Source of the DNA: Candidatus Kaiserbacteria bacterium CG10_big_fil_rev_8_21_14_0_10_47_16
GTDB lineage: Bacteria > Patescibacteriota > Minisyncoccia > Phycocordibacterales > UBA918
Assembly (NCBI GenBank): GCA_002773395.1
Contig: PFBI01000003.1
Span: 1,027-43,508 of the forward strand
Direction: 5' to 3'
Length of the DNA: 42,482 nt
Below are positions 1-42,482 of this stretch, one piece after another (within the stretch, counting starts at the first letter, position 1; each line of letters begins with the position of its first letter). The notes beneath the pieces are model-generated. The model searched no databases. It saw only the letters and a list, made by a program, of their open reading frames with translations, and was not told the origin of the DNA. Both the position numbers and the translations under genes were made by a program.

Positions 1-1615
<1,615 letters not shown>

Positions 1616-2112
1616 AATGCTATACATCGCTTTCGCAAATATTTAGATTCCTTACGTAAATGCTGTACACCGCTGTACAATTTTTGCGTATCACAAACTC
1701 TACAATCTGTGATACATGAGTGTTTGTTCACTCCACATAAAATACGTAATGTGGAAATGAACGGTTGCACTGTTCTCTATCGATTTGCGTGTGCAAACTA
1801 GATGAACAGCACATGTGTGTTTGTTCGTTTGTCGGGGACGAAAAGACCCTGCCGAAGCATAAATCTAAACCCGACAAACGTACCTGTTGTTTCTAATTCC
1901 AAAGAATTAGAAACCCACCTATGTGCGTCGAACACATAGGATTTTTCGAGACGGGACCTTATCAATCCCGTCTCTAAGATATGCGATTATCAAAGTTCGC
2001 ATGTTCCCCTGAATATGAAGTCTAAAAAAACCGCGATTTCGCGGCACAGAAATTCGCAATGCGAGGATCTGATCCGCTACGATTTCTTTTGATTCATACT
2101 CATAAACACGTG
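1616..2112 (-). other. Long pre-23S leader with ten tandem hairpins
   Basis: This non-coding stretch lies between the 23S promoter and the mature 5' end. Inverted repeats follow one another without overlap: 1664-1679, 1688-1715, 1718-1733, 1733-1754, 1765-1796, 1804-1826, 1827-1879 (10-bp perfect stem, 33-nt loop), 1890-1913, 1918-1940 and 1948-1974 (9-bp perfect stem). The loop at 1837-1869 reads, on the plus strand, like the conserved domain V segment of 23S rRNA (GGACGAAAAGACCCT at 1836-1850), so the transcribed leader carries its complement. Leader function in processing or assembly is inference. I see no gene here. Confidence 0.7.
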
Positions 2113-2118
2113 CCCGCC

Positions 2119-2146
2119 ATTCTATAGGAAACCAAAATAAAGTCAA
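2119..2146 (-). promoter_or_regulatory. sigma70 promoter of the 23S rRNA gene
   Basis: On the minus strand there is TTGACT (2141-2146), a 16-nt spacer, and TAGAAT (2119-2124). A GC-rich stretch (GGCGGGC) follows the -10, as in stringently controlled rRNA promoters. Transcription would start near 2112, about 500 nt before the mature 23S. The promoter sits just beyond the terminator of the preceding gene, so 23S is an independent transcription unit. Confidence 0.75.
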
Positions 2147-2243
2147 GCATTTTAGTGAGGGTTTGAGCGAGTACTTATGCCCATATTCTTCCCCGCGCTA
2201 TCCACCCGCTTTTCCCCTTACTTTTCCCCATATTTATACACAG

Positions 2244-2280
2244 AAAGGCCTGCCAGAAGCTTCGCTTCTGGCAGGCCTTT
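2244..2280 (-). terminator. Intrinsic terminator after the TM-helix channel gene
   Basis: A perfect 17-bp GC-rich stem (2244-2260 with 2264-2280) and a 3-nt loop, ending in a T-rich stretch. It lies about 30 nt past the stop at 2312 and isolates the rRNA promoter from upstream transcription. Confidence 0.85.
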
Positions 2281-2311
2281 CCCTCGTCTGTTCTACCCAC
2301 TAATCGTGGTG

Positions 2312-3004
2312 TTAACCGTGATGATGATCTACTACCTCTCGTTCCACCTTTGAGAGATATTTGCTCGCCATATCCCGACCCCCAAGACCGAATGCTAACC
2401 CGAATGCAAGTGAGGTAGCAAATACAAATCCTGCAAAGAGAATCTGTACAAGCATTGGTGCAATTTCAAGCTGACTCAAGGCCGCAAGTACTGCGAAAAC
2501 AATAATTGCGTACCGCGCAATCGCTCCCAGCATTTCTGCTGCACGGAAACCTGCTGCACGCGCACCCGCCTCCACACTCGCGCTTACCACTTGTGCAATA
2601 ATCATTGCGCCAAAAATAATAAGTACCGCAACAATAACGCGTGGCAAGTAATTGAGCACGACGTCTCTGAAGAAGACCGTGATTTCACCAAGATTGAGAA
2701 TGTCGAGTGCTGCGACAATAAACACAATGATGACAAACCACTTTACCAATGAACCGACAAACTGACCGGGTTTAAAGTTGTACCCAGCACGCTTTGAGAT
2801 CACACCGATACCCGCTGCGGCAAGTGCTTCATTTGCTCTCGAAACTACAAAAAGTTTTTCAATGAGTCGTTTGAGCACATCGGCGATAATCCAACCAATG
2901 ATGACCACTAAGAGTGCGATGATCATCTGCGGAAGGAAGAGAATAATGTCGCTCCATAGATTTCGAAAGGACATCTCCAGCACAGTAATTAAATTTTGTT
3001 CCAT
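2312..3004 (-). CDS. Mechanosensitive-channel-type conserved TM-helix membrane protein
   Basis: 230 residues with four to five hydrophobic helices (about 23-45, 85-107, 120-142, 165-185, 188-205). It ends in a Gly/Ala-rich helix with AFGLAFGLGGRDMA (about 200-213), which resembles the pore-lining TM3 of MscS and the conserved TM-helix repeat family (CmpX-like). The beta domain of true MscS is missing: the protein stops about 17 residues after the pore-like helix and ends with three histidines. A role in osmotic adaptation is inferred from family only. The start follows a TATAAT box by 6 nt with no room for an SD, suggesting a leaderless mRNA. It is a single-gene unit with its own terminator. 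Confidence 0.75.
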   Translation of the reverse strand: MEQNLITVLEMSFRNLWSDIILFLPQMIIALLVVIIGWIIADVLKRLIEKLFVVSRANEALAAAGIGVISKRAGYNFKPGQFVGSLVKWFVIIVFIVAALDILNLGEITVFFRDVVLNYLPRVIVAVLIIFGAMIIAQVVSASVEAGARAAGFRAAEMLGAIARYAIIVFAVLAALSQLEIAPMLVQILFAGFVFATSLAFGLAFGLGGRDMASKYLSKVEREVVDHHHG

Positions 3005-3010
3005 ATTTTC

Positions 3011-3016
3011 ATTATA
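3011..3016 (-). promoter_or_regulatory. -10 box of a probable leaderless promoter
   Basis: Perfect TATAAT on the minus strand ending 6 nt before the ATG at 3004. A start site about 7 nt downstream of the -10 falls on or next to the start codon. No good -35 is seen. Confidence 0.5.
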
Positions 3017-3100
3017 TTATTTAATAAATCGTCATAATATAATAATAACATTTCTCCCCTTTCTTCGTTATTATGAAATAGGATACCTCTCCGTCAAGAG

Positions 3101-3727
3101 TTACGGCTTATGAAGCTCGTCTCGCACGCCCACTTTGTCGACGAGAATCTTGTGCGGATAATCGAACACATCGCGCGTGAGTTTGTCGTACATACCGACA
3201 CGGTAAAGGAGGTCTTCTGTCTCAAGTGCAGCAAAGCGAATTTCAATTCCAATTTCTGATTCCAAACCTCGAATCGCAGTCTGAATTTTATTCGTATTCA
3301 ACTTCTTCATCGCAAGCAGTACATCGAGTCGTTGATCAAATTCTTTTACAAATACCCCTGCCGCAACAATGAGATCAATAGCTCCTGCTTTTCGCAAGTG
3401 CTTCACGAGTGTCTTGCCGTCAATCGGTGCAGTTTCAAAGAAAAACTTTTGCAGCGAATCGAGCTGAGGAAAATCTTTATTCAGGACAAATCCTTGAATG
3501 CGTTTCTTCCCTTTTCCACTTTCTTTCTCTACCGTGATTTGCTTTCGCAAAATAACACCCGCTCGTTCAAGTGCATTCATCTCCGTACGCGCAGTGCGAC
3601 GCACGAGTCGTGCACGCCGAGAAATCTCATCAAAAGAAAATTCTTTTGTAGGGTTAAAGAGAAAAAAGCGAAGGAGTTTAACCCGAGCCACGCTTCCAAA
3701 CAGAATTGCAAGTGAATCAGCTGCCAT
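3101..3727 (-). CDS. Winged-helix regulator with C-terminal nucleotidyltransferase-like domain
   Basis: 208 residues from the ATG at 3727. Residues 1-75 form a winged helix that begins LFGSVARVKLLRFF and includes a recognition-helix region (SFDEISRRARLVRRTARTE), then a basic wing (KESGKGKKR). The C-terminal half (about 115-200) has alternating beta and alpha segments like minimal nucleotidyltransferase-type domains (GAIDLIVAAGVF, RLDVLLAM), although the GS-x-DxD motif is not seen. Such proteins are common and uncharacterised in Parcubacteria. A longer frame opens at 3775, but TATAAT with an upstream TG (about 3747-3755) lies inside that extension, so the shorter start is preferred. Regulatory role is inferred. 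Confidence 0.65.
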   Translation of the reverse strand: MAADSLAILFGSVARVKLLRFFLFNPTKEFSFDEISRRARLVRRTARTEMNALERAGVILRKQITVEKESGKGKKRIQGFVLNKDFPQLDSLQKFFFETAPIDGKTLVKHLRKAGAIDLIVAAGVFVKEFDQRLDVLLAMKKLNTNKIQTAIRGLESEIGIEIRFAALETEDLLYRVGMYDKLTRDVFDYPHKILVDKVGVRDELHKP

Positions 3728-3845
3728 ATCAATCAAATCAGTATTGCGATTATAGCACGCACGACCAATCCACATCTCTGGACAAATGGCAGAATCGTGC
3801 CAAAGGAAAATCTCCTCTGTTTAAGACATGCTACAGGTCTTTCAC

Positions 3846-3881
3846 CAAAACAAAAACGCCCATTCGGGCGTTTTTGTTTTG
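3846..3881 (-). terminator. Terminator of the rplJ-rplL operon
   Basis: Perfect 16-bp stem (3846-3861 with 3866-3881) around ATTC, with A-rich and T-rich flanks in both directions. It lies 8 nt past the rplL stop and could also stop transcription entering from the left. Confidence 0.85.
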
Positions 3882-3889
3882 TATGGAGG

Positions 3890-4369
3890 TTATTTGAGTG
3901 TAACCTTTGCTCCAGCTTCTTCGAGCTTTGCCTTGAGGGCATCAGCATCTTCTTTCTTCATACCTTCCTTCACCATTGCTGGTGCTCCGTCTACCATGTC
4001 TTTCGCTTCCTTAAGACCGAGACCGAGTACTTCCTTTACTACCTTGATCACTGCAATCTTCTGCGCACCTGCTTCAGTAAGCTCTACGTTGAACGCAGAC
4101 TGTGCTTCACCAGCATCGCCGCCAGCCGGAGCTGCAACTGCAACTGCTGATGCAGAAACGCCGAAACGCTTCTCAAGTACTTTCACAAGCTCGTTGAGCT
4201 CAAGTACTGACATCTTTTCAACTTGTTCAACAAGCGCCTTAAACGCTGCTGGTACTTCTACTGTTTCATCAACATCAGATGTAGCCGCTGCCGCTGCCTT
4301 CACTTCTTCTGCAGCCGGTGCAGCCTCTGGAGTAGTTTCCACTACGTCGTTTTGTGTTTCTTCACTCAT
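3890..4369 (-). CDS. rplL: Ribosomal protein bL12 (L7/L12)
   Basis: 159 residues. The C-terminal domain is canonical ([22 protein letters not shown], then [15 protein letters not shown] and an [11 protein letters not shown]-type end). It binds elongation factors on the 50S stalk. The N-terminal dimerisation helix ([19 protein letters not shown], about 53-71) is preceded by an acidic Ala/Glu-rich extension of about 40 residues that E. coli L12 (121 aa) lacks, and the Ala-rich hinge follows. It lies 20 nt after rplJ with no SD (upstream sequence AT-only), and is followed by a strong terminator. Identification is secure; the function of the extension is unknown. Confidence 0.97.
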
Positions 4370-4389
4370 AGTAATTAATTAGTTATTAG

Positions 4390-4875
4390 TTATGCTCGTT
4401 TCTGTGCGATAGCATTGAGTCCAAGTACAAGTCCCTGAATCGGAGCGTTAATAACGTTGACGAACATTCCACGAAGCACTGGAAGTGCTGGGATAGATGC
4501 GATCTCTGTCATTTCTACCTGATTCTTGTATGCGCCTTCAAAGACACCTCCAAGGATTGCGAGACTTTCTTTGTGCTTCTTCGCGAACGCAAGTACGTTT
4601 TGTGCTGGTGCGATTGCATCAGTACTCCACGCAACCGCAACTTCACCTTCGAGTGCTGGGGCATCACCTTGATACGCTCCGTCAAATGCACGTCCGATGA
4701 GAGTCTTCTTTGCAACAAAGTACCCAACGCCTTCTTCTCGGAGCTTTGCGCGCATTGCTGTGGTATCAGCCACACCAATCCCCTTAAACCCGACGAAGAC
4801 AACTGAGTTTGCCTCATTCTTGATTGACTCAAGCTTTGCAAGAATGTCTTGCTTCTTTGCTTTTGTAATTGCCAT
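4390..4875 (-). CDS. rplJ: Ribosomal protein uL10
   Basis: 161 residues, near the usual 165. The N-terminal RNA-binding domain is visible (MAITKAKKQDILAKLES, SVVFVGFKGIGVADTTAMR), followed by KKTLIGRAF and the helical tail that carries L12 dimers. It anchors the L12 stalk to 23S rRNA. It is the first gene of a two-gene operon behind a leader of about 340 nt, where L10 usually represses its own mRNA. No SD is present (the upstream sequence is AT-rich). Confidence 0.97.
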   Translation of the reverse strand: MAITKAKKQDILAKLESIKNEANSVVFVGFKGIGVADTTAMRAKLREEGVGYFVAKKTLIGRAFDGAYQGDAPALEGEVAVAWSTDAIAPAQNVLAFAKKHKESLAILGGVFEGAYKNQVEMTEIASIPALPVLRGMFVNVINAPIQGLVLGLNAIAQKRA

Positions 4876-5213
4876 TTTGATTTTTAATCAATGGATATAA
4901 AACAGGCCAGACCGAATCGATTTCACAATCTGCCGCGATTCAAAATTCGATTCAATTCGCGAAAAAAATCATGCGGAGGTGCGAGGCATAGCTGCCTCTG
5001 TCGAGTGCCGACAAATAATTTTTTACCGAATTGTATCGAATGACTACGCGGAACAAAATCTTATGAAAACACAACTTTGTGTCAGATTTTGAAATCGGTT
5101 CGATAAGGCTTCGACCTCCCTGCACTATATATAAATAGTAGTGGGACCTCGGCCGGCTAATCCATGTGGATCAATTACCCTCTCTCGAGGACCAGCTGTC
5201 ATGAGCCTGTATG
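4876..5213 (-). promoter_or_regulatory. Structured leader of the rplJL mRNA (L10-leader-like)
   Basis: This non-coding stretch between the promoter at 5220 and the rplJ start contains nested inverted repeats. One has an 8-bp outer stem (CAAAATCT/AGATTTTG in the RNA, about 5056-5096) and an inner ACACAA/TTGTGT stem. Another is GAGGCA/TGCCTC (about 4983-4998), and there are several GAATCG/CGATTC segments able to form alternative pairings near 4915-4970. Position and length fit autogenous L10 control; the fit to the Rfam L10 leader was not tested. Confidence 0.5.
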
Positions 5214-5219
5214 CGAGAC

Positions 5220-5228
5220 ACTATACCA
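5220..5228 (-). promoter_or_regulatory. Extended -10 promoter for rplJL
   Basis: TGGTATAGT on the minus strand just downstream of the terminator at 5242-5274. The only -35 candidate is weak. Transcription would begin near 5213. Confidence 0.45.
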
Positions 5229-5241
5229 AAGATTTATAAAA

Positions 5242-5274
5242 AGAAAAGGCCGGCGCAAAGCGCTGGCCTTTTCT
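5242..5274 (-). terminator. Terminator after the DUF1360 gene
   Basis: 15-bp stem (one G-T pair) around an AAA loop, followed by T-rich sequence on the minus strand. It separates the DUF1360 transcript from the rplJL promoter. Confidence 0.8.
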
Positions 5275-5287
5275 ACCCCTACCCCTC

Positions 5288-5767
5288 CTACAAATTCTCT
5301 ACGTCCTTTTTCAGCTGTTCTGCCTTCCATCCCACCACGTTGCTCACAAGCTGCAAGAATGTTGCAACCGCTGCAATCGAGAGGAAGAGTACCGGATAAA
5401 ATGCGTACGGTGTAAGGAAGTAAAAGAAGATCACCATTGCTGATGCCCAGATACCGAAGCACCACGGGCAGGTGATGAGATCCCCCAATGTACGTCGTGG
5501 CCCCTTCTCTGGCTTCATGAGTATCGTCACTCCTTCAACTTCAACAACATCAAAGAATTGTTCACGGAAGAATGCTGTGATCTTGTCATACACAAAGAGT
5601 CGGATAAGACGATACGTCGCAAGTGTAATAAGAAGAATATCTGCCCCACTCACTGAATACAACGGGCGGTATGAATGAACATTGAGCACCTCAATCCCTG
5701 CAACTACAAGCACAATAAAGAAAAGGGTAAAAATGATATTCCACGCGTACTGATTAGTCATTCGCAT
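5288..5767 (-). CDS. DUF1360 family membrane protein
   Basis: 159 residues. Hydrophobic segments lie at about 8-26, 40-55, 107-122 and 124-142. The family hallmark is present: TYRLIRLFVYDKI (about 51-63), then a motif near 94-108 with GDLITCPWCFGIWAS, including the CPWC pair. DUF1360 includes Bacillus YjcA, whose role is unknown. The CxxC within a membrane-adjacent loop might bind metal or be redox active, which is inference. There is no SD. It is preceded by a 32-residue gene on the same strand and ends in its own terminator. Confidence 0.75.
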   Translation of the reverse strand: MRMTNQYAWNIIFTLFFIVLVVAGIEVLNVHSYRPLYSVSGADILLITLATYRLIRLFVYDKITAFFREQFFDVVEVEGVTILMKPEKGPRRTLGDLITCPWCFGIWASAMVIFFYFLTPYAFYPVLFLSIAAVATFLQLVSNVVGWKAEQLKKDVENL

Positions 5768-5781
5768 ATAGTATAGAGAGC

Positions 5782-5880
5782 TTACGCGCCTGCGGCGCTT
5801 ACAACAATAATAAATAAAAGTGTTCCCGCGATAATCGCCAGAAACCCAAAAAAGAACTTATAGAAATTCCTATTGAACAT
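5782..5880 (-). CDS. Small single-pass membrane protein (32 aa)
   Basis: MFNRNFYKFFFGF, then one hydrophobic helix (about 11-30) ending SAAGA. It is supported by a near-perfect extended -10 (TGATATAAT, 5888-5896) that ends 7 nt before the ATG, so the mRNA is probably leaderless. The stop lies 14 nt before the DUF1360 start, suggesting co-transcription. No family recognised. It could be a non-coding 5' segment of the DUF1360 transcript. Confidence 0.5.
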   Translation of the reverse strand: MFNRNFYKFFFGFLAIIAGTLLFIIVVSAAGA

Positions 5881-5887
5881 CGAGATT

Positions 5888-5896
5888 ATTATATCA
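5888..5896 (-). promoter_or_regulatory. Extended -10 promoter, leaderless
   Basis: TGATATAAT on the minus strand, 7 nt before the ATG at 5880. The 23-bp repeat copy 1 (5911-5933) lies where the -35 and upstream contacts would be. Confidence 0.6.
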
Positions 5897-5910
5897 GATT
5901 CAAAAGCTGG

Positions 5911-5933
5911 TCGTCTGGGACGAAGTTGGAACT
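5911..5933 (+). repeat. 23-bp direct repeat, copy 1
   Basis: TCGTCTGGGACGAAGTTGG plus AACT. It matches copy 2 at 6894-6916 in 22 of 23 positions and the same orientation. A shorter, diverged copy (16 of 18, including GTCTGGGAC) lies at about 7415-7432. Each full copy stands directly upstream of an extended -10 promoter on the minus strand (gaps of 17 and 14 nt). Confidence 0.75.
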
Positions 5934-5963
5934 ATTGTTTCTATGTTATGGTAATATTCAGTT

Positions 5964-6140
5964 ATGAAGAGGGCTTACCCTATTAGTTTTATAATTGTCG
6001 GAATACTTTTTTTAATGACCGCTTATATTAATTTAAGTTATGAGGATACTAGTTTCGGCACGCTTATATTCTTTGGATTTGGTGGGATAGCCTTGATACT
6101 AGAGGGAATAAAACGTCTTAAGGCAAAAAATAAACCGTAG
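5964..6140 (+). CDS. Small two-helix membrane protein (58 aa)
   Basis: The frame begins MKRAYPISFIIVGILF and shows hydrophobic helices at about 7-23 and 31-47, then a basic tail ending KRLKAKNKP. It is one of few plus-strand genes here. A TGG-TAATAT extended -10 ends 6 nt before the ATG, so a leaderless transcript is likely. It converges on the SRA-HNH gene 15 nt away. No family recognised; accessory-island context. Confidence 0.55.
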   Translation: MKRAYPISFIIVGILFLMTAYINLSYEDTSFGTLIFFGFGGIALILEGIKRLKAKNKP

Positions 6141-6155
6141 GCCGACGCTAAAATT

Positions 6156-6866
6156 TTACTGAATTCTATCAGACTTAAATAAATTATGCTTTGCGCAAAG
6201 TAGCTGTACATTCCTTATATCTCTACTAGAACCACCTTTTGAAAAAGGAATTATGTGATCGAAATGTAAATCCTTTGTTGATCCACAATCTACACACTTA
6301 CCCTGATCTCGCTCCCAGACTCTCTGCTTAATAATTGTCGGAATTCTTCTTGAAAATTCAAACTCCTCTTGTTCAGTTGGTGTTACCGACTCCGTACCCT
6401 TCGGAAGTAATTTGTATTTAAATACTTTCCGCTTCTCGATTTCCGAATATACGAAGTCTACATCTACAAGATCAAACCATCCCTTATCTGACCAGACATT
6501 AGGACTAATCTTTTCATAAACTCTGACAGATTCTGCTTTCTCTCTCCTTTTAAACTTATAGTCTTCTGCAGAGATAAATAACTTTCCGTTATTAGTTAGG
6601 TTACCTTTCTTTGTGAACATTGGTTGGTCTAGATCTTTTGGTTTTAGATTATGATCATCTCTAACATCTCTTCTTGTATTAATGTCCTCCCCTTCGTAAC
6701 TAAGTATCTCACCCGATTCATCAAAACCATCATTGTACGGTGAGTTTTCACTAACTGACATCAAAAGTACCGTATATGGTTTATTTTTAGGATGAACATT
6801 AATTCCTTTTTGAATTCGGAAGCCCTCTATCAGAACAATGTCGTCGTATGAGAGTATATCTTGCAT
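6156..6866 (-). CDS. Predicted SRA-like/HNH modification-dependent (type IV) restriction endonuclease
   Basis: 236 residues. The C-terminal HNH nuclease (about 172-236) has CVDCGS, LHFDHIIPFSKGG, NVQLLC and KHN, giving the zinc cysteines and the catalytic His of the DHI motif. The N-terminal part (about 20-160) matches the order of SRA/YDG domain motifs: YNDGFDESGEILSYEGED (like the YEDDxDxGDxxxYTGxGG stretch), a DQ-x-GNLTNNGKL segment, VRVYEKI, then DKGWFDLVDV (like RYDGLYxV). SRA-HNH proteins cut DNA carrying 5-methyl- or hydroxymethyl-cytosine, so the likely role is defence against modified phage DNA. The mRNA appears leaderless (TGATATACT 7 nt before the ATG). No methyltransferase is nearby, which fits type IV. 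HNH is firm; the SRA call is pattern-based. Confidence 0.7.
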   Translation of the reverse strand: MQDILSYDDIVLIEGFRIQKGINVHPKNKPYTVLLMSVSENSPYNDGFDESGEILSYEGEDINTRRDVRDDHNLKPKDLDQPMFTKKGNLTNNGKLFISAEDYKFKRREKAESVRVYEKISPNVWSDKGWFDLVDVDFVYSEIEKRKVFKYKLLPKGTESVTPTEQEEFEFSRRIPTIIKQRVWERDQGKCVDCGSTKDLHFDHIIPFSKGGSSRDIRNVQLLCAKHNLFKSDRIQ

Positions 6867-6873
6867 AATTTTG

Positions 6874-6882
6874 AGTATATCA
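6874..6882 (-). promoter_or_regulatory. Extended -10 promoter of the SRA-HNH gene
   Basis: TGATATACT on the minus strand, 7 nt before the ATG at 6866, with repeat copy 2 starting 11 nt further upstream. The architecture is the same as at 5888. Confidence 0.6.
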
Positions 6883-6893
6883 AAAAATATTAG

Positions 6894-6916
6894 TCGTCTG
6901 GTACGAAGTTGGAACT
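6894..6916 (+). repeat. 23-bp direct repeat, copy 2
   Basis: Differs from copy 1 (5911-5933) at one position (GGT for GGG). It lies between the SRA-HNH gene and the 113-aa gene. Confidence 0.75.
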
Positions 6917-6923
6917 TTTCTAG

Positions 6924-7265
6924 TTAACTTATAACCAAACCAGCTCTCTCAAGCTCCTCTATTGCTTCTAATTTAATACAGTGAGCAACTAGGTCGACGT
7001 TACTCATTTTTTTCAGTTTTCTTTGCTTAATATCAAATCTGGTTTGTATTAAGAATTTAAGCCGCTTCTCACTTTCTTCTTTTAAGAGAAATGACTGTGT
7101 TTCAAAAAAATAAATCCTTGCATAACAAATTGCGACTTCATATATTTCCTCCTCAATAGAAGGAAATTCCAGCTCGATGTCGTCATATTTGCAAGCAATT
7201 AGAATACGGCCAATACTCCTGCCTTTCTCCTTGATATATTCCTCAATGTTGTCATTGGATGCCAT
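6924..7265 (-). CDS. Hypothetical protein (113 aa), defence-island neighbour
   Basis: A soluble, strongly helical and charged protein: acidic N-terminal half (DDIELEFPSIEEEIYEVA), Lys-rich middle (FDIKQRKLKKM) and a short C-terminal helix (EAIEELERAGLVIS). There are no membrane segments or cysteine clusters beyond two isolated Cys. I do not recognise the family. Its promoter (TGGTATACT, 7272-7280) ends 6 nt before the ATG, so the mRNA is probably leaderless. It lies just upstream of the SRA-HNH gene on the same strand, but each has its own promoter. Confidence 0.6.
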   Translation of the reverse strand: MASNDNIEEYIKEKGRSIGRILIACKYDDIELEFPSIEEEIYEVAICYARIYFFETQSFLLKEESEKRLKFLIQTRFDIKQRKLKKMSNVDLVAHCIKLEAIEELERAGLVIS

Positions 7266-7271
7266 TTCTCA

Positions 7272-7280
7272 AGTATACCA
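7272..7280 (-). promoter_or_regulatory. Extended -10 promoter of the 113-aa gene
   Basis: TGGTATACT on the minus strand, 6 nt before the ATG at 7265. Confidence 0.55.
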
Positions 7281-7299
7281 AAAGTTCTATAGTCTTTTT

Positions 7300-7436
7300 A
7301 GGTCGTTAAAAATGAATCGACCGCTGCGCCAAAGCAGAGGCTCCATGACACCTTCTGAGGCATGGAGTAAACGGGCACGCCAATCTGGCGCGTCCGTTGT
7401 AATTAAAGATTGGCCAGCTAGTTGTCTGGGACTTGC
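7300..7436 (-). other. Structured intergenic stretch, possible small RNA or 3' UTR
   Basis: No convincing reading frame. Inverted repeats: GGTCG/CGACC (7302-7323), CTCCATG/CATGGAG (about 7350-7374), a GC-rich ACGGG/CCCGT-type hairpin around AATC (about 7375-7402), and a competing GCCAATCT/AGATTGGC pair (about 7378-7413). The last two are mutually exclusive, as in switches or attenuators. A diverged copy of the 23-bp element ends the stretch (7415-7432). Function unknown. Confidence 0.35.
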
Positions 7437-7448
7437 CCTGGGCTTATC

Positions 7449-7976
7449 TCAAACAGAATTAGAGATTGTAAATAAATCTGGTTTGTTAAGCACTTGGCTT
7501 TCAATTGGGAATGCGGTAATACACACAATATTGAAATGGGATGTAAACTTAGTAATGCCGTCTCTGATTTCGGGCCCTCCACCCAATTCTTGAGCAGAAC
7601 AAAACGATGGGTGAGCAATGCCTATATTTTCCGTCAGCGGGATACTTGATGAGATGACTGCATTAAAAATTGTCTTAAATTGACCACTTCCAGTAGATAT
7701 ATTTATGGGTTGAGTCGCATCATATCTGAGAGTCGGTTCTGGCAGAGGAGGATTATTTTGAATAGTAATAGTAGTATTGTTACCAATTTGATCAATAGTT
7801 TGTATAGAACCAGGAGAATCTATGGTTTCTATCTCCTTGTTTGAAGTATTAGGTAATAGAAATAGTGCACTAATAACTGCTGCTATAAGTACGCCAACAA
7901 CTGTTACCGTATACGGATTATAAAGGAATCTGTAAAAATCAGATTTTTGAGTCTGTGTACCATTTAAAAAAGACAT
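7449..7976 (-). CDS. Hypothetical single-pass membrane protein with extracytoplasmic domain
   Basis: 175 residues: a short cytoplasmic N-terminus, one TM helix (about 24-43, TVTVVGVLIAAVISALFLL), then a Thr/Asn/Pro-rich linker (TTITIQNNPPLPEP) and a beta-rich outer domain with two cysteines (about 125 and 152) that might form a disulfide. No family recognised. A weak purine run (AAGAG) precedes the ATG. It lies in the accessory island downstream of the AbrB-like gene (21-nt gap), so the two are probably co-transcribed. Confidence 0.6.
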   Translation of the reverse strand: MSFLNGTQTQKSDFYRFLYNPYTVTVVGVLIAAVISALFLLPNTSNKEIETIDSPGSIQTIDQIGNNTTITIQNNPPLPEPTLRYDATQPINISTGSGQFKTIFNAVISSSIPLTENIGIAHPSFCSAQELGGGPEIRDGITKFTSHFNIVCITAFPIESQVLNKPDLFTISNSV

Positions 7977-7997
7977 GCTCTTATTTCTAATTTAGAC

Positions 7998-8177
7998 TCA
8001 TTTCTTCCAGTCTTCAATGATGAATTTTGAGCCGCTCTTGCGGACAGTCACCTTCTGACGGTCACGCCACTTGAGTTCTCGTACAAATTCTATTGGTAAT
8101 GTAAGGGAAATACTTTTACCACCACCAGTACGTGTGAGCTTACGGATATTGCGCTCTTCAAGAGATTTACGAGCCAT
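7998..8177 (-). CDS. SpoVT/AbrB-type small DNA-binding protein (59 aa)
   Basis: The frame begins MARKSLEERNIRKLTRTGGG, then the swapped-hairpin pattern KSISLTLPIEFVRELKW and RDRQKVTVRKSGSKFIIEDW. This is the SpoVT/AbrB fold seen in transition-state regulators and MazE-type antitoxins. The basic, Gly-rich N-terminus could contact DNA. The promoter (TGATAATAT about 9 nt before the ATG) has its -35 region inside or next to the long palindrome at 8203-8238, a plausible operator for autoregulation. No toxin gene is recognisable next to it, although the 175-aa membrane protein follows directly. Confidence 0.65.
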   Translation of the reverse strand: MARKSLEERNIRKLTRTGGGKSISLTLPIEFVRELKWRDRQKVTVRKSGSKFIIEDWKK

Positions 8178-8202
8178 AATATATTTATATTATCACAAAG
8201 AA

Positions 8203-8238
8203 AACTCTTGAATTAACTCTAGAGTTAATTCAAGAGTT
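8203..8238. terminator. 36-bp perfect palindrome: terminator and/or operator
   Basis: Perfect dyad centred at 8220/8221 (CTCTAGAG core; outer arms CTCTTGAATTAA). On the minus strand the second arm runs into TTTTCTTT, so it can terminate the O-antigen ligase transcript whose stop is 10 nt away. It also covers the -35 region of the AbrB-like gene. A perfect dyad without spacer and with AT-rich arms differs from the GC-rich terminators elsewhere here, which favours an added protein-binding role. Confidence 0.6.
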
Positions 8239-8247
8239 AACTATTCT

Positions 8248-10269
8248 CTAAATATACCGGAAGAAGTAGAGTTCGACGTTCGGGAAGGTTTGGATTGATT
8301 TCTCAATGTAATCTGCCACCTCGTGTCCCATTTCAATATCTGGGTTTACATCAATTCCCTTCTGAGCCCAGAGACGTGCGTTCTCAAAGTCCTTTTGGTA
8401 GAGGAATGCGACTGCTTTCATCCAGTATCCTTGCGGGACGTCCGGGTTAAGTGCGATGGCGGTATCGAGCGTATCGTGCGCTTCTTGGAGATGGTCGACA
8501 CCAAAGAGCTGGTCATACATGTAGAGGTCAGCGAGACTAAAGAGTGCACGAATGTCATGTGGGTGCGCATCAAGATACTCCTGATACCGCGCTTCGAATA
8601 TAGTGAGTTCTTTCACAAAGAGTTCTCGCTGTCCTGCTTTATCAAGAATACTTGGATCTTCACCAATACCGCGCTGGAAGTCTGTTGATGTTCGCCAGAG
8701 GAATGCTTGTTGGTCCATCGGTGAGCCGAAGAGATCGTCGTAGAGTGGAAGTCGCTTTTCGCTTGAGCCGATCGTGCGTATTTGGCCGTTTGCGTGTTCT
8801 GCTTTCATGATTGGCCATGTGCCGGCGATAAACGCCCATCCGAAGTAGAGGATGAGAACAGCGCCCGCTGCGCGACGAATGTCTATCGGGAGTACATATT
8901 CTGTTTTCTCTTTCCCGACTGCTTCTGTGTACGTGCGGTGGAAGAGTACCGTCGCAAGTGCTGCCATGATGGTGACGGCCATGAGTGAAATGGATGTATC
9001 AAACGCAGTCTGGAGCTCTGCAAAGTGAAATATGAAATACACCATGAGCAGCTGCGCGAGCGTACGGTCGTCTTCATCTTTTGTGCGGAGTATCACGTAT
9101 ACCAACGAACAGATGGTGACAATGTACATGAGGAGGTATACCAAGAGCCCGAGGTATCCCGAATCAACGGTTTGATCGATGAGGACATTGTGGGCACGGT
9201 CGAACCACGCCTCTTTACCTCCTTCATTGGTGAGGAGCTTATTGTCGTAGTGGGTAACGAAGGCTGTTTCAAAGTTGTCAGTCCCCCATCCGAGCACTGG
9301 TCGCTCTGCGATCATATCGCTTGAAAGTTGCCACACGAGTGGTCGCGCATTGGTACCTTGCGAGAGGTACGCATCACGTACGAAGCCATTCGGTGACATG
9401 AGAGATACTGCCGCTGCAGCTATCAGTACGAATCCAAGAATCGTACCTCCCCACATAATCTTGGAACGGAGCTGCGTGTTCTGCACTTTCGCAACAGCGC
9501 GGAGAATGAGGAAGAGTATGACCGCACCGACGAGTGCATACGTGGTTGAGCGGGCTTCTCCAACAAGTGAGAACGGGTTGTGGATGATGTCTACCTTCCG
9601 GAACCACAGTTCCTTACTAATGATGTATGGGTTAATAAGGAAGACAAGCGGCGTGACGTATTTCCACCAGATATGTTTGGTTGTGGGTGACGTGATGACG
9701 TAGTACAGAGAGAGGAGGAATGCTGCGAAGAGGTACATCGCTGCGAAGGTTGAGTTGCCGAAGTAGAAACCGTCCCACGGAACCCATGAGAATGTGAGGC
9801 CGAGTCCTTCAGGACCGAGGAATGAACCAAGTGAAAAGAGACCAGTACTCACAAGGAGTACTTTGAGGAGGGTACGCATATCCTCTCTCTTTTGAAAGAG
9901 CGTGGTGAGGAAGAGGTAGATAAGAGCCAAGTGTATGAAGAAGAATAGCCCCGTGACACGTGTTGCCTTTGACCAAAAAGAAATGAGTGGATCAATACCG
10001 AGGAGCGATGCAGCTGCGAGAACTGCGAGATAGAGTCCGAGTACGACGGTGATTGGTGATTTGAGAATAGTAACCGTTTGCTTCTTTTGGAGAAGTGCAG
10101 CACCAACAATGAGTGCGAGAAGTTCAACGACGAACATCAATGCAACAGAGCGTGATGACGTACCGTTGTATAAGTACCCGCGGTACATAATGAAGGGAAA
10201 CAGAGCAATAAATATATAGAGTGCGTATTTGAGCGTCGCGCGAAGCATGCCCTTGGTATCTAAAAACAT
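8248..10269 (-). CDS. O-antigen ligase/Wzy-like membrane protein with C-terminal TPR domain
   Basis: 673 residues with about 12 hydrophobic helices in residues 1-490. The periplasmic-loop signature of the Wzy_C/WaaL family is present: GWGTDNF, then WFDRAHNVLIDQTVDSGYLGLLVYLL. A soluble C-terminal part (about 560-660) carries TPR-like repeats (HDIRALFSLADLYMYDQ, DTLDTAIALNPDVPQGYW, KDFENARLWAQKGIDVNPD). Such proteins transfer or polymerise glycans, including S-layer or pilin glycosylation. Next to the major surface-protein gene, glycan decoration of that layer is plausible but inferred. A TATACT box 8 nt before the ATG suggests a leaderless mRNA. Confidence 0.8.
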   Translation of the reverse strand: MFLDTKGMLRATLKYALYIFIALFPFIMYRGYLYNGTSSRSVALMFVVELLALIVGAALLQKKQTVTILKSPITVVLGLYLAVLAAASLLGIDPLISFWSKATRVTGLFFFIHLALIYLFLTTLFQKREDMRTLLKVLLVSTGLFSLGSFLGPEGLGLTFSWVPWDGFYFGNSTFAAMYLFAAFLLSLYYVITSPTTKHIWWKYVTPLVFLINPYIISKELWFRKVDIIHNPFSLVGEARSTTYALVGAVILFLILRAVAKVQNTQLRSKIMWGGTILGFVLIAAAAVSLMSPNGFVRDAYLSQGTNARPLVWQLSSDMIAERPVLGWGTDNFETAFVTHYDNKLLTNEGGKEAWFDRAHNVLIDQTVDSGYLGLLVYLLMYIVTICSLVYVILRTKDEDDRTLAQLLMVYFIFHFAELQTAFDTSISLMAVTIMAALATVLFHRTYTEAVGKEKTEYVLPIDIRRAAGAVLILYFGWAFIAGTWPIMKAEHANGQIRTIGSSEKRLPLYDDLFGSPMDQQAFLWRTSTDFQRGIGEDPSILDKAGQRELFVKELTIFEARYQEYLDAHPHDIRALFSLADLYMYDQLFGVDHLQEAHDTLDTAIALNPDVPQGYWMKAVAFLYQKDFENARLWAQKGIDVNPDIEMGHEVADYIEKSIQTFPNVELYFFRYI

Positions 10270-10322
10270 ATGGGAGTAGTATACCGCGCACGGGATTCAT
10301 CGCAAAACAAGGACTGGATATA

Positions 10323-10352
10323 CAAAAAGCCGCCCTTTCGGGCGGCTTTTTG
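10323..10352 (-). terminator. Terminator of the surface-protein gene
   Basis: 13-bp perfect GC-rich stem (10323-10335 with 10340-10352), with T-runs on both sides, so it can act in both directions. Confidence 0.85.
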
Positions 10353-10393
10353 CCGTTTGTAACAATTAGATTGTTACAACCTTCTAACTAAGA

Positions 10394-12343
10394 CTAGTTA
10401 AGACCAAGGTATGAGGTCTTGAACGTATCGAGGTCTGAAGTGTACGCGTTGTCTGGAGTTGGGTCTGTTGAATCAGTGTCCCATGATACTCCTCCGAGCG
10501 CTACGCGGAATGAACCTGCTTGTCCAGCTGTTGGAAGCTGTACAGTCGTTGTAAGTTCAAACGTTTCTGTTGAACCTTCCTCGATCTGGTAGAGACCAAC
10601 ACTTGTAAGTGTTGCATCTGTTACGTTTACGAGAACTGTACTTACACCACCTACAGTCGCTGTACCGGCACGATCAGCGTGAGCTGTTGTGTAACCAGTC
10701 GTTACGCCTGTGAGCTGTGCATCAGCAAGTGATGAGACGTAAGCAGTATCGCCAATCGCAGTAACTGAGTACTTGATTGTGAATGTGCCGAGGTCGTCAC
10801 TAGCTGAGTTACCAGCAGTTGAGCTTGTTGTAGCTGAGATAAGCTTGAGCTGGATTCCCGATGTTCGGAATTCCTGCGCTTCTCCCGTTGCTGTACCTGA
10901 CTTCTCTGTTGAGTCAGAAAGCTGATCGCCTTCTTCGTTCTCAGCATCGATGTAATCACGGTTAGTAGATGTTACTGAAGCCGTAAGTGTATCTCCTTCG
11001 TCGAGGTTACCAGCATCAATATCATTGATGTCAGCAAGCACTTCGAATTCAATTGTGTCACCTGCTGACATATCGAAGTCGAGGTTATCGAAGGTTACTG
11101 TACCTACGAGAGTACTGCCAGTGATAGATACACTTTCTGTGTATTCCTCACCGTCAAGAACGAGCTTGAGTGACCCAGTTACCGCTGTAACGTTGGCACC
11201 GCCAACAGTTGTAAGTGTTACTGGGAATTCATCGATAGTTACATCAGATGAACCATCGAGCTTGATCTTACCCTTCAAGAGTACAACGTCGTCAGTGTTT
11301 GATGAATCATCAATCACTACTACTCCAGCGTTTGGAGTATCAGATGCTGTTGAGATCTTGAGTTCAGTATCAGCTGAAGTAGAGAATGAAACAAAGTTCA
11401 TTGCTACATCCGCGCCGTTACTTGTTGTATCGTTGATTGTTACACCTGATCCATCAAGGACTCGGATAGAATCAACGTCTACAGTGATCGCATCACCTGC
11501 GATATCTGTTGAATCAAGGTTACTCTTCGCTGTTACAGTAACATAGAACTTTTCTGTGTCACCTGCACGAACGACAGCACTCTTAAGTGCAGCTGTCTTA
11601 GTGTATACGTTGTTGTTACCCTTTGTGAAATCATCCACATCGATAGTCGCAACTTCCGTACTTCCTTGCCAAACTGACACAGAGTCAACGTATCGGTTAA
11701 GACGTGTTGAACCTGAGTTGCTATTAGTGTTGAAGCTAATAGACATTGCAGTAAGCTGGATGTCTCCATCATCAGCTGCTTCAACGTCCATACCGAGTAC
11801 CTTTACATCTGACTCATCTTCACCAACTTCTTCGTTGTTGTATTGTGAAAGATTTGTTACTGATGCAATAGTACCGAATTTACCGTTGAGTGTAACTGAA
11901 CCTGTTGATCCAGTACCAGTACCGCCAGTTGTTCCTGCAACCATTGCATACTTAGCCTGTGAAATCGGGCCAAAGTATCCAACTGCTGGTGCTACTCCGT
12001 TCGCTGCTTGCCATGCTGCAACTGCAGCCTGTGTAAGCGGACCAAAGTAACCGTAAGAAACGCCTGTAGGCATTGTTAGGTGATTTGCTGCAACAAGGTA
12101 TTGTTGAAGACAAGTAACCTGAGCTCCCTGTGAACCAACCGTTAGACTGCCTGTGAATGTACATTCGGCAGCTGACGCTCCTCCTGAACCTGTAAGAGCA
12201 GAGATCTGCGCTTGTAGTTGCGCGATCAATGCTTGTAGCTCATCAACTGTTGCGGCCTTTGCAGGCATCGCAAGCGTTGCGAGCATTGAAACTGCTACAA
12301 AAGCTACTGCTAGCTTTGCAACAAGTGTATTTGTAATACTCAT
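10394..12343 (-). CDS. S-layer-like surface protein with peptidoglycan-binding domain
   Basis: 649 residues. A signal peptide ends near AMPAKA (about 30). A coiled stretch (DELQALIAQLQAQISAL, 33-49) is followed by a peptidoglycan-binding_1-type domain (about 65-130) with GSQGAQVTCLQQYL, YGYFGPLTQAAVAAWQ and VGYFGPISQAKY. The rest is a long Ser/Thr/Asp-rich series of beta-sandwich-like segments (DVTIDEFPVTLTTV, GDTIEFEVLADIND) without membrane anchor. This layout is typical of abundant CPR surface-layer proteins. No SD (AT-rich upstream). It is a single-gene unit with a strong terminator and a long, hairpin-rich upstream region. Structural S-layer role is inferred. Confidence 0.8.
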   Translation of the reverse strand: MSITNTLVAKLAVAFVAVSMLATLAMPAKAATVDELQALIAQLQAQISALTGSGGASAAECTFTGSLTVGSQGAQVTCLQQYLVAANHLTMPTGVSYGYFGPLTQAAVAAWQAANGVAPAVGYFGPISQAKYAMVAGTTGGTGTGSTGSVTLNGKFGTIASVTNLSQYNNEEVGEDESDVKVLGMDVEAADDGDIQLTAMSISFNTNSNSGSTRLNRYVDSVSVWQGSTEVATIDVDDFTKGNNNVYTKTAALKSAVVRAGDTEKFYVTVTAKSNLDSTDIAGDAITVDVDSIRVLDGSGVTINDTTSNGADVAMNFVSFSTSADTELKISTASDTPNAGVVVIDDSSNTDDVVLLKGKIKLDGSSDVTIDEFPVTLTTVGGANVTAVTGSLKLVLDGEEYTESVSITGSTLVGTVTFDNLDFDMSAGDTIEFEVLADINDIDAGNLDEGDTLTASVTSTNRDYIDAENEEGDQLSDSTEKSGTATGEAQEFRTSGIQLKLISATTSSTAGNSASDDLGTFTIKYSVTAIGDTAYVSSLADAQLTGVTTGYTTAHADRAGTATVGGVSTVLVNVTDATLTSVGLYQIEEGSTETFELTTTVQLPTAGQAGSFRVALGGVSWDTDSTDPTPDNAYTSDLDTFKTSYLGLN

Positions 12344-12434
12344 AACAATATTCTTCGTTATTTGTAATAACTAACTAATAAGAATTAATTCTCATTTGCG
12401 AATCCGTGTGTCGAGCACGTATTCACGAATAACC

Positions 12435-12487
12435 GAGCGAGCTCGGAAACTGCACATGGATACCCCATGCAGTTTCCGAGCTCGCTC
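12435..12487 (-). terminator. Long GC-rich hairpin upstream of the surface-protein gene
   Basis: 20-bp perfect stem (12435-12454 with 12468-12487), extended inside by a second CATGG/CCATG pairing. It lies about 90 nt before the surface-protein start on the same strand. There is no run of T after it on the minus strand (GGTTATTCG), so it may be a 5' mRNA-stabilising stem rather than a terminator. Confidence 0.5.
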
Positions 12488-12499
12488 TTTGCTTCACTA

Positions 12500-13050
12500 C
12501 CTCTATACATTTATATATGGTATCGACATCATAAACATGTAGAGGGTAGCTTCGTAAGTAAGTCTGAGTGTCTTTCGTAATTGCAACCGTCGTAGGGAAA
12601 AAGAATGCAGAAAATGAGACTGTTTGTATGTGGTACTTCGTTATTACTCGAAGCACACCGTACAAACAAAGAAACTCCGCACGAACAAAATGTTCGAGGG
12701 AAATAGTTGTGTCTATTCAGTTTTCAAATAACCGGTTTCATCCCGTCGCAACTCTTAAAAAAAGAGCGCGTAGAAACGCACAATCACAGTATACGTTATG
12801 CCGTGAAACTTATGCTTTTCTTTCTGTGGATTACAGCCATTACTCTCTGTAATGGTGTGGATTCCTTTCGAAATGCGTCTCGAGAGAATACGTGTTTTTG
12901 ACCTAAAAGTCAATGAAATCAACACCTATTCGCCCTGTCTGTTTAATGAAGACGCCCATCATACGGCCCTCTTACATCCCAAAAAACTATGTAACACATA
13001 CTCACTTTATGCAAATAATACGGCCTGAAGTATGGTTTTCTTACGACCGG
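12500..13050 (-). other. Gene-free, hairpin-rich stretch upstream of the surface-protein gene
   Basis: No reading frame looks real on either strand. Inverted repeats: CTACCTCTATACAT with ATGTAGAGGGTAG (about 12507-12556); TGTTTGTA/TACAAACA enclosing GTACTTCG/CGAAGCAC (about 12621-12669); CGAACA/TGTTCG (about 12682-12696); and CCATTAC/GTAATGG (about 12837-12855). It resembles the stem-loop series ahead of the 23S gene. A long 5' UTR of the highly expressed surface-protein mRNA, or a small RNA, is possible. I found no tmRNA, RNase P or SRP RNA landmarks. Confidence 0.4.
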
Positions 13051-13052
13051 CT

Positions 13053-13088
13053 AAAATGTCCTACAGAGGGTCCTCTAACGGACATTTT
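13053..13088 (-). terminator. Hairpin terminator after the HTH regulator
   Basis: Outer 9-bp stem AAAATGTCC/GGACATTTT with an inner AGAGG/CCTCT stem. It lies 12 nt past the stop at 13101. Confidence 0.65.
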
Positions 13089-13100
13089 TGGTTACGACGC

Positions 13101-13814
13101 TTATTGTCCTATATATGAATATGTACTCCATCTACGCTCACCTTCCCTTAATACAAGGCCGTCTTTTATCATGGTCGTTAGTTCACGCTGTATGGTCTTT
13201 TCACTGCAGTCCTTTATGGTATCGGTGATGTCTTTTATAGACGCTTTTTGCTCCGCAATGAGAACGGCTTTTATACGATCACGGCGGTCTCCATTTTGTG
13301 CTGAGTCGGTCTTTGCCACTTTTGCACGCCCCTCTGAAACGCGGCGTTGCGCGGGTGCTGTGTGACGCGCCTTTGATGAAGTCTCTTCACGAAATAAACT
13401 GGTCATCGATTCTTCAGTATTGTTCATATCAAAATCACGTAATGAACGCAGGACCGTATCAATCTCTGCAACAAACACATTGAGGTGTTCGACCTGCATA
13501 CCGCCGATGGTGTAAAACACACGGAGCTTACTTTCAAGGAGGACCATCTTGCTTGCAAGTTGGTGTGCGACTGATCCAAACGCTTCGCGTGACAGCAGTA
13601 GCATCTCCCCCGTTGCGGACAGTGTCTCAAGGGCCCACATATCAAGGTCACGAGCTTGGACGCTTTCTCGAACCTGTTCGTCACTTTTATGTACGATATA
13701 AGAGACAGCACAGACTATTTTTTCTGTCTTTTTAAAAATAGATTTAAAATACTGCTCGTCTGATATAAGACGCTTTCCTGTTGATCCGGTTATATTCATA
13801 CTTGTGTCTTTCAT
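13101..13814 (-). CDS. DeoR-type winged-helix regulator conserved in CPR
   Basis: 237 residues. The C-terminal 60 form a winged helix (RRDRIKAVLIAEQKASIKDI, then SEKTIQRELTTMIKDGLV with the recognition helix, then a wing ending RWSTYSYIG). The N-terminal 130 are helical (four-helix-bundle-like, with HKSDEQVRESVQARD and LLSREAFGSVAHQLASKM). A basic Ser/Ala-rich linker joins them (about 145-175). It has a good sigma70 promoter flanked by 9-bp inverted half-sites, so autorepression is likely. A second ATG lies 5 codons in. Its target genes are unknown; it lies ahead of ftsK in the opposite direction. Confidence 0.65.
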   Translation of the reverse strand: MKDTSMNITGSTGKRLISDEQYFKSIFKKTEKIVCAVSYIVHKSDEQVRESVQARDLDMWALETLSATGEMLLLSREAFGSVAHQLASKMVLLESKLRVFYTIGGMQVEHLNVFVAEIDTVLRSLRDFDMNNTEESMTSLFREETSSKARHTAPAQRRVSEGRAKVAKTDSAQNGDRRDRIKAVLIAEQKASIKDITDTIKDCSEKTIQRELTTMIKDGLVLREGERRWSTYSYIGQ

Positions 13815-13827
13815 AATTGTCTCTTAC

Positions 13828-13873
13828 GTCGTATAGATGTCTCTAATAGACTTTTATAAATGTACTATACGAC
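13828..13873 (-). promoter_or_regulatory. Candidate operator: 9-bp inverted half-sites
   Basis: GTCGTATAG (13828-13836) and CTATACGAC (13865-13873) are perfect inverted copies with centres 37 bp apart. One covers the -10 of the promoter at 13864-13892 and the other lies inside the leader. Because one copy lies upstream of the predicted start site, the pair cannot form an RNA hairpin in that transcript, which favours protein binding. Confidence 0.55.
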
Positions 13874-13892
13874 TTTTTCGTGTCCCTTACAA
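13864..13892 (-). promoter_or_regulatory. sigma70 promoter of the HTH regulator
   Basis: TTGTAA (13887-13892), 17-nt spacer, TATAGT (13864-13869) on the minus strand. Transcription would start near 13857. Confidence 0.65.
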
Positions 13893-14029
13893 CTAGTCCT
13901 TGATGGTTCTTCGTGTCGCAACCACATTTGTGCACTTCCGTGTTTATACACATAAAATTATCGCTCACCTGCGTGGTATTATGGGTATACCAGAATGTAA
14001 TTTTGGAGGTTTACACGATACGTATTTTC

Positions 14030-16198
14030 ATGGCACGAACTCGAAAGCATAAAAAACAAGATCGGCCATTTTTTGACGATCTTTCCCCACACACCAAGCA
14101 AGCAATTGGTGCTGTTTTATTTGCTGTACTGGGGACCTTCTTCATTCTTTCTTCTCTTGGCTACGCGGGACCAGCAGGTAACCTCACGCACAGGGCGCTC
14201 AACTACCTCTTCGGATACGGATTCGTGCTCGCACCTGTTATCTGTCTTTTATATGTATACGTACTGATGCGTCCACGAGATGATGAGCGAGTCAGCTTGG
14301 CGAAGATTATCGGCGTTGCACTTCTCTTCTTTTCATCACTCGGCCTCTTCTCACTCGCAGGTGAGCAGGCAGGAGGAATTGCAGGTATGGCACTCGAAGC
14401 GCCGCTGACGTTTCTTCTCGGTGGTATTACGACCGGCATCATCCTCGCTGCGTTTGCCCTCATTGCAATATTCCTTACATTTGATATTGGGCTTGGAAGT
14501 CCGTTTGCATTCTTGAAGCGAGAGGATGCTACTGAAGAAGATGACGATGATATTGCTGCACTCGAGTCTGAACTCTCACAAGTAGTAGATGACGCATCAG
14601 ACTCTGAAGCGGAGGAACCTGAGGAGGAAGTAACCCCACGCAAAAAACTCGGTGAACGTATGGGGCTCCGCAAGTCGGGAGACTTCATGGTTACGAGTTT
14701 CGTAGGATCATACGCACCACCTCCTCTTTCACTCCTTAAAAAGGATCGGGGGAAAGCGCAGGTTGGAGATGTGAAAGCAAACGCAAACATTATCAAGCGT
14801 ACGCTGAAGAACTTTGGTATTGATGTTGAGATGGATGAAGTATCTATTGGACCGACTGTCACGCGCTACGCGCTGAAACCAGCAGAAGGTGTCCGCATCT
14901 CAAAGATCGTTGGCCTGCAGAACAATCTCGAGCTTGCGCTTGCTGCAAGCCCCGTTCGTATTGAAGCCCCAATCCCCGGGAAATCACTCGTTGGTATTGA
15001 AGTTCCAAACATCACAAAAGCAACAGTTGGACTCGCTCCGTTGCTCACCTCTCCTGATTACACCGATTCACCGAAGCCACTTCTGGTCGCACTTGGCCGC
15101 GACATTACGGGACGTGCTCACTTCGCAAACGTTGCAAAGATGCCACACGTTCTTATTGCAGGTACAACCGGCTCTGGTAAGTCAGCAACGATTCACGCGC
15201 TCGTGGTCTCACTCCTCTTCCGCAACTCTCCCGAGCAACTTCGATTTATTATGATCGACCCGAAGCGTGTGGAACTCACACTCTACAACGATATTCCCCA
15301 CCTCCTCACACCAGTGATTACTGAAGCGAAGAAGGCTATCCTTTCACTCAAGTGGGCTATCAAAGAGATGGAACGACGTTATGACATCCTGCAAGCGGAC
15401 AAGGTCCGTGACATTGGTTCGTACCATGAAAATATCTATAATCCAGCAAAAGCAAAGTTTGAAAAGAATGGTTCACCGGAAGAAGATAAAGACGCCCTCC
15501 CTGAACCATTGCCACACATCGTCATCGTGATGGACGAACTTGCTGACCTCATGCAGGCATACCCTCGTGAGCTCGAGGCATCGATTGTGCGCCTTGCGCA
15601 GATGAGTCGTGCTGTCGGTATCCACCTTATCCTTGCAACACAGCGTCCGTCAGTAAACGTCATCACTGGACTCATTAAAGCGAACGTACCGTCACGTATT
15701 GCACTCCAAGTAGCGTCGCAAGTTGACTCACGCACAATCCTCGACCAAGTAGGGGCTGAGAAGCTTCTCGGTGCCGGTGACATGCTCTTCCTCTCAGGCG
15801 AGCTCGCGAAGCCACAACGTCTCCAGTCTGCATTCATCTCTGAAGAAGAACTCAAAGATGTGGTGAACTACCTCAAAGATCAATCCGAAGCACAGGTACT
15901 CGATGCAATCGACCTTGATGCCGACAACAAACACGGCGGTGACGCATTCTTCGGTGCAATGGTTGATGATGAAGATGGTGATGATCTCTACGAAGATGCT
16001 CGTATCGCAGTGATCGAAGCGGGCAAGGCATCGACCTCATACATCCAGCGTAAACTCCGCGTCGGGTATTCTCGCGCTGCCCGTCTCATGGATCTCCTTG
16101 AGGAGCGTGGCGTCATCGGCCCTGCCGATGGATCGAAACCTCGCGAGATCATTGACCAAGGGTCGAGTGACGGCATGAGTAATGACGACGACGAATAA
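14030..16198 (+). CDS. ftsK: DNA translocase FtsK/SpoIIIE
   Basis: 722 residues from the ATG at 14030; the frame stays open 39 codons further up, but that extension looks non-coding. The N-terminal membrane part has four helices (about 24-44, 62-80, 92-110, 125-150), then an acidic linker (170-200). The motor follows: Walker A GTTGSGKS (378-385), Walker B IVIVMDELADLM, and the C-terminal gamma winged helix (ASTSYIQRKLRVGYSRAARLMDLLEERGVIG) that reads KOPS-type sites. It pumps chromosome ends through the septum. An extended -10 (TGGTATTAT, about 13973-13985) lies upstream. A GGAGG sits 20 nt before the ATG, too far to act as an SD. It leads into the small anchored protein and recA. Confidence 0.95.
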   Translation: MARTRKHKKQDRPFFDDLSPHTKQAIGAVLFAVLGTFFILSSLGYAGPAGNLTHRALNYLFGYGFVLAPVICLLYVYVLMRPRDDERVSLAKIIGVALLFFSSLGLFSLAGEQAGGIAGMALEAPLTFLLGGITTGIILAAFALIAIFLTFDIGLGSPFAFLKREDATEEDDDDIAALESELSQVVDDASDSEAEEPEEEVTPRKKLGERMGLRKSGDFMVTSFVGSYAPPPLSLLKKDRGKAQVGDVKANANIIKRTLKNFGIDVEMDEVSIGPTVTRYALKPAEGVRISKIVGLQNNLELALAASPVRIEAPIPGKSLVGIEVPNITKATVGLAPLLTSPDYTDSPKPLLVALGRDITGRAHFANVAKMPHVLIAGTTGSGKSATIHALVVSLLFRNSPEQLRFIMIDPKRVELTLYNDIPHLLTPVITEAKKAILSLKWAIKEMERRYDILQADKVRDIGSYHENIYNPAKAKFEKNGSPEEDKDALPEPLPHIVIVMDELADLMQAYPRELEASIVRLAQMSRAVGIHLILATQRPSVNVITGLIKANVPSRIALQVASQVDSRTILDQVGAEKLLGAGDMLFLSGELAKPQRLQSAFISEEELKDVVNYLKDQSEAQVLDAIDLDADNKHGGDAFFGAMVDDEDGDDLYEDARIAVIEAGKASTSYIQRKLRVGYSRAARLMDLLEERGVIGPADGSKPREIIDQGSSDGMSNDDDE

Positions 16199-16203
16199 CC
16201 ACT

Positions 16204-16572
16204 ATGACACCAATTCGCATGCGTTCAGTACACCTCTCAAAATACATCCGCATTGGCGGCATTATCCTTCTTATTGGACTTGCTATTTGGTATGCGCACT
16301 TCCAAGCGCGGAGCCTGCTCGCAGGTCCGCAAATCTTCCTCGATACGCCGGTCCAGACCGTTCAGGGTAACCAAATCATTCCGGTACGAGGACACGCTGA
16401 AAACATCACCAAAATAACCCTCAACGGTACCACTATCCACACCGACGAGTCGGGGTACTTTAATACCCTCCTTACACTTCCGGCTGGATATACTATAATG
16501 ACTATACACGCAGAGGATCGCTACGGTCGTGAGACATCTTTCTCACAATCACTGGTATACAATCCAACGTAG
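16204..16572 (+). CDS. Membrane-anchored small beta-domain protein
   Basis: 122 residues. An N-terminal TM helix (about 17-33, [17 protein letters not shown]) is followed by an outer domain of about 80 residues with the Ig-like/glucodextranase-B pattern ([62 protein letters not shown]). It starts 5 nt after the ftsK stop and ends 34 nt before recA, so it is probably co-transcribed. I know this arrangement from Parcubacteria, but no function has been assigned. Confidence 0.65.
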
Positions 16573-16606
16573 TTGGTTCCCTATTATTTATATTTATCAC
16601 ATTCCT

Positions 16607-17713
16607 ATGGCTGCAAAGAAAAAAACTACTCCGAAGAAAGTTGTCGACGCAACACCTGAAACACCAGAAACGGTACCTGAAGCAAAAGCTGCGGGTAAAC
16701 ACAGCATGTCTGATATTGCAGAGACGATTCGTGGTATCAAAACAAAGTTTGGTGACGATGCCATCATGACACTCGGTGAGAGTAAGAAAGTGGATATCGA
16801 TGTCATCCAAACAGGTTCAATCGGCCTCGATGACGCACTCGGTATCGGCGGCTTCCCTCGCGGACGTATTGTTGAAATTTTTGGGCCGGAATCTTCTGGT
16901 AAGACAACGCTTGCACTCCACGCTGTCGCCGAAGCACAGAAGACGGGTGGTATCTGTGCATTCGTCGACGCTGAACACGCAATGGATCCTGAGTACGCAC
17001 GCAACATCGGTGTGAACCTCGATGAACTTCTCATCTCACAGCCTGACACCGGAGAACAAGCGCTTGAAATCGTTGAGTCACTCGTACGTTCAGGAAAGAT
17101 CGATATCATTGTTATCGACTCCGTTGCTGCGCTCACTCCGAAAGATGAAATCGAGGGTGAAATGGGAGCGCACCATGTTGGAAAGCAAGCACGACTCATG
17201 AGTCAGGCACTTCGTAAGTTGACTGCAATTGTTGGACACAGTAAGACGGTTGTTATCTTCATCAACCAGATTCGTATGCAAATTGGTGTGATGTTTGGAA
17301 ACCCAGAGACAACTCCCGGTGGAAAGGCGCTTAAATTCTACACGTCAGTTCGTCTCGATATTCGTCGTATTGCACAGATCAAAAAAGGTGAAGAAGTGGT
17401 CGGCGGTCGCCACCGCGTGAAGGTGGTAAAGAACAAAGTTGCCGCTCCATTCCGTAGTACGGAATTTGACCTTATTTATGGAGAAGGAATCAGTCGTGAA
17501 GGCGAACTCCTCGCACTCGGTGAGAAATATGGTTTTGTAAAGAAATCAGGCGCTTCGTACACCTATACCCCACCGGGAGGTGACGAGAGCAGCGAAGTAA
17601 AGCTTGGTCGTGGATACGACGCGGCGCGTACAACGCTTCGCGGAGAAAAGAAGCTCTCAACAGAACTTCTCAAACATATTCGAAAAGCGCTCAAGGAAGG
17701 CGCAGCGAAGTAG
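16607..17713 (+). CDS. recA: Recombinase RecA
   Basis: 368 residues from the ATG at 16607; the frame is open upstream but would overlap the preceding gene. Walker [10 protein letters not shown] (93-101), the [16 protein letters not shown]2-type region, and the C-terminal domain are present. It forms the filament for homologous recombination. A Lys/Pro/Thr-rich N-terminal extension of about 30 residues precedes the usual start ([17 protein letters not shown]). No SD. The stop codon is the first part of the 22-bp terminator stem. Confidence 0.97.
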
Positions 17714-17760
17714 GTAATACAAAAAGCCGCGGACGAATGTCCGCGGCTTTTTGTATTACC
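17713..17760. terminator. Bidirectional terminator shared by recA and the convergent gene
   Basis: Perfect 22-bp stem (17713-17734 with 17739-17760) around GAAT, with A and T runs inside the arms. It takes in the last base of the recA stop and the stop of the gene at 17756, so both convergent genes end within the stem. Confidence 0.9.
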
Positions 17761-18088
17761 CTTGCATCATCTCAGTGTGTACCGTATGTACTCGAAATGA
17801 TTTGAGTTGAATGCGGAATGAGAGCGCCGTATAGATAAGTGCTGCTGCAAGGAAGAGTGTCCAGACTTCTGTATGCGTCACCGCGTCATACGCATAGTGC
17901 CCAAGTTGCCCTACGCGTACGCCCGATAGATTCTGCATAACATGTGCCGCTGAAACGAAGCGTGTCAGTACAAGAAGAAGCCCGAACATCACAAGACCGT
18001 GAAGAAGTGTAGGGTTTGAAAGTACGCGAATGCCGTACGTGTAGTACACGCGCCGCATAATATGTTTTTGTAGTGTTTCTCTTTTCAT
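17756..18088 (-). CDS. Two-helix membrane protein, possible partner of the sigma factor
   Basis: 110 residues with hydrophobic helices at about 28-46 and 75-92, a basic N-terminus (MKRETLQKHIMRRVYYTYG) and a histidine-rich tail. No anti-sigma zinc motif (HxxxCxxC) is present. It begins 38 nt after the ECF-like sigma gene on the same strand. A membrane anti-sigma or sensor role is suggested by position only. No family recognised. Confidence 0.55.
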   Translation of the reverse strand: MKRETLQKHIMRRVYYTYGIRVLSNPTLLHGLVMFGLLLVLTRFVSAAHVMQNLSGVRVGQLGHYAYDAVTHTEVWTLFLAAALIYTALSFRIQLKSFRVHTVHTEMMQG

Positions 18089-18126
18089 ACTGTTTTCTCT
18101 ATATATATTCTATAACTATCCCGATG

Positions 18127-18771
18127 TTATAAAAGTGACGCTTCCCCAGCTTCCTTTCGAAATGCTTCTTTTGCTCTATGGATACGCGCCTTCACTGCGC
18201 CCGCAGTCTCCCCAGACTCGCGTGCAATATCTTTATGTGACCACCGCTCAAGGTAGTGAAGTCTGAGCACGTACGCAAAGTGTCCCGGCAACTTCTCCAA
18301 GACCCGTTCAATACCATCTTTATCTTCCTCAAATCCTGAATGAAGAGTCACATCTCCTTGTAACTCCCAGAGTTCAGGATCGAGTTGGAGTGTACGCTTC
18401 CCTTCCTTTACCAACTTCTGATACCGCGTGAAGGCGGTATTCATAAGAATGGTGTACGCCCACGAGGTAAACTTCGCACCTTCACGCACTTCAAACCGAG
18501 ATGCGTTCATGTATATCTTTGTGAACGTATCTTGTACTATTTCTTCTGCATCTTGTTCATTATGAAGCACTGTCTTTGCCTTACGGAGAAACGCATCTTG
18601 GTAGCGTTCGAGGAGAACCGCGAAAAGCCACGGCTCACTCTGCGAGCGCATTAAAATTTCCTCATCTGAGTAATCTCGTGCTTCTCCTCGTGCTGTGTAG
18701 CCAAACATATGTGGTTCTGGTACTATTGCTCGCGTCCATAGACCTCGAGACAGACCGTATTTACTTATCAT
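18127..18771 (-). CDS. ECF-type sigma70 family RNA polymerase sigma factor
   Basis: 214 residues. Region 2 (about 50-115) has LLERYQDAFLRKAKTVL, then NEQDAEEIVQDTFTKIYMNAS, and FTSWAYTILMNTAFTRYQK. Region 4 (about 155-205) has LPGHFAYVLRLHYLERWSHKDIARESGETAGAVKARIHRAKEAF with the HTH that binds the -35. Sigma 1 and 3 are absent, so it belongs to the group 4 (ECF) class. The first 30 residues are poorly conserved in type, and starts further in (codon 22) are possible. A weak TATGGT box lies 7 nt before the ATG. It is divergent from efp with only 18 nt between start codons, so the promoters overlap. Confidence 0.85.
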   Translation of the reverse strand: MISKYGLSRGLWTRAIVPEPHMFGYTARGEARDYSDEEILMRSQSEPWLFAVLLERYQDAFLRKAKTVLHNEQDAEEIVQDTFTKIYMNASRFEVREGAKFTSWAYTILMNTAFTRYQKLVKEGKRTLQLDPELWELQGDVTLHSGFEEDKDGIERVLEKLPGHFAYVLRLHYLERWSHKDIARESGETAGAVKARIHRAKEAFRKEAGEASLL

Positions 18772-18789
18772 ACACTAAACCATATTCCT

Positions 18790-19365
18790 ATGGCAGTACT
18801 CGCATATAACGAAATTACACTTAAAAAGTTCATTGTTTTTAACAATGAACCATGTCTCGTGGTTGCATCTCACGTCTTTCGGAAACAACAACGAAAGCCC
18901 GTCAACATCACCAAACTCAAAGGGTTTGTATCAGGACGTACCTACGAACAAACATTTCACCAAAATGAAACTGCGAACGAAGCCGATCTTGAACGCACGA
19001 CCATTGAGTATATCTATGAAAATCGTGGCGAGTATTGGTTCTGCCCTATCGGGAAGCCCGCTGAACGATTTGCGCTTTCTCCTGAACTTGTTGGTGATCA
19101 AGGACACTTCCTAAAGCCAAAGAGCGAGATTGAAGCGCTCGTGTATGATGAAAAAATTATTGGAGTCACCATCCCTATTAAAGTTGACCTCGTCGTGAAG
19201 CATGCCGATCCTGCCGTGAAAGGAAACACTTCATCAAGTGCCACAAAAGAAGTGACGCTTGAAACGGGGGCCCACATTCACGTACCGATGTTCATCAATG
19301 AAGGTGACGTCATCCGTGTGAATACTGAACTTGGCGAATACACTGAACGCGTCGATAAGGCGTAA
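18790..19365 (+). CDS. efp: Elongation factor P with non-canonical loop
   Basis: 191 residues. The KOW-like N-terminal domain and two OB domains are present (ERTTIEYIYENRGEYWFCP, LPIKVDLVVKHADPAVKG-type, GAHIHVPMFINEGDVIRVNTELGEYTER). EF-P relieves ribosome stalling at polyproline. An ungapped alignment with E. coli EF-P puts Gln34 where the modified Lys34 should be; the loop at 31-38 reads RKQQRKPV instead of KPGKGQAF. So beta-lysylation at that site is impossible, and R35 or K36 may substitute. No SD (CATATTCCT before the ATG). Confidence 0.93.
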   Translation: MAVLAYNEITLKKFIVFNNEPCLVVASHVFRKQQRKPVNITKLKGFVSGRTYEQTFHQNETANEADLERTTIEYIYENRGEYWFCPIGKPAERFALSPELVGDQGHFLKPKSEIEALVYDEKIIGVTIPIKVDLVVKHADPAVKGNTSSSATKEVTLETGAHIHVPMFINEGDVIRVNTELGEYTERVDKA

Positions 19366-19385
19366 CGTCTATATAAAAATATAAA

Positions 19386-19419
19386 GAGGGGCCGGAACGC
19401 GTACGTTCCGGCCCCTTTT
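19386..19419. terminator. Terminator between efp and the small-ORF cluster
   Basis: 12-bp GC-rich stem (19388-19399 with 19404-19415), T-run after it on the plus strand and A/T-rich on the other. It serves efp and the convergent small genes, whose last stop is 19421. Confidence 0.85.
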
Positions 19420-19420
19420 G

Positions 19421-19492
19421 TCACCAGCATTTCGAGATGACCCCAGCCACCGCTACAGCGAACAAGATGATTGCGGGAATCCAGCTAGCCAT
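19421..19492 (-). CDS. Tiny membrane protein (23 aa), small-ORF cluster G
   Basis: MASWIPAIILFAVAVAGVIS, then KCW: one hydrophobic helix and almost nothing else. The ATG overlaps the stop of gene F by 8 nt (ATGGCTAG), giving translational coupling, and an AAGG lies upstream. It ends directly at the terminator. Unrecognised; it could be a fortuitous frame, but overlap and position support it. Confidence 0.5.
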   Translation of the reverse strand: MASWIPAIILFAVAVAGVISKCW

Positions 19493-19652
19493 GTCCGGTA
19501 CCTTTCCAGAAAAGATGGAACATCCCTGCCACCGTGACTGCAATCGCTACCAAGGCGACAGCGATCCCGACGAGTGTGACCCTACGTCGAGACTTCTTCT
19601 CAGGAGGTTTCGGACGAAGCCGACTGGGACGTGGACTCGTGAGTTTAACCAT
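19485..19652 (-). CDS. Small basic membrane protein (55 aa), small-ORF cluster F
   Basis: The N-terminal 25 residues are Arg/Lys/Pro-rich (MVKLTSPRPSRLRPKPPEKK), followed by one TM helix (about 27-46) and a short outer tail. AAGGGGAG stands 7 nt before the ATG, an SD of a quality absent from the housekeeping genes here. It has its own promoter (19685-19713). Similar in build to gene E (basic tail, then one helix). No family recognised. Confidence 0.65.
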   Translation of the reverse strand: MVKLTSPRPSRLRPKPPEKKSRRRVTLVGIAVALVAIAVTVAGMFHLFWKGTGHG

Positions 19653-19684
19653 TCTCTATCTCCCCTTTTAGTGTGCCAGCTTGG

Positions 19685-19713
19685 ACGATACCACTGTATA
19701 TATAAAAAAGCAA
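19685..19713 (-). promoter_or_regulatory. Promoter of small genes F and G
   Basis: TTGCTT (19708-19713), 17-nt spacer, TATCGT (19685-19690) with TGG before the -10. The -35 hexamer is formed by the tail of the preceding terminator. Confidence 0.5.
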
Positions 19714-19736
19714 AAGGCCGCACGAGTGCGGCCTTT
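19713..19736 (-). terminator. Terminator after small gene E
   Basis: 10-bp GC-rich stem around CGAG, then TTTTGCTTTTTT on the minus strand. Confidence 0.8.
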
Positions 19737-19747
19737 GAGGGGAGGTA

Positions 19748-19912
19748 TCATTGTTTTAGTTGCACAATAGATCCAATGATGGACCCGAGTGCAAAGACTA
19801 CAATGACGCCCAAGAGAACGTAGTGGCGATTATTTCTCCACCACATTGTGATGCGCGGGACCTTTTTTCGACTACGTCTTCGTGCATCTCGGACAGGTTT
19901 CCTATCGTACAT
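19748..19912 (-). CDS. Small basic membrane protein (54 aa), small-ORF cluster E
   Basis: N-terminal Arg/Lys-rich tail (MYDRKPVRDARRRSRKKVPR), then a TM helix (about 31-48, YVLLGVIVVFALGSIIGS) and a short tail. GGGAGG stands 5 nt before the ATG. It starts 15 nt after gene D. No family recognised. The charge pattern predicts a cytoplasmic N-terminus able to bind nucleic acid or acidic lipid, which is inference. Confidence 0.65.
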   Translation of the reverse strand: MYDRKPVRDARRRSRKKVPRITMWWRNNRHYVLLGVIVVFALGSIIGSIVQLKQ

Positions 19913-19927
19913 GTTACCTCCCACGAG

Positions 19928-20086
19928 TTACAGTGCTACTAGGACTAGTCCTAGTAGCATAACGGCGGCGATGATCAGTGCGGCAAGAAGCCCTTCTCCT
20001 GACTTTCGAGATTCTTGATTGCTTTTTACCATGCATTCTTGAAACTCTGTATTCGTCAGCGGTGGGCTGGTCTCGATTTCATCCAT
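19928..20086 (-). CDS. Small tail-anchored membrane protein (52 aa), small-ORF cluster D
   Basis: Acidic, Ser/Glu-rich N-terminal part (MDEIETSPPLTNTEFQ) and a C-terminal hydrophobic helix (about 34-52, GLLAALIIAAVMLLGLVLVAL). Its ATG overlaps the end of gene C by 8 nt (ATGGATGA). GGAGAA lies upstream, which favours this start over a longer frame from 20173. No family recognised. Confidence 0.65.
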   Translation of the reverse strand: MDEIETSPPLTNTEFQECMVKSNQESRKSGEGLLAALIIAAVMLLGLVLVAL

Positions 20087-20204
20087 AGTAGATTCTCCAC
20101 GAGTTTGCAAGAATCGGCCAGAAATGCTGACCGTACATAAGCTGTGTGAACGGCTCGATGACACCAACTGCAATGAGGTTGGTTTCGAAGAAATTTACTC
20201 TCAT
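20079..20204 (-). CDS. Small protein (41 aa), small-ORF cluster C
   Basis: MRVNFFETNLIAVGVIEPFT, then an aromatic-rich half ending RIYYG. Weakly hydrophobic, possibly membrane-associated. AGGA stands 7 nt before the ATG. Its start overlaps the stop of gene B by 4 nt (ATGA) and its end overlaps gene D by 8 nt. No family recognised. Confidence 0.55.
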   Translation of the reverse strand: MRVNFFETNLIAVGVIEPFTQLMYGQHFWPILANSWRIYYG

Positions 20205-20413
20205 TGATTTTCCTCAGTGATTTCATACTCCTTTGTGAGGAGGAGTTCGTCATCAGAAAGATTAATCAGGAAGGCCGTCTTTGGCGAAGGTCGTACCTGC
20301 GACCACACCTTGAGGCCCCACATGACTATGCCAAAGATTATGACCAGTAGGAATTCGAGCCATGTCAGATCATCATCCGTGACATCTTCTTCACGTTTTG
20401 ATACTTGTGACAT
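20201..20413 (-). CDS. Small membrane protein (70 aa), small-ORF cluster B
   Basis: Acidic N-terminus (MSQVSKREEDVTDDDLTW), one TM helix (about 20-36, LEFLLVIIFGIVMWGLKVW), then a soluble acidic tail (LSDDELLLTKEYEITEEN). AAAGGAGA stands 6 nt before the ATG, a textbook SD. It begins 19 nt after gene A and overlaps gene C by 4 nt. No family recognised. Confidence 0.7.
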   Translation of the reverse strand: MSQVSKREEDVTDDDLTWLEFLLVIIFGIVMWGLKVWSQVRPSPKTAFLINLSDDELLLTKEYEITEENQ

Positions 20414-20432
20414 GTGGTCTCTCCTTTCCGAG

Positions 20433-20597
20433 CTAGGCTCCTGCCGTCAAAATGGCGAACAGGAGCATGAAGAAAAGTAGAATCACCCCGAACGCATTCT
20501 GGGATGATAATTCCTCGAAAAAACGAGTTCGCTCCTTCCCATCCTCAATACGGAGCCTGATCCTCGCTTCCACGTCCGAAGCCTGTAATGAACTCAT
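20433..20597 (-). CDS. Small tail-anchored membrane protein (54 aa), small-ORF cluster A
   Basis: Starting MSSLQASDVEARIRLRIEDG, a charged helical domain is followed by a C-terminal TM helix (about 35-52, FGVILLFFMLLFAILTA). The start at 20597 is chosen because GGGGAG lies 6 nt upstream; the frame is open to 20639 without an SD. It is the first gene of the cluster. No family recognised. Confidence 0.65.
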   Translation of the reverse strand: MSSLQASDVEARIRLRIEDGKERTRFFEELSSQNAFGVILLFFMLLFAILTAGA

Positions 20598-20661
20598 CAC
20601 GTACTCCCCATTCCATAAAATGTTAAAGATCTCCAGCACCTATACCGGCTGGTCTGGCGTA

Positions 20662-20689
20662 AAAGTATCACTTCTTTGGAAAAAAGCAA
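20662..20689 (-). promoter_or_regulatory. Promoter of the small-ORF cluster
   Basis: TTGCTT (20684-20689), 16-nt spacer, TACTTT (20662-20667) preceded by TGA. As at 19708, the -35 hexamer is supplied by the T-tract of a terminator. Confidence 0.4.
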
Positions 20690-20719
20690 AACCCCGCGGC
20701 CAAAGGCCGCGGGGTTTTG
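20687..20719. terminator. Terminator after rpsR
   Basis: Perfect 15-bp GC-rich stem (20687-20701 with 20705-20719). It ends the rpsF-ssb-rpsR transcript about 110 nt past rpsR; T-runs in both directions. Confidence 0.85.
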
Positions 20720-20829
20720 TGTTTTATTTTCTAGGCAGGACGCTATCGCATGTTCGCACTCTGTCGTGCTCACGTGCTGAGCGTCTGCACAAGAAAATCA
20801 TAGTCGCACCGTTGGTGCTCGTTGCTTTT

Positions 20830-21009
20830 CTAGTATGAGATGTACGGCACAAGCGCCATAAATCGTGCTCGCTTCACTGCTCGCGCAAAGTCACGCTGTT
20901 CCTTTGCTGCAAGGTGTGTACGACGACGATTGTTCATACGCGCGTGTGGATTGAGGTTTGCGAGTAAACTCTCAGTATCCTTATAGTCGAAATGTTGTTT
21001 TTCAGTCAT
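20830..21009 (-). CDS. rpsR: Ribosomal protein bS18
   Basis: 59 residues beginning MTEKQHFDYKDTESLLANLN, with the S18 core NPHARMNNRRRTHLAAKEQRDFARAVKRARFMALVPY. Shorter than the E. coli protein (75) at the N-terminus. It pairs with S6 on the 30S platform. It is third in the rpsF-ssb-rpsR order, with a strong terminator following and no rplI. No SD. Confidence 0.93.
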   Translation of the reverse strand: MTEKQHFDYKDTESLLANLNPHARMNNRRRTHLAAKEQRDFARAVKRARFMALVPYISY

Positions 21010-21087
21010 ATGTAGGTTGTTAATAATTTTTCAAATTCTTCTTCAATTTCTAAGAGCATGGGTGCTGTAGGTGCGAGGCGTGCGAGG

Positions 21088-21130
21088 AAAATAATGTGAG
21101 GCGTACACGATGTACGATGAACATTATTTT
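21088..21130 (-). other. Hairpin in the ssb-rpsR intergenic region
   Basis: 10-bp perfect outer stem (AAAATAATGT/ACATTATTTT) with an inner CGTAC/GTACG stem, in a 158-nt gap where most ribosomal operons have only a few bases. It could be a site for S6-S18 autoregulation, an attenuator ending in ATTATTTT, or a processing site. Confidence 0.5.
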
Positions 21131-21167
21131 ACCGATGCACAACGCCGCAAATGCAGTGCTCAGGTTC

Positions 21168-21608
21168 TTAAAATGGGATGTCTTCTGGATTGATGTCTTC
21201 CTCCGGATAATCTGGAGCACTTCCGCCACTCGTATCTTCATTCTTTCCGGCTGGAACAGTGCTTCCTCCTTCTGAAGGACCACCTGTTCGTGGCCCAAAC
21301 TGTACCCTATCTGCAATGATCTCTGTTCGGTACTGCTTCACGCCATCTTTATCCCAACTTCGTGTCTGGATGCGTCCCTCCACAAATGCTCCAGCTCCTT
21401 TCTTGAGATACTGCGCACTTGTTTCAGCCTGACGACCAAATACAACAATGTTGTGATAATCAGCAGATTCCTGCCAGTTGCCATCTCGGTCTTTATAGCG
21501 ACGGTTCGTCGCAAGACTAAATGAACATACCTGCATGCCACTTGGGAGTGACTTTAGTTCAGGATCTCGTGTGAGATTTCCGTAGATCAATGCTTTGTTA
21601 AGGTACAT
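21168..21608 (-). CDS. ssb: Single-stranded DNA-binding protein
   Basis: 146 residues. The OB fold is canonical (MYLNKALIYGNLTRDPELKS, SFSLATNRRY, ESADYHNIVVFGRQAE, YLKKGAGAFVEGRIQTRSW). A Gly/Ser-rich linker follows and the acidic tip ends EEDINPEDIPF, the partner-binding tail. It coats ssDNA in replication and repair. Second gene in the rpsF operon (gap of 19 nt). No SD. Confidence 0.95.
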   Translation of the reverse strand: MYLNKALIYGNLTRDPELKSLPSGMQVCSFSLATNRRYKDRDGNWQESADYHNIVVFGRQAETSAQYLKKGAGAFVEGRIQTRSWDKDGVKQYRTEIIADRVQFGPRTGGPSEGGSTVPAGKNEDTSGGSAPDYPEEDINPEDIPF

Positions 21609-21627
21609 AGTATTTCTTGGTTAGGTG

Positions 21628-22161
21628 TTAATCCTTTTCCTCGACAACCTCTTCTGCTTTCGCTTCTTCTGTCGCTTCCGCTACTTCTGCAACTGCAGGA
21701 GTGTCTTCTCCAAGAGATTCTCCTTCGTCAACAACCTTTACCTTACTCTCTTTGTGCGCCTCGTGGTATCGAAACGGACTTTCTTCCTCAATACGAGTAA
21801 GTCGAAGCATGAGCGCTCGAAGGATATTTGCATCACCTTCAAGTTCTTCATCGAGTGCTTCTATCGCCTCACTTGCGAGCTTAAACCGAGTCCAACCGAA
21901 GTATGCGCTGTGGAATTTTCGGTTCTTACCTTCGATATGCTTTACGATATCGTACGCAAGATCAATGCGTTGCGGTGCTTCTTCATCAAGAATTTCACCA
22001 CCTGCTTTTGTAATGTGGGCTTTGATTTTATCAAAGACCCCTGCTACTTCCCCTTCAGCAACCGTTGGAAGTACGTGGAAAGCGAACTCATAGCTATTTC
22101 GCTCATCATCGTGAGCTACTGCTACCGCCGCTTCGGCTGCTGGCATTTTTGTTTCTGACAT
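21628..22161 (-). CDS. rpsF: Ribosomal protein bS6 with acidic tail
   Basis: 177 residues from the ATG at 22161; upstream codons are open but lie in the leader. The S6 fold spans about 22-115 (YEFAFHVLPTVAEGEVAGVFDKI, GGEILDEEAPQRIDLAYDIVK, SAYFGWTRFKLASEAI). A Glu/Ala-rich tail of about 55 residues recalls the polyglutamate tail of E. coli S6. First gene of the operon. No SD. Confidence 0.9.
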   Translation of the reverse strand: MSETKMPAAEAAVAVAHDDERNSYEFAFHVLPTVAEGEVAGVFDKIKAHITKAGGEILDEEAPQRIDLAYDIVKHIEGKNRKFHSAYFGWTRFKLASEAIEALDEELEGDANILRALMLRLTRIEEESPFRYHEAHKESKVKVVDEGESLGEDTPAVAEVAEATEEAKAEEVVEEKD

Positions 22162-22192
22162 GTTTTTGTCATTAACCTGATAATGTGTGGCC

Positions 22193-22221
22193 ACAGTACC
22201 ACAAAGAATACCTTTTTTCAA
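22193..22221 (-). promoter_or_regulatory. Promoter of rpsF-ssb-rpsR
   Basis: TTGAAA (22216-22221), 17-nt spacer, TACTGT (22193-22198) on the minus strand. It lies back to back with the vanY-like promoter (TGATACAAT at 22232-22240, plus strand). Confidence 0.55.
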
Positions 22222-22254
22222 TGCGCGGTCATGATACAATCAGAGCACTGTTAT

Positions 22255-23154
22255 ATGTCTAAAGTAAGCCCTGAAACCGTTCGAAATCTCCTTATAGGAC
22301 TTATTGTCGTCCTCTCTGCGAGCGCAGCAACTCTGGGCTACTTTTTATACACCACGACGCAGACGCTCGAGACAACCCTTGCGACCACCTCAGCACGGAT
22401 CACAGAGCTTGAGGGGACCCTTTTAGACACACAAGAGCGGCTTGCGATAGCGACAAGTACCAACAACGAGCTTGAGAACAACCTCGTTGCAGAGAAAGAC
22501 CGGAATGACGGCTTTGCTGACCAAATTGATAAAATCACCGGTACGGTACAGGTTCTCGACAAACTCTCAAAAACCGACAAAGAGCTCCTTCAAAAATATT
22601 CAAAAGTGTACTTCCTCAATGAACACTACGTTCCTGACTCACTCTCCAGTATTGATAAAGAGTGGCTCTATAACGAAGCTATCAAAAAACAAATTCATAC
22701 GAAGGTAAATCCATTCCTCGAAGATATGCTCCAAGCGGCGCTCGACGATGGAGTAAAAATTTGGATTGTCTCTGCGTATCGCTCGTGGGATGAGCAAGCA
22801 AACCTAAAAGGTTCATACTCAATAACGTACGGTTCCGGAGCAAACACGTTCTCTGCTGATCAAGGCTACTCAGAACACCAACTCGGAACAACGCTCGACT
22901 TCACCACAGAGGGTATTGGTGGCGGCCTCGATGGTTTTGGAAACACGAAAGCATACCAATGGCTTCTTAATAATGCGTATAAATACGGTTTTGTTCTCTC
23001 CTACCCTGAAAATAATGGCTACTACATATTCGAACCATGGCACTGGCGATTTGTTGGTGAAGACCTCGCAAAGTATCTCGATAAAAATGACTTCAACTTC
23101 TACGACGTCGAGCAACGTAAAATCGATGAGTACCTTGTGAGTATCTTTGATTAA
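22255..23154 (+). CDS. D-alanyl-D-alanine carboxypeptidase, M15B/VanY type
   Basis: 299 residues. An N-terminal TM anchor (about 12-33) is followed by a coiled coil (about 36-100, SARITELEGTLLDTQERLAI). The M15 zinc peptidase domain has AYRSWDEQ, SEHQLGTTLDF (SxHxxGxxxD) and EPWHWRFVG (ExWHxR), giving the zinc ligands and the catalytic Glu. It trims peptidoglycan stem peptides outside the membrane. The start at 22255 follows an extended -10 (TGATACAAT) by 14 nt and has no SD; a longer frame from 22183 would cross the promoter. Convergent with the Cys-rich gene. Confidence 0.88.
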   Translation: MSKVSPETVRNLLIGLIVVLSASAATLGYFLYTTTQTLETTLATTSARITELEGTLLDTQERLAIATSTNNELENNLVAEKDRNDGFADQIDKITGTVQVLDKLSKTDKELLQKYSKVYFLNEHYVPDSLSSIDKEWLYNEAIKKQIHTKVNPFLEDMLQAALDDGVKIWIVSAYRSWDEQANLKGSYSITYGSGANTFSADQGYSEHQLGTTLDFTTEGIGGGLDGFGNTKAYQWLLNNAYKYGFVLSYPENNGYYIFEPWHWRFVGEDLAKYLDKNDFNFYDVEQRKIDEYLVSIFD

Positions 23155-23163
23155 AAATTTTTT

Positions 23164-23191
23164 AAACCCGTGATCTTGCGATCACGGGTTT
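23164..23191. terminator. Bidirectional terminator, vanY-like and Cys-rich gene
   Basis: 12-bp stem (23164-23175 with 23180-23191) around TTGC. The stop codon of the minus-strand gene (23182) lies inside the stem. Confidence 0.8.
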
Positions 23192-23457
23192 TCCTTTTCT
23201 CCTCTGTCATCAGAGTACAGAAGTCTTCTTGCTTCTTGGTCGCTTACTTCCCAATAAGTACCACACCAGTCCGCAGGATCTTCTGATTCACAGTCCTCAC
23301 AAGTCCCTGGAGGGCACAGCTCATTTCTCCACACCACGTACCCGTGACGTGTAAAAATAAGATGCGGGCCGAGGTGTCGCGCAGGTCTAAGGCACTCTTT
23401 GGCGTGATCACTTTGCGTAATGTCCTGTCGAGTTGTGACAATCCCACATTGAGCCAT
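23182..23457 (-). CDS. Cysteine-rich small protein with SD (91 aa)
   Basis: A soluble protein with six cysteines (at about 4, 22, 48, 53, 56 and 65), including CPPGTCEDC, and a Trp-rich, acidic second half (WCGTYWEVSDQEARRLL). It may bind metal. AAGGAGA stands 7 nt before the ATG. It starts 30 nt after the tatD stop, so it is read from the tatD transcript. No family recognised. The SD and the Arg/Asp-rich composition set it apart from its neighbours. Confidence 0.6.
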   Translation of the reverse strand: MAQCGIVTTRQDITQSDHAKECLRPARHLGPHLIFTRHGYVVWRNELCPPGTCEDCESEDPADWCGTYWEVSDQEARRLLYSDDRGEKENP

Positions 23458-23486
23458 GGACTTTCTCCTTCCTAAGATGAACCTTA

Positions 23487-24335
23487 CTACAGGAGAGAAA
23501 TCTTGTACATGTCCTCTGCATTTTTAAGAAGCTGGAGACGTACCACTTCCTCATCTTCGCCGCGAAGCTCGGCGATTTTTTTATACACTTCCCGTACATG
23601 CATCGGTTCATTGCGCGAACCACGAAACGGCTTTGGCGCCACGTACGGTGCGTCGGTCTCAGCGTGGATCATTTCTATCGGTGCATTCTTTACCACTTCA
23701 TCATAATCGTGAGTGAAGGTAATGACGCCGGTAAATGAGGTCGTAAATCCGATCTCCCAAAATTGTTTTGCAATTTCATGTGTTCCGGCAAAAAAGTGCA
23801 CGTTCCCTTTCACCTTCGCATACTTCTTGAGTAGTACGAGCGCGTCCTCGTAGGCATCCATACTCTTGTCGCTCGCACGGATGTGGAGCATAAGCGGCTT
23901 CCCCACACTGTTCGCAAGTTCAATGTGCTCAATAAAGACCTTCTCTTGTTTTGAGATTGCTTCTGCATTATCTGGTCGATAATAATCGAGCCCGCATTCT
24001 CCAATCGCAACTACCTTCTCGTGCTCTGCGAGCTTTCGGTATTCTTCCTCACTAAATTCTTCACCGCGACTGGTGAACGCCTTTCCTTCTGGTCCAAGCT
24101 CCGCTTCATCGTGATATGACTTATGCGTATGTACGGGATGAATGCCGACAGTCGCATAAAAGCCTTCACCGAGCTCTTCGGCAAGTTCTACTGCACGCAA
24201 GCTCGTATCTTTTTGCGTACCGATATTAATCACCGCAACTCCCGCCTCACGAGCGCGCTCTGCAGCTTCGCGGTAGTCATCATTGAATACCGCAAGATTG
24301 AGGTGTGTGTGAATATCTATGTATTTGAAACTCAT
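23487..24335 (-). CDS. tatD: TatD family metal-dependent hydrolase/DNase
   Basis: 282 residues. The metal motifs are in order: DIHTHLNL (6-13), GECGLDYYRP (about 112-121), LMLHIRASD (about 148-156), HFFAG, and AETDAPYVAP (about 231-240). TIM-barrel nucleases of this family act as 3'-5' exonucleases in repair. It starts 2 nt after metG and is preceded by metG and glyS on the same strand, so an operon is likely. The metG-tatD order is common in bacteria. A slightly longer spacer (SYHDEAELGPEGKAFTSRG) lies near residue 75. Confidence 0.9.
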   Translation of the reverse strand: MSFKYIDIHTHLNLAVFNDDYREAAERAREAGVAVINIGTQKDTSLRAVELAEELGEGFYATVGIHPVHTHKSYHDEAELGPEGKAFTSRGEEFSEEEYRKLAEHEKVVAIGECGLDYYRPDNAEAISKQEKVFIEHIELANSVGKPLMLHIRASDKSMDAYEDALVLLKKYAKVKGNVHFFAGTHEIAKQFWEIGFTTSFTGVITFTHDYDEVVKNAPIEMIHAETDAPYVAPKPFRGSRNEPMHVREVYKKIAELRGEDEEVVRLQLLKNAEDMYKISLL

Positions 24336-24337
24336 GA

Positions 24338-25774
24338 CTAATCAATACGTACAAAGAGGTTTTCTGGCTTTTTGTTTTCGCGAACCGCTTCTTTTATTTT
24401 CTCTGCAGTTTCTGGCATAAACACAACAAGATGTTCCGCAATTCGGTAGATATGCTTTACCAGTTTTTCAATAACTTCCTTCCCCTCCGCAACTTCTGTT
24501 GGATTATCTGATTTCACTTTCTTAAACGGTGTGGTCTCCTGAATGAGTTCGTCACCTTTTTGAATATGGAAATATATAAGATCAAAAGCTGCATCAAGAC
24601 GGTACGCATCAAGCTGCGTTCTGAAGTCCTTTTCAATTGGTGTATCCTCGACACTAACCGGCCCTTCAAGATTATCCTCTGCCATCTTCATCACGCGTGA
24701 GACGAGGTTCCCAAGACCGTTCACAAGGTTTGCGGTGTACGCTTCATGGACTTTCTCCATCGTTACATCAGTGTCTTCAAACGGATGTACGTGACGCGCA
24801 AGGAAGTAGCGGAGCGCTTCAGTGCCGTACTTCTCTTTTACCGTAAGCGGATCAATTACGTTCCCGAGTGACTTGCTCATCTTCGCGCCACCTGAGGTAA
24901 TGAATCCGTGAATCACAATCTGCTTTGGCAGCGGGAGCCCTGCAGAAAGAAGCATCGCGGCCCAAATAGCGCTCTGCTGACGAAGATTGTCCTTCCCTGC
25001 AAACTGAATCCCTGGCCAATAGCCACCAAAATCTTCCTTCTCTGGCCAGCCGGTTGTACTGATGTAGTTGGTAAGTGCATCAAACCACACGTACATGACA
25101 TGATCATCATCTCCTGGCACGGGTACCCCCCATGACATTTTTTCTTTGAGGCGTGAGACAGAAAAGTCTTGCAATCCTCCTTCTACAAACTTTTTGATTT
25201 CATTGAATCGATAGTCTGGCACCACGAAGTCTGGATGCTCTGCGTAAAACGCAAGGAGTTTTTCTCCATACTTTGAAAATCGAAAAAAGTAATTTTCTTC
25301 TTCGCGGATTTCTATCTCAAGGTTTGGGTGCAGGTGGCACTTCCCATCAATAAGTTCTGAGTCTGTTTTCTCCAGTTCACATCCTTTGCAGTATTTAATA
25401 ATCTGCTTCGCTTTATAAATATCACCGTTTGCGTCACACCGCCTCCACATTTCTTGTGCAGCTTCTTTGTGGTGAGGATTGGTCGTACGAATAAAGTGAA
25501 TCTCTGGGAGTACACCAAGTTCACCGAGAAGGTTTTTAAAATCGAGCGAGAGTTCATCTGTGTATCGTTGTGTATCAGTTCCGGCTTCGAGAGCCTTTTC
25601 ATATACTTTCTGACCATGTTCGTCTGTACCCGTGTTGAAAAACACATCCTTCCCCACAAGCGTCTGGTATCGGGCGATAACGTCCGCCTGCACAATTTCA
25701 AGCGCAAAGCCGATGTGCGGCTTTGCGTTTACGTATGGGAGCGTTGTGGTGAGATAGAATTTTTCCTTTTCCAT
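24338..25774 (-). CDS. metG: Methionine--tRNA ligase
   Basis: 478 residues. The class I catalytic core has HIGF (20-23) and KMSKS (298-302), and a zinc knuckle CKGC plus CHLH (about 129-148). The helical anticodon domain follows to the end; there is no C-terminal tRNA-binding EMAP domain, so this is the short form. The AGKDNLRQQSAIWAAML segment replaces the usual GKDILRFHAVYWPA, a variant I associate with CPR MetRS. No SD. It lies between glyS and tatD. Confidence 0.95.
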   Translation of the reverse strand: MEKEKFYLTTTLPYVNAKPHIGFALEIVQADVIARYQTLVGKDVFFNTGTDEHGQKVYEKALEAGTDTQRYTDELSLDFKNLLGELGVLPEIHFIRTTNPHHKEAAQEMWRRCDANGDIYKAKQIIKYCKGCELEKTDSELIDGKCHLHPNLEIEIREEENYFFRFSKYGEKLLAFYAEHPDFVVPDYRFNEIKKFVEGGLQDFSVSRLKEKMSWGVPVPGDDDHVMYVWFDALTNYISTTGWPEKEDFGGYWPGIQFAGKDNLRQQSAIWAAMLLSAGLPLPKQIVIHGFITSGGAKMSKSLGNVIDPLTVKEKYGTEALRYFLARHVHPFEDTDVTMEKVHEAYTANLVNGLGNLVSRVMKMAEDNLEGPVSVEDTPIEKDFRTQLDAYRLDAAFDLIYFHIQKGDELIQETTPFKKVKSDNPTEVAEGKEVIEKLVKHIYRIAEHLVVFMPETAEKIKEAVRENKKPENLFVRID

Positions 25775-25784
25775 GAGATAGGTA

Positions 25785-27113
25785 TTAGCTCTGCATCAAT
25801 ACTGATACAAGGTCGGAGATTGCGACGCGCTGCTGCTCGCCAGTGTCGCGGTCACGGACAGTAACGGTGTCTTTGAGTTCTGGCTTTTCTTCGCCAAGTG
25901 TCTCGAAGTCGATGGTGACGCAGTGTGGCGTACCAATTTCATCTTGTCTTCGGTATCGCTTCCCTACGTTGCCGTTGTCATCCCACGCAACGTTACCAAA
26001 CTGCTTCTTCAGCATCGTGAATACTTCGCGTGCTTTTTCTACAAGTTCTGGCTTGTTCTTAAGGAGTGGTGAGACCGCAACACGATTTGGCGCAAGGTAC
26101 GTAGGGAGCTTTAGGTATGTGCGTGTTTCGCCACCCATTTCATCTTCTGTGTATGCTTCTGAAAGAATTGCAATAAATGCACGTCCGACTCCAAAAGAAG
26201 GCTCGAGCACGTGCGGAATAAATCGTGATCCATCTGCATCAATGTATTCGAGTGATGTACCACTCGCTTCCATATGATTCTTTAAATCATGATCAGTACG
26301 GTACGCAAAACCAGCAAGCTCATCAAAGCCCTTTCCTGGGAAGTTGTATTCAAAATCAATCGTACGCTTGCTGTAGTGTGCAAGATCACTCTCTTCAACT
26401 TCAAGTTCCTTGAGGTTTTCCTCTTTAAGACCAATATGTGCAAACCATGCAAGGATGTTTTCTCTCCATACTTCAAACTGTGCCTTCCACTCTTCTTCAC
26501 GAACAAAGTATTCGATTTCCATTTGTTCAAACTCACGTACGCGGAAAAGAAATTCCCGCGGTGCAATTTCATTTCGAAACGCTTTCCCAATCTGCGCGAT
26601 ACCAAACGGCATCTTCGGGCTCATTGAGTCGACTACGTTCTTGAAGTTCACAAAAATACCCTGTGCGGTCTCTGGACGAAGGTATGATTTCTGTGAACCA
26701 TCCGCTCCAACCTTGGTTTCAAACATAAGGTTAAAGTTACGCACTTCACCAAGCTCCCCCTTGCAGTCGGGGCATACTTCCGTGTTTTCAAGATGGTCTG
26801 CACGAAAACGGTGATTGCACTTTGTACATTCGGTAATTGGATCTGAGAACCCTGCGCCTGTATGCCCTGACGCTTCCCACACTTTTTCATTCATTAAAAT
26901 AGCGGCGTCGAGTCCATACATGTCTTCACGGCCTTCGACAAACATCTTCCACCACTCGCGCTTGATGTTGTTATTGAGCGCGACACCGAGTGGACCTAAG
27001 TCCCACGTACCGGCAAGACCTCCGTAAATATCTGAGCCTTGGAATACAAAACCACGACGTTTACACAGTGATACGATTTTTTCCATCTTGTTTTCGTCCT
27101 TTTTTTCAGCCAT
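25785..27113 (-). CDS. glyS: Glycine--tRNA ligase, alpha2 type
   Basis: 442 residues. Class II core with CKRRGFVFQGSDIYGGLAGTWDLGPLG at the N-terminus, a zinc ribbon (CTKC and CPDC at about 96-118), motif 2 (FRNEIAPREFLFRVREFEQME) and motif 3 (EPSFGVGRAFIAIL). The C-terminal anticodon domain ends QRVAISDLVSVL. It is the archaeal/eukaryotic-like homodimer form, not the GlyQS tetramer. 10 nt upstream of metG. No SD. Confidence 0.95.
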   Translation of the reverse strand: MAEKKDENKMEKIVSLCKRRGFVFQGSDIYGGLAGTWDLGPLGVALNNNIKREWWKMFVEGREDMYGLDAAILMNEKVWEASGHTGAGFSDPITECTKCNHRFRADHLENTEVCPDCKGELGEVRNFNLMFETKVGADGSQKSYLRPETAQGIFVNFKNVVDSMSPKMPFGIAQIGKAFRNEIAPREFLFRVREFEQMEIEYFVREEEWKAQFEVWRENILAWFAHIGLKEENLKELEVEESDLAHYSKRTIDFEYNFPGKGFDELAGFAYRTDHDLKNHMEASGTSLEYIDADGSRFIPHVLEPSFGVGRAFIAILSEAYTEDEMGGETRTYLKLPTYLAPNRVAVSPLLKNKPELVEKAREVFTMLKKQFGNVAWDDNGNVGKRYRRQDEIGTPHCVTIDFETLGEEKPELKDTVTVRDRDTGEQQRVAISDLVSVLMQS

Positions 27114-27139
27114 AGAATGAGTTCAGAGTACCACCTTTT

Positions 27140-29266
27140 TTACTCAGATGCACGTACGGTTCCGGAGTCACTTCCTTCGCCCTTTTCAAGGAGGACGGTA
27201 TTAACTGCGCCCGATGTTGAGCGTGTTGTAGCGCTCGTAAAGCTATCAGTTGCCTTGAATTGCTGTGATTCTACCAATGTTGGGATCTTCCCAACCTGCG
27301 CCGTACTCGGCGTCAGCCCCAGTTGAACGGAGGCGCTTGTCGATCCTTTGGCAGGGATACTGCCAATATTCCAAATGAGTGTTCGGCTCCCTTGATCGAA
27401 GGAAATATCATCACCGGAAGTAACTTTATTCTTCCATGCAACGTACGACGGAAGTGTTGCGGTGAGTGTTGCACCGGTGAGTGCATTACCCCCGTTTTGT
27501 ACAAAGAATGTTACTGAGTAGGTAGTGGTGTCTCCCGCAACTGGTGGAACCGGACCGCTGTTTGAAAATATTTTATCGCCATAGCTAACCTCTGTTGAAA
27601 CACTCGCTGAACCTGCGACACGAATCGTGCGCGTCTTGGTATCTTTCAAAGATTCTGGAACACGGTTACTCACATGAGTACCCGAAACAGAAACAGAGAG
27701 TGTGAGTTCTGGAGACTGCACACCATCTGGAATAGTAACGAAGAATGAAACGTTGCTCTTCTTCCCCGGACCTATTTCACCAAGCGATGAAACCCCACCG
27801 CTGTCCCATGTAATGGTATGGGCGGATGCATTATAAGAACCGTTCCCGGCGTTCACTACCACTCCATTTGCCGCACTCCCCCCGAATGTAACGACGACTT
27901 CCCCATCGTAGATTGCTTCATCGAGTGTATTGAGTACATCGATGCGTACACTGCCTTCTTCCCCTTTTCCGAGGGTGATATCTTCATCGCTTGAACCATT
28001 GATCGTCACCGCAACATCAAGAAAGGCGGAGCCCACACGTATATCAAATGTATTTGTACTATAGAGCGACGCGAGTGAAAATCGGTCACTGCTACTTGAG
28101 ACACCGGTCGACGCGGTAAATGTTGCTTTATCACCTTGCGCACCATTCATCGTACCGTGAATAGTGATGGTTGTTTTACTCTCTGGATCGAGCGTATTGA
28201 TGCGCCATGTATCACTCCCTGACACCGGCGCGGGGTCAGCTGAGGTAAAAGTGAATCCGCTTGGATAATCGACGGTGACCAAAACGTTATCGAGTGACGT
28301 TGGTGAGTTTGATCCAACGGTCATGACGATAGTCGTGTCTTGTCCTACCGTGACTGTTTGTGGTGCATCAATGAGAATAACGACGGGTGACGAACTAATT
28401 TTAAATCGGTACGGATCAGCTTCTTTGTAGAAAGTCGAGTTGGAACCACTGATACGATACTCAACGGCAACGCTGATGCTCTTTTCACTGTTTTCTTCCC
28501 CAAACACCACGGCCTTCGTTTCGATATTCCTAACCTCTCCTGATTTCAGACTTTCGAGTGGCAACCGCTCTGTATATAATTCCTTTCCTGAACCGTCTGC
28601 TTTTTGCGTACCTGATGGATACCCAATGACGAGCGTCGCTGAGTCAATATTTACGTCGTTATCATTAGAGATGGCGATATGGATAGTCATTTCCTCTCCT
28701 GCACTTACTGCGAAATCTCCCGTTACGGCAACATTGATATTCGCTCCCGAAATAGTGTTGTTTCCGAATACGAAGAAGAGGCCGGAGAGGATGAGCATGA
28801 CTGCGAAAAATATCACTCCTCCGAGCAATAACTTGGTGCGGTACTTACGACTACGTGTTGGATATGTCATAAACTCTTCTGACATAGTAACAGAGTCCTC
28901 CAAGCGAGCGGCGCTGCGTTTTACCCGCTCTATTTGTGTAGCAGCAACGGTCGCAGCCTGCTGGAACAACGGCTGCTTTGGCTTTGGCGCTGGCTGTTGC
29001 GTTATAGGGCGAGGGCGTGCAATATTCCCCGCTTCGATACTTCGAATAGCGCGTTGGCGCTCTGCATTCTTACGTACACCAGACTCGTTCCAGTCGCGTG
29101 CAACGGGTGCGGTCTTTCGTTCCAGTTTTGTTCTTCGGACCACTTGTGAATTTTGTGCCCCTCGCGCATACAGGCGCTCAGAAAGCGCGTCAATCTTTGA
29201 CGCTTCACCCGCTTCGGGTTTCACCTTTCTTGTCGTTGCCGACTTTTTCTTTGGGGTCTCTGCCAT
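27140..29266 (-). CDS. Large surface protein with cytoplasmic tail, one TM helix and Ig-like/DUF11 repeats
   Basis: 708 residues. The first 140 are basic and soluble (KKKSATTRKVKPEAGEASK), then one TM helix (about 146-167, LLLGGVIFFAVMLILSGLFFVF). The outer part is a series of beta-sandwich repeats of the DUF11/CARDB type (DNVLVTVDYPSGFTFTSADP, TGATLTATLPSYVAWKNK, LIWNIGSIPAKGSTSASVQL). No LPxTG or second anchor. It may be a surface adhesin or scaffold, which is inferred from domains. Single gene between glyS and recO; no SD. Confidence 0.7.
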   Translation of the reverse strand: MAETPKKKSATTRKVKPEAGEASKIDALSERLYARGAQNSQVVRRTKLERKTAPVARDWNESGVRKNAERQRAIRSIEAGNIARPRPITQQPAPKPKQPLFQQAATVAATQIERVKRSAARLEDSVTMSEEFMTYPTRSRKYRTKLLLGGVIFFAVMLILSGLFFVFGNNTISGANINVAVTGDFAVSAGEEMTIHIAISNDNDVNIDSATLVIGYPSGTQKADGSGKELYTERLPLESLKSGEVRNIETKAVVFGEENSEKSISVAVEYRISGSNSTFYKEADPYRFKISSSPVVILIDAPQTVTVGQDTTIVMTVGSNSPTSLDNVLVTVDYPSGFTFTSADPAPVSGSDTWRINTLDPESKTTITIHGTMNGAQGDKATFTASTGVSSSSDRFSLASLYSTNTFDIRVGSAFLDVAVTINGSSDEDITLGKGEEGSVRIDVLNTLDEAIYDGEVVVTFGGSAANGVVVNAGNGSYNASAHTITWDSGGVSSLGEIGPGKKSNVSFFVTIPDGVQSPELTLSVSVSGTHVSNRVPESLKDTKTRTIRVAGSASVSTEVSYGDKIFSNSGPVPPVAGDTTTYSVTFFVQNGGNALTGATLTATLPSYVAWKNKVTSGDDISFDQGSRTLIWNIGSIPAKGSTSASVQLGLTPSTAQVGKIPTLVESQQFKATDSFTSATTRSTSGAVNTVLLEKGEGSDSGTVRASE

Positions 29267-29294
29267 AGATAACGCTCATTTTACCACATCTCTT

Positions 29295-29870
29295 TTAGAG
29301 CTGGCTGGCAGTGAGTGCACGTTCAATTGCCTTTCGGCCATGCGCAGCGCTTTCTGGAGAAAGCGCTGCGCATGCCTCATGTGCGTTCGCAGTCTCAATC
29401 AATACACGGTACACGTCTTTTGGCGCAATGTACCCGAGTGCATGGAGAATCCGAAGCGCGAGGACAAATTCAATATCTTCTTTTGCATTATCAGACAGTG
29501 CCTGCAGGGTGCCGACGACATCATCATAGAGTGCAGGTGCTGATGATTCTCCGTGCAGAAATCTTCGCAGCAGTCGCACAGTGTTTCGAAGGAGTGTACG
29601 GGCTTCGCGAGACGGGCTCCTAAAATATAAATTCTCAAGTGATTCTGCACCCGTGACGCGCCATCCTCCCTTTCCTCGCACAAGTGACATACGCGCAAGC
29701 GAAAAATCCTGCAGTGCGTATCGATGTTTTGATCGCTCTTCACGAGCACTCTTCGCACTCGCCCAAATCATTCCCGCCTCTCGGGTAAAGAGAAGGTATG
29801 ACATGTCGGACGTGTTATTTTGTCGCGATCCACATACGAGTGCTTCAGTAATGTATATTGCGTACGCCAT
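29295..29870 (-). CDS. recO: DNA repair protein RecO
   Basis: 191 residues from the ATG at 29870. The N-terminal OB fold shows the family pattern (YITEALVCGSRQNNTSDMSYLLFTREAGMIWASAKSAREERSKHRYALQDFS) and a helical domain follows. The zinc-binding cysteines found in many RecO are absent and the C-terminus is shorter than the usual 240. RecO loads RecA on SSB-coated DNA, and recA and ssb are in this window. It starts 10 nt after ileS, so the two are probably co-transcribed. Moderately diverged. Confidence 0.75.
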   Translation of the reverse strand: MAYAIYITEALVCGSRQNNTSDMSYLLFTREAGMIWASAKSAREERSKHRYALQDFSLARMSLVRGKGGWRVTGAESLENLYFRSPSREARTLLRNTVRLLRRFLHGESSAPALYDDVVGTLQALSDNAKEDIEFVLALRILHALGYIAPKDVYRVLIETANAHEACAALSPESAAHGRKAIERALTASQL

Positions 29871-29880
29871 ACGTATATTC

Positions 29881-32800
29881 TTAGTTTCGCTTCGTGAGTT
29901 CAACCGTCAGCGAATGCTCACCCGCAGTTATTTCATTTCCTTCCGCATTTCCAAACGAAATGCTGTCTGCCCCGACCGTTGCCGTAACTTCCTTTTCGAA
30001 TGTTCGAATGACGGCCTCCCCACTATCTGATGTCTGCACCATGAGGGTAATGCGGTCACTCGGTTCGAGCCCCGCTTGCTTGCGCATCTCTTGAATAGCA
30101 CGAATAAATTCGCGTGCGTCACCCTCCATCTGGAGTTCTGGAGTAATGGTTGTATCAAGCGCAACTTCTCCTTCACCAAGACTTCCTTCGTGCACAATCT
30201 CTTTCACATTCACTTCATCACGAATGAGCGCGAGATACTCGTCTCTGAGTTTATGTACGACATGCGTCACCTTGAGTGCTTGTAGTGGCTGACGTACTTT
30301 TATATTCGCGCGTGAACGAGCTTCGAGTCCGAGTGTTACCACATCACGTACAATTTGCATCTCCTCCATTACTCCAGCATCTACCTTTTTCACCTTTGGC
30401 CAGTTTGCAAGATGTACACTCTCGGGATCCTTTCCTTCTTTTACTTGCCCATACAGATACTCAGCATAGAACGGCATCGATGGCGCCATCACGAGCGAAA
30501 GTGTTTTCAATACGTGCCGCAGTGTTGCGAGTGCAAGCGCTTTATCTTTTACCAAATCCTCAGAATCTGAAGTTTCGGTTTCAGATGCAAGGCGTGGGAA
30601 TGCTGACGACAGAGCCGTACGGTTTTGTACGGTGTCGGAGACAGCAGGGTCCCGCAACAAAGCAGATGAGCCGAAAGGCAGATTCTGCTTAAAGCGATCG
30701 CGTGAGCGGCGCATATACCACACTGAAAGATCGTCGATAAAATCGGTAATCGGTCGTGTTGCTTTATCGAGTTCGTAGTTCTTAAATCCATCTGTCACAC
30801 ACGCCGTGAGGTCGTTGAGTCGCGCGATAATCCATCGGTCAAGGACGTTCTTTGAATCATCATCTGCCTTCGTACCGTCGGCGTACATTTCATACATGGC
30901 AAGTACGTTATGCAGACGTCCGATATTTTTCCGATGGAGTTCAAGTACATCCTTTTCAGAGAAATTAAGATCTTCTCCTTTCATTGTTGGAGACGCGAGG
31001 AGATAGAAACGAATTGCATCTGCACCAACGCGATCAGCAAGCTGGGCGGGGTCCGGATAGTTCTGTAGCTTCTTACTCATTTTCTTACCATCTTCTGCAA
31101 GAACGAGTCCGTTTACAATCACATTTTCGTACGGAGATTTTCCAAAGAGCGCCGTCCCGAGTACAAGAAGTGAATAGAACCATCCACGTGTTTGATCGAG
31201 CCCTTCCGCAATAAATTGTGCGGGATATCCCTTCCCTTTCTTCGGGTTGAAGGTATCGAGGTTTTCAAATGGATAGTGATTCTGTCCATACGGCATTGAG
31301 CCCGACTCAAACCAACAATCGAATACATCCGGTACACGTTCGAGTTTTACCTCACCTTCATAGAGATCGATGTTGTCGATGTATGGTCGATGATAATCGA
31401 GTTCAAAGTTATCGTTGTGTGGCATTGGTGTGAACGGTAACTCTCGTATTTCTGCGTTTTTAAAATCACGTAAATACCCTTCTTCGCGAAGTGTAATTGA
31501 AGCAGCGATCCCACCACCCTCAGTAACAGCTTTCAGTGCATACAACGAACTTCCGTGACCTACAATAAGAATTTTTTTATCTTGATACTTTGCATCAACT
31601 TCATAAAGAAACTCTCCAGACCGTTTTTGTACACTCTGTCGACTTTCAACACCTTCAATGTCCTTCGTAAACTCTTCCTTACGGTCTGCATACAAGGCTT
31701 TGTGGTCGGCCCATGTTTTACCTTCTAGCGCATCACCCGCATCAAGCTCTCCAATTCGTGGGTCCTCAATAAGATTTTCAGATGGAACTCCGAGTATTTC
31801 AGCAATAGCTTCTGCCGTCTGCTTCGTACGAAGGAAACCTGAATGGAAAATATATTCAATTCCTTTCGGCAAGTCCTTTGCTGCTTTCTGAACTTGGTCA
31901 ATCCCTTTTTCTGTAAGTGGGTCGTTATTTTCTTTTTGAGCACTGATGATTCCCTGCACATTCGACTCACTCTCCCCATGACGCATGAGGAAATACTGAT
32001 TGCCTGACTTTGGCACGTACTCCTGCATTTCTGCAAGCGAGCCGAATATTTTGTATTCTTTCGTCACCGAATTCTTCCAGATCGGAAGTGGCGCACCCCA
32101 GTATCGCTGGCGACTAATTGCCCAATCGCGCGCACCTTCAAGCCACTTACCGAAACGCGACGTTCCTACATGCTCGGGCACCCACTTCACCTTTTTGTTT
32201 TCAGCGACAAGCTTATCTTTGATATCAGTCACTTTCACAAACCATGACGTTGTAGCGTAGTTGAGAAGCGGTGTATCGCAGCGCCAACAGTGCGGGTAGC
32301 TATGCGTAATATTTTCTTTCTGCAAGAGCAGGTTTCGTGCTTTCAGATTACGCACTACTTCAATATCACTATCGAGGTGTGTCACCTCGCTCGCCTCGTC
32401 ATCCTTCGGCTTCACGAGAAGCCCCGCGAAGTCAGTCACGAAGTCCATAAAATGTCCTGCGGTATTAACGTGATGCACAATCGGCACACCGTTCTCTTTC
32501 GCAAGATTCATGTCGTCCTCACCGTATGCGGGAGCAATGTGTACTGCGCCCGTTCCCTCTTCGCCAATTTCTACGTAATCAGCATGATAAATCTTCCATG
32601 CGTTTTCTTTGTTTTCTATATCCTGCTTTTGCAGGTAATTAAACGGTGGTACGTATGATTTACCTACAAGATCTTTCCCTTTCACGGTCTCAAGCACTTC
32701 GTACTCATCAGTACCAAGTTGCGAGAGACGCTCCTTCGCGAGGATTACAGTTTCTTCTCCTTCTTCAGTTTTTACGCGCACCTTCACATATTCAATATCC

Positions 32801-33537
32801 TTGTTCACCGCTGCGGCCATATTTCCCGGCAGCGTCCACGGTGTTGTCGTCCACACGAGAAGCGATGTGTCTGGCTCATCTACAAGCGGAAGCTTCACCG
32901 TTACGGCAATATCTTTGATATCTTTGTACCCCTGATTCACTTCAAAGTTTGAGAGCGTCGTACCGCATCGTGGGCAGAGGTGCATACTCTTAAATCCTTC
33001 ATACACCAACCCTTTTTTATTGAGTTCGCTAAAGACGTGCCACACACTCTCGGTGTAGGTTGGATCCATCGTCTTGTAGTCGTTGTCCATGTCCACGAAG
33101 CGACCCATGCGTGGGATGATTCGTTTCCAATCATCGGCATACTCGAGCACTGCCTCGCGCGCCGTTTCATTGAATGTTTGTACACCAAGTTCTTCAATGT
33201 CACGCTTCGTCGCAAGACCAAGACGTTTCTCGATAAGGTTTTCAAGTGGGAGTCCGTGACAATCCCATCCCCACCGTCGCTTCACGCGGTAGCCGTTCAT
33301 CGTCCAAAATCGTGGGATAGCATCCTTAATTGTCCCCGCAAGAATGTGTCCGTAGTGTGGAAGTCCGGTCGCAAACGGCGGCCCATCATAAAATACAAAA
33401 TCCCCATGTGGGGCATCTTTTTCTACACTCTTATTAAAAATCTCCTCAGCCTTCCAAAAAGCGAGCGTTTCTTCTTCGCGGAGCGCAACATCACTCTTTT
33501 CTACAGCGTCTGCTGTATTATTTTTTTCTTTATTCAT
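29881..33537 (-). CDS. ileS: Isoleucine--tRNA ligase with inserted histidine phosphatase domain
   Basis: 1218 residues, about 170 more than type 2 IleRS. Class I signatures: PPFATGLPHYGH (53-64) and KMSKK (819-823) in KMSKKLQNYPDP, which mark the eukaryote-like, type 2 enzyme. The CP1 editing domain spans about 185-420. Between ISRQRYWGAPLPIW (474-487) and the HRPYID motif (716-721) lies a complete histidine phosphatase/phosphoglycerate-mutase-type domain (about 511-703): RHGE (519-522), RTKQT (570-574), LEG with Glu605, and GHG with His661. All catalytic residues of that family are there. A second low-complexity insertion lies at about 951-995. The frame is unbroken. Two extended -10 motifs precede it (33551-33605). 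No SD. Confidence 0.95.
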   Translation of the reverse strand: MNKEKNNTADAVEKSDVALREEETLAFWKAEEIFNKSVEKDAPHGDFVFYDGPPFATGLPHYGHILAGTIKDAIPRFWTMNGYRVKRRWGWDCHGLPLENLIEKRLGLATKRDIEELGVQTFNETAREAVLEYADDWKRIIPRMGRFVDMDNDYKTMDPTYTESVWHVFSELNKKGLVYEGFKSMHLCPRCGTTLSNFEVNQGYKDIKDIAVTVKLPLVDEPDTSLLVWTTTPWTLPGNMAAAVNKDIEYVKVRVKTEEGEETVILAKERLSQLGTDEYEVLETVKGKDLVGKSYVPPFNYLQKQDIENKENAWKIYHADYVEIGEEGTGAVHIAPAYGEDDMNLAKENGVPIVHHVNTAGHFMDFVTDFAGLLVKPKDDEASEVTHLDSDIEVVRNLKARNLLLQKENITHSYPHCWRCDTPLLNYATTSWFVKVTDIKDKLVAENKKVKWVPEHVGTSRFGKWLEGARDWAISRQRYWGAPLPIWKNSVTKEYKIFGSLAEMQEYVPKSGNQYFLMRHGESESNVQGIISAQKENNDPLTEKGIDQVQKAAKDLPKGIEYIFHSGFLRTKQTAEAIAEILGVPSENLIEDPRIGELDAGDALEGKTWADHKALYADRKEEFTKDIEGVESRQSVQKRSGEFLYEVDAKYQDKKILIVGHGSSLYALKAVTEGGGIAASITLREEGYLRDFKNAEIRELPFTPMPHNDNFELDYHRPYIDNIDLYEGEVKLERVPDVFDCWFESGSMPYGQNHYPFENLDTFNPKKGKGYPAQFIAEGLDQTRGWFYSLLVLGTALFGKSPYENVIVNGLVLAEDGKKMSKKLQNYPDPAQLADRVGADAIRFYLLASPTMKGEDLNFSEKDVLELHRKNIGRLHNVLAMYEMYADGTKADDDSKNVLDRWIIARLNDLTACVTDGFKNYELDKATRPITDFIDDLSVWYMRRSRDRFKQNLPFGSSALLRDPAVSDTVQNRTALSSAFPRLASETETSDSEDLVKDKALALATLRHVLKTLSLVMAPSMPFYAEYLYGQVKEGKDPESVHLANWPKVKKVDAGVMEEMQIVRDVVTLGLEARSRANIKVRQPLQALKVTHVVHKLRDEYLALIRDEVNVKEIVHEGSLGEGEVALDTTITPELQMEGDAREFIRAIQEMRKQAGLEPSDRITLMVQTSDSGEAVIRTFEKEVTATVGADSISFGNAEGNEITAGEHSLTVELTKRN

Positions 33538-33550
33538 AGACTTGAATTAT

Positions 33551-33605
33551 GTATATCAGACATAGTTATGAGCTATACAGCCCATAACGCATACGTATAT
33601 CAGAC
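33551..33605 (-). promoter_or_regulatory. Twin extended -10 motifs upstream of ileS
   Basis: GTCTGATATAC occurs twice in direct orientation on the minus strand (33551-33561 and 33595-33605), 44 bp apart, with a TTATG/CATAA hairpin between. Both give TGATATAC-type extended -10 boxes; the nearer one places the transcript start about 6 nt before the ATG. Confidence 0.45.
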
Positions 33606-33643
33606 GTACATTCTCATCGTACCATGAATTATATATACAGAAA

Positions 33644-33667
33644 GGGCCATGATATTCATCATGGCCC
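33644..33667 (-). terminator. Terminator containing the stop of the 80-aa gene
   Basis: 10-bp stem GGGCCATGAT/ATCATGGCCC around ATTC, then T-rich sequence on the minus strand. The stop codon (33659) is part of the stem. Confidence 0.75.
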
Positions 33668-33901
33668 CAGGCATTGATTGGTATTCCAGAACTCTTTGGG
33701 GACACGGTCCCCAACCTCAATGATGACGAGGTTCCCATCATAACTTTCTTCAACGGCGTCACCGAAAATAAAAGCAAGGTTCTCTCGGTCGGTAACGGTC
33801 CAGCGCGAACCTGATGTATCACCGACCCCTGCCGACACAATCAGTACGGGGTACTGAAGATTGTTACATTCCTCAACTGAGGAAACGAGCGTCGTTGCCA
33901 T
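33659..33901 (-). CDS. Small soluble hypothetical protein with SD (80 aa)
   Basis: MATTLVSSVEECNNLQYPVL, then an alternating beta/alpha pattern with Asp/Glu-rich loops (WTVTDRENLAFIFGDAVEES, NLVIIEVGDRVPKEFW). AAGGAGG stands 6 nt before the ATG, which decides this start over one at 33940. It follows the secreted-protein gene, with a hairpin between them, and has no promoter of its own that I can see. No family recognised. Confidence 0.6.
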   Translation of the reverse strand: MATTLVSSVEECNNLQYPVLIVSAGVGDTSGSRWTVTDRENLAFIFGDAVEESYDGNLVIIEVGDRVPKEFWNTNQCLGP

Positions 33902-33932
33902 TTCGGCCTCCTTGAAAAATTTAAGAAAGGAA

Positions 33933-33960
33933 TCGGGCACCTGCCGAAGCAGATGCCCGA
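33933..33960 (-). terminator. Hairpin between the two SD-led genes
   Basis: 12-position GC-rich stem with one mismatch (33933-33944 with 33949-33960) around CGAA, then TTCCTTTCTT on the minus strand. It would partly terminate or attenuate between the two genes. Confidence 0.7.
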
Positions 33961-33976
33961 GTCTGAGGAACTTGAA

Positions 33977-34570
33977 TCAGTGAATGGTAGCAAGCTTGTA
34001 CGCCGGCACCCATGCCTTGGCGAGCTGATCGGCGATGTCTTCGCCCTTTTTCTCGTTCTTGGTACAGGTGCCTGCCGTCATACCGCCACGTCCACAGCCG
34101 GGTGCCCCGAGCGTGACATGCCCGAGGTACTCATGCGCGAACACCGCTTGGCAGGCAATGCTCTTTGCGTTGCCTGCCTGAAAGCAGGAGGTCGACATGA
34201 TTATCGCCGGCTGTGAACCTTCCTGAGGGCCGAGACATGCGAACATGACAACCCTCTTGCCGTTCGGCATAGTGAGGTCCATGCTGGTTTTCGCCCTGCC
34301 GACATTGTCGGTGTCGACTCCGTTCGCGCAGGTTGAGGCATGGCCAGCCTGAAGCGCCGGCGAGAAGGCGATCGTGGGTTCCCCGAGCGACTTCCACTCG
34401 GGGTGCTTTTCCCGCGCCTTCTCAAGCAGGCGCGGGATGTCCCCATAAGAGAGCATCTCTTTGCCCGCCTCGATGCTGATCGGGTGATGCGGAGCATCAC
34501 CCGCCTGCGCAAAAGCGGGCGCGAGGAAGGCACAGAAAAGCCCAAACGCCGCGAAGAGCCGTGTCATCAT
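33977..34570 (-). CDS. Secreted six-cysteine protein of foreign appearance
   Basis: About 197 residues. A clear signal peptide (RLFAAFGLFCAFLAPAFAQA) is followed by a mature part with six cysteines (STCANG, FACLG, TSCFQ, SIACQ, PGCGRG, GTCTK), suggesting three disulfides, and a VFAHEYLGHVTLG segment that looks zincin-like but is HExxxH, not HExxH. AGGAG precedes three consecutive ATG codons (34573, 34570, 34567); the middle one has the best spacing. The gene is visibly GC-richer than its neighbours and has a TTGACA promoter. Acquisition from a proteobacterium-like source is plausible. No family recognised. Confidence 0.6.
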   Translation of the reverse strand: MMTRLFAAFGLFCAFLAPAFAQAGDAPHHPISIEAGKEMLSYGDIPRLLEKAREKHPEWKSLGEPTIAFSPALQAGHASTCANGVDTDNVGRAKTSMDLTMPNGKRVVMFACLGPQEGSQPAIIMSTSCFQAGNAKSIACQAVFAHEYLGHVTLGAPGCGRGGMTAGTCTKNEKKGEDIADQLAKAWVPAYKLATIH

Positions 34571-34618
34571 CATCTTTCTCCTGTTAAAGTACACCCTGGT
34601 CTTCCAAGGCTTGTCCGG

Positions 34619-34647
34619 AGAGTACAATATAAGAATTAGTATGTCAA
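34619..34647 (-). promoter_or_regulatory. Consensus -35 promoter of the secreted-protein gene
   Basis: TTGACA (34642-34647), 17-nt spacer, TACTCT (34619-34624). It abuts the argS stop (34648). The leader of about 40 nt contains the SD. The layout is unlike the -35-less leaderless promoters of native genes. Confidence 0.6.
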
Positions 34648-36330
34648 CTACATTTTCTCAGGAGCTTTGATGCCCAGCACCCAAAGTCCATTTGCAAGCG
34701 TCTGCCCTACCACCGCAGCTACCGCTGCTTTGTATGGCGCGAATTCATCATTCTCGTCAGCAATTTTTTCTTCTGCGTAAAAACTATTGAAACTTCCTGC
34801 AAGTTCAGTGAGGTACGTAACGACCTGATGCGGCGCGCGATCCAACAGCGCCTGTTCGATTACTTCAGGAAATTGGTAGATGACTTTCTCTACGGTATAC
34901 GGAGTTTCTGGCGGATTCTTAATATCAGCAGCTACGCCAACGCCTGCTGCTTTTTCGAGGAGTGAATTGATACGCGCGTACGTGTACTGCAAGTACGGGC
35001 CAGAGTCACCTTCAAATGAAAGAGCCCGTTCTTTATCAAAAATAATATCGCTTCCGAGACTCTGTCGGAGAATTTGATACTTCAGCGCGGCAACCGCAAT
35101 CATCTCTGCGAGTGCTTCAACATCTTCTGCACGACTTTCTACCGCACGCTCCTTTGCCGCTGTCTCCATCTCTTCTAACATTGACTCCCCTGTGAGGACG
35201 TTCCCCTTTCGTGACGACATCTTTCCTGTATTGAGTGTGAGAAACCCTGTTGCGATATGTTCAAGATCTTTCTCCTGAGCTTCCGTGAAGACCTCACGAA
35301 TTGCAGCGATGATGACTTTGAAGTATTCACGCTGTTCGCTTCCGGTTACGACAACTGACTTCGTCCACTCTGGATATTGCTTTTGCTTCAGTGCAAAGTT
35401 CCCCAGATCTTTTGCTTCGTAAGTTGGAAGACCTTGTGAGTTAAGAAATACTCGCGTATGGAGACCGTGTTTCTCCCCCGCAAAAATAATAGCGTCGTCG
35501 CTCTCTTCAAAAATTCCGTCTTGTATATGCTCACGCACAAGCGCAGTCCCGAGTGGACTTGCTTCGCTTTCAAAGATTTCAAGATTAAACTCAGTGCCAA
35601 GCATACGACACAGTTCTGCAAGACGAGCTTTGGATGTACTTATGCCTTTTGCACGAAGTGTATTTAATTCCTCACTGTCTCCTGCATACAAACTTCGATT
35701 CACGGTTTCAATTTCTTCTTTTGCCGTTGGGTCATTTTCATACGCTTCATTCCCCGCGCGGTATGCTTCACCCAGTGCTGCAATATCCTCAGGATTACCT
35801 CCTGTCTTGGTAAGGCCCCACACTCCTTTCGCTACGGTAAGACCAATGTCTGACGGATAGTTGATACGCTCCACTTCTGCACCGTTTGCAGTAAAGAGTC
35901 GCGCAATTGATTCACCAACAATATTCCCTACCAAATTACCGACGTGGAGTGGTTTAAATAAGTTCGGACTCGTGTATTCGATAAGCACATGCTCTCCTGC
36001 TTCTGTATCATTTCCTCCCCAACGGTTACCGAGCGTGAGCGCGCGCGTGAGTTCTTCCGTGAAGAACTCACGCGCGAGGAAGAAGTTGATGAATCCTGGA
36101 CCGGCAATTTCAATCTTTTCAACATACTCAATTTGGCCCTCGAGCGCCGCGAGGAATTGCTCCGCAATTTCTCGCGGCGACTTCCCTGCCTCTCTTGCCA
36201 GCACCATGGCAACGTTCGACGCGTAATCACCATGAGTAAAGTCGGATGGATGCTCAACGCTAAAATCCACCTCGCCAAATCCGAGTTCTTCTGCCGTTTC
36301 TGCAATTGCTGTGCGAATGACTGATTCCAT
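34648..36330 (-). CDS. argS: Arginine--tRNA ligase
   Basis: 560 residues. N-terminal additional domain (SVEHPSDFTHGDYASNVAM), HIGH-like HVGN in SPNLFKPLHVGNLVGN, and the conserved YLQYTYARINSLL anticodon-domain start. RKGNVLTG takes the KMSKS position, as usual for ArgRS. The C-terminal DALR domain ends at APEKM. No SD. Monocistronic-looking; the start lies 25 nt after the DUF2914 gene on the same strand. Confidence 0.95.
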   Translation of the reverse strand: MESVIRTAIAETAEELGFGEVDFSVEHPSDFTHGDYASNVAMVLAREAGKSPREIAEQFLAALEGQIEYVEKIEIAGPGFINFFLAREFFTEELTRALTLGNRWGGNDTEAGEHVLIEYTSPNLFKPLHVGNLVGNIVGESIARLFTANGAEVERINYPSDIGLTVAKGVWGLTKTGGNPEDIAALGEAYRAGNEAYENDPTAKEEIETVNRSLYAGDSEELNTLRAKGISTSKARLAELCRMLGTEFNLEIFESEASPLGTALVREHIQDGIFEESDDAIIFAGEKHGLHTRVFLNSQGLPTYEAKDLGNFALKQKQYPEWTKSVVVTGSEQREYFKVIIAAIREVFTEAQEKDLEHIATGFLTLNTGKMSSRKGNVLTGESMLEEMETAAKERAVESRAEDVEALAEMIAVAALKYQILRQSLGSDIIFDKERALSFEGDSGPYLQYTYARINSLLEKAAGVGVAADIKNPPETPYTVEKVIYQFPEVIEQALLDRAPHQVVTYLTELAGSFNSFYAEEKIADENDEFAPYKAAVAAVVGQTLANGLWVLGIKAPEKM

Positions 36331-36355
36331 AATATAGTCCCGTTACAATACCCGA

Positions 36356-37444
36356 CTATTCTGTTCGTGTCACCAATTCTCCTGGAACGCCTGGTTCAAT
36401 GACGAACTTCTCCGCGCCAAGCACCTGCCCGCGTGCTGTCTCCACCTGACAGCGCCACGTTCCCGGCTGCGAATTCTTAATAAAGGTATACCCGCGGAAT
36501 CCCGCGCCACGTCCCCCACTAATTGGATACGAGAGTCTTGAGTACTCTACCCACTCGCCGGTCGCGTCATTGTATTTATCCCAACTGTGATAGATGTCGG
36601 TCGAGAGGCGTGTTGGCGCGAAGACCGATGCGAAGCAGTACACGTTACTTCCTGGTGTGTAGTGAAATGTGGTATCTGAATTACGGAAAAACTCCCACCA
36701 CTTTGTGTCTTCATAGGTAAGTTGATACGTACCATCACCGAACCGGATCACACTATGGTAGATACCGACATCTTTGAGAGAGAGTGGAATCGGTGGAATG
36801 ATATTTGTAAAATATAAAAAGTTAAACAACGCAAAAATAATTCCAATGGTGAAAATGATTGCCCGCTGATGCAGTGAGAAAAAGTTGGGAATAATCATGC
36901 GAAGAATGCGCATGAATATCAACATAATGACGAGTGCCAGAATCCCACTTCCCACAAAAACCATTGCCCCCATTTTTCCAATAAAGACCGGCACTATGAG
37001 TACCACATACGAGAAGAGCCCAACAAAGAGCATCGCGAGTGTAAAAATGAGGCGCCCGGTACGATCTTTGATTGTTTCATTTCCGAAAATAACCCCAAGA
37101 ATAATAAGGAGATACGGCCAACTTTCATACCATGAACCACTGCGGCCATAAAAGATAAGCATCCCTGAAAACAATCCTCCGAAGGCATACTGCGCAAAAA
37201 GCGGTGTGTATTTTTTTGCCCAGCGAGAAAACCCTTCAGATAACCGATCTGCTGTTGCTGCGTAGAGCAATAGCATGCTCCCCATAGCAAGAACGACGTA
37301 GAATGCGAGAATCGAAATATCAAATATTTGATCCACACGGTTGAGCGTGAGGTTATCGAGCAAAAATCCAAAAAAGAACGCTACCGTAAGCCAGTGCTCC
37401 CTGTGTTTTTCAAAGGTCTTCTTAACTGATTGAATAATCGCCAT
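36356..37444 (-). CDS. Multi-pass membrane protein with C-terminal DUF2914 domain
   Basis: 362 residues from the ATG at 37444; the frame extends to 37507, but TACAAT lies 9 nt before 37444, favouring the shorter, leaderless form. About eight TM helices in residues 20-250 are followed by a soluble C-terminal domain (about 265-355) with YCFASVFAPTRLSTDIYHSWD, GRGAGFRGYTFI and PGTWRCQVETARGQVLGAEKFVI. This is the DUF2914 pattern, thought to be a beta-sandwich. Function unknown. Confidence 0.7.
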   Translation of the reverse strand: MAIIQSVKKTFEKHREHWLTVAFFFGFLLDNLTLNRVDQIFDISILAFYVVLAMGSMLLLYAATADRLSEGFSRWAKKYTPLFAQYAFGGLFSGMLIFYGRSGSWYESWPYLLIILGVIFGNETIKDRTGRLIFTLAMLFVGLFSYVVLIVPVFIGKMGAMVFVGSGILALVIMLIFMRILRMIIPNFFSLHQRAIIFTIGIIFALFNFLYFTNIIPPIPLSLKDVGIYHSVIRFGDGTYQLTYEDTKWWEFFRNSDTTFHYTPGSNVYCFASVFAPTRLSTDIYHSWDKYNDATGEWVEYSRLSYPISGGRGAGFRGYTFIKNSQPGTWRCQVETARGQVLGAEKFVIEPGVPGELVTRTE

Positions 37445-37492
37445 GCGTACTTTATTGTAACGTGACGCACCCCACTCACCAAGAAAAGAAAA

Positions 37493-37511
37493 AGCCGTGC
37501 GGGGCACGGCT
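37493..37511 (-). terminator. Terminator after the zinc-finger gene
   Basis: 7-bp stem AGCCGTG/CACGGCT, then CTTTTTCTTTTCTT on the minus strand. It lies between the zinc-finger gene and the DUF2914 gene. Confidence 0.75.
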
Positions 37512-37544
37512 CTCTTGAGTCAGCGTTTGTTTGGAAGCTCTTCC

Positions 37545-37847
37545 TTATAGCGGAAGGGCGAGTTGTCTCGATTCTCCGACGTCGCGACGTATTTTCCACA
37601 TCTCCTTGCAGTCACTACCGCAGAAGAAATGATCTTCGTATTGATAGTTACCCCCTTCCTTGCCGACGATTACGTCGTGACCGCATCCATTCGCGCAAAG
37701 CTCGCTGTGGATGCCGCGCGCCGCTGCCTTATCGCAAGGCTTCGTACACGCATGCACGTCGCCGAACATTGTATGGAGGAGGAGTGTCTGCCCAGTGCCA
37801 TCCACACGTACTTCCGTATCACAAAACTTACACGTAACCTGTACCAT
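37545..37847 (-). CDS. Small zinc-finger protein with SD (100 aa)
   Basis: Paired cysteines recur: VTCKFCDTE (about 5-13), ACTKPCD (about 34-40), LCANGCGHD (about 51-59) and FFCGSDCKEMW (about 74-84). The last resembles the end of TRASH/MYM-type fingers, so one or two zinc sites are likely. An SD-like AGAGGG is placed 7 nt before the ATG, and the promoter has a recognisable -35. No family recognised. It is one of the four loci with SD-led genes. Confidence 0.6.
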   Translation of the reverse strand: MVQVTCKFCDTEVRVDGTGQTLLLHTMFGDVHACTKPCDKAAARGIHSELCANGCGHDVIVGKEGGNYQYEDHFFCGSDCKEMWKIRRDVGESRQLALPL

Positions 37848-37877
37848 TTCCTTGCCCTCTTGTTACTACCTCTCGGA

Positions 37878-37906
37878 GTATATCCTGCCCCCAAGGTTTA
37901 AACAAA
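37878..37906 (-). promoter_or_regulatory. Promoter of the zinc-finger gene
   Basis: TTGTTT (37901-37906), 17-nt spacer, TATACT (37878-37883); the -35 lies inside the end of glyA. Confidence 0.55.
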
Positions 37907-39163
37907 TGATTCCGGTACGGGGAATTTCTGAGAAAGCACTTCAACCTCTTCTCGGAGCGCTTTTTTCTTTGCTTCGTCGTCTTTATTGCGGAGTGTTTCA
38001 ATCATAATTTCTGCAATACGCGTAGCCTCCCCTTCCATCATCTTCCGCGTTGTGAGTGCTGGCGTACCAAAGCGAATACCTGACGGGTCCATCGCGCTGC
38101 GCGTTTCGTCTGCAATCATATTTTTATTGAGTGTAATACCGATTTCATCGAGTACTGTTTCTGCTTCTTGCCCTGTAACACCGAGCGATCCATACACGTC
38201 GGCAAGAATAAGGTGATTGTCGGTACCACCTCCAAGCATTCGGATTCCTTCGAGGTGGAAGACTGCTTCCATCGCTTTTGCATTTTTCAGAATCTGCGCG
38301 GCGTATTCCTTAAAGGCCGGTGTGAGCGCTTCACCAAAGGCAACCGCTTTTGCCGCGATCACATTCATATGTGGACCTCCTTGAAGACCTGGGAAGACTG
38401 TTTTATTTATTTTCTTCGCAATTTCTTCGCTCTCACGAACGAGAATCATACCGCCGCGGGGACCGCGAAGTGTTTTGTGTGTAGTAGTTGTAATGACGTC
38501 AAAACCGTAATCGAACGGATTCTTAGCAACACCACCGGCAATAAGACCTGCGATATGCGCCATGTCCGCAACCGTGTACGCGCCGACTTCACGCGCAATC
38601 TCCACAAACTTTGCGTAATCAAGCTCACGACTGTATGCAGAAAATCCTGCAAGAATAATCTTTGGCTTCTCGCGAAGCGCGACTTCGCGGAGTGCATCGT
38701 AATCGATTTCTCCCGTCTCGGTATCCTTCATCTTGTAACGGACGAAGTTGAAAATTTTATTGATCCACGTTGTTGGGTGTCCGTGCGTTAAGTGACCTCC
38801 GTGAGAGAGATCCATGCCGAGGACAGTGTCCCCCGGTTCCATGAGTGCAAAATACATTGCCACGTTTGCAGGGGCTCCTGAGAGTGGCTGCACATTTGCA
38901 AACTTGCAATTGAAAAGTTTCTTCGCACGTTCAATCGCAATCATTTCAACAATATCTGTGTACTCTTGTCCGCCGTAGTATCGTTTTCCTGGGTAGCCTT
39001 CTGAGTATTTGTTGGTCAGGACAGAGCCGTTCGCTTCGCGAACGGCTCGCGACACATAGTTTTCACTTGGAATTAGTTCAAGTCCTCGCACCTCCCGTGC
39101 TTCTTCTCCAACGAGTGCGTTAAATATTTCTTCGTCTTGTTTTTTGATGTAATCGTAGTTCAT
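37898..39163 (-). CDS. glyA: Serine hydroxymethyltransferase
   Basis: 421 residues, the usual size. PLP-binding TTTTHKTLRGPRGG with Lys230, substrate motifs SENYVSRAV and YPGKRYYGG, and DMAHIAGLIAGG. It converts serine and tetrahydrofolate to glycine and methylene-THF, the one-carbon donor for ThyA, which lies 400 nt upstream on the same strand. No SD. Confidence 0.97.
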   Translation of the reverse strand: MNYDYIKKQDEEIFNALVGEEAREVRGLELIPSENYVSRAVREANGSVLTNKYSEGYPGKRYYGGQEYTDIVEMIAIERAKKLFNCKFANVQPLSGAPANVAMYFALMEPGDTVLGMDLSHGGHLTHGHPTTWINKIFNFVRYKMKDTETGEIDYDALREVALREKPKIILAGFSAYSRELDYAKFVEIAREVGAYTVADMAHIAGLIAGGVAKNPFDYGFDVITTTTHKTLRGPRGGMILVRESEEIAKKINKTVFPGLQGGPHMNVIAAKAVAFGEALTPAFKEYAAQILKNAKAMEAVFHLEGIRMLGGGTDNHLILADVYGSLGVTGQEAETVLDEIGITLNKNMIADETRSAMDPSGIRFGTPALTTRKMMEGEATRIAEIMIETLRNKDDEAKKKALREEVEVLSQKFPVPESFV

Positions 39164-39224
39164 AGATAAAAATCCGTTAGTTGTGTAAAGTCTTCGGTTT
39201 GAACTACGCTAAATCATATTTGGG

Positions 39225-39566
39225 TTACCGGTTATCTCCTTCACTATGGAGCATACCACGTTCTTTTCGTGAGAGAATCTTCTCAATATTCTGCTCTGCA
39301 ACATCACCAAAATCAATATCAAGCTCCGTGGCAAGCTGCGCAAGGTACCAGAGTACATCTCCCATTTCTTTTTCAATCTCTTCTTTCTTCTCGACAGGAA
39401 TTTGGCTCGCTTCGGTCACTTCATGATTGCGTAAGAGCTTTTTTACTTTCTCTACAACCTCCCCTGTTTCACCCGCAAGCCCAAGTGCTGGGTACACAAA
39501 GTTCGATCCGTTTCCAGGATACATTGCAGTTTCTCTCGACTTTTTTTGGTACTCCCGAAAATCCAT
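39225..39566 (-). CDS. MazG-like nucleotide pyrophosphohydrolase
   Basis: 113 residues. The MazG/all-alpha NTP-PPase motif is present: GLAGETGEVVEKVKK (about 29-43) and the second helix EKEMGDVLWYLAQLA (about 66-80), together giving the ExxE and ExxD metal ligands. It hydrolyses (d)NTPs to monophosphates, as a house-cleaning enzyme or dUTPase-like step. It follows thyA by 2 nt, so they are co-transcribed, which supports a role in dUTP/dUMP supply. No SD. Confidence 0.85.
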   Translation of the reverse strand: MDFREYQKKSRETAMYPGNGSNFVYPALGLAGETGEVVEKVKKLLRNHEVTEASQIPVEKKEEIEKEMGDVLWYLAQLATELDIDFGDVAEQNIEKILSRKERGMLHSEGDNR

Positions 39567-39568
39567 AA

Positions 39569-40585
39569 TTATGTTTTCTTTTTATCGTCAAAGCCACCTA
39601 TATTTGCAATCTCTGCTTTGAGACTTGGGTGGGCTTTGTAATTCTCGAGCATGATATCTTCCGCAGTAAATCCGTTGATATCAGTAATGTCTGGATTTAG
39701 CGTTACCGTCGGGAATGGGAACGGCTCACGTTTCAGTTGTTCTTTTACTTGATCGAAATGATTTGAATAAAGGTGCACATCGCCGAACGTATGCACAAAT
39801 TCTCCCGGAGGAATCTTGGTTACTTGTGACACCATGAGAAGAAGAAGTGCATAGCTTGCAATATTAAACGGTACTCCAAGAAAAAGATCCGCTGACCGCT
39901 GATAGAGACCGAGATTGAGTTTTCCATTAGCTACCTGAAATTGAAACATCGTGTGGCAAAATGGTGGCACCTGTGACTTTTGTCCTTCTGAAGCCATCTC
40001 ATAAATGAAATCTGGGTTCCATGCAGAAACCACGTATGACTTTCGATCGGGTTTTTTCTTAAGCCCATCAATCACCCACTGGAGTTGGTCAATTTCCCGA
40101 CCGTCTTTTGCTGGCCAACGACGCCACATGCGTCCATAGATAGTAATAAGGTCTCCCCATTTTTGTACAAAAGGATCATTATCTGGAAGCTCTGTGAGTT
40201 TTTGGATAAAAGCCTCCTGTTCCATATCTTCCTCGGGAGAGTGTTCGAGGGCCCACATGTGATACATCTTCCATGCCCACTCATCCCAAATATGGTTATT
40301 CATACCCAACAACGGTTTGATATTTGAACTTCCTGAAAGGAACCACTGCAGTTCACTAACAATGCCACGCCAAAATGTTTTCTTGGTTGTAAGGAGCGGA
40401 AAGCCGTCTACAAGATCAAATCGAATTTGCCGACCAAAGACCGAACGGATAGTTGGCGGATTCTCTCCTTTTTTCTTATATTCTTCTAAAATAACGTCAT
40501 TAAAAAACAGTTCTTTGTCTGCACCATTTTCAAGCACATCCTTACAGAGATCGAGATATTGATATTCTGGATGTCGTTTTTCCAT
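39569..40585 (-). CDS. thyA: Thymidylate synthase
   Basis: 338 residues. Substrate-binding RSVFGRQIRFDL, catalytic Cys210 in PPFCHTMFQF (usually PCH; here Phe stands before the Cys), RSADLFLGVPFNIASYALLL, and HLYSNHFDQV. It makes dTMP from dUMP and methylene-THF. Longer than E. coli ThyA (264) because of an insertion at about 110-160 (HSPEEDMEQEAFIQKLTELP), as in some larger ThyA types. It starts 2 nt after dcd. No SD. Confidence 0.96.
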   Translation of the reverse strand: MEKRHPEYQYLDLCKDVLENGADKELFFNDVILEEYKKKGENPPTIRSVFGRQIRFDLVDGFPLLTTKKTFWRGIVSELQWFLSGSSNIKPLLGMNNHIWDEWAWKMYHMWALEHSPEEDMEQEAFIQKLTELPDNDPFVQKWGDLITIYGRMWRRWPAKDGREIDQLQWVIDGLKKKPDRKSYVVSAWNPDFIYEMASEGQKSQVPPFCHTMFQFQVANGKLNLGLYQRSADLFLGVPFNIASYALLLLMVSQVTKIPPGEFVHTFGDVHLYSNHFDQVKEQLKREPFPFPTVTLNPDITDINGFTAEDIMLENYKAHPSLKAEIANIGGFDDKKKT

Positions 40586-40587
40586 GG

Positions 40588-41184
40588 TTATTTTTTCTTA
40601 GCCTTGGTAACTTTTTTTCTCGTGTTTTTGCGCGCAAGTGGACCGGTCTTTGGTGGCACATAGCCAACAATATTGTTTTTGTGATAGCGGCCCGTCTGCT
40701 TATAGTTACGCTTTGTATGTGACGAAAGTGTAGTAAATGAGAGCTGCGCAATTTCCATTCCAGGACGAAGAATGATCGGCACATTGTTGAGATTACAAAG
40801 TTCAAGCGCAATATTGAGGTAGTGGCCTGGATTTACGATACTTGCCGAATTGTGCACAATAAGTCCAATACGCGCGAGTGAGGATTTTCCGTTTACTTCC
40901 ACCAAGTACTCGTCTGATCCGAATCTTTCCTTTGAGTAGCCGAGAATACTCACTCCAGGATGGAGCACAAATTCATCACCATCTTTCACTTCAATTGTCT
41001 GTGTCTTTGGAAAAATTCCTTTTACAGGATCTATCGCCACAGTTGTATGTGGGTCATTTACAATAAACGTATTCGCAAGACGAATATCGTATGTCGCTGG
41101 CTGCATTCGTTTAATATCAAACGGTTCGATGGTGATCTTTCCCTCTTTTACTGCCGCGTGAATATCTTTATCTGAAAGAAACAT
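40588..41184 (-). CDS. dcd: dCTP deaminase
   Basis: 198 residues. The family core is clear: GKSSLARIGLIVHNSA (Arg and catalytic-region residues), VNPGHYLNIALELCNLNNVPIILRPGMEIAQLSF. It deaminates dCTP to dUTP (or directly to dUMP in bifunctional forms) and so feeds ThyA, with which it is contiguous. A Lys-rich tail (KNTRKKVTKAKKK) is extra. No SD. Mono- or bifunctional cannot be told from sequence by eye. Confidence 0.92.
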   Translation of the reverse strand: MFLSDKDIHAAVKEGKITIEPFDIKRMQPATYDIRLANTFIVNDPHTTVAIDPVKGIFPKTQTIEVKDGDEFVLHPGVSILGYSKERFGSDEYLVEVNGKSSLARIGLIVHNSASIVNPGHYLNIALELCNLNNVPIILRPGMEIAQLSFTTLSSHTKRNYKQTGRYHKNNIVGYVPPKTGPLARKNTRKKVTKAKKK

Positions 41185-41193
41185 AAAAATTAC

Positions 41194-41868
41194 TTATTCA
41201 ATATTAAAGGTCTTCTCGGTTCCGTAGTACTCTGGCCAGTTTGCTTTGTAGTGTGCGTACATGCGGTCGTGTCGATCGTGCGGCAATTCTTCAAGACCAA
41301 GTTCATCGAGGAGTACCTGCATTTCATTACGCACTACATCAAGCTGATCCTGCTCATCCGTCATTTTTTCAAACTCGGCAAGATACCCATACCCGGCGTT
41401 GCGGTCAATGCATACATTCGCTCCTTTGTAGGTGTACTCTTCACGTTCGCGTGACCATTTTGAATCGTAGACAAAACCTGTTTCTAGAATGAGCGCATCG
41501 AGCTCATCGAGTGATGCGTTGACCGGTTCTTCAAATTCCATACGAGACACGCCGTTGATGGCGTTGCCTTCATCCATTGCCGCCTTCACCACAAAGAGCA
41601 CCTTGTCATCCTTCTGTCGTGTACGGACAGAGAACGTACTCCCCTTTTCTACTATGTGTTTGAGCTTCTCTTTTTGCTCACTATCGAGAAGGTGTTCAAC
41701 TTTTGTATACAATTCATTCACATCACCTTCACCAAAATAGTGATTGAGTTGCTTGTTTGTAGCAACGCAGGCACAGGCTGGATCAAGTTCACACATCTTT
41801 TCCTTGAGCGCAATCGCGTTCTTTTCTTCACCGAGAAGGCTCTTTATTTCAATTTCATAGTGTGCCAT
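41194..41868 (-). CDS. CYTH-domain protein (class IV adenylate cyclase/thiamine-triphosphatase-like)
   Basis: 224 residues from the ATG at 41868. The signature ExExK is at the N-terminus (HYEIEIK, E5, E7, K9). Tunnel-type charged strands follow: TFSVRTRQKDDKVLFVVKAA, SRMEFEEPV, REREEYTYKGANVCIDRNAGYGYLAEFE. The family acts on triphosphates, often tripolyphosphate or thiamine triphosphate. A longer antisense frame up to 42417 overlaps folA and is not real. TATAAT lies 9 nt upstream. Last gene before dcd on the strand, with a 9-nt gap. Confidence 0.8.
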   Translation of the reverse strand: MAHYEIEIKSLLGEEKNAIALKEKMCELDPACACVATNKQLNHYFGEGDVNELYTKVEHLLDSEQKEKLKHIVEKGSTFSVRTRQKDDKVLFVVKAAMDEGNAINGVSRMEFEEPVNASLDELDALILETGFVYDSKWSREREEYTYKGANVCIDRNAGYGYLAEFEKMTDEQDQLDVVRNEMQVLLDELGLEELPHDRHDRMYAHYKANWPEYYGTEKTFNIE

Positions 41869-41877
41869 ATGAGCATT

Positions 41878-41907
41878 ATTATACCGTCCAAAGGAGCTAT
41901 CCACCAA
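41878..41907 (-). promoter_or_regulatory. Promoter of the CYTH-dcd-thyA-mazG run
   Basis: TTGGTG (41902-41907), 18-nt spacer, TATAAT (41878-41883). It likely drives the tightly packed run CYTH, dcd, thyA and MazG-like. Confidence 0.6.
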
Positions 41908-41927
41908 AAGACAATAGGGTTCCTTCA

Positions 41928-41936
41928 TGGCATAAT
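41928..41936 (+). promoter_or_regulatory. Extended -10 promoter of folA, leaderless
   Basis: TGGCATAAT ends 7 nt before the ATG at 41944, with AAGACA at the -35 position (41908-41913). It overlaps the divergent promoter at 41878-41907, so the two may share control. Confidence 0.5.
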
Positions 41937-41943
41937 CAGCGGA

Positions 41944-42459
41944 ATGAATGAGAAAACCAATAAAGCAAAGGTATGTATCGTTGTTGCAGTGAGCAAGGAG
42001 AAGCACGCTATTGGAAACGGAGACAAACTCTTGTGGCATATTCCTGAGGATATGAAGCGTTTCAAAACGCTTACACTTGGACATCCAGTTATTATGGGGC
42101 GCAAGACATTCGAGTCGATTCTTGGATACCTCGGGAAACCGCTTCCCGACCGCACCAACATCGTGGTGACTCGTGACGAGTCCTACACGCACGAAGGCGT
42201 GGAAGTATGCACTTCCCTTGAAAGCGCTCTCGCCCTCGCACACGAACTCGACAGCGAAGAGATTCATATTGGCGGGGGTGCTGAGATATATCGGCAAGTA
42301 CTCCCCTTCATTGACCGGCTTTATCTCACGATCGTGGATGACGAACCTAATGCAGATACCTTCTTCCCCGACTACAGTGAATTCACAAAGGTTATTGAAA
42401 CAGAAAAAAGAGACCATGACGGTCTCACATACACGTGGCTCACACTTGAGCGCGAGTAG
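41944..42459 (+). CDS. folA: Dihydrofolate reductase
   Basis: 171 residues. Canonical motifs: VCIVVAVSKEKHAIGNGDKLLWHIPEDMKRFK (with Trp and the acidic Asp-equivalent after PED), HPVIMGRKTFESI, and the GGGAEIYRQVL cofactor loop. It regenerates tetrahydrofolate after ThyA. It is divergent from the CYTH-dcd-thyA run. The frame is open further up, but the -10 box and the motif position fix the start. The plus-strand tail after the stop begins an A-rich, GC-rich arm (42460-42482) that is cut by the window end and may be the left half of a terminator. Confidence 0.96.
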   Translation: MNEKTNKAKVCIVVAVSKEKHAIGNGDKLLWHIPEDMKRFKTLTLGHPVIMGRKTFESILGYLGKPLPDRTNIVVTRDESYTHEGVEVCTSLESALALAHELDSEEIHIGGGAEIYRQVLPFIDRLYLTIVDDEPNADTFFPDYSEFTKVIETEKRDHDGLTYTWLTLERE

Positions 42460-42482
42460 AAAATAAAAAGAAAGCGGCGGGT

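What the first reader, a model, noticed from the sequence alone, without database searches (positions are those of the whole stretch)
1827..1879. Pre-23S leader hairpin whose loop is antisense to the 23S peptidyl-transferase segment
Directly seen: a perfect 10-bp stem (GTTTGTCGGG/CCCGACAAAC) holds a 33-nt loop which, on the plus strand, reads GGACGAAAAGACCCT followed by GCCGAAGC. The transcribed minus strand therefore carries the complement. Established: GACGAAAAGACCC is the near-universal bacterial domain V sequence around A2058/A2059. Inference: the leader of 23S may base-pair with its own peptidyl-transferase ring during assembly (a built-in folding guide or quality check), or the copy may be a fossil of an inverted rRNA fragment.
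Basis: partly seen in the sequence, partly recalled or inferred. Interest (0 to 1): 0.72.

Follow-up and report, generated by a model that had tools for sequence, protein, structure and literature searches.

The report
23S leader hairpin antisense to ribosome core
In a large group of tiny uncultured bacteria (Parcubacteria), the RNA made just ahead of the large ribosomal RNA carries a conserved hairpin and a short neighbouring box that are complementary to the heart of that same ribosomal RNA, so the precursor probably helps fold its own catalytic centre.

Summary
On the minus strand, 234-246 nt ahead of the 23S 5' end, a hairpin carries GGGUCUUUUCGUC (window 1849-1837). It is a perfect 13-nt antisense of this genome's own 23S GACGAAAAGACCC (PTC ring strand and start of H74), which lies just outside the window. 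All 37 leaders examined from the same family carry the hairpin. The stem changes freely but stays paired, while the antisense segment has at most one change. In 127 leaders from other families of the order, GGGUCUUU is the most over-represented 8-mer. A second over-represented 8-mer, GCAGGUAA, is complementary to 23S UUACCUGC, 20 nt upstream of the first target, and follows the hairpin at a preferred distance of 22-28 nt. Among leaders' top 8-mers no other group has a conserved 23S complement, except one belonging to the ordinary leader-trailer stem. Covariation with variant 23S is significant but modest: permutation p=0.005, with GC-content and phylogeny caveats and several failed predictions. 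Rfam has no match. Best reading: a cis-acting, two-box antisense element that transiently pairs with the 5' strand of H73 and the PTC strand during 50S assembly. Base pairing is likely; the chaperone role is inferred.

The parts
1..1613 (-). 5' part of the 23S rRNA gene (continues beyond the window to the contig end)
   Evidence: Rfam RF02541, 1199.6 bits, model 1-1539
2119..2146 (-). Promoter-like site of the unlinked 23S gene (TTGACT, 16 nt, TAGAAT)
   Evidence: Consensus scan, 10 of 12 matches; about as many expected by chance in this region; position fits between the upstream gene's terminator and the leader
2024..2045 (-). Intrinsic-terminator-like hairpin inside the leader, before the boxA-like element
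   Evidence: GCCGCGAAATCGCGGTTTTTTT; similar arrangement in relatives
1981..2000 (-). boxA-like element GCGAACTTTGATAATCGCAT
   Evidence: Read from sequence; TTTGACAA/TTGACAAC are among the most over-represented leader words in the order
1880..1886 (-). Box 2: CAGGUAC, complementary to own 23S GUACCUG just upstream of the PTC segment; immediately 5' of the hairpin
   Evidence: motif group GCAGGTAA/CAGGTAA found de novo in other families, complement at 23S ref. site 2064
1870..1880 (-). 5' strand of the outer stem (CGUUUGUCGGG)
   Evidence: 11 bp, covarying across the family
1850..1859 (-). Small inner hairpin UGCUUCGGCA with UUCG loop (variable in relatives)
1837..1849 (-). Box 1: GGGUCUUUUCGUC, perfect antisense of own 23S GACGAAAAGACCC (A2058-C2064 region)
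1826..1836 (-). 3' strand of the outer stem (CCCGACAAACG)
1614..1688 (-). Leader strand of the ordinary leader-trailer (H1) processing stem
   Evidence: Inverse match, 73% identity, to the 23S trailer on contig C2:15194-15264

Best explanation
The element is a conserved cis-acting part of the pre-23S leader with two antisense boxes. Box 1 ((G)GGUCUUU, extended to UUUUCGUC in this family) sits on the 3' side of a hairpin. Box 2 ((G)CAGGUAA) sits at the base of that hairpin: on its 5' side in this family, on its 3' side in other families. Together they are complementary to 23S UUACCUGC...GACGAAAAGACCC, i.e. the 5' strand of helix 73, the PTC ring strand A2058-C2063 and the start of H74. Proposed mechanism: while RNA polymerase is still transcribing domain V, the leader, held near by the boxA antitermination complex or the leader hairpins, pairs with this strand and keeps it from misfolding. 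Its true H73 partner lies about 560 nt (plus introns) further downstream; when that is made, it displaces the leader, which is cut away with the leader-trailer stem. Shown: structure, conservation, complementarity, adjacency of the two targets. Supported: pairing, by partial covariation. Inferred: timing, displacement and the chaperone role.
For: Exact 13-nt complement in the own 23S. Outer stem of 5-13 bp (mostly 10-11) with four or more pair types at seven of its nine inner positions, while box 1 is invariant in 35 of 37 family leaders and has one change in two. Genome-wide scan of 23S nt 1-2165 for 9-nt leader complements: PTC site in 36 of 123 loci against a mean of 1.5, with 10 the maximum for reversed leaders. 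De novo words in 127 other-family leaders: GGGTCTTT 42 vs 3.6 expected, GCAGGTAA 20 vs 2.2. Of the 21 top 8-mers, only box 1 (131/133 genomes), box 2 (61/133, 20 nt away) and the leader-trailer word have a conserved 23S complement. Box 1 to box 2 distance clusters at 22-28 nt. Compensatory cases: G110 23S GGAAAG with leader CUUUCC, while sister G155 has GAAAAG with CUUUUC; G098 CAGAAAG with CUUUCUG; N262 and N276 (the genomes of loci L262 and L276) CGGAAAG with CUUUCCG, predicted blind; box 2 UUACCCGC with GCGGGUAA in G154, UUCCUGC with CAGGAA in G115, G200, N234, N212. Permutation test of duplex energies p=0.005. Duplex -23.3 kcal/mol; freeing box 1 costs about 3.7 kcal/mol.
Against: Covariation is incomplete. 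N232 (G156), N212, N234, N254 and G142 have C opposite A2057; G671 has U opposite G2057 (wobble only); G488 keeps only the core; most variant-23S genomes of the second blind test had no box 1 at all. Hand-counted Fisher test for C opposite G2057 or the CAG form gives p about 0.01, uncorrected for phylogeny. GC content may mimic covariation (reversed-leader control p=0.06). Box 2 alone is within noise in the 8-nt scan, and its tests are p=0.02-0.09. In this family box 2 precedes box 1, the wrong order for one continuous antiparallel duplex. Box 1 is missing from more than half of the other-family leaders examined. No link with intron content. No experiment.
Confidence: 0.6

Rival explanations
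1. A protein-binding leader hairpin, for example part of the rRNA antitermination signal next to boxA (a boxB/boxC-like element or a second boxA, since UCUUU(GA) resembles boxA), whose complementarity to 23S is a coincidence.
For: The hairpin in other families follows a boxA-like TTTGACAANTNAAT within tens of nt. Some copies read GGUCUUUGA, close to boxA. The invariant core shared by all families is only about GGUCUUU, and a 7-mer has roughly a 0.18 chance of a complement somewhere in 23S.
Against: A separate boxA is present. Two independent leader words have complements 20 nt apart in 23S, roughly 1e-4 by chance. The family consensus extends to 12-13 nt of exact complement. Some compensatory changes occur.
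Confidence: 0.25
2. The leader fragment acts in trans after processing, as an antisense RNA against the PTC of free 50S precursors or mature ribosomes, to tune or pause translation or to feed back on rRNA synthesis.
For: The target is the catalytic ring strand, and the leader also holds a terminator-like hairpin before boxA, so it may be a regulated leader.
Against: The PTC strand is buried in mature 50S (general knowledge). One leader is made per 23S, which is poor stoichiometry for regulation. No sign of a separate promoter or terminator for the hairpin.
Confidence: 0.1
3. A chance match or a fossil inverted rRNA fragment.
For: A 13-mer against 23S from a 500-nt leader is not impossible by chance (roughly 0.03).
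Against: Conserved in all 37 family leaders with a covarying stem and the top de novo word in 127 other leaders; only two short boxes match and the rest of the loop is variable.
Confidence: 0.02

Closest known systems
U3 / U8 snoRNA-type pre-rRNA chaperoning (eukaryotes)
   Same: A short RNA held next to pre-rRNA pairs transiently with a conserved strand whose true partner is made later
   Different: Here it would be encoded in cis in the bacterial 23S leader, without box C/D motifs, and directed at H73 and the PTC rather than the SSU pseudoknot or 5.8S-28S
U3-like sequences in the 5' external spacer of bacterial and archaeal SSU pre-rRNA (Dennis et al. 1997, RNA 3:337; cited in PMC3608112, content from memory)
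   Same: Leader-encoded sequences proposed to pair in cis with the mature rRNA
   Different: Proposed for 16S; no 23S/PTC version was found in the papers I could search
boxB-boxA-boxC rrn antitermination leader and leader-trailer helix (E. coli; PMC10250234)
   Same: Same place: boxA-like element upstream, leader-trailer stem downstream; leader elements are known to affect subunit biogenesis
   Different: The two boxes described here are neither boxA nor part of the leader-trailer stem, and are complementary to an internal 23S site
CPR rRNA insertion sequences (PMC11270868)
   Same: Same gene, clustered around the PTC in domain V
   Different: Those are introns inside 23S; presence of box 1 is unrelated to intron content

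Membership tests
Rfam families (release 15) | Match above the curated score of a described RNA family | tested here: not met
   Only LSU rRNA hits in the window; nothing in the leader
Structured conserved RNA element | Stem kept by compensatory changes while its sequence varies | tested here: met
   Four or more pair types at seven of nine stem positions over 37 family leaders, stems of 5-13 bp
Antisense RNA to 23S domain V | Perfect complementarity to the organism's own target, beyond chance | tested here: met
   13 nt in own genome; scan and de novo word tests
Antisense RNA to 23S domain V | Covariation of the antisense segment with variant targets | tested here: inconclusive
   Permutation p=0.005 and several exact compensations, but counter-examples and a GC/phylogeny confound
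U3/U8-like pre-rRNA chaperone | Pairing shown in precursor particles and needed for maturation | not testable with these tools
   Needs probing or genetics
U3 snoRNA | Separate box C/D RNA with C, D and C' motifs | tested here: not met
   Element is part of the 23S leader, with no Rfam snoRNA hit
Intrinsic terminator | GC stem directly followed by a T run | tested here: not met
   Box 1 lies inside the stem's loop; terminator-like GGTCTTTT sites were separated (4 of 64)
boxA antitermination element | Conserved linear boxA recognised by NusB-S10 | tested here: not met
   Distinct boxA-like element lies upstream; binding itself not testable
Leader-trailer (H1) processing stem | Pairs with the sequence after the 23S 3' end | tested here: not met
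   That stem is formed by window 1614-1688 with the trailer; the hairpin stem has no consistent complement in relatives' trailers, though the own trailer holds GUUUGUCGG by inspection

The most novel reading that the evidence does not exclude
A whole bacterial order encodes, in cis in its pre-23S leader, a two-box RNA guide that base-pairs with the H73/PTC strand during co-transcriptional 50S assembly. This would be a bacterial, self-encoded counterpart of snoRNA chaperones, in lineages reported to lack many assembly factors.
Probability: 0.5. Interest if true: 0.9.

Novelty: new variant of a known kind. Interest (0 to 1): 0.77.

Why it matters
How long-range helices around the peptidyl-transferase centre avoid misfolding during synthesis is an open question. 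CPR bacteria have about half the usual ribosome-biogenesis factors, and Paceibacteria are reported to lack Der (PMC12641178). A built-in RNA guide would be a simple replacement and would extend the snoRNA-chaperone principle to a bacterial pre-rRNA leader. It also supplies a defined, mutable RNA-RNA contact that can be tested in vitro without culturing the organism.

Tried and rejected
(1) A third antisense site: leader GYGGUU at about -20 against domain III AACCRCAAU looked strongly covarying (A with U 32, C about 0; G with C 20, U 11). The same nucleotides pair with the 23S 3' end in the ordinary leader-trailer stem, so it was not claimed. (2) Box 1 in other orders of the class: most GGTCTTT hits there are terminators. 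(3) Link between box 1 and introns before domain V: none (63% vs 62%). (4) A switch in which the trailer opens the hairpin: present by eye in the own genome (trailer GUUUGUCGG) but not in relatives. (5) Covariation of the nucleotide next to box 2 within the family: none. (6) Second blind prediction on variant-23S genomes: mostly uninformative because box 1 was absent, with one wobble case and failures. (7) Whole-23S family searches at class level failed on the server. (8) No plasmid match.

Full report
Setting. The window's left end is the 5' part of a 23S gene on the minus strand, with its 5' end near 1613. Upstream lies a membrane-protein gene with the mechanosensitive-channel TM helix domain (2312-3004, PF05552), a terminator, a promoter-like site (2146-2119), and about 500 nt of leader that folds far better than shuffles (z=-13). 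16S lies on another contig; the 23S 3' end and 5S lie on contig C2, which may join C4 within 23S. The same membrane gene precedes 23S in many genomes of the order. Named relatives are Kaiser-, Zambryski-, Nomura-, Adler- and Taylorbacteria and similar Parcubacteria. In what follows, G-numbers are genome handles of the searches and N-numbers stand for the genomes of the loci with the same number (N262 = genome of L262).

Observation. Window 1826-1880 (minus) forms an 11-bp stem around 33 nt that contain GGGUCUUUUCGUC. The genome's own domain V, on the same contig outside the window, reads TTAGACGAAAAGACCCCAGG: 13 nt are exactly complementary. The nearby CAGGUAC (box 2, 1886-1880) is complementary to own 23S GUACCUG, a few nt upstream of the first target.

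Conservation in the family. Leaders of 37 genomes were read. Every one has the hairpin; box 1 GGUCUUUUCGUC is invariant in 35 and has a single change in two. The stem is mostly 10-11 bp with different sequences in each genome (four or more pair types at seven of nine positions), the inner hairpin varies in length and sequence, and (C/T)AGGUA stands just before the stem in nearly all. So sequence is held in box 1 and only pairing in the stem. The 23S target is invariant in the family members that could be read, so no covariation can be expected there.

Other families. In 127 deduplicated leaders of other families of the order, a hypothesis-free word count puts GGGTCTTT first among 8-mers (42 observed, 3.6 expected), with boxA-like words, terminator and promoter words, a leader-trailer word, and GCAGGTAA (20 vs 2.2). 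After removing four terminator-like sites, 57 leaders have a GGTCTTT site, nearly all enclosed by a local stem (a few sites, such as those 15 nt before the 23S start, are probably incidental). Box 2 follows box 1 at a preferred 22-28 nt, right after the closing stem (...GACAG-GCAGGUAA).

Target. Scanning 23S nt 1-2165 for 9-nt perfect complements of the leader singles out the PTC AAAGACC (36 of 123 loci; mean over positions 1.5; reversed leaders reach at most 10 anywhere). Taking the 21 top leader words, only three groups have a conserved complement in 23S: box 1 at reference 2084 (131 of 133), box 2 at 2064 (61 of 133), and ATTGTGGT at 1328 (46 of 133). The last belongs to the leader-trailer stem. 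Two independent conserved words whose complements lie 20 nt apart are unlikely by chance: about 0.04 for the first times about 0.001 for the second falling within 30 nt (my arithmetic).

Covariation. Genomes with a changed target were compared with their leaders. Good cases: G110 (23S GGAAAG; leader CUUUCC) against its family mate G155 (GAAAAG; CUUUUC); G098 (CAGAAAG; CUUUCUG); N262 and N276 (CGGAAAG; CUUUCCG), both predicted before the 23S was read. For box 2: UUACCCGC with GCGGGUAA in G154, and CUUCCUGC with CAGGAA in four of five genomes. Failures: N232, N212, N234, N254 and G142 (C opposite A2057), G671 (U opposite G2057, wobble), G488 (core only), and most variant-23S genomes of the second blind test, which had no box 1 at all. 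A permutation test on duplex energies over 99 non-family genomes gives p=0.005 for the whole target and for box 1 and p=0.09 for box 2; reversed leaders give 0.06 and reverse-complemented leaders 0.47. Hand count for C opposite the variant 23S: 4 of 6 against 5 of 39, Fisher about 0.01, without phylogenetic correction. I treat covariation as supporting, not proving.

Energetics. The box 1 duplex is about -23 kcal/mol; holding box 1 open in the hairpin costs about 3.7 kcal/mol. Pairing does not require opening the outer stem, because box 1 lies in the internal loop.

Mechanism (inferred). The target is the 5' strand of H73 (2043-2057), the PTC ring strand 2058-2063 and the first bases of H74 (E. 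coli numbering, general knowledge). Its H73 partner (2611-2625) is transcribed about 560 nt, plus introns, later. A leader box that covers this strand until the partner exists would act as a placeholder. Introns in CPR 23S cluster around the PTC (PMC11270868), but box 1 presence does not follow intron content. CPR genomes have about half the usual assembly factors and Paceibacteria lack der (PMC12641178), which makes RNA-based help plausible. In E. coli, leader elements already matter for subunit quality (PMC10250234).

Novelty. No Rfam family, and no paper in the searched library describes a pre-23S leader antisense to the PTC. Precedents of principle are U3/U8 snoRNAs and the U3-like leader sequences proposed for 16S (Dennis et al. 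1997, cited in PMC3608112). I therefore call it a new variant of a known kind.

Limits. Most genomes are metagenome-assembled; no transcription data; phylogeny was not modelled; leader positions rely on profile hits to the 23S start.

Noticed in passing
window 2024-2105 (minus strand); also G059, G092, G112 and G115 leaders: An intrinsic-terminator-like hairpin lies in the 23S leader right after the promoter and before the boxA-like element, with an upstream GCGG segment that could pair with its CCGC arm: a possible transcription attenuator of 23S rRNA.
   Followed up: no
leader about -20 to -12 before 23S in many other families: Leader AUUGYGGUU is complementary to domain III AACCRCAAU with a strong A-U/G-C/G-U pattern; the leader-trailer stem explains it more simply, but a double role is not excluded.
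   Followed up: partly
window 2312-3004 (minus) and upstream of 23S in many genomes of the order: A gene for a small membrane protein with the mechanosensitive-channel TM helix domain is syntenic with 23S across the order.
   Followed up: partly
G000 contigs C4 and C2: The 23S is split over two contig ends (model position about 2368 on C4, 2394 on C2), and the 16S lies at the end of contig C1.
   Followed up: no
G000 trailer, L004 about 2160-2200: The 23S trailer holds GUUUGUCGG, which could pair with the 3' strand of the leader hairpin stem; not conserved in relatives.
   Followed up: yes
G571 contigs C23 and C24: Two different 23S genes (GACGGAAAG and GACAGAAAG) in one assembly, perhaps contamination.
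   Followed up: no
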